From the NCBI GenBank assembly GCA_001460835.1, contig CYKH01000197.1:1-30563 (forward strand): 30,563 nucleotides of DNA, given 5' to 3'. Within the stretch, counting starts at the first letter, position 1, and every line of letters begins with the position of its first letter. The position numbers and the translations under genes are program-made. Below are positions 1-30,563 of this stretch, piece by piece. The notes beneath the pieces were generated by a model, which was not told where the DNA came from, did no database searches, and was given only the letters and a program-made list of their open reading frames with translations. This stretch comes from Bodo saltans (taxonomy: Eukaryota; Euglenozoa; Kinetoplastea; Eubodonida; Bodonidae).

Positions 1-215
1 GAACCTGTCTGACGGTAACGTTCGCCAAACGGCTTTGCACGACACCAAAACGAAACTGTCTGACGGTAATGCTCGCCAAACGGCTTTGCACGACACCAAA
101 ACGAACCAATCTGACGGTAACGTTCGCCAAACGGCTTTGCACGACACCAAAACGAACCTGTCTGACGGTAACGTTCGCCAAACGGCTTTGCACGACACCA
201 AAACGAAACTGTCTG
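1..215. repeat. 51-bp tandem repeat array, about 4.2 copies
   Basis: The core ggctttgcacgacaccaaaa recurs at 31, 82, 133 and 184, exactly 51 bp apart. The array runs from the window edge to about 215, where a partial unit ends and unique sequence begins. Copies differ at only a few positions, for example aacctgtct, aaactgtct and aaccaatct, and taacgtt against taatgct. Because 51 is a multiple of three, each frame repeats a 17-residue peptide. The array continues off the left edge, so its full length is unknown. Confidence 0.95.
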
Positions 216-340
216 CCACCTGTGGTGGAGCAACGCATCGGGCACGTGCCTATTGCTTTAGGAGTGTGTTATCCCGTTGCTGTCGCTGTTCCGCCTCCCA
301 CTTCAATTATGTGCCATTGGTGCTGGCGTTAGTCATTTAG
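2..340 (+). CDS. Possible 3' end of a repeat-protein gene (5' partial)
   Basis: This frame is open from the window edge to a TAG at 338-340. It encodes about four copies of a 17-residue unit, LHDTKTNLSDGNVRQTA, and then a Cys-rich unique tail of about 45 residues. There is no in-frame ATG, so the start would lie outside the window. A second + frame, ending at 332, is also open through the array and has an ATG at 69. The choice of frame is therefore not secure, and the array could be non-coding. No family is recognised. If coding, this would be the upstream gene of the same + strand unit, ending about 115 bp before the NBS1-like start. Confidence 0.25.
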   Translation, partial: NLSDGNVRQTALHDTKTKLSDGNARQTALHDTKTNQSDGNVRQTALHDTKTNLSDGNVRQTALHDTKTKLSATCGGATHRARAYCFRSVLSRCCRCSASHFNYVPLVLALVI

Positions 341-364
341 TCTCAAATATCTGTCTGTACGCAA

Positions 365-396
365 CTTTTTTTTTTGTTGAACTTTTTGATTGACAG
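365..396 (+). other. Putative spliced-leader acceptor for the NBS1-like gene
   Basis: A run of ten T (366-375) and a second T-rich stretch lead to an AG at 395-396, 58 nt before the ATG at 455. This is the polypyrimidine-AG layout expected of kinetoplastid trans-splicing. The exact AG is inferred. Confidence 0.5.
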
Positions 397-454
397 TGAG
401 TGATTGCAAAGACTGATTTTGGACGTCTCTAGTCGATCGACAAAAAAGATAGTG

Positions 455-2488
455 ATGTGGATTTTGGATTTTCAGGTTCGAGGCATCTCCACTCGGTATT
501 TCTTGACTGCTGGATCTTACTCAGTTGGGCGAAAAGATGGTTGCAGCATTCAACTTTCAGGTTTGTCTAATGATGCGAGTATTTCTCGTCTTCATGCGAC
601 GTTGCATGTCATGGCGATACAAGCAAGGGCATTGCCAATGCTTGATCACGTTCCTGAATGCTTTGTTTGTGACCACTCACGTCATGGAACGTTCGTGAAC
701 AACGATAGAATTGCCTCGCACGAAGTGCAGAGGGCTATTGGTGTGGGAGACATTCTACGGTTGGGTCTTGACGTTACAGTGTCATTGCAATATGCACCAT
801 TTATCATAGCAGCATCTCCACGACTTTCGTCTTTTGAGTTCCGTGAGGTTCATTCTCTAGCCTCTAGGCTGGGAGCTACGTTATGCCAGCCACTTTCGCA
901 AGCGGAGTGGCACAGCAAGGGAACTTCTCCCACAGCATTTTTCTACGTTTGCAACAGTATTCATGACGATGATGATGCGCTCATGTTTGGACTCTTGTTT
1001 CGGTTCACACTTGTGACGCCCGAGTACTTGAGTGCCCTCGCCGATTTGTTGCGTGGGACACCACATTTACAAATGGCTCGCTGGCCGCAGCCGCGAAGTG
1101 TGCCAGCTTCCACGTGCCGCTCCCTGTCAGATCGCCAGTATTTTAGACCAGCACCCACATTTTATGATGGTGGTGAATTTGCAAGTGGGGTCGCCCCCCA
1201 AGATCCGACTTTCATGTTTCGTTCACTTAAGTTCATCTGCCTCGACGAGTCAATGTATCGGAAGTATCATCTTGTTATCACTGCGGGTGGGGGGATCGCT
1301 ATTCAGGGGCGCTTTCAGGAATATCGACTCCACGATGCATCCAACAGTCTCCCACTTGACGCGATTGTCCAAGAAAAGTCAAACGCTCACGGGTTTGGGA
1401 CATACCTGCTCGTTAGCGGTGAACAGTTTCGTGCTCTTGCCGATGTCCTTGAGGCTCATCGACAACACGATCGCGAGTTACTGCGTCGAGAGTTGACTCA
1501 ACCAACTATTTCCCCTGGCGCCACTGATCACCTCCTCTCGTACTACTTTTGTCTGTGGGAGCAGGGGATGCGTGTTGTAGACGAAGAAAACATACATGCT
1601 GCACTGTACGCAAATGATTGCGCCAAAGAGTTTGGAGCCAACGCTCCAGGGATACTGTGCAAATCTGCAATGGATGAATTGCCAGAAGCTGAAGCTAACG
1701 ATAGCAACGCCACTGACGACGGTATCCTTCCATATCGTCCAAGCAACATCCACCGCAATACTTCGTCACCAATTCGGGTTTGTGGCGCCCAGCAACTTTC
1801 AAACCACCGACCTTCAATCCCCATCCCTGCAGCGGCACACACTCCGCGATCTCTCGAAACCGCACCAGTTGATTTGTACGCGAACTGGAAGGAAGCGGCG
1901 CAACTTCAGCGTCGCGTGTCGCCAACACGGAGAGGTCCGTTGCCGCCATCCAATATCACACAGCTTCGAGCTTCAAGTACTTCTTCCCCTTCACGTCTGC
2001 AGCAACTCACCAAAGCCGCATCGACAGCGACCGTTTCTCAAGCTCGCGCAACCAGTCCAACTCGGCGAGGAAGTGCATTGTTCAAAGCGCCGGTTTCCTT
2101 CTTGGTTGCTGGTGCACAGAATGATCGGCATCTACTTGACTTGTGCACTACCTTCGAACATGGCACACTGGCAAGAATTGCAACAGACACTGAATCAGCG
2201 TGTGGTGCCATCTTGAAGTCAGGGTATGTTGATGGTCCTTGCTTGGCTGTAATTAAAGACGCAATGTCAACATTTGAGGCTTTCTTGAATGCTCTCAGTG
2301 CTGCGGAAAAAGTGTTGCCATCGGCACTGTCGACAACGACCAGACGAGCAGTGTTTCGATTGCGTGAGAAAATCGAAACTATTCAGAGAGCGATTAGGGC
2401 GACACACCGCGCTGTTGGCATCGTGGGTAGAACGATGCCTTCGCCTCGACGATACTCGAGTCCCCCTCGACCCACAAATACTGCCTGA
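455..2488 (+). CDS. NBS1: Nibrin/NBS1-like protein (FHA plus tandem BRCT)
   Basis: This 677-residue protein looks like the NBS1 subunit of the MRE11-RAD50-NBS1 complex, which senses DNA double-strand breaks in the nucleus. It opens with MWILDF, like nibrin (MWKLLP). An FHA domain follows (about 20-115) with the phosphopeptide-binding signature GRKDG (25-29), SxxH around S44-R45-H47, and HGTFVN (77-82). A first BRCT-like region (about 117-200) ends in VTPEYLSAL, matching nibrin VKPEYF. A second (about 250-335) carries YHLVITAGGG, matching nibrin VVFGGGEA. The C-terminal half is low-complexity, with three basic Ser-Pro motifs (SPTRRG at 489 and 534, SPRRYS at 663) that could be CDK or ATM-pathway sites. 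I do not see a clear MRE11-binding or ATM-binding tail. The frame extends upstream to 404 but only with a TTG, and the first ATG is 455, next to the FHA domain. Family assignment is strong; complex membership is inferred. Confidence 0.8.
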   Translation: MWILDFQVRGISTRYFLTAGSYSVGRKDGCSIQLSGLSNDASISRLHATLHVMAIQARALPMLDHVPECFVCDHSRHGTFVNNDRIASHEVQRAIGVGDILRLGLDVTVSLQYAPFIIAASPRLSSFEFREVHSLASRLGATLCQPLSQAEWHSKGTSPTAFFYVCNSIHDDDDALMFGLLFRFTLVTPEYLSALADLLRGTPHLQMARWPQPRSVPASTCRSLSDRQYFRPAPTFYDGGEFASGVAPQDPTFMFRSLKFICLDESMYRKYHLVITAGGGIAIQGRFQEYRLHDASNSLPLDAIVQEKSNAHGFGTYLLVSGEQFRALADVLEAHRQHDRELLRRELTQPTISPGATDHLLSYYFCLWEQGMRVVDEENIHAALYANDCAKEFGANAPGILCKSAMDELPEAEANDSNATDDGILPYRPSNIHRNTSSPIRVCGAQQLSNHRPSIPIPAAAHTPRSLETAPVDLYANWKEAAQLQRRVSPTRRGPLPPSNITQLRASSTSSPSRLQQLTKAASTATVSQARATSPTRRGSALFKAPVSFLVAGAQNDRHLLDLCTTFEHGTLARIATDTESACGAILKSGYVDGPCLAVIKDAMSTFEAFLNALSAAEKVLPSALSTTTRRAVFRLREKIETIQRAIRATHRAVGIVGRTMPSPRRYSSPPRPTNTA

Positions 2489-2558
2489 AGAACGAAAAAG
2501 GGTTTTGTCAATCGTACGCAGAATTTCACTTTCCATTTGAACGATGATCACATGAACT

Positions 2559-2575
2559 TCGCTTTCTCTTCTTAG
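2559..2575 (+). other. Putative spliced-leader acceptor for TRM5
   Basis: The pyrimidine run cgctttctcttcttag ends in AG at 2574-2575, 77 nt before the TRM5 ATG, within the 164-bp spacer. Inferred from pattern only. Confidence 0.45.
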
Positions 2576-2652
2576 TATTCTAAATCTTTTTGAATTGTCC
2601 CAAATAGAACACCGTGCTTGAATTGCCAAGAAGTAGAGCATCGTAACTGCAA

Positions 2653-3873
2653 ATGGAATACAGGGATGCAGTCAAAGAAGATATCCAAGTGTGCTCGCTT
2701 GTTGTTCAACCGCGCGAAAAACAACCGCGTAAGGACTTCCGTAACGCACCTAAACACTACTGCCATCGAGGAGTGCGCAACGTCGTTGACAACGCGGAGC
2801 GTTCAGGAAAATGTATTTTATTGGACCCTACAATTGCATCTCCAACATGCAGCAGTGTGAAAGATCTTCCAGACTCAGTCAAGGCTGCTTTGATTGGGCT
2901 TGACGTTTCGCAATGTGCAGTAGTTTCCAACTACACAATCCACTTAACGTACGAGAATTTCACAATGCCCGAGCTCTTGAAGAAAGTCCTTCCACAAGGA
3001 CTCGTTGCACTTTCTGGATTCGAGCAGGTAGGTCATATTGCACATGTTAATTTGCACAGCGGTCATTTACCCTTCAAGCACATCATCGGCCAAGTGGTAC
3101 TTGATACAAACCGCACAGTCCTCACTGTGGTGAACAAGATTGATTCCATTTCAAGCGTTTTCCGTGAGTTCAAGATGGAGGTTATCGCTGGCGTTGACAA
3201 GTTGGATGCGGTGGTGAAACAGAATGGATTTGTCTTCCACGTACCGTACGACAAAGTGTACTGGAACTCAAGGCTAGGAGAAGAACATCATCGCTTAGTG
3301 AGCATGATGGCCCCAGGGGATGAACTATTTGATGTGATGGCTGGTATTGGACCCTTCGCAGTTCCTGCAGCAGCGGCTGGAGTGAAAGTCTTTGCTAACG
3401 ATCTGAACCCCGCGTCAGTTGCCGCGTTGAATCAGAATGCGACCGCAAACGGGGTCAAGTTGACATCATTTAACATGGATGGGCGCGAGTTTATTGACAA
3501 CGTTTTGCGAACGCAGCACCTCGAAGTGAGCACTTTGCCGTCGAACAGAAGACACATTTCTATGAACCTTCCAGCTTTGGCAGTGGCATTTCTCGACAGT
3601 TTTACCCGCCCTTCGTGGAGGTCCGGCCGCGTAATCGATCGACATCCTGTTGTGCATTGTTACACTTTCAGTGCCGACGAAGATGTTAAAAAAGATGCGG
3701 TTCGCCAGGTGGAAGCAGTTCTCGGTGTGTCCCTCGATGGCTTCCTTGAGCATGTTCAGGACGTGCGCGATGTTGCTCCAACGAAACAAATGGTGTGCGT
3801 GAGTTTTCGTCTTCCAGATGCAATCACAGAGGCGACAGTGAAGGCGCCTGTGAAGCGCCAACGTGAAGTGTGA
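2653..3873 (+). CDS. TRM5: tRNA (guanine37-N1)-methyltransferase TRM5
   Basis: This 406-residue enzyme uses S-adenosylmethionine to methylate N1 of G37, 3' to the anticodon, which prevents +1 frameshifting during translation. Family landmarks are all present and in order: LTYENF (98-103), VGHIAHVNL (126-134), LPFKHIIGQV (139-148), VYWNSRL (202-208), the SAM-binding loop FDVMAGIGPFAVPAA (226-240), FANDLNPAS (247-255), MDGREF (275-280) and the MNLP motif (304-307). The C-terminus VHCYTF...VRDVAPTKQMVCVSF also matches. It is somewhat shorter than animal TRMT5 at the N-terminus, and I see no obvious mitochondrial presequence, although the trypanosome enzyme is reported to work in both nucleus/cytosol and mitochondrion. 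The ATG at 2653 follows a good trans-splice acceptor. No breaks are visible. Confidence 0.95.
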   Translation: MEYRDAVKEDIQVCSLVVQPREKQPRKDFRNAPKHYCHRGVRNVVDNAERSGKCILLDPTIASPTCSSVKDLPDSVKAALIGLDVSQCAVVSNYTIHLTYENFTMPELLKKVLPQGLVALSGFEQVGHIAHVNLHSGHLPFKHIIGQVVLDTNRTVLTVVNKIDSISSVFREFKMEVIAGVDKLDAVVKQNGFVFHVPYDKVYWNSRLGEEHHRLVSMMAPGDELFDVMAGIGPFAVPAAAAGVKVFANDLNPASVAALNQNATANGVKLTSFNMDGREFIDNVLRTQHLEVSTLPSNRRHISMNLPALAVAFLDSFTRPSWRSGRVIDRHPVVHCYTFSADEDVKKDAVRQVEAVLGVSLDGFLEHVQDVRDVAPTKQMVCVSFRLPDAITEATVKAPVKRQREV

Positions 3874-3935
3874 GCTTGAATTGAATGATTAGGTCAGCAA
3901 TACACCAATGCATGTCTTCACATCATTTCCACTGA

Positions 3936-3961
3936 ATTTCTTCAGTTGTTTTCCATCGCAG
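3936..3961 (+). other. Putative spliced-leader acceptor for the IP3-receptor gene
   Basis: The pyrimidine-rich stretch ending ttttccatcgcag has AG at 3960-3961, with an earlier cttcag at 3943-3944. From here to 4028 there is no ATG, so the first ATG of the predicted mRNA is the one at 4028. The exact AG is inferred. Confidence 0.45.
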
Positions 3962-4027
3962 CGGTTGTAGAGTAGTGAAAACGACGAATAGAAACAGTTT
4001 ATAGACGCAGTGCACCCGAAAAAAAAA

Positions 4028-4030
4028 ATG
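4028..4030 (+). other. Likely intended start codon, one base out of frame
   Basis: The ATG follows a run of A, the same setting as the clear starts at 19915, 23862 and 26097. Its own frame stops after 35 codons. The receptor-like frame begins at 4032 (tac gga aac aag), leaving a single extra c at 4031. A one-base change next to the ATG would connect them. Inferred. Confidence 0.5.
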
Positions 4031-4031
4031 C

Positions 4032-7000
4032 TACGGAAACAAGACGCTGCTGTTCTGCGAGGCGCGCCGCGGGTTTCTAGTTGGGACGAACTCTGCCCTC
4101 GCCCCCGTGGGCGTGCGGCCGAACACGAAGGATGAGCCGCTGCGCTTCGAACGCGCGGTGTTCATGATTGTGCCTGGCGACGGTGAGTGGACCGGCGCTG
4201 CTGCGCACGACGGGGAGGAGGTGAAGTTCGGGCAGGTTGTGCGGCTGATCCACACGATGCACCAGAAGCCTGTTGCGCAGCACGTGAACCTGCATGCGAT
4301 GGTGAACAAGGCGAACCAGCGCGTGACGCTGGACAAGGCAGGCGCGACTGCGACTGGTGGGAGCGCGACGCCGGACGTGTACGACCGCTGGCGGATCATG
4401 CCGCGGTACCGGCTGCGCGGCGAGGGTGAGCGTGTGTGCAGCACGGACCACGTTGTGTTCCAGTCCGTCTCCGGCGAAGTCGCGTTCCTGCACGTGTCGT
4501 CGACGCGTGACGCGACTGCGGATGGGTGCTTCGAGGTGAACTGTGGATCCGTGGCTGAGGGCTTCGAGGTGCGGCTGTACGACGCTGACGACTCCCGCGA
4601 CGTGCGCGCGCTGCGCGGTGGTCAGTGCGTGGCGCTGTTCCACAAGCAGGAGGGGCGCGGGCTGTCGGTGGAGCCGCGGAACGGCATGTGCCTGCTGGAC
4701 CCCGTGGACCATGTGGAGACGAGCGAGGAGGCGCCGTCGGTGCAGCAGGGCGCGACGCGTGCGCACAGCTACAAGTCGCTGTTCATCCTGGAGTACGCCG
4801 ATCCGCAGCGGGGCGGGATGATCGAGTGCGGGCGCCGCAGCATGTACCGCCTGAAAGCGCTGTGCAACGGCGAGTACCTGTGCGTGCGGCCAAGCGCGCC
4901 CGCCTCTGCCCCCGTCACCGCCGCACAGCAGCGGCCGCAGCATCTGGACCCGCAGGAGCAGGCGCTTGCGCTGTCTGATGGCGACGTGCGGATCGCGGAC
5001 GTGGTCGAGGCAGCGAAGAACGCGCTGTTCGACGTTGTGCTGAGCGCGAAGAGCGACGACCCCGGGACGTTGTTTGTGTTCCACCAGGGCGGCGACGACC
5101 AGAGCAGCACGCTGCGGGACGGGTGCCGCGTGTTCCTCGAGGCGCCGATGGTGGGGAGCGGCGGCCTGTGGGTTGTGGCTGGCGAGGCGATCGAGCCGCG
5201 CCACCTGCGGGAGCTGCTGGACGCGCCGACCGCGGAGCAGAAGCCGCTGAGCCTTGCGTGCCGCGAGGAGAAATCGATGCGCGACGGGCTGCAGGTGCAC
5301 CGCCTTCCTGGCGACGAGTACGAGGAGCTGAGCATCGTGCTGTCGCTGCTGCCGCCGCTGCAGGCGTACGCGGAGGCGATGACGAGCGGGGTGCTTGAGG
5401 GCAGCCTGGTGCAGCAGGTGCTGGAGAACGTGCGGCACCTGAAGCGGCTGTGCTTTGTGCAAGGGCGCGGCTCGACGATGCTGAGCGCTGGGAGCGAGGT
5501 GGACGGCGTGGCGAACGCGCTTGGCCAGCTGCTGCTGCTGCGCCAGGGCGTGCCGCAGCTGTGCGTCGACATCCTGCGCGCGACGCTGGAGTCTGTGCTG
5601 ATCGACTCGAGCCTGCTGAACTCGATGGAGGAGGTGCGCGCACCGACCACGCAGGAGGCGAGCGCGTTTGCGGAGTCGTCGTCCCCGCTACGGCGGCGCG
5701 ACTCGACGGTCGGTGCGGACGGCGCGCCGCTCGTGAAGTACGCGGACATCCTGGACCTGCTGAACTCGTGCTTTGCGCTGATCCTGGCGGTTGTGCGCGG
5801 GCAGCCGGGCCACGCGCGTGAGCTGAGCCTGCACCTGCAGTTCCTGGTGAGCTGCTGCCGCGTGCTGCCGAGCGCGGTCGAGTGCGTTGCGGAGTTCTAC
5901 CGGAACAACGTGCAGCTGGTGAAGACGCCCGGCGACACGAAGTCGCTGCACTTCTTCCTGGACATGCTGGCAGAGCGTGGGCGCGACACGTCGATTCTAG
6001 AAATCGTGACGCTGTTTGCGATGTGCGGGGACGAAGGCATCGCTGAGTCACAGCAGCTGATCGTGGAGCGCCTGCTGCGCCACAAGGAGATGTGCAAGGC
6101 GCTGATGCTGCCTGTGACGACGAGCGGGGACGTGCTGCAGGTGGGCGTGCCGGTGAGCTACGGTGGCCTGCCGCACGAGCGCGCGCTGCCGACGGCGGAC
6201 GAGAGCGTGGACGCGGTTGCGATGATCCCAATCACGCGCCTGAAGGACGTTGTTGGGTCTGCCTACGCTCAGCATGGGCGCAACCGGCCGCTGCCGTACT
6301 TCACGCAGCAGGTGCTGCTGCTGGCCGCTGTGTGCGCTGGGCGAAGCTCGTCGAGCACGCTGGCTGTGCAGCAGCTTATCCCGCCGGAGCTGATGCTGCC
6401 GCTGCTCGAGTGCGAGGGGATGGCGCCGGAGCTGCACGCCGCGTTTGTTCGGCTGTTCACGCTGTCGCTGGTTGAGGTGGCGGGCTCGCCTGACCTGTTC
6501 GAGCGGACGCGCAGCATCCGCCACGTGATCGACGAGCCGCAGCTGACGGAGTCGTACACGCTCGAGGAGGACGTGCCTGGGATCCTGGTGCGTGCGAAGC
6601 GGTTTGCACTGCGGTACCTGCAGCAGAACGGCGCAGCGGCGCGCGCCGACGTGCCCCACGTGCTTGAGCTGGACTCTGTGGCGATGCTGACGATGTCGCT
6701 GCTGAAGCGCGGGTCGTTTGCGCTGGAGGAGTACGCGCGGCTGGTGGCGGTGCTGACTGAGGTGCTGCGCAGCGGCGACCACGAGCTGCCGACGACGTCT
6801 GACGTGGAGCTCGTGCAGGCACTGCGGCACGTGCTTGGGATCCTTGGGCGGCTTGCGGACTTCCTGCTGACGCGTGACGTGTTCGACGTGGTGACAAGCT
6901 TTGTGCGCGGGATGCCGCTGCGGCACTTGAGCCAGTTCCACGACCTGTCGCCGACGTCGAAGATCGGAGACAGCTCGAAGAAGCGCGTGCAGGCGCGAGG

Positions 7001-10000
7001 CGCGGACGCGGTTGACGCGAAGCTGAACAGCCTCTTCAGCCTTGGCCAAGCGACTGGCGGCGCGGCTGAGTTCGACTGCCTTGCGGACCTGCTGCTGGTG
7101 CTGATGGTTGTGTCGCGCACTGCGAGCTGGGAGCTGCGTAGCGACGCGATCCGCCTGTTCTGCCGCTTGACGAACTACCCGGGCGAGCTGCTGCTGGCGG
7201 TGCAGCGCGTGCAGCTGCTGACGTCTGCTGCGAGCGCTGAGTTCTATGGGCGCGTGAAGCTGGTTGCGGCGGAGCTTGACGCGTTCTCGCGACTGCCGCT
7301 GTCGCCGTCGACGGTGGGCATGGGCGAGGCTGCGCTCGCGCGCATCGAGACGCTGCTGACGCAGCGTGACTGCGGCGCGATGATCGAGAAGATCGCGATG
7401 CTGCGGCACGCGGAGGTCCCCCAGATGCTGCTGCGCGTGCTGCACGGGATGCCGATGCCTCCGAAGGAGGACGTGCGGCTGTTCGTGTTCAACGTTGTTG
7501 GGCTGCTGCAGACGATGGGGCAGGAGCCGCTTGTGCTGGAGCTGCTGGCTGCTAGCGTGCCATCTTTCGTGCACCTGACAACGCACGACATGGACGTGCT
7601 GTCGCTGCTGCGCACGATCTACTGCGGGAAGCCGCTGATGGCGATGCAGGTGCCTGTGCGCGTTGTGCGTGAGGTCGTGGCGTGCCTGTCGCTGGAGCAC
7701 AGCGCTGCGCATGCGCTGCAGCTGCTGCGCGAGCTGATCGCGACGAAGGACCCTGGCGGGAAGTACATCTCGAAGAACCAGCGCGCGGTGTGGAAGGCGC
7801 TGGTGGCGGACGCCGGGTCTGCGAGGCTGCTGCGGCTGCGCGGGACGTGGACTGGGCGGCGCGGGACTGCGCGGCGTGACCAGCTGCTGCAGTCGGAGGA
7901 GTACTTCAACCACTCGGGGCCGCTGCGCCTGCACGTGTCGCTGATGGAGGTTCTGTTCCTGACGGCGAAGACGAACGAGCTTGTGAAGGCGGAGGAGATC
8001 CGCGACGAGCTGTTTGGGCCGAACAGCGTGGACGAGCTGATCGAGATTGTGACGAACCAGCGGCTGCCCGTGTTCTACCGGTTCCGGTTCGTGAACGTGC
8101 TGCAGGTGACGGTGGTGCAGGACGCCGCGTGCGTGTCGTCGCTGTTCTCGCACCGGGCGTTCCCTGATTTTGTGCGGCTGTGCTGCGTCGACGTGAACCG
8201 GTGCCTGCAGCTGCTGGACGGGAAGTGCGCGAACCCTGCTGACGCGGAGCTGATCGCGCGAGTGGAGCGGCAGGTGCTGCGGCGGGAGCCGCGGACGAGC
8301 TTCGAGGAGGCGATCGAGCAGCGGCGGACGAGCCTTGAGTTCTACCTGGAGCACGTTGTGCTGGGCATTGTGCCGTGCCTGAAGCACCTGGTGGGCCGCT
8401 TCGTGAAGGGGACGGCGCGCCTGAGCCAGACGGTTCGCCAGCACCTGGTTGGCGTTGTGAACGAGCTGGTGGACTGCATCTGCGACCTGCTGCGGCAGGT
8501 GTTCGTGCTGAACTCGTTCCACGACTACAAGTTCTTCCAGTCGCGGATCTCGCGGAAGAAGCCGCGCGACTTCCTGGTGCACGCGGCGAAGAACTCGTTC
8601 TGCGGGAGCGGGCGGTGGGCGGACGACATCGAGTCGCTGGCGGAGTCGATCCCGCTCGAGGACGCGGACGAGTCGGACGAGCACGACCGGCTGCACAGCT
8701 CTGCGGCGGACGAGAAGGCGCTGACATCGAAGTGGCTTGGGTTTGTGCGGAAGCACCTCGAGCTGGGGTGCCCGCTGGACCCCGAGCGGCTGTACGCGTC
8801 TGGCGCCGGGCTGATCCTGCGAAGCGGTGGGCGCGGGACGCAGTTTGTGCGGAAGCTGATCCTGAGCCTGTGCGACTTGCCGATGCTGGAGCAGGCGCGC
8901 GTGCTTGACCTGCTGCGGCAGGTGGTGGGCGTGCGCGACGGCGACGAGGCTGACGACTCTGTGCTCCTGCGGCTGGACGCGTGCGCCGTGGCGGTCGAGG
9001 GCGACGACGCCGAGAGCGGTGCGAACGCGCTGGGCGGCCTTGGCGTGCTCGGCGTGCTGACGCTGTCGAAGCCGATGGAGGACCGACAGGAGATCCTTGC
9101 GTCGTACTTCGCGGACCAGCCGCACATGCAGGTGCTGCCGGCGGTGACGCAGCTGATGTCGCGTGGCACCGGTGCTGCTCGCGCTGCAGCGCTGCGATGC
9201 GCGCTGGTGTTGCTGGAGGGCGGGCACCGGCGGATGCAGGAGTCGCTGTGCGCGTCCGTTTCGCAGCGGAGCGACGAGGACCTGTTCATCGTGATGAGGA
9301 GCCGGATGCAGCAGTGCCGCGATGCGCTGCGGTCGTATCGGTACGCGATGCGGCGCGGCGCGCGAGAGGAGGCTGTGATGGTGCTGGGTTCGCTGGAGAC
9401 TGTGGTGCGCGAGCTGCGGTACTTGCAGCTGCTGTGCGAGGGCCACTTCGAGGACCTGCAGCACTACCTGCGGCGGCAGCCGGACAACCATGTGTCTGTG
9501 AACGTGCTGGAGAGCCTGGTGGAGCTGCTGGAGGTGGCGGTGAGCGTGGTGGACGCGAACACGTATGCCCTGACGATGCAGCTCCTGGAGACGATCACCG
9601 AGACGATCCAGGGGCCGTGCAAGTCAAACCAGGACTTCTTTGTGACGGTGAACGCGGCTGAGTTCCTGACTGCGCTGATGGTGCTGCCGCTGAACCAGGC
9701 GACGCTGACGGAGACGGAGGTGCGTGCGATGCGCGCGCAGTCGCTGACGGTGCTGCTTGCGCTGATCGAGGGACGGATGGAGGTTCTGTTCCTTGGCGGG
9801 CTGATCTCGAAGCTTGACCTGCGGCAGATGGGGCGGGCGATGGAGCAGAGCGCGCGTGAGTACGAGGCGCGGTGGGGTGCGCTCGAGGAGCACCGCGGCG
9901 TGCTGGCGCGGAGCTTTGGGTTTGTGCGGCGGATCCTGTCGTACGTTGAGAAGATCTACAAGACGGACGAGCGCGACGAGACGCAGGACGAGCTGTGCGT

Positions 10001-11318
10001 GGCGGTGAGCATCTTCATTTTCTTCAAGGCGTGCCTTGACCTGCAGCAGCTGAAGTCGTACGCTGGGTCGACGCACGAGTTCGCGGACAAGAACGGGAAC
10101 ACGATCCGGGACGTGCTGCGGCAGTCGCCGTGCTACCGCGCTGTGAACAAGCGCGTTGGGATGGTGGAGATCCTGCGCGAGGGTGCGCTGGAGCGGAGCT
10201 ACTTCCGGATCCTGTCGGTGAGCTCTGAGAACCTGCGCGACTTCAGCAAGGAGGAGGTGATCAAGTCTGTGGACCGGTCGAGCGACAACAAGCGGCTGCA
10301 GGACTACTTCGAGCAGTGCAACAAGCTGATGCTTGAGCTGGACTCGTACGCTGCGATGCAGGACTCGCCGCTGCTTGCGTTCATCCAGGACTACGCGTCT
10401 GAGTTCGACGTGCTGGGGCTGCTGGTTGTGTTCACGATCAACCTGATCATGCTGATCACGTACAAGGCGCAGGAGAACATCTACGACGACCCGGTTGCGC
10501 CTGAGATCCGGCGCGCGGTGGACGTGCTTGCGATCATCCTGATTGTGCTGCAGTGCATGCTGTTCGTGAACTTCTTCTTTGGCCCGACGCGGGTGTACCT
10601 GCAGGGGTGCTGGCTGCGGTGGCAGGAGTCGAAGGTGGAGGAGCTGCTGGACGAGCACCGCGCCGGGCTGTCGATTGAGCCGATCGAGGAGGACGTTGAC
10701 TTCTTGGCGGAGGTGACGCCTGTGCAGTACTACCTGCAGTCTGCGTACTACATCTTGCAGTTCGGGAAGTTCTACCAGCTCTCGCTGTACCTGCTGTGCG
10801 CGGTGATGGGATACGCTCAGTCGCCGATTTGGTTCAGCATCCAGCTCCTACAAATCACAAGCAAAAGTGCAATGCTCAACAACATTGTCTTGGTCCTGAG
10901 TAATTACGCAGCGAGCATCGCGCTCACGTTCTTGCTAGCGTTGTTTGTATGCTTCATCTTCGCAAGCATCTGTTTCTACTACTTCTCGGAACTTTTTGAC
11001 GCACACGCGCTGCAGCGGCCTGGAGAAGATTGCGACACGATCTGGAGATGTTTTCTGAACCATGTGGACAGCGTTCGAACTGACGGTGGGGTGGGCGATG
11101 TCGTTGTCAAACCATCGTGGAATGGCCCGAGTTACTTGGGTGTGTCCTTCTATTTCTTGAGCTTGATTTTCTTTGCGTCCGTGAAGATTGTGGCGTTGCA
11201 GCTTGTGTTTGGCGGTGATGGGATACGCTCAGTCGCCGATTTGGTTCAGCATCCAGCTCCTACAAATCACAAGCAAAAGTCAACTTCTTTACAACGTTGT
11301 CTTGGCCATTTCAACTAA
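4032..11318 (+). CDS. IP3-receptor/ryanodine-receptor-family Ca2+ release channel, main part (frame broken)
   Basis: The open frame runs 4005-11318. Its body matches the IP3-receptor family of tetrameric intracellular Ca2+ release channels. In T. brucei the family member sits on acidocalcisomes; location here is unknown. In order: N-terminal beta-trefoil (LLFCEARRGFLVG near 4050, then VRLIH and QRVTLDKAG), MIR-type repeats to about 5250, alpha-solenoid RIH regions, an RIH-associated domain (about 10020-10390, with MVEILREGALERSYF), then membrane helices from about 10410. The pore loop reads DGGVGD near 11085, where IP3 receptors have GGGVGD. The second half of the last helix is lost: after LVF (11211) the frame runs into an out-of-frame repeat and stops at 11316-11318. 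No ATG is in frame before 4164; the A-rich-context ATG at 4028-4030 is one base out of frame, with body codons resuming at 4032. Codons from about 4050 to 10850 are very GC-rich and change abruptly afterwards. Possibilities are a pseudogene, a mosaic, or assembly error. Confidence 0.85.
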   Translation, partial: YGNKTLLFCEARRGFLVGTNSALAPVGVRPNTKDEPLRFERAVFMIVPGDGEWTGAAAHDGEEVKFGQVVRLIHTMHQKPVAQHVNLHAMVNKANQRVTLDKAGATATGGSATPDVYDRWRIMPRYRLRGEGERVCSTDHVVFQSVSGEVAFLHVSSTRDATADGCFEVNCGSVAEGFEVRLYDADDSRDVRALRGGQCVALFHKQEGRGLSVEPRNGMCLLDPVDHVETSEEAPSVQQGATRAHSYKSLFILEYADPQRGGMIECGRRSMYRLKALCNGEYLCVRPSAPASAPVTAAQQRPQHLDPQEQALALSDGDVRIADVVEAAKNALFDVVLSAKSDDPGTLFVFHQGGDDQSSTLRDGCRVFLEAPMVGSGGLWVVAGEAIEPRHLRELLDAPTAEQKPLSLACREEKSMRDGLQVHRLPGDEYEELSIVLSLLPPLQAYAEAMTSGVLEGSLVQQVLENVRHLKRLCFVQGRGSTMLSAGSEVDGVANALGQLLLLRQGVPQLCVDILRATLESVLIDSSLLNSMEEVRAPTTQEASAFAESSSPLRRRDSTVGADGAPLVKYADILDLLNSCFALILAVVRGQPGHARELSLHLQFLVSCCRVLPSAVECVAEFYRNNVQLVKTPGDTKSLHFFLDMLAERGRDTSILEIVTLFAMCGDEGIAESQQLIVERLLRHKEMCKALMLPVTTSGDVLQVGVPVSYGGLPHERALPTADESVDAVAMIPITRLKDVVGSAYAQHGRNRPLPYFTQQVLLLAAVCAGRSSSSTLAVQQLIPPELMLPLLECEGMAPELHAAFVRLFTLSLVEVAGSPDLFERTRSIRHVIDEPQLTESYTLEEDVPGILVRAKRFALRYLQQNGAAARADVPHVLELDSVAMLTMSLLKRGSFALEEYARLVAVLTEVLRSGDHELPTTSDVELVQALRHVLGILGRLADFLLTRDVFDVVTSFVRGMPLRHLSQFHDLSPTSKIGDSSKKRVQARGADAVDAKLNSLFSLGQATGGAAEFDCLADLLLVLMVVSRTASWELRSDAIRLFCRLTNYPGELLLAVQRVQLLTSAASAEFYGRVKLVAAELDAFSRLPLSPSTVGMGEAALARIETLLTQRDCGAMIEKIAMLRHAEVPQMLLRVLHGMPMPPKEDVRLFVFNVVGLLQTMGQEPLVLELLAASVPSFVHLTTHDMDVLSLLRTIYCGKPLMAMQVPVRVVREVVACLSLEHSAAHALQLLRELIATKDPGGKYISKNQRAVWKALVADAGSARLLRLRGTWTGRRGTARRDQLLQSEEYFNHSGPLRLHVSLMEVLFLTAKTNELVKAEEIRDELFGPNSVDELIEIVTNQRLPVFYRFRFVNVLQVTVVQDAACVSSLFSHRAFPDFVRLCCVDVNRCLQLLDGKCANPADAELIARVERQVLRREPRTSFEEAIEQRRTSLEFYLEHVVLGIVPCLKHLVGRFVKGTARLSQTVRQHLVGVVNELVDCICDLLRQVFVLNSFHDYKFFQSRISRKKPRDFLVHAAKNSFCGSGRWADDIESLAESIPLEDADESDEHDRLHSSAADEKALTSKWLGFVRKHLELGCPLDPERLYASGAGLILRSGGRGTQFVRKLILSLCDLPMLEQARVLDLLRQVVGVRDGDEADDSVLLRLDACAVAVEGDDAESGANALGGLGVLGVLTLSKPMEDRQEILASYFADQPHMQVLPAVTQLMSRGTGAARAAALRCALVLLEGGHRRMQESLCASVSQRSDEDLFIVMRSRMQQCRDALRSYRYAMRRGAREEAVMVLGSLETVVRELRYLQLLCEGHFEDLQHYLRRQPDNHVSVNVLESLVELLEVAVSVVDANTYALTMQLLETITETIQGPCKSNQDFFVTVNAAEFLTALMVLPLNQATLTETEVRAMRAQSLTVLLALIEGRMEVLFLGGLISKLDLRQMGRAMEQSAREYEARWGALEEHRGVLARSFGFVRRILSYVEKIYKTDERDETQDELCVAVSIFIFFKACLDLQQLKSYAGSTHEFADKNGNTIRDVLRQSPCYRAVNKRVGMVEILREGALERSYFRILSVSSENLRDFSKEEVIKSVDRSSDNKRLQDYFEQCNKLMLELDSYAAMQDSPLLAFIQDYASEFDVLGLLVVFTINLIMLITYKAQENIYDDPVAPEIRRAVDVLAIILIVLQCMLFVNFFFGPTRVYLQGCWLRWQESKVEELLDEHRAGLSIEPIEEDVDFLAEVTPVQYYLQSAYYILQFGKFYQLSLYLLCAVMGYAQSPIWFSIQLLQITSKSAMLNNIVLVLSNYAASIALTFLLALFVCFIFASICFYYFSELFDAHALQRPGEDCDTIWRCFLNHVDSVRTDGGVGDVVVKPSWNGPSYLGVSFYFLSLIFFASVKIVALQLVFGGDGIRSVADLVQHPAPTNHKQKSTSLQRCLGHFN
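10800..10868 (+). repeat. 69-bp perfect direct repeat, copy 1
   Basis: This copy is identical to 11212-11280. It begins gcggtgatgggatacgctca and ends caaatcacaagcaaaagt. Bases just outside differ (c against g on the left, g against c on the right). Here it is in the frame of the main channel body and encodes AVMGYAQSPIWFSIQLLQITSKS without the first A's leading base. The change from GC-rich to ordinary codon usage falls inside it. Confidence 0.97.
11212..11280 (+). repeat. 69-bp perfect direct repeat, copy 2
   Basis: This is the second identical copy, 412 bp downstream of the first. As 412 is not a multiple of three, the upstream frame reads it out of register (GDGIRSVADLVQHPAP) and soon terminates. 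The correct frame continues into the downstream pore module. Confidence 0.97.
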
Positions 11319-12135
11319 TGGTGCCAGTCTCCTTCTGACATTAGTGTTGATGCTTTGTGTTGTGTTTGTGTTCGCCAGCATTTCGTTCTACTACTTCTCA
11401 GAGCTGTACAGTCCCCAAGTGAGCGGCATGGACGGGTTTGATTGCAACACGCTTCTGCAGTGCTGGCTCATACATATCGATGGGATTCGCTCTGGTGGTG
11501 GCGTTGGCGACAACGCAGCCGCGCCGTCGTTCCACACCGGCGGCCAGGGGTACTCCTTCTATGTATTTCGCCTGATGTTTTTCATCATTGTGGTGATTAT
11601 CTTTTTGAACATCGTGTTTGGTATCATCGTCGATAGCTTCGCGCAACTTCGTGAAGATCGTGAGTTCGTCGAAATGGACCAAGTCTCGAAGTGTTTTATT
11701 TGCGGCGTGGAGCAGAACGAATTTGACCGCGTTGCGCCTGGCGGCTTCGATCACCACATTCGCACTGAGCACAACATGTGGCACTACCTGTTCTTCCTGC
11801 ACTACATCAAGAAGAAGGACAAAGCGAACTTGAGCGGACAGGAGTCACACGTGTGGAAGAAGGTGAAGGCGAAGGAGCCGTCGTTCTTCCCGATTGGTCG
11901 TGCGATGATGCTTCAGACGGAGCTGATTGAACAAGACGCCGAAGAGACCAAGAAGTTAGAGTTGTACCGTGGAGTCATGGAGAGCATCGTGTCCAAGTAC
12001 TCCATCGATGTTGAGATGAAAATAGAGGGGTTTGGTGAGCGCCTAGAGGGAGTTGAACACGCCATTTTAGGACGTAGCGATCTGCTTGGCGCGTCCACAA
12101 CCTCGAGACGGTCGTTGAAGATGAGTGGCGCTTAG
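11218..12135 (+). CDS. IP3-receptor-family C-terminal channel module (pore, TM6, zinc-binding linker, coiled coil)
   Basis: This fragment repeats the pore region of the preceding frame but is complete. It has the GYAQSPIWFSIQLLQITSKS segment, a long pore-lining helix (about 11290-11400), the canonical selectivity filter GGGVGD (near 11500), and the last helix FLNIVFGIIVDSFAQLRE. Then comes the linker domain with CFICG...GGFDHHIRTEHNMWHY, whose two Cys and two His match the zinc-binding finger of IP3 and ryanodine receptors. A Glu/Lys-rich helical tail ends the protein. The first ATG in frame is 11218, inside repeat copy 2; the frame is open from 11188. It has no acceptor of its own and overlaps the upstream frame by about 100 bp, so it is the displaced 3' end of the channel gene and not a separate gene. 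Joined across the 69-bp repeat it follows the main body in frame. Codon usage is ordinary. Confidence 0.85.
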   Translation: MGYAQSPIWFSIQLLQITSKSQLLYNVVLAISTNGASLLLTLVLMLCVVFVFASISFYYFSELYSPQVSGMDGFDCNTLLQCWLIHIDGIRSGGGVGDNAAAPSFHTGGQGYSFYVFRLMFFIIVVIIFLNIVFGIIVDSFAQLREDREFVEMDQVSKCFICGVEQNEFDRVAPGGFDHHIRTEHNMWHYLFFLHYIKKKDKANLSGQESHVWKKVKAKEPSFFPIGRAMMLQTELIEQDAEETKKLELYRGVMESIVSKYSIDVEMKIEGFGERLEGVEHAILGRSDLLGASTTSRRSLKMSGA

Positions 12136-12240
12136 ACCATCTTAGGAAAGAATCAGCAAAGAATCAATCTAGATCCCCTCCTTGAATGTCATAGATGCTT
12201 AGATACACTCACACGAACGACACATGCAAATAAGAGGCCA

Positions 12241-12304
12241 TTTTTACCCCTCTCTTGTTGTTATTCTTGGAGCTTTTTTTTTTTGTTTGTGAAACTTAAT
12301 CCAG
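12241..12304 (+). other. Putative spliced-leader acceptor for the WW/coiled-coil gene
   Basis: Two pyrimidine blocks (12241-12269 and the T run 12274-12288) precede AG at 12303-12304, 23 nt before the ATG at 12328. This position argues against the longer TTG-initiated frame from 12283, which lies inside the tract. Inferred. Confidence 0.5.
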
Positions 12305-12327
12305 GATTCCTTGATTTCTCTTGGAAG

Positions 12328-14472
12328 ATGTCGGACGCACCAAGTCCACCAGCAGAATGGAAGGTCGGAACCAGTGTGTACACACGAGTCGCTCAAGGCG
12401 AGAAGGTCTACGCAGTCCTCGCTGGGTGCACTGTTCAAGATGCCGCCTACACATTTGCAGTTCGTTGGGATGCCAACAGCAAAAACTTTTACTTTTCGAA
12501 TCTAGCAACAAAAGAAAAGGTGTGGGAGTTGCCGCAACTTGCCGCGCCTGCAAATGCAGCGGCCCCTCCTCGACCTCCTCTCCCTGCCTCGGCCGGTAAT
12601 GATTTCAAGCGGCGCGTGACGGCTATCTACCAAGTCCATTGTCCTGAAAAGGTTGACCAGGTCGATGCTCTATTGGCGCAATATCCAGGAAGGGAAGAAC
12701 AGTGCATCGCAGTACTTGTGAAGAAGTACGGTCCGGAAGGAGGATCAACAGCAGCAGGCACTACTGGCGGATCGTATGAAGACCGTGTGCGACGATTCTA
12801 CGACGTCTATTGCCCTGCAAAAGCTCATACCGCGCTGAAGCAGCTGGAGAAGTACAAAGGACAGGAAGATGCTCTCATAAGAGCGTTGATTGAGAAATAC
12901 GGCCCGGAGCCTTTGGCTGTTCGGGCACCACAGCAAACCACTTCCCCGGTCACCACAAGCTTGAAGGTGGAGAAGGAAGCGGGCAACAACGGCTCCTCGG
13001 CACCGCCGCCGCGATCAGCTGCCGGAATCGCTACCCCACCGCCGCCACCGCCTTCTGCTTCCGCATCGTCTGAGGGCCCAAGCAATACGTCCGTCACACA
13101 ACCACCGAGCGGCGATAGCTCTCCCTCGCCTCCGCCACCAGAGAATAGCTCGCTCTCCACGAAGCCCAAGTTCGCTGCGGCAGTGACGATGGTCACCCAG
13201 GCAAACAAAGGACAGGGGAGCGCTGTGAGCACATCTTCTGTGGCCCTCATGGAGGCTCAGAACCGAGAAAAGATTTTAGTCAGCTTCGTGGAGGATCGTG
13301 AGCTGCGATTGCAAGAGGCTCATCAGCGGTACGAAGCGGCATCGCATGCGTTGGATTCACTACGGAAAACAAATCGAGATCTCGTCGCGGAGATGGAAGC
13401 GATGCGACGAACTGTTGACCAGGAGGTGCACACCGCTAGGCTTGACATGGATGAACTAAGAGAAAAGACGCAGCTGGCGAAGAACGAGTGGCACCGAGAA
13501 AAACAACGACTTCAGTCGGCCGTGGATGATGCTGCCGAGAACTCCAGCAAGAAACTGCAACTTGAACGCCTCCGTCTGGAGGAACAGGCAGTCAAATTCA
13601 TCGGGGAGAAGGCCCAGCTCCAGAGTGACCTCCACAAAGCGAAGCAGGAGCTCGACGAGCAGCAAGGAAGGTCCGTCGATCTTATAACCGTCCTCGAGAA
13701 TAGAGATAAGGAACACCAGCGTCTACTCCGCCAGATTGATGACCTTCAGCGGACTGTTGAGGGGGTTGCCAAAGCAACTCGAGAAACTCAAACGGAAAAC
13801 CTTGATATGCTGGAGACGTTTCGGGTAGGTGACGGCTCACCACCGGGACGAGGCACCACAGAGCAACACAAAGACCCGCGCTCACTCTCGTACTCGCCTG
13901 AGTCCACACCACACAACCATCATGGGACCAGCAGCAGCGGGCCTAAGCACACCTCCGCCACGCTGTCCGCCATCGAAGAGTTTGATCGTGTGATGGCCGC
14001 AGATAAGTTTCGTCGGGCAGAGTTGGACACGTGGAAGACCAAGTGCAAACTCTTGGAGAGGCAGCTGCATAGTATGAAAGACCAAGCCGGGTTTACGTTC
14101 CCCACGTCACCCTCGTCGAAGCACCCAAATGACAGCGTTCACGCCACTCAACAGTTACGATCTCTGCGCGCCACCATCGGTGCACTTCGCAATTCGAACC
14201 GCGCTCTTGAGAGTAAAGTGGGAGAGCTGGAGCTACGACTCATGGCCCAGCCGACAGTTGAACTTGAACATCCTCACAGTTCTCCCCACGACGAGGAGGA
14301 TCACGACGTGCTCCGCTTGCGAGAAGCGGTCCGACTTCTTAAAGAGCGGTTGGAGGAGTCACAAGTAGCAGGACGACAACAGAAGCGAGAAATTCAAGAG
14401 CTGCGAGGACAGCTCATGAAGCATATGAGCACAAGCTCATCCTCGCCACTTCACCAACAGTATCGAAGGTAG
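12328..14472 (+). CDS. WW-domain, KYGPE-repeat and coiled-coil protein
   Basis: This 714-residue protein has an N-terminal WW-like domain (about 42-70; W47, aromatic trio F54-Y55-F56, W66, P69), a fold that binds proline-rich peptides. Two copies of a 45-residue helical repeat follow (about 93-137 and 150-194). Both have the pattern RV..xY..xCP.K....L..Y.G.E......L..KYGPE. I recall this kind of repeat from large kinetoplastid cytoskeletal proteins, but cannot check it here. A Pro/Ser-rich linker with poly-Pro runs (about 240-290) could be a ligand for WW domains, including its own. The rest is mostly coiled coil (about 310-500 and 560-710) rich in Glu, Lys, Gln and Arg. The start at 12328 is the first ATG after the acceptor. 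A cytoskeletal or flagellar scaffold is the likely role, but function is unknown. Confidence 0.8.
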   Translation: MSDAPSPPAEWKVGTSVYTRVAQGEKVYAVLAGCTVQDAAYTFAVRWDANSKNFYFSNLATKEKVWELPQLAAPANAAAPPRPPLPASAGNDFKRRVTAIYQVHCPEKVDQVDALLAQYPGREEQCIAVLVKKYGPEGGSTAAGTTGGSYEDRVRRFYDVYCPAKAHTALKQLEKYKGQEDALIRALIEKYGPEPLAVRAPQQTTSPVTTSLKVEKEAGNNGSSAPPPRSAAGIATPPPPPPSASASSEGPSNTSVTQPPSGDSSPSPPPPENSSLSTKPKFAAAVTMVTQANKGQGSAVSTSSVALMEAQNREKILVSFVEDRELRLQEAHQRYEAASHALDSLRKTNRDLVAEMEAMRRTVDQEVHTARLDMDELREKTQLAKNEWHREKQRLQSAVDDAAENSSKKLQLERLRLEEQAVKFIGEKAQLQSDLHKAKQELDEQQGRSVDLITVLENRDKEHQRLLRQIDDLQRTVEGVAKATRETQTENLDMLETFRVGDGSPPGRGTTEQHKDPRSLSYSPESTPHNHHGTSSSGPKHTSATLSAIEEFDRVMAADKFRRAELDTWKTKCKLLERQLHSMKDQAGFTFPTSPSSKHPNDSVHATQQLRSLRATIGALRNSNRALESKVGELELRLMAQPTVELEHPHSSPHDEEDHDVLRLREAVRLLKERLEESQVAGRQQKREIQELRGQLMKHMSTSSSSPLHQQYRR

Positions 14473-14700
14473 AGAGGGAGGGAAGCGAGCAAGCTGGTGG
14501 ATGGGTGTTGCAACAAATGTGTGTTAACCGTTTGTTGTATTTTTTGCAGTGCGTGGCAGACAGGGCCACCCAACCTCGCTCAACATTTTTTCTTTTGTAC
14601 GACATCTTATTTTGGAAGTTGACTCAGCGGACCGCTTATGAAAGTTTGGAAACAAAGGAAAAGAAGTTTCAACTAACGATGAAGTTGCTCAGTCCTCCTC

Positions 14701-14752
14701 TTATTTTTTTTCCCCTTGTTGTGATTTTTTTTTTTTTGTGTGACCAAACAAG
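14701..14752 (+). other. Putative spliced-leader acceptor for the CFAP69-like gene
   Basis: Long T/C runs (14701-14720 and 14724-14737) are followed by the AG of accaaacaag at 14751-14752, 37 nt before the ATG at 14790. The 317-bp spacer 14473-14789 holds nothing else that I can identify. Confidence 0.5.
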
Positions 14753-14789
14753 AAAGTAGCAAATAACAGCGTAGACGTTAGGGGTTGCG

Positions 14790-17700
14790 ATGTTGTCAAG
14801 CAAAGTGGCGAGTAGTAGAGCATCAGCATCTGTGCGAGTTCCGAAGCCGCCCCCAGGTGGGGCCGCGATGCGTTCGTCGTCGGTTGCGCAGCAGCAGCAG
14901 CAAGGCGCGGCGGCGTCATTAGCGACAGCGACAATAACATCCGCGACGATTGCTATCGCGTCGTTTGACGACTTGCTCCGGCTGCTGGAGGACCCGTCTA
15001 GTGCAACTCAGTACGAACGCCATGCTGCGGAGTTGAGGCTCGTCGTGGAGGCCTCATCCAAGGGATTCGCCGTCAAGCATGCATTATCTGAAGTGCCTCG
15101 CGTCGCGACACACCTGTGTCGAGCTATTCAACGAGAACGCGCGGGTGCTCGTGTAGCGTGTCTGTTTGAACCGCTGGTAGCACTGGTCAAGGTGGCGGCA
15201 TTACCACTCAGCGCCCGGACTCTAGACGACCAACGCAATGTACAACAGGGAATCGGAAACATTGCCGACGCCATAGCTTCCTTGCTCCTCCTCCCCCATC
15301 CCCAGATAAGGGCCGAGGCAGCATGCACCCTTCAAAAGATGTTCTCTTTCATCCGTGACCAGTGCGGGGACGATGTCAATCCTTCAGTTGATGCACACTT
15401 AAACCAAAAACGCAAGGAGTATTGGACCGCCATTCAGCCCCAAACAATCCAAGCGATCGTTGCGGCGTGGAGTAGCGCGCTTGGCGTCGCGGTGGCTCAC
15501 AAAAAAGACGTGGCAGCGCAAGAGGTAGCGGCGAAGAAAGGAGACGATGACGAGGACCCTGATGAAGGCGTGCTCGCACCGATTCGGACACCGGCCACGG
15601 ATGCAAACGCTGCCGAAATGGTCCACTTGCTCAAAGCTTGTGTCGAACTCTCGCACTACGCTTCCCTCTGCTGTTCGCTAACAGATGCAGGTGCGGCGCT
15701 CTTGACGTGCCGAACCATGCAAATCTGCTCCCCTGGGGACCGCCGTCTTGGCCTATCCGTTGAGCTTCTGTGGAACTTGCTGGAACTGCATGAGCACACT
15801 GCCGAAGCATGCGCCAACCCTGCCGCTATCCAGGCACTTTACGAAGTGTTCATTGCGGTCTTACAATCTGGGCACAAAAAGAAGGACAGAGAAGTACGAA
15901 ATGATTTGATCATCTTAGTGACGATGATTGCCAAGTGCCCAGATAGTTTGCCTCTCCTCGTTCCCTTTGCGGAGCTTCTTCTAGATCTTAGCTGCGGCGC
16001 TGAGAGAGAGACGTCTAACATTCACATCCACCCCAAATTTCATCACACGACGAACCACGAAGAGCTTCAGATGAAAGTCCTTGCGTGGAATGCGCTGGAG
16101 CACTTGTGTCAAGGTAGCGACACCTACGCCAAAGCCATTTTTGACTGGGGATTGCTTGACGTTCTGCTTCTCTACATCAACATTCGGTGCGAGCAGCCCG
16201 CCGTAGTGAGGTGGTCAACAGAGCAACTTCTTGACCTACAGCGCAACGTCCTCAACATTTTGCTCCTCTTAGCCCCGTCAGCAGCCGAACATTTTAGGGA
16301 GGCCGCGGCCATTCCCATATTAGTAGAGTACACCCATGAATGCCCGGATAAGCCTCTCCGCAATCTTGCAGTGGCGGTGCTAGCAGCCATTGCACGGACT
16401 CCGATGCGTAAGCAGCTCGCCGACTGCGGAATCATCCAGCTTGCCCTTGAGTTGCTGCAGGAGGTCGACCAAGTCGACAATGTTCTCCGTGTTGATTGTC
16501 TGTGCATCTTGGCGGATGTAGTAGATCGCGATGCTCAGCTGCAAGAGGAATTTCTGCAGTGGGACGGCATCACGACTGTGCTGCCACTGCTGCGGTTCGA
16601 GCCTGACTATTTCACGGACCTTAAAGATGCGGTCGTTTTTAACGCACTGGATGCGACGTGGAGCTGCGTGACCGGATCTACTGCGTGTGAGGCTGCACTT
16701 GTGCGCGAAGATGGTGTTCATGACATCCTCGGGGTGTTAGAAACTTGTCCAGGCTCGATGAAGCGCTTCCCCTTGACATGCCTTGCGGACTTGCTTCGCC
16801 ACCCCTCTGCGGTTGTCGAGTTCCGAGGTTGGGTGAGTGAGCGTACGGGTAGGAGTGCTGCTCAGTTGCTGCTATCGCTGTGGACTGGTGGTGGCGGTAA
16901 TAGTGCCGATGATACACACAACGCAACGTTTCTTGATGAGAGCTCGACGTCTCATCAGGACGGAGTTTTTATTGGCCTCAGGTCCATTGGTGCTTCCACC
17001 AAACGCACAACACTCAGTGCTCGTCCCCCCAGCGCATCCGGCGTCGCTGCGGCTGACACCGCCGATGTGCCGGCGCATCACCACGTAGACCCTAACATCA
17101 ACAGTGAGGGCCTTCTGATGCAGCGGAATGGATTGATCAAAGTTCCTACCGACATCTCTGAGATTGTGGAGGAAAACACAATCAACTTTAAAGTGTATTG
17201 CTGTTTCCTGCAGGTGGGCATGGACGACCACAAGGAGTTGACGGCACTAGAGCGCAGCGTGCTTGCCTCCGTGCAAGTATTCGCGGAGTTGTGTAAGGAT
17301 GAGGTGTGGACCGCTGTGGCAGACTCGATTGAGAACGACGGACTTCAGGCGGTCGCGGCGGATACTGAAAAGTTGCGGCGCGTTCGTGCGGTGGCGCTTG
17401 CGCGGTGCGAAGAGTTACAGAGCACACGACAGTCGCTGCGGCAAGCCCACGAAGATCAAGTACAAGCAAGCGAGGACACGTTCTATAAGACGCTTATCAA
17501 GAAGACAGATGAGAAGGCTCCTACGTCAAAAAGCAGCACGCTGTCGATTACAGAGGCAAAGATTCGGAAAGCCCTCATGCTCAAAGCAAGTTTTAAGGCA
17601 GCGATGGCGAAGCAGCAAGCACACCGCACCGGTGGTGGCCTTACGCCGAAAGTACCGGTGGCGCCTGGTCAAGCCACCCCCCTACAAGTCGCGTTCACCG

Positions 17701-18416
17701 TTCCCTCGTCAACGGAGGCAGGTGCTTCGTCCGCGGTGCCTGCGTCGAAGGGAGGATCGGAGAGGTGGGGCTTGGGCCAACGCGCGATGTCCGATCCTGA
17801 ATTCGCCCTCTTGCAATGGCTGAATAAAGTTCGCACAGATCCGAAGAGTCTCATCCCTCACATCAAAGAGAAGTTGAAGTTCCTCAACGAAGAGGGGAAT
17901 GCGTTCACCGTCCCCGGAAAGCCGGTGGAGAATTGTGTAGAGGGCTCTGTGCCGTACATCGAGCTGATAGAAATGTTAGAGGCAGCGCGCCCCATTGTGA
18001 CCCTGCTGGATGTACCGATGGGGTTGCTCCTCGCCGCGCGTGACCACGCTACGGACTTGGGAAAACGCATGGAGGCGACCCAAGAAGGGTCGGATGGAAG
18101 CACACCGCAGATGCGCATGAATCGTTATGGACGTGTGGGAGGAAAATGCGGACAGCTGCTTTCGTTAGGGTATCAGCAGGCAGCGGACATTATCATACAA
18201 CTGGCTGTAGATGATGGAATCGCATCCAGGGTGGATCGCAAGGCTATTTTCGACCCGGACATGCGCGTTTGTGGCGTGGCCATCGGCAAGCACAGCATCC
18301 ACGAAAACGTTGCGATTGTGCTACTCGCCCATGAGTACGGAGATAAGCCGCCGAATGAGCAGCGCGATATCTACTTGAAGTTCAACTCACCCCCAGCACG
18401 GAAGTTACTGCCATAA
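14790..18416 (+). CDS. CFAP69: CFAP69-like flagellar protein with C-terminal CAP domain
   Basis: This 1208-residue protein is mostly an armadillo-type helical repeat array. It aligns in order with CFAP69, a cilia and flagella-associated protein that in animals and algae is tied to the axonemal central apparatus. Matches include LLWNLLE (about 326), REVRNDLIILVTMIA (about 366-380), VVRWSTEQLLDLQ (about 471-483), VFNALDATWSCVTGS (about 616-630), a SAAQLLLSLW motif (about 690), and a helical tail with KVYCCFLQV and CKDEVWTAV. Unlike animal CFAP69, the last 210 residues (about 1000-1208) form a CAP/SCP-like domain: LLQWLNKVRTDP, ARDHATDLGKRME, YGRVGGKCGQLLS, QLAVDDGIASRVDRKAIF and GVAIGKH. The usual GEN-type Glu is Gln here, so activity is doubtful. 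There is no signal peptide, so this CAP domain would be intracellular. The N-terminus is low-complexity (QQQQQ); a start at residue 27 is possible. Confidence 0.85.
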   Translation: MLSSKVASSRASASVRVPKPPPGGAAMRSSSVAQQQQQGAAASLATATITSATIAIASFDDLLRLLEDPSSATQYERHAAELRLVVEASSKGFAVKHALSEVPRVATHLCRAIQRERAGARVACLFEPLVALVKVAALPLSARTLDDQRNVQQGIGNIADAIASLLLLPHPQIRAEAACTLQKMFSFIRDQCGDDVNPSVDAHLNQKRKEYWTAIQPQTIQAIVAAWSSALGVAVAHKKDVAAQEVAAKKGDDDEDPDEGVLAPIRTPATDANAAEMVHLLKACVELSHYASLCCSLTDAGAALLTCRTMQICSPGDRRLGLSVELLWNLLELHEHTAEACANPAAIQALYEVFIAVLQSGHKKKDREVRNDLIILVTMIAKCPDSLPLLVPFAELLLDLSCGAERETSNIHIHPKFHHTTNHEELQMKVLAWNALEHLCQGSDTYAKAIFDWGLLDVLLLYINIRCEQPAVVRWSTEQLLDLQRNVLNILLLLAPSAAEHFREAAAIPILVEYTHECPDKPLRNLAVAVLAAIARTPMRKQLADCGIIQLALELLQEVDQVDNVLRVDCLCILADVVDRDAQLQEEFLQWDGITTVLPLLRFEPDYFTDLKDAVVFNALDATWSCVTGSTACEAALVREDGVHDILGVLETCPGSMKRFPLTCLADLLRHPSAVVEFRGWVSERTGRSAAQLLLSLWTGGGGNSADDTHNATFLDESSTSHQDGVFIGLRSIGASTKRTTLSARPPSASGVAAADTADVPAHHHVDPNINSEGLLMQRNGLIKVPTDISEIVEENTINFKVYCCFLQVGMDDHKELTALERSVLASVQVFAELCKDEVWTAVADSIENDGLQAVAADTEKLRRVRAVALARCEELQSTRQSLRQAHEDQVQASEDTFYKTLIKKTDEKAPTSKSSTLSITEAKIRKALMLKASFKAAMAKQQAHRTGGGLTPKVPVAPGQATPLQVAFTVPSSTEAGASSAVPASKGGSERWGLGQRAMSDPEFALLQWLNKVRTDPKSLIPHIKEKLKFLNEEGNAFTVPGKPVENCVEGSVPYIELIEMLEAARPIVTLLDVPMGLLLAARDHATDLGKRMEATQEGSDGSTPQMRMNRYGRVGGKCGQLLSLGYQQAADIIIQLAVDDGIASRVDRKAIFDPDMRVCGVAIGKHSIHENVAIVLLAHEYGDKPPNEQRDIYLKFNSPPARKLLP

Positions 18417-18873
18417 AAAAAAAGTCGAAAAGAGAAACTGCGCACATTGCTCGCGCTCTCCATTTTGTTTGTTTCTCCTTCTTCGGACGCTGAGGCTGCT
18501 TATGAAGCGAGATTTTAGAAGTCGCCGTGATCTTTATCACTACTGTTTGTGAGTCCGGCATGTACACACACACATCTTTTCTCCAACTTCACACAAACAA
18601 AGACAAAACAAAAAAAAAAACAAACAAATAATATGAAGTCAAAAAACCACACAAACACAAACCAACAACAATCCAAAAACCTCTGTATCCAAAGGATGGG
18701 AGGAGGGAGAGAAAGAACGAGGCGATGAATGTCATGTATTTGCGGCGCACCGCTGTTACGATGGATCTCTCATTTTTTTTTGTCGTGTTGAGTGGAGTGA
18801 TCTTTGAATTCTCTCGTTTTTTGTCCCCCCCAAGAAACTCAATTTTTTTTTAAAAGAGGAAGTGTTATCCTAA
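18417..18873. other. 457-bp spacer between CFAP69-like and PSMD9 genes
   Basis: The spacer has A-rich and CAAA-rich tracts (18590-18680) that look like 3' UTR, then T-rich sequence (18770-18830) leading to the PSMD9 acceptor. No convincing ORF or RNA gene is seen. Confidence 0.6.
18773..18834 (+). other. Putative spliced-leader acceptor for PSMD9
   Basis: T-rich tracts at 18773-18781 and the run ctctcgttttttgtcccccc end in AG at 18833-18834, 39 nt before the ATG. Inferred. Confidence 0.45.
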
Positions 18874-19602
18874 ATGCAAAACGACGGCACATCAGCGCCT
18901 GCCGCTCTAAGTGAGGAGGCTTCTGTTTCTTCCATTAAAGAGCGATTGACAGAGGCCAACGCAAGACGACATACCATCGAAACTGCAATAGCCGGCGCAT
19001 TGGCTCTGTTGCAAGCAACCCCCGTTGGGCTCACTGGTCCGTTGGTGGACGAAGAAGGGTTCCCACGCGGTGATGTCGACCTGTACGCAGTAAGGGAAGC
19101 ACGACACACCGTCGCGACGGGACGCAACGACTTGCGCGCTGTTCAAGATCAGCTTCATGAGCTGCTGGGCGATCTCCATGAGGCTACTGCCGAGTCAGCA
19201 AAGAAGCAAATGGATGTTGACAGCGTCCTGCACGCACAACGCAAACGTGAAGTGGAGGCACTGCAGAGGAAACAACAAAAAGAAGCAGCGATGCGGCAAA
19301 TGATGCCGTTCCTCCGCGTGGAAGCGATAACGGACGGAAGCCCCGCGTTCACAGCGGGACTTCGTGTTGACGACGAAATTGTTTCGATTGGCGGCATCGA
19401 CGCAGGGGCGTTCTTAGCTGTCCGCCTTCCTGGACTAGCGAAGGAGGTAGCTGACAACGAAGGACTGGTGCTCACTGTCTGGGCGTCGCGTTCTTCGATA
19501 GATGATAGTGGTGCTCAAAGGCGAGTGGTGATGGAATTGCCGCTTGTGCCGCAACGTTGGCGCGGTGAGGGGCTGGTCGGGTGCAAGTTTACGCCCCTGT
19601 AA
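18874..19602 (+). CDS. PSMD9: 26S proteasome assembly chaperone PSMD9/Nas2 (p27)
   Basis: This 242-residue protein matches PSMD9 (yeast Nas2), a cytosolic chaperone that binds the Rpt5 ATPase C-terminus during assembly of the proteasome base. It has an N-terminal helical hairpin (about 15-140) containing the family signature PLVDEEGFPRGDVDLYAVREARH-like block (56-78). A PDZ domain follows (about 145-225) with GSPAFTAGLRVDDEIVSIGG (155-174), where the usual GDEI reads DDEI. The family ending is RWRGEGLVGCKF (228-239), close to the GLLGC ending of animal PSMD9. Length is close to the family norm (about 220). The ATG at 18874 is the first after the acceptor. No anomalies are seen. Confidence 0.93.
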   Translation: MQNDGTSAPAALSEEASVSSIKERLTEANARRHTIETAIAGALALLQATPVGLTGPLVDEEGFPRGDVDLYAVREARHTVATGRNDLRAVQDQLHELLGDLHEATAESAKKQMDVDSVLHAQRKREVEALQRKQQKEAAMRQMMPFLRVEAITDGSPAFTAGLRVDDEIVSIGGIDAGAFLAVRLPGLAKEVADNEGLVLTVWASRSSIDDSGAQRRVVMELPLVPQRWRGEGLVGCKFTPL

Positions 19603-19914
19603 ATGATCGGAGCAAATTTCACAGCGAGGGTCTTTTCGTCCTTCAGAGGTAACCTACCATCATTTTTGTTTGTTTCACACAACAGTTCTTGCGCCTATTT
19701 CATGTTTTCTTTTTCCCCTTTGATTCATTTACATTCATTTTCCCCTTCGGCTAATGGAGATGCGTCCTAAAACTGCGCCTAGTGATTCTCGCTCACCTTT
19801 TCATCAACTTTAGGGTAAAGAAAAAAAAACCCAAACATTGAACTACTACAACTATCCATCATACATCTCCAAACCAAAAAAAAAAAGATCTTTGTCGAAA
19901 AGAAAAAAAGAAAA
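19603..19914. other. 312-bp spacer with acceptor and A-rich leader
   Basis: Pyrimidine-rich sequence (19661-19748 and 19790-19813) offers an acceptor AG at 19812-19813. An earlier AG would leave a 19-codon upstream ORF (ATG at 19754) in the leader. From 19814 to the ATG at 19915 the sequence is strikingly A-rich. Inferred. Confidence 0.45.
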
Positions 19915-21426
19915 ATGGAGCTTCATACAGCCGCGGCACAAGGTGATCTCAATGCCGTGAAGTCATGCTTGGCACGGGCTCCCATGCTGCTGCACGCAGT
20001 CGATTACGAAGGTCGAACTCCACTCCATGTTGCAGCTGCTTCGTCTGGAAACGCTGCGATTGTTCGGTTCCTATTAGAGCGGGGGGCGAACCCTTCTGTA
20101 AAAACACTATTCACGCGCCTCACCCCCAGCGACGTCGCGCATGAGGCAATCAAACCGCTGATTGTTGCCGCCCAAGTGAGTCAGGGGAGCCGAAATCGGC
20201 AACGATCGTCTTCACCATCAAAAAAAAGAGTGCGTCCAGGAACCCCCACATCACCCAACAGCGCACAACAATCACCACACAGCCCGCACATCGACAGCGG
20301 AAGTGAAAACATCATCGCGGAAAACAAAGTGGAGAGCACAGAAATTGTGAACCCCAAGACCATGCGCAAGGTCATCATCGTGGTGCTGTTTCCCTTCGTC
20401 ACCCTTATTTTTGTGAATGGTCTGGTGTTTGCTCTCAAGTTTTTGCTTGTCACATCGGTGTTCTACTTTCTTGTGGTTGGTTACTTTGTGTCGGAGATCA
20501 CGATTCGCCCGCCGTGGTACCACCACCATCCAGGCGCGCTACAACTGACTGCGAAGGGCTGCCCTGAGTACTGGGAGGGGAAGATCTGCGACCCCTTGAC
20601 CGACTACGAGATTCCATACGAGGACGTCACGATCCACTCTACCGAAGGCTATCGCCTAAGTGGGTGGTACGTGGCGGCGCCAGCAGCGCGGCGTGGCGTT
20701 CCTCGACGTGACACTTGCTTGGTGCTGGTGCACGGCGGGGGCCGAGATCGGCGCGCCTGGCTTCGGCACCTCCCGATGTTCCACAAACAGGGCTACTCAG
20801 CTCTCTTGTTTGATTTCCGTGAGCATGGGCTGAGCTCAGGGAACTGCAACGGTTTCCGATACGGCATGAAAGAGCGCTTTGACGTCTTGGCGGCCGCGAG
20901 GTATGCGAAGGAGCAACGTGGCCACGCAAAGGTGGTCGCTATCGGTACCAGCGTGGGAGGTTCTTCTGTCATCATGGCGGCGGCGCTTGATAGGAGTGCG
21001 ATCGATGGTGTGATTGCAGAAAACGCCATCACCACGTGTGCCATGTTGCAGGACTACATTATCACGAACCTCTTCGGTGGGTACTTCTCACGGCATTGGA
21101 TGAGTGTGTATTTCTTCAACGCGTTCAGGCTGACGTGCAGCGCGTGGTTGAACATTCGCATTGGCAATAAGCCCTCGAAGCATTGCCAAGCGTTGCATTG
21201 CGTGAAAGCCATTTCCCCACGACCAGTGCTCCTCATGCACGGTAACAGTGATGAGGTTGTTCCGACGTCGCACTCCGAGCAGTTGTATCGAGCCGCATGT
21301 GAGCCGAAGTCATTATGGATTTGTGATGGCGCGTTTCACTGCGGGTTGTACAATAAAATGCCTGAAGAATTTGAACGAAGGGTCTTTGGTCTGTTGCGGC
21401 AGGTTGAGGGAGAAGGGGAGCAATGA
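19915..21426 (+). CDS. Ankyrin-repeat, membrane-anchored alpha/beta hydrolase
   Basis: This 503-residue protein has three parts. Residues 1-85 are about two ankyrin repeats (LHTAAAQGDL, GRTPLHVAAASSG, LLERGANPS), a protein-binding module. After a Ser/Pro-rich linker (90-150), residues 152-194 form one long or two closely spaced membrane segments. The rest is a serine hydrolase of the alpha/beta fold, with HGGG oxyanion-region motif (273-276), FDFREHGLS (299-307), nucleophile elbow GTSVGG with S346, acid D446 in HGNSDEVVP, and H475 in GAFHCGL. The triad is complete, so an active lipase, thioesterase or peptidase is likely. It resembles the Bem46/ABHD13-17-like hydrolases, but the substrate cannot be told. 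The ankyrin part would face the cytosol if the membrane part spans twice. The start is set by the first ATG in an A-rich leader. Confidence 0.85.
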   Translation: MELHTAAAQGDLNAVKSCLARAPMLLHAVDYEGRTPLHVAAASSGNAAIVRFLLERGANPSVKTLFTRLTPSDVAHEAIKPLIVAAQVSQGSRNRQRSSSPSKKRVRPGTPTSPNSAQQSPHSPHIDSGSENIIAENKVESTEIVNPKTMRKVIIVVLFPFVTLIFVNGLVFALKFLLVTSVFYFLVVGYFVSEITIRPPWYHHHPGALQLTAKGCPEYWEGKICDPLTDYEIPYEDVTIHSTEGYRLSGWYVAAPAARRGVPRRDTCLVLVHGGGRDRRAWLRHLPMFHKQGYSALLFDFREHGLSSGNCNGFRYGMKERFDVLAAARYAKEQRGHAKVVAIGTSVGGSSVIMAAALDRSAIDGVIAENAITTCAMLQDYIITNLFGGYFSRHWMSVYFFNAFRLTCSAWLNIRIGNKPSKHCQALHCVKAISPRPVLLMHGNSDEVVPTSHSEQLYRAACEPKSLWICDGAFHCGLYNKMPEEFERRVFGLLRQVEGEGEQ

Positions 21427-21599
21427 TACGCAAAAAACAGCGCCGTTGTGTGTTCATTACGCCTGTTTTCTCCTTCCTGCGATAGGTTTCCCCTCACTTT
21501 TTTTTTGTTTTTTTTGTCAACGTCGACGAGTCGGAAGATTTTTGTGCAATTTTACTGTGGTCATTGTTGTTTCTCTAAAAATACGTTTGACAAACAGCC

Positions 21600-21623
21600 C
21601 CCCACTTCGTCGTTTCTTTTTAG
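21600..21623 (+). other. Putative spliced-leader acceptor
   Basis: The run cgtcgtttctttttag ends in AG at 21622-21623, 26 nt before the ATG at 21650. It argues against coding use of the frame upstream, which is open back to 21248 but overlaps the hydrolase gene. Confidence 0.55.
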
Positions 21624-21649
21624 ATCGGTGCAAACACATTTTATTGAAA

Positions 21650-22123
21650 ATGAAAGCATTGCGTAGAAGTGCAATGGCTGCCATTGTGTGCACTGCGCTT
21701 CTATGTCTTCAGTTTGGTAGTGTTCATGCAGAGGAGGATGCGCCGGTGAGATTGCTACGCTTGGAGCACGTCTACTGCGATCCTCTCACGAAGTCTGAGC
21801 AACTTCATGCCGCAGCTTCTGCGGCGGCTCACTCTTCTGCACCTCAGCCCCCGTCCATGGTCGCGAAGGCGAAGTGTAAGGGCTCGTCCTGCCCAACACT
21901 GGACGGAAAGCCCGTCACTATTGTAGATTGTAAGTGGGAGAGTGTGAATGACAAGAAAGTGTTTCTCGAAGAGGTCAGTGGTTGGTACTACTTTTATCAT
22001 GATGAGGCCAGGACACAACCGCTGCGTCCCACCGAAGATGAGATGCGACGGTTGAACAGCGGCGAGGTGGGATACTTGAAACACCAATGTGGTGCATTGC
22101 AGTATCGTCCTAGTCCTGTGTAG
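21650..22123 (+). CDS. Small secreted protein with signal peptide, unknown function
   Basis: This is a 157-residue protein that I do not recognise. It begins with a clear signal peptide: basic n-region MKALRR, hydrophobic core to about residue 22, and likely cleavage after A27 (VHA/EED). The mature part of about 130 residues has five Cys (43, 76, 81, 94, 147), including a CKGSSC pair, and an aromatic patch GWYYFYHDEA (111-120). No membrane anchor follows, so secretion or residence in the lumen of the secretory pathway is likely. The frame extends upstream to 21248, but the acceptor at 21623 and the signal peptide fix the start at 21650. The next gene also encodes a small Cys-rich secreted protein. 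Confidence 0.75.
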   Translation: MKALRRSAMAAIVCTALLCLQFGSVHAEEDAPVRLLRLEHVYCDPLTKSEQLHAAASAAAHSSAPQPPSMVAKAKCKGSSCPTLDGKPVTIVDCKWESVNDKKVFLEEVSGWYYFYHDEARTQPLRPTEDEMRRLNSGEVGYLKHQCGALQYRPSPV

Positions 22124-22131
22124 CTGTAGGT

Positions 22132-22149
22132 TTTGTGTGTGTGTGTGCT
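22132..22149. repeat. Short TG microsatellite in 3' UTR
   Basis: A run of about eight TG units follows the stop codon at 22123. It is a simple repeat with no evident function. Confidence 0.8.
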
Positions 22150-22324
22150 GGTGCAATTTTGTTAGTGCGTCGGTAGCTCGACACACACCACATAGAGAGA
22201 GACAAGGGAAGAGATGTGTTTGCAACTGTGTTGTTGTACAGTAGTGTCCTTGCTGTTGACGTTGCCTGTATTGTGCTTGTAAAACATTCTGCGAGAACAG
22301 TTCTTTTTTTTTAACAATGACGAT

Positions 22325-22372
22325 ATTTTTTTTTGATTTTACCGGAATGGAAGGGAACTTTTTTAACGCTAA
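22325..22372 (+). other. Polypyrimidine tract and acceptor that set the start of the LDLRA-like gene
   Basis: The T run 22325-22333 and T-rich sequence to 22340 precede AGs at 22351-22352 and 22371-22372. These would remove the upstream ATG at 22317 and leave 22377 as the first start. An alternative acceptor (aacag, 22299-22300) before a T run would keep 22317. Confidence 0.4.
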
Positions 22373-22376
22373 GAAA

Positions 22377-22943
22377 ATGTTGCACCGCCTTACAACCCTC
22401 GTTGCTGTCTTTGCGCTCGTCATCGCTCACATTGCGGCAGTTGAGGTGTGTCACAACTCCACTGGCACTTGCCTGAAAGAGGGGTTCCACTGCGCGAACA
22501 AGGAAGTGGTTCCTTTCGCAAAGCGTTGTGATGGTGTTGAGGATTGCCTTGATGGTACCGATGAGTACCTGTGCCACGTCGACGGGTCCATGCCCCTCCA
22601 CGAGCGCCCCCAACTCGAACGCCACGCCATGGAGCAGGGCTCGTGCGCCTGGTGCAGCTGCGCAGCGTCAGTGATCAACATCGTTGAGAATGACGCGTGG
22701 TGGGCCGCTGCCAAAGCCGCCCCCACCGATACCATCGGCCTCATGACCGGTACCGGAGCATACGCCGGTCAGCCCTGCGCTACCAAGTGCGTCCGCACAA
22801 TCCTCCTTGCATTTTACCGTAAGACGAACTACTGCAGGGGAGCACTGTGCTGCATCCGCCAACGTGAGTGCGTCCAGTGTTTCGACCCGGCAGTGGTTGG
22901 TGCCTGCGTTGGTGCGTCTGTCGCAACGCGTTGCTACAACTAA
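22377..22943 (+). CDS. Small secreted Cys-rich protein with LDL-receptor class A-like module
   Basis: This 188-residue protein starts with a signal peptide (MLHRLTTLVAVFALVIAHIAA). Residues 32-66 then resemble an LDL-receptor class A module, a Ca2+-binding Cys-rich fold: CLKEGFHC followed by RCDGVEDCLDGTDEYLC, with the acidic Ca2+-binding cluster D52, D56, D59, D62, E63. The third Cys of the module is absent (VVPFAKRC instead of CIP...RC), which may be offset by the nearby extra Cys at 25. The remainder (about 88-188) has 13 more Cys in an unrecognised pattern, including CAWCSC and RGALCC. An in-frame ATG at 22317 would add 20 residues but lies before a T tract, and the signal peptide fits 22377 better. 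Likely secreted or lumenal; ligand unknown. Confidence 0.75.
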   Translation: MLHRLTTLVAVFALVIAHIAAVEVCHNSTGTCLKEGFHCANKEVVPFAKRCDGVEDCLDGTDEYLCHVDGSMPLHERPQLERHAMEQGSCAWCSCAASVINIVENDAWWAAAKAAPTDTIGLMTGTGAYAGQPCATKCVRTILLAFYRKTNYCRGALCCIRQRECVQCFDPAVVGACVGASVATRCYN

Positions 22944-23861
22944 AGGCGAATGAGACAAAAGAAAATGAAGAAGAGGAAAGTAGAATTTAGTGGAGGAGGA
23001 GGCACAACAACAAATCCTCAAATCGACCGGCGAAAACGAAAAAAACAACAACAACAAAAAACAACACAAGAGGAAAAAAACGTAAATGATGTTCTTCCTT
23101 TGGAAGAACTATGTGTTTTACGCGGAATGTAGAGAGAGGCCGCCATTGTTTTGCCACACACGTTTGAAAAGGCGTGCGAGGACAAGCTGTTTTTTTCCCC
23201 CCGCTGAAGCGTCTGCTGAGTTGTGTTGTACGATACCCATGTTTTTTTGTCAGAAGTGCTTCACGCAAGAACAAAAAAACAACAACAACAAGAATCTCAA
23301 ACCAATGACAAAAAAGTCTGAGCAGCGTAATTAAACACAAACTGAACTGTCTCTCCTGTTTTGATATATTCACTCTTTAACTGGTTCGTTATCACTGCCA
23401 AGTCAACAGAAAAGAAAACACAACCTAAGGAGCACTTCTTCCTATATTCGTGTGCTCTGCGATTTTTTCCCGTGCGTTTTTTCGAGCCTTTTTCAAGCTG
23501 ACATTCAGATTCTCACTTGAAAAAACCGCGGTGCTCTCGATTCCACAGAAAATCCACGCAGCAAACGAAGCAGGACCGCCCCAGCGACAGACACACAAGT
23601 TTTTTGTATTTGTCGGCTCACCTTTCTGAGAATAACATTTTTTTTCACGGAGTAAGAATATCACCCGCCGTAGAAACTGGAGATATTCACGCGAGCCACG
23701 ACGGTTTCGCCCACACGCTCTTTCTTTTACCACCGCAATACGAAGTCTGCTAGGTGAGAAGTTTTCCAACCTTCCACACGATCAACAAAAACCCCCAGAG
23801 CCCCAACCTCAATTATCGCCAAGCGGCAAACGCAGCAGCAAGAAAAAAGAAAAAAAGAAAA
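22944..23861. other. 918-bp spacer, longest in the window
   Basis: This stretch holds A-rich, CAA-rich tracts (23036-23075 and 23265-23290) typical of the 3' UTRs here, T-rich runs, and short ORFs of up to 78 codons with biased, low-complexity products. A pyrimidine-rich stretch ending near 23745 or 23753 (AG in acgaag or ctgctag) is a likely acceptor for the phosphatase gene. It is followed by an A-rich leader. I see no tRNA-like element and no supported gene. Confidence 0.5.
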
Positions 23862-24407
23862 ATGGACATCAACGGTTCGATGGTGGAATGCCGAAGAGCA
23901 GATAACGATACTCTGATTTTCCGTTTCTACATCTTAGATGCCCCGTCCCCAAGCAGCCTGCCATCGTACGTCAAGGAGCTTCAGAGACACAAGGTGCGGC
24001 ACCTCGTCCGTGTCTGTGGCCCTACGTACAACAGCGACATCGTGGAGAAGGGTGGCATTGCAGTGCACGGCTGGCCGTTTGACGACGGAGCGCCGCCCAC
24101 TCAATTCGTGATTGACAGCTGGCTGAAATTGCTGGACGGGGAGCGTGGTTCTGAACCAGCCACCACCATCGCTGTGCATTGTGTGGCGGGGTTGGGAAGA
24201 GCGCCGATTTTGGTGGCGTTGGCGATGGTCGAGTTCGGTGGTATCCCTCCCCTCGATGCCATCGGCTTTGTCCGCGAGAAACGCAAGGGAGCTATCAATC
24301 AGGTGCAGCTCAATTGGCTGATGCGCTACAAGCCCCGCCATCCTGGAGGCGCTGGCGCAGGCGGCGCTGAGCAGAAGTGGGCGTGCAGTGGCTGCATTGT
24401 TATGTAA
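23862..24407 (+). CDS. PRL/PTP4A-type prenylated protein tyrosine phosphatase
   Basis: This 181-residue protein is a PRL (PTP4A) family dual-specificity phosphatase. The P-loop HCVAGLGRAP gives nucleophile C107 and phosphate-binding R113 in the C-x5-R arrangement. The general acid Asp lies in WPFDDG (D74/D75). VRVCGPTYNSD (50-59) and the GAINQVQLNWL block (134-144) are typical of the family. It ends in a CaaX box CIVM (178-181), with a further Cys at 175; Met at the end favours farnesylation, so attachment to membranes is expected. In animals PRLs bind CNNM magnesium transporters; whether that holds here is unknown. The ATG is preceded by an A-rich leader. The frame runs upstream to a GTG at 23754, but there is no earlier ATG. 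Length matches the family (about 170). Confidence 0.92.
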   Translation: MDINGSMVECRRADNDTLIFRFYILDAPSPSSLPSYVKELQRHKVRHLVRVCGPTYNSDIVEKGGIAVHGWPFDDGAPPTQFVIDSWLKLLDGERGSEPATTIAVHCVAGLGRAPILVALAMVEFGGIPPLDAIGFVREKRKGAINQVQLNWLMRYKPRHPGGAGAGGAEQKWACSGCIVM

Positions 24408-24757
24408 AATCGCAAGCACAAACAACCCACCCACAAAAGTGTGCTCGCCACGACCAAGATGGTGTTCTCCCCCCTCCTCTGAACTGTAAGCCCAAACTCA
24501 ACGAACCAAAGGACTCAAAAGAAAACTGAGAACGGACGCTTAGACGATCTGCTTTTTTTTAAGGGAGGGAGAAAAAAAAAGAAAAAGAATTAGGCCCAGC
24601 AACTGCAGGTGCTACAGTTATTTTTTCTTTCAGGCGGATTCTGCGCTCCCTTCTGTCTTAGCAGCTTAGGAGAATTGAAAGACCAAGTAAGGATCGGAGA
24701 ATCAAAAGAAAAGCAAAACTTGCACACACACAAAAAAAAGGATTAGGATCGTCGTCA
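24408..24757. other. 350-bp spacer with two candidate acceptors
   Basis: The T-rich run with AG at 24632-24633 (ttttttctttcag) and a second pyrimidine run with AG at 24660-24661 (ctcccttctgtcttag) are both good trans-splice acceptors for the gene at 24758. An A-rich stretch (24570-24590) lies upstream. Nothing else is recognised. Confidence 0.5.
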
Positions 24758-25558
24758 ATGCCACAATTGACTGCAATATTGCTCATCGTCGTCGCAGCGT
24801 CGTCGTTGCTCATCGCATCGTCCACTGCAACCACAGTCAACGGTGTAGGCTACGAGGTCACCATCCCCGCTGTACAAACATCACCCCCCTACACACCAAC
24901 GCCATACGACACCACACCCATCGTCGTGCCATCGCAGCGTGAGGCCCGTTTGGCGTGCCAGGAGTCTGTTCCTCTCTATCGGACTGCAATGTGTGATATT
25001 ACGACCTGGGATGATTGTGGCAATTTGTACGGAGACAGTACGAATATCTCTGATTGGGTGGTGACAGTGACGAACAAACTCACCAACTCCGTGTCAGTTC
25101 ATGTCTCTCCCATTATTAGCTTGCAGCTTGGAGTTGCTCGTTTTTACTTCACCGCCCTGGAGCTCGGCGTCTACGCAGTGTCCGTGACGCGGACAGCGAA
25201 CAGCACGTTGCCGACATTACGCACCAACACGCCGATGGTCGTTCTTGTGGTGGTGTCGAACACCATCAGCCGCTGCACACAGCAAACAGTCCTCGCCATG
25301 CAACCGCAGCTCGCCACGACCATGTGGACTGCGAGCTCGTTCAACAACGAGCGTCGCACCATCCCAGGACTTTATGGGCTTTCCAAACCAACGTCGGTTG
25401 TGGTCGACACCACGTGGATTTACCCGACACCCGATGCCACCGTGCAGACAAAGATTCGGCGCACTCCACTTGAGCCGAAAGTGCTTAGCAAGATTCAAAA
25501 TCAACTCCCTGATGGGGGTAACAACTACAAGTACTGCGACGTTATCCAGCAAGCGTAG
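24758..25558 (+). CDS. Secreted or surface protein of unknown function
   Basis: This 266-residue protein has an N-terminal signal peptide (about MPQLTAILLIVVAASSLLIASSTA). It has no other strong membrane segment, apart from a short hydrophobic stretch MVVLVVVSN that looks like a beta strand. A Thr/Pro-rich region follows the signal (about 38-58, TSPPYTPTPYDTTP), a likely O-glycosylation zone. There are N-glycosylation sequons at NIS and NST, and five Cys in the mature part. The middle is rich in beta-branched residues (VVTVTNKLTNSVSVHV), suggesting a beta-sandwich. I do not recognise a family. The ATG at 24758 is the first after either acceptor. Confidence 0.7.
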   Translation: MPQLTAILLIVVAASSLLIASSTATTVNGVGYEVTIPAVQTSPPYTPTPYDTTPIVVPSQREARLACQESVPLYRTAMCDITTWDDCGNLYGDSTNISDWVVTVTNKLTNSVSVHVSPIISLQLGVARFYFTALELGVYAVSVTRTANSTLPTLRTNTPMVVLVVVSNTISRCTQQTVLAMQPQLATTMWTASSFNNERRTIPGLYGLSKPTSVVVDTTWIYPTPDATVQTKIRRTPLEPKVLSKIQNQLPDGGNNYKYCDVIQQA

Positions 25559-26096
25559 TTTTGTTTACTTTTCACAACATTACAAGTGGAGAGATTTACA
25601 AAGTACGTAAACGTAAGCGATTTCATCTGAAAAGATATTTTCGCTGGCTGGAGATACCAGACATAAATCAAGAAAAGCGAGAAAAAACAACCACCTTTTG
25701 TGAACAGTCTTCTCCAGTTTTCCCCCCTTCCTCGCTCTTTCCATTCACCCAAGAAACAGCAACGACGAAAAAAATTCTTACTCGGGATGAATTGTGATGA
25801 TCTTCGGCAGGCTTTTTTCTCCTTCTTTCTTTTTGATCAAACAGCTAAAGTTCTCTTTAAGAAAAAAAACGCCGACGCTACTTCAAACCAAAAGTAAGTT
25901 TAACAAACAAGCACGAACGAGTGAAGGATCGAAATAATTTGAAAAAGAGAGGACCGACGCTTATCACCCCCAACAAGAACCATACGATAGCCCATTTTCT
26001 GAAAAAAAGTGAGCACTCCAACACCAAATCAAAACCAGAAACACTAGGCCAGCAGCAACACACACGCAACAACAACAACAACCGGGAAAAAAAAAA
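25559..26096. other. 538-bp spacer before CPSII
   Basis: Several pyrimidine-AG combinations are present. The best for CPSII is 25812-25844 (cttttttctccttctttctt, then AG at 25843-25844), leaving a leader of about 250 nt that becomes strongly A-rich and CAA-rich before the ATG. Short ORFs of 65-105 codons cross this region but have no plausible start or composition. No RNA gene is seen. Confidence 0.5.
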
Positions 26097-29000
26097 ATGG
26101 AGATTGACAAGTACCCTGATGCTGAACTCGTCCTTGCAGACGGGACACGCTACCGCGGCAAAAGCTTCGGCCACCGTGCCAGCGTCGCCGGTGAGGTGGT
26201 GTTCGCCACCGGAATGGTTGGGTATCCTGAGACCATGACGGATCCCTCCTATCAAGGGCAAATTCTCGTCCTGACCTACCCCCTCATTGGAAACTACGGA
26301 GTGCCAAACATTCAAACAGACGAGGACGGCCTCACGCACTACTTTGAATCTCATCAAGGCCGAATTTACATCTCTGCCCTTGTGGTCGGGGAGTATTGCG
26401 ACACGCCAAGCCACTGGCAAGCAGTTCGCACGTTAGGCGATTGGCTCCGTGACAAAAACATCCCTGCCATCTTCAGCGTGGACACCCGCAACGTCGTCAT
26501 CAAGCTTCGCGATAGCGGCTCCGCTCTCGGAAAGATTGTCATCGAGAACCAAGACGTTGAATTTGTCAACCCGAACTCTCAACATCTGGTGAAACAAGTG
26601 TCCACCCGGTACCCAGTGGAGTACGGCAGTGGCGATATCACCATCTTGTGCCTTGACATGGGTATCAAGTTGAACACCATCCGGTGCTTCCTCAAGCATT
26701 ACGTACGGTTCCGTGTGGTGCCCTGGGATTGGGACATCCGACAAGAGAAGTACGACGGCCTCTTCATCAGCAACGGACCTGGCGATCCGTCGGTTAACAC
26801 GGAAACGATTGACAATGTTCGCTGGGCGAAGAGCGTCCTCTTCGGACACAAGCCGTAAACGTACCCGGTGGTCTAGTACCGGGTCAGGACGCCACCGAAG
26901 ACGTACAAGCTCAAGTACGGCAACCGTGGACAGAACCAGCCGTGCAAGTGTCACCTGACCGGCCGAGTGCTGATTACCACGCAGAACCACGGGTACGCAG
27001 TCGATGTCGACACCCTGCCAGAGGATTGGGAGCCGTACTACACCAATCAAAATGATGGGAGTAACGAAGGCATCCGCCACAAGACGAAGCCGTTCTTCTC
27101 CGTGCAGTTCCACCCCGAGGCCCGTGTCGGCCCAATGGACACGGAGTTTCTTTTCGATGACTTCATCAAACAAGTTCGTCATGCCCGTGCCAAGGAATAC
27201 GTTGCCAACTGCCCCAAGAGGGTTCTCGTTCTGGGAGCCGGTGGCATTTCCATCGGTCAGGCGGGTGAGTTCGATTACAGCGGTAGCCAGTGTCTGAAAA
27301 GTCTTCGAGAGGAGGGCATCTTCAGCATTCTCATCAACCCCAACATCGCCACTGTGCAGACGGAAGTGGGCATGGCGGACAAGACATATTTCGTTCCAGT
27401 GAACGTGGAGTGTGTGACCCGTGTCATCGAGATGGAGCGTCCGGGTGGTATTCTGCTAGGTTGGGGAGGTCAAACCGCGCTCAACTGCGGGCTGGAGCTC
27501 GAGGAGCAGGGCGTGCTTGCCAAGTACGGTGTTCGAGTTCTCGGGACGCCAGTCCGAGCGATCGAAATGACCGAGGATCGTGAGCTCTTCCGTGACACGC
27601 TGCTCCAAATCGGCGAGCATGTCGCTCAGTCAGAGGCTGTCGTCAACGTGGACGCTGCCGTGATGGCCGCCTCGCGTATCGGCTACCCAGTCATGGTGCG
27701 CGCTGCGTTTGCTCTTGGTGGTTTGGGCAGCGGCATTTGCGACAACGAAGGCGCCCTCCGCTCGCTCGTGACCGTCGCCTTAGCCAACTCCCCCCAAGTC
27801 CTCGTTGAGCGTAGCGTCAAAGGCTGGAAGGAGGTGGAGTATGAAGTCGTTCGTGATATCTACGACAACTGCATTACTGTGTGCAACATGGAGAACTTTG
27901 ATCCGATGGGTGTGCACACGGGTGAGTCCATTGTGGTCGCTCCATCTCAGACGCTCACCAACGACGAGTACCACATGCTGCGTACCGCATCGATTAAAAT
28001 CATTCGCAAGCTGGGTATTGTAGGCGAGTGCAACATCCAGTACGGACTGAACCCCAAGTCCCACGAGTACGTGGTGATTGAGGTCAACGCACGCCTCTCC
28101 CGCTCGTCCGCACTTGCGTCCAAGGCGACGGGGTACCCTCTGGCGCACGTTGCGGTGAAGTTGGCCCTAGGCAAAGCACTTCCTGATGTGAAAAACGCCG
28201 TCACGAACTCCACCTCCGCGTGCTTTGAGCCCAGTCTTGATTACTGCGTGATCAAGCACCCCCGTTGGGACTTGTCTAAGTTTAACATGGTCAGCCAGAC
28301 TCTTGGCTCGATGATGAAGTCTGTCGGTGAAGTCATGTCGATTGGCAGGAACTTCGAGGAGGCATTCCAGAAGGCACTGCGTATGGTAGACAGCTCCAAC
28401 AAAGGATTCGAACCGACCGAGGACGAGTTCGACTACATGCACGAGATCCAGAACCCAACACCACGTCGTGTGTTCGCGATTGCGCGAGCTTTGGCGGAAG
28501 GGCACACGGTCGAGGAGATCCACCAGCTGAGTCAGATTGACTTATGGTTTTTGTACAAGCTCCAAAAGATCCACCGTCTGCGCACGTACATTAGCACTTC
28601 GTTCGGCTCGTGCAAGATGGCCAACCTCATTCCAGAGCCCGTCCTGCGTGAGGCTAAGGCGAAGGGTTTCAGCGATAAGCAGATCGCATCGTATGTGAAC
28701 TTGAGCCACGATGACATTCGTGCCAGGCGCCACCAACTCAACATCATGCCCATCGTAAAACAAATTGATACCGTCGCAGGTGAGTTCCCAGCAGATCAGA
28801 GCGGATACTTCTTTTTGTCCTACAACGCGCAATACGACGACTGCACGTTCCAGACGCACAACAACCCGCCCATCATTGTAGTAGGTTGCGGTGTGTATCG
28901 CATCGGAAACAGTGTTGAGTTCGACTACAGCGGTGTGCTGGTGAGCCGCGAGCTGAGACGTCGCGGCCATCGCGTTGTGCTCATCAACTGCAACCCCGAG

Positions 29001-30464
29001 ACGGTGTCCACGGACTACGACGAGGTGGATCGGTTGTACTTCGATGAGGTGTCCTCTGAAGTAGTGCTCGACGTGATTATTAAGGAGAACCCCAAGGGCG
29101 TGATTATTTCCGTTGGTGGTCAAGTTGCACAAAACATGGCACTGGAACTGCAACGCTTCAACGCGCCAGTTCTCGGCACCTCTGCGGACATGATCGACGC
29201 AGCGGAGGACCGCAACAAGTTCTCGGCCTTGTGCGATCGACTTCAGATTGACCAACCTCGATGGGCGTCTCTGACAAGCGTGTCGGATGCCAATCGGTTC
29301 TGCGACAACCTTGGCTTCCCAGTTCTTGTGCGCCCCTCGTACGTCCTCAGCGGCTCCGCCATGGCAGTGATTTGGAGAGAAGACGACGTGCAGCATTACC
29401 TCGCCGCCGCATCACGCGTATCGGGGAAGTACCCGGTTGTGATCAGCAAGTACCACGTCGATGCGAAGGAGTACGACGTGGACGTGGTAGCGTTCCGTGG
29501 AAACGTGCTGTGCTACTCCATTTGCGAACATATTGAGAACGCCGGCGTCCACTCTGGCGACGCGACCATGTTCCTGCCGCCCCAAGACACAGACGACGAG
29601 ACGCTCCAGATCTTGAGAGATCAGACGATCAAGTTGGCTGCAGCGTTGAACGTGACTGGTCCGTTGAATGTGCAGTTCCTACGCACGGTTGAGGGCGAGG
29701 TAAAGGTGATTGAAGCAAATCTTCGATCATCCCGATCCATCCCCTTCTGTTCCAAAGTGTTGGGCATCTCGTTCCCTAGAGTCATGGTGGACGCCTTCCT
29801 CGGCACCGAACTCAACCCACCCCAGCCGGTGCCTCAGGGCGATATTATGGCATTACCGTATGTTGGCTGCAAGACGTCGATGTTCTCCTTTGTGCGATTG
29901 GCCAAGGCCGACCCCATTCTCGGAGTAGAAATGGCTTCCACCGGTGAGGTCGGTGTGTTTGGTCATGAGAAGCACGAGGCCTTCTTAAAGGCACTCATCG
30001 CGTCCCGGTTTGTCTACCCCACTTCTAGTGTCCTGGTAGCCATCGATCGGGCTGAGGACTGCATTCAGTTTCTTCCTTACGTCAAGAAGTTGGCCTCCAA
30101 GTACATCATCTACGCCACGCCGCTCACTGCCACAATCCTCCGTGGCAGTGGTTGCCCGTGCACCATCCTGCACCTCCCTGAAAACCACCACGTCGAACCA
30201 ACAGTTTTGGGGCATTTAAAGAAGAAGTTGATCTCCTTGGTGATTCAACTCCGTGACAAGTCACGCGATTTTGTGCTGCGACATCAGACGGAGGAGACTG
30301 CTAGCCAAGATTACTACGTGCGAAGATATGCCGTAGATTTCAACACGCCTCTGGTGACCGAAATCCGGTTGGCGGAGTTGTTGACGGATGCCTTGTTGAG
30401 GTATGAGCCGAAGGATTTGGAAGTCCTTCCGTACGACGCATACGTTCCGCATGTGACCTACTAG
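26097..30464 (+). CDS. CPSII: Glutamine-dependent carbamoyl-phosphate synthase (CPSII), frame interrupted at 26856
   Basis: CPSII makes carbamoyl phosphate from glutamine, bicarbonate and two ATP, the first step of pyrimidine synthesis. It is one fused polypeptide (about 1455 codons): glutaminase half (1-370), two ATP-grasp synthetase halves (about 375-760 and 920-1290) and a C-terminal regulatory MGS-like domain. Seen are SNGPGDPS (226-233), TYKLKYGNRGQNQPC, TQNHGY, glutaminase H339 and E341 in FHPE, GQAGEFDYSGSQ, VRAAFALGGLGSG, IEVNARLSRSSALASKATGYPLA, VKQIDTVAGEFPA, YRIGNSVEFDYSG and VRPSYVLSGSAM. Like kinetoplastid CPSII it is not fused to aspartate transcarbamoylase. Two in-frame stops (TAA 26856, TAG 26871) fall exactly where the nucleophile motif GICxGHQ should be. 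Before and after, the frame is the same and the length is right. The 57-base patch is an in-place complement, described separately. Taken literally, the sequence makes only a 253-residue fragment; the rest has no acceptor or start of its own. Confidence 0.93.
26841..26897. other. In-place complemented (not reversed) segment in CPSII
   Basis: Read normally, this stretch gives non-homologous sequence with TAA and TAG. Replacing each base by its pairing partner without changing the order gives KPVFGICMGHQIMAQSCGG. That is the glutaminase active-site block, with nucleophile Cys at codon 26859-26861, correctly spaced from GPGDP before it and from KTYKLKYGNRG after it. The right edge is within a base or two of 26897. 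The left edge is less certain (about 26831-26847). Confidence 0.9.
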
Positions 30465-30490
30465 GGTGGCGGCACGATATGAGGGGTACA

Positions 30491-30522
<32 letters not shown>

Positions 30523-30523
30523 C
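30491..30523. repeat. AAC/CAA trinucleotide microsatellite downstream of CPSII
   Basis: About ten uninterrupted AAC units lie 27 bp after the CPSII stop codon, in the presumed 3' UTR. CAA-rich tracts also occur in the other UTRs of this window. Confidence 0.9.
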
Positions 30524-30563
30524 CAAAAGCTCCTTGGACGCGCAGAAAAACACCCCTTCTCCT

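Follow-up and report, generated by a model that had tools for sequence, protein, structure and literature searches.

The glutaminase nucleophile block of CPSII is written as an in-place complement in a Bodo saltans genome record

The CPSII gene of Bodo saltans, as it stands in the window that we analyzed (30,563 nucleotides, bases 1-30563 of one contig in an assembly of 29,294,288 bases and 934 contigs), carries at positions 26841-26897 the in-place complement of its glutaminase nucleophile block. When these bases are complemented one by one in unchanged left-to-right order, the missing nucleophile motif reappears in frame. We consider it highly probable (roughly 0.93) that the block arose as an artefact of the stored sequence, in which case the error would belong to the record and the DNA would be free of it.

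An interrupted CPSII gene and the block that interrupts it

The gene extends over 26097-30464 of the forward strand and encodes a fused glutamine-dependent CPSII in one frame, which is broken by the block as written (Table 1). Pfam analysis of 26097-26837 identified CPSase_sm_chain (E 1e-46) and GATase (E 3.1e-7), and the frame of this first part is closed by the first of the block's two stops. Analysis of 26898-30461 identified GATase and CPSase_L_D1, D2, and D3, and this second part is open to its own stop with no internal stop. A small-chain domain, a class-I glutaminase, and a duplicated ATP-grasp synthetase are thus present in one chain, as judged by Pfam from two parts that share a frame. 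This arrangement of small-chain domain, both class-I glutaminase halves, and duplicated synthetase is that of CPSII and CarA-CarB, but unlike these proteins the gene as written lacks the nucleophile block and its frame is stopped twice. The second part contains QFHPE, which aligns with the HPE of CPS1 and CarA and whose His and Glu we take to be the glutaminase triad residues.

Table 1. Positions in the window of the two CPSII parts and of the complemented block.
Feature	Position	Strand	Basis
CPSII first part, CPSase small-chain and N-terminal half of class-I glutaminase	26097..26840	+	Pfam
Leftward extension of block, probable	26823..26840	+	Codon preference of relatives
Minimal block, in-place (non-reversed) complement with nucleophile motif	26841..26897	+	Translation, alignment, transformation scans
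CPSII second part, C-terminal half of the glutaminase (including HPE) plus duplicated synthetase	26898..30464	+	Pfam

As written, the block reads FGHKP*TYPVV*YRVRTPP in the CPSII frame, so that the nucleophile Cys in its GIC.GHQ-like elbow is absent and two stops stand in its place. Complemented in place, the same bases read KPVFGICMGHQIMAQSCGG in frame, which is the glutaminase nucleophile block of CPSII, with the catalytic Cys codon at 26859-26861. The motif appears only in this in-place complement. The reverse complement reads RWRPDPVLDHRV..., its other two frames contain stops, and none of its frames holds the motif; nor was the motif seen in the plain reversal of the block. With the block masked as 19 X, no gap crossed it in the three printed CarA alignments, where IPVFGICLGHQLLALASGA stood opposite the masked residues with its Cys replaced by Ser in one of the three. 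The complement peptide has the CarA residue at 11 of the 19 masked positions, as counted by eye, and both printed CPS1 alignments contained inserted residues, one within the block and another ahead of it. These findings bear out what the preliminary description had claimed about the gene: that the catalytic Cys motif is struck and the frame cut by two stops, that base-by-base complementation restores the motif and fits the flanks without gain or loss of bases (gap-free against CarA), and that the true reverse complement lacks it.

We compared the block with CarA relatives under 48 base-exchange and reversal transformations. The CarA set comprised 11 stretches, one from a bacterial contig and 10 from plasmid-record loci; 8 of the 11 fitted the first motif expression and 10 of the 11 a wider one, and the remaining stretch (L034), which fitted neither, was left out. 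A tblastn search matched 55 plasmid records and supplied the plasmid loci, 10 being used from among the 20 matches listed. The 24-base flank pattern occurred in one bacterial contig, which reads as CarA, and in no viral contig. A search of the genome contigs for related loci found none, and the first 744 bases of the gene had no match among the plasmids at the DNA level.

In three frames, the 48 transformations give 144 readings of the block, and among these the in-place complement reached a BLOSUM score of 66 against the CarA stretch, with the next reading at 15; the maximum over 20,000 shuffles of the block was 23. We also scanned the window together with 20 stretches from the same genome, 204,686 non-N bases in all, at every position under the 48 transformations for the nucleophile motif only; the top score was again 66, at 26841 and as the in-place complement, followed by 40. 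Mean identity to the 10 CarA genes over the 57 bases was 36.2 for the in-place complement (range, 31 to 40), and 25.7 for the next of the 48 transformations; the reverse complement averaged 17.0 and the text as written 8.1. The in-place complement therefore outscored plain reversal and every other base exchange. Ranked by codon use among coding 57-mers, the complement fell at the 56th percentile and the text as written came last, although this test discriminates poorly because plain reversal reaches the 41st percentile.

Extent and edges of the block

The right edge of the block is sharp. The Lys codon at 26898 fits the relatives only as written, and the edge falls at 26896 or 26897 because either base at the last position gives Gly. 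On the left, the text as written has Leu at 26838, where the relatives have polar residues or Gly, and Lys at 26829, where they are mostly aliphatic. For the codons at 26835, 26832, and 26826, the complement was not favored by the relatives. Summed leftward over the 10 CarA relatives, the preference for the complement reached its maximum at 26823. In a leave-one-out control over the six codons upstream, the window gave +6.9 per relative in favor of the complement, whereas the relatives' own codons were negative in 10 of 10 cases. With a one-residue shift of the loop, support at the sixth codon drops to +3.2 or +0.3, and the left edge is therefore uncertain (about 26822 to 26838), being known to within about 16 bases. 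Judged by these codon preferences, the block probably begins left of 26841, with 26823 as the best estimate, and would probably be 60 to 76 bases long, with 57 as the minimum. The 57-base extent originally given thus stands at its right edge, while its left edge probably has to be moved outward.

A start at 26823 makes a block of 75 bases whose middle, base 26860, lies in the catalytic Cys codon. This symmetry hints at a chosen edit, and the 75-base length hints at a single short sequencing read. We also considered an artefact of FASTA lines, and rejected it since no block edge coincides with a line boundary: 26841 was compared with line lengths of 60, 70, and 80, the end of the block was compared with a line length of 60, both forward and mirrored, and a hand check of 26838 and 26823 likewise found no edge that fits.

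CPSII and its surroundings in the assembly

Gene content and the placement of genes on one strand point to a kinetoplastid genome. The window and the assembly carry identical text at the block. The CPSII locus and the block as written each occur once in the assembly, and a search that allowed up to 3 mismatches found no normal version of the block. CPSII is the only PF00988 match found in the 29.3-Mb assembly, which yielded no second small-chain domain, and a second or allelic CPSII copy was rejected as an explanation, none having been found there. An OMPDC-family match lies in an open frame of 472 codons and a PF02729-family (ATCase/OTCase) match in one of 391 codons, and these long open frames suggest that the pyrimidine pathway is at least partly used. 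No DHODH scored above the family cut-off in the assembly (best, 23.3 bits versus 27). Bodonids are reported, in the portion of PMC7052976 consulted, to have DHODH, and the assembly may be incomplete. A scan for interrupted frames in 21 sequences yielded 30 loose candidates, among which the CPSII site alone combined flanks of 200 codons or more on either side with a gap of less than 100 bases.

Other places in the window and assembly were also observed to be irregular or unusual. An IP3/ryanodine-receptor-like gene lies in frames 4107-11318 and 11188-12135, with a frame change near 11200. Within 10800-11405, its pore region occurs twice (194 nt at 75% identity, spacing 412), GC falls from 0.67 at 9 to 10 kb to 0.51 at 11 to 12 kb, and the region has a 74% match over 279 bases on another contig (C822). 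This irregularity may reflect a misjoin, the fusion of a paralogue, or duplication of part of the gene. An open frame at 19915-21426 joins ankyrin repeats to an alpha/beta hydrolase, and another at 404-2488 matches nibrin over about 100 residues (E 1.5e-6). Nine of the 20 sampled assembly stretches contained one N run each, of 300 to 8851 bases, which may be scaffold gaps or stretches withheld from the sequence.

Origin of the block and what it would mean

In strand exchange, inversion, and template switching the strands stay antiparallel, and the product is therefore a reverse complement. No ordinary mutation explains the block, because an inversion would give the reverse complement, which the block does not match. 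Both this point and the view that an edit or data-handling error is the likeliest cause had been put forward in the preliminary description, and our analysis supports them, no standard rearrangement making an in-place complement. We propose that about 60 to 76 bases surrounding the catalytic Cys codon were replaced, one column at a time, by their complements, with their order left unreversed. Such a result would follow if each column's base had been given in the letters of the wrong strand, or if a string had been complemented but never reversed. For instance, Perl 'reverse' in list context would give a complement without reversal. We infer that an in-place complement is a property of files and not of polymerases, and it is because the operation is file-like that we hold the record to be at fault. 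The second irregular place on the same contig, in the receptor-like gene near 11200, was also counted for an artefact of the record.

The fault may have entered during assembly, gap closing, or curation, or else when a file was edited later. An edit or data-handling step, possibly deliberate, has about an even chance of being the cause, and an assembly or gap-closing fault is a substantial possibility somewhat short of even. The draft assembly of Bodo saltans went through SGA, Velvet, SSPACE, GapFiller, IMAGE, ICORN, and REAPR, according to the part of PMC4728078 consulted, and strand mistakes are conceivable in those steps. Speaking against a misplaced read, position and length would not normally be kept base for base. 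In the portions of the literature on exchanged or unreversed sequence and on gap-closing faults that were covered, we found no paper that traces a block of this kind to faulty software.

Physical inversion of a short segment, whether in the organism or in the assembly, would keep length and flanks as they are kept here, and small inversions do occur in both settings. However, an inversion yields a reverse complement, whereas the block is a complement in unchanged order. Translation and comparison with the relatives refute an inversion, since the reverse complement of the block contains the motif in no frame and has less than half the mean identity of the in-place complement to the relatives. 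In addition, no inverted repeat of at least 14 bases was found in 26400-27300, and we regard the chance that an inversion occurred as vanishingly small. Equally negligible is the idea that the gene has decayed or been replaced by unrelated DNA that matches the complement by chance, or that it is recoded and its stops are read. The two in-frame stops would suit such a history, as would the lack of a DHODH above the cut-off, by which the pathway might be partly lost. Against it, the rest of the CPSII gene is open, and a chance match to the complement is refuted by the shuffle and transformation-scan scores. Reassignment of stop codons fails as well, since the peptide as written lacks the motif whatever the stops are read as.

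A biological origin has to be weighed against a class of records called swinger DNA (Seligmann), which, as stated in the part of PMC4942731 consulted, is known so far only under the rule A<->T + C<->G. Its example there is the 16S gene of Kamimuria wangi in an otherwise regular mitogenome record, a base-for-base complement without reversal inside normal sequence, as in CPSII; unlike that case, the CPSII block is short and lies in a protein gene over a catalytic motif. The block obeys the same rule with order kept, this being the best of the 48 transformations. The word "unprecedented" in the preliminary description was therefore too strong for the pattern, which these database records precede, although the biological reality of the records is unproven. 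By the words of PMC4942731 itself, only its author describes such entries as swinger, and PMC7027195, in the portion covered, allows that its swinger ESTs could be artefacts and then argues against this view. It is accordingly very unlikely that a polymerase wrote an exchanged stretch that was then fixed in the genome, even though the block, embedded in normal sequence, shows exactly the transformation reported. Such an event would break the only CPSII gene found in the assembly, and no second block is known in this genome from the interrupted-frame scan of 21 sequences or the scan for the nucleophile motif. We also know of no accepted enzyme mechanism for swinger synthesis. Just as improbable is that the genome truly holds 60 to 76 bp of unreversed complement, with CPSII broken and tolerated or corrected at the RNA level. 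If that were true, some process would write DNA by parallel and not antiparallel complementarity, and a new way of copying DNA would be needed.

With the block as an artefact of the record, the organism's own gene is presumably intact and would encode a glutamine-dependent CPSII that supplies carbamoyl phosphate for pyrimidine synthesis. An artefact of this kind would escape a check for inversions and would lead annotators to call a core metabolic enzyme broken. The block also lends itself, as a clean case, to the question of whether swinger DNA entries already published share a clerical origin.
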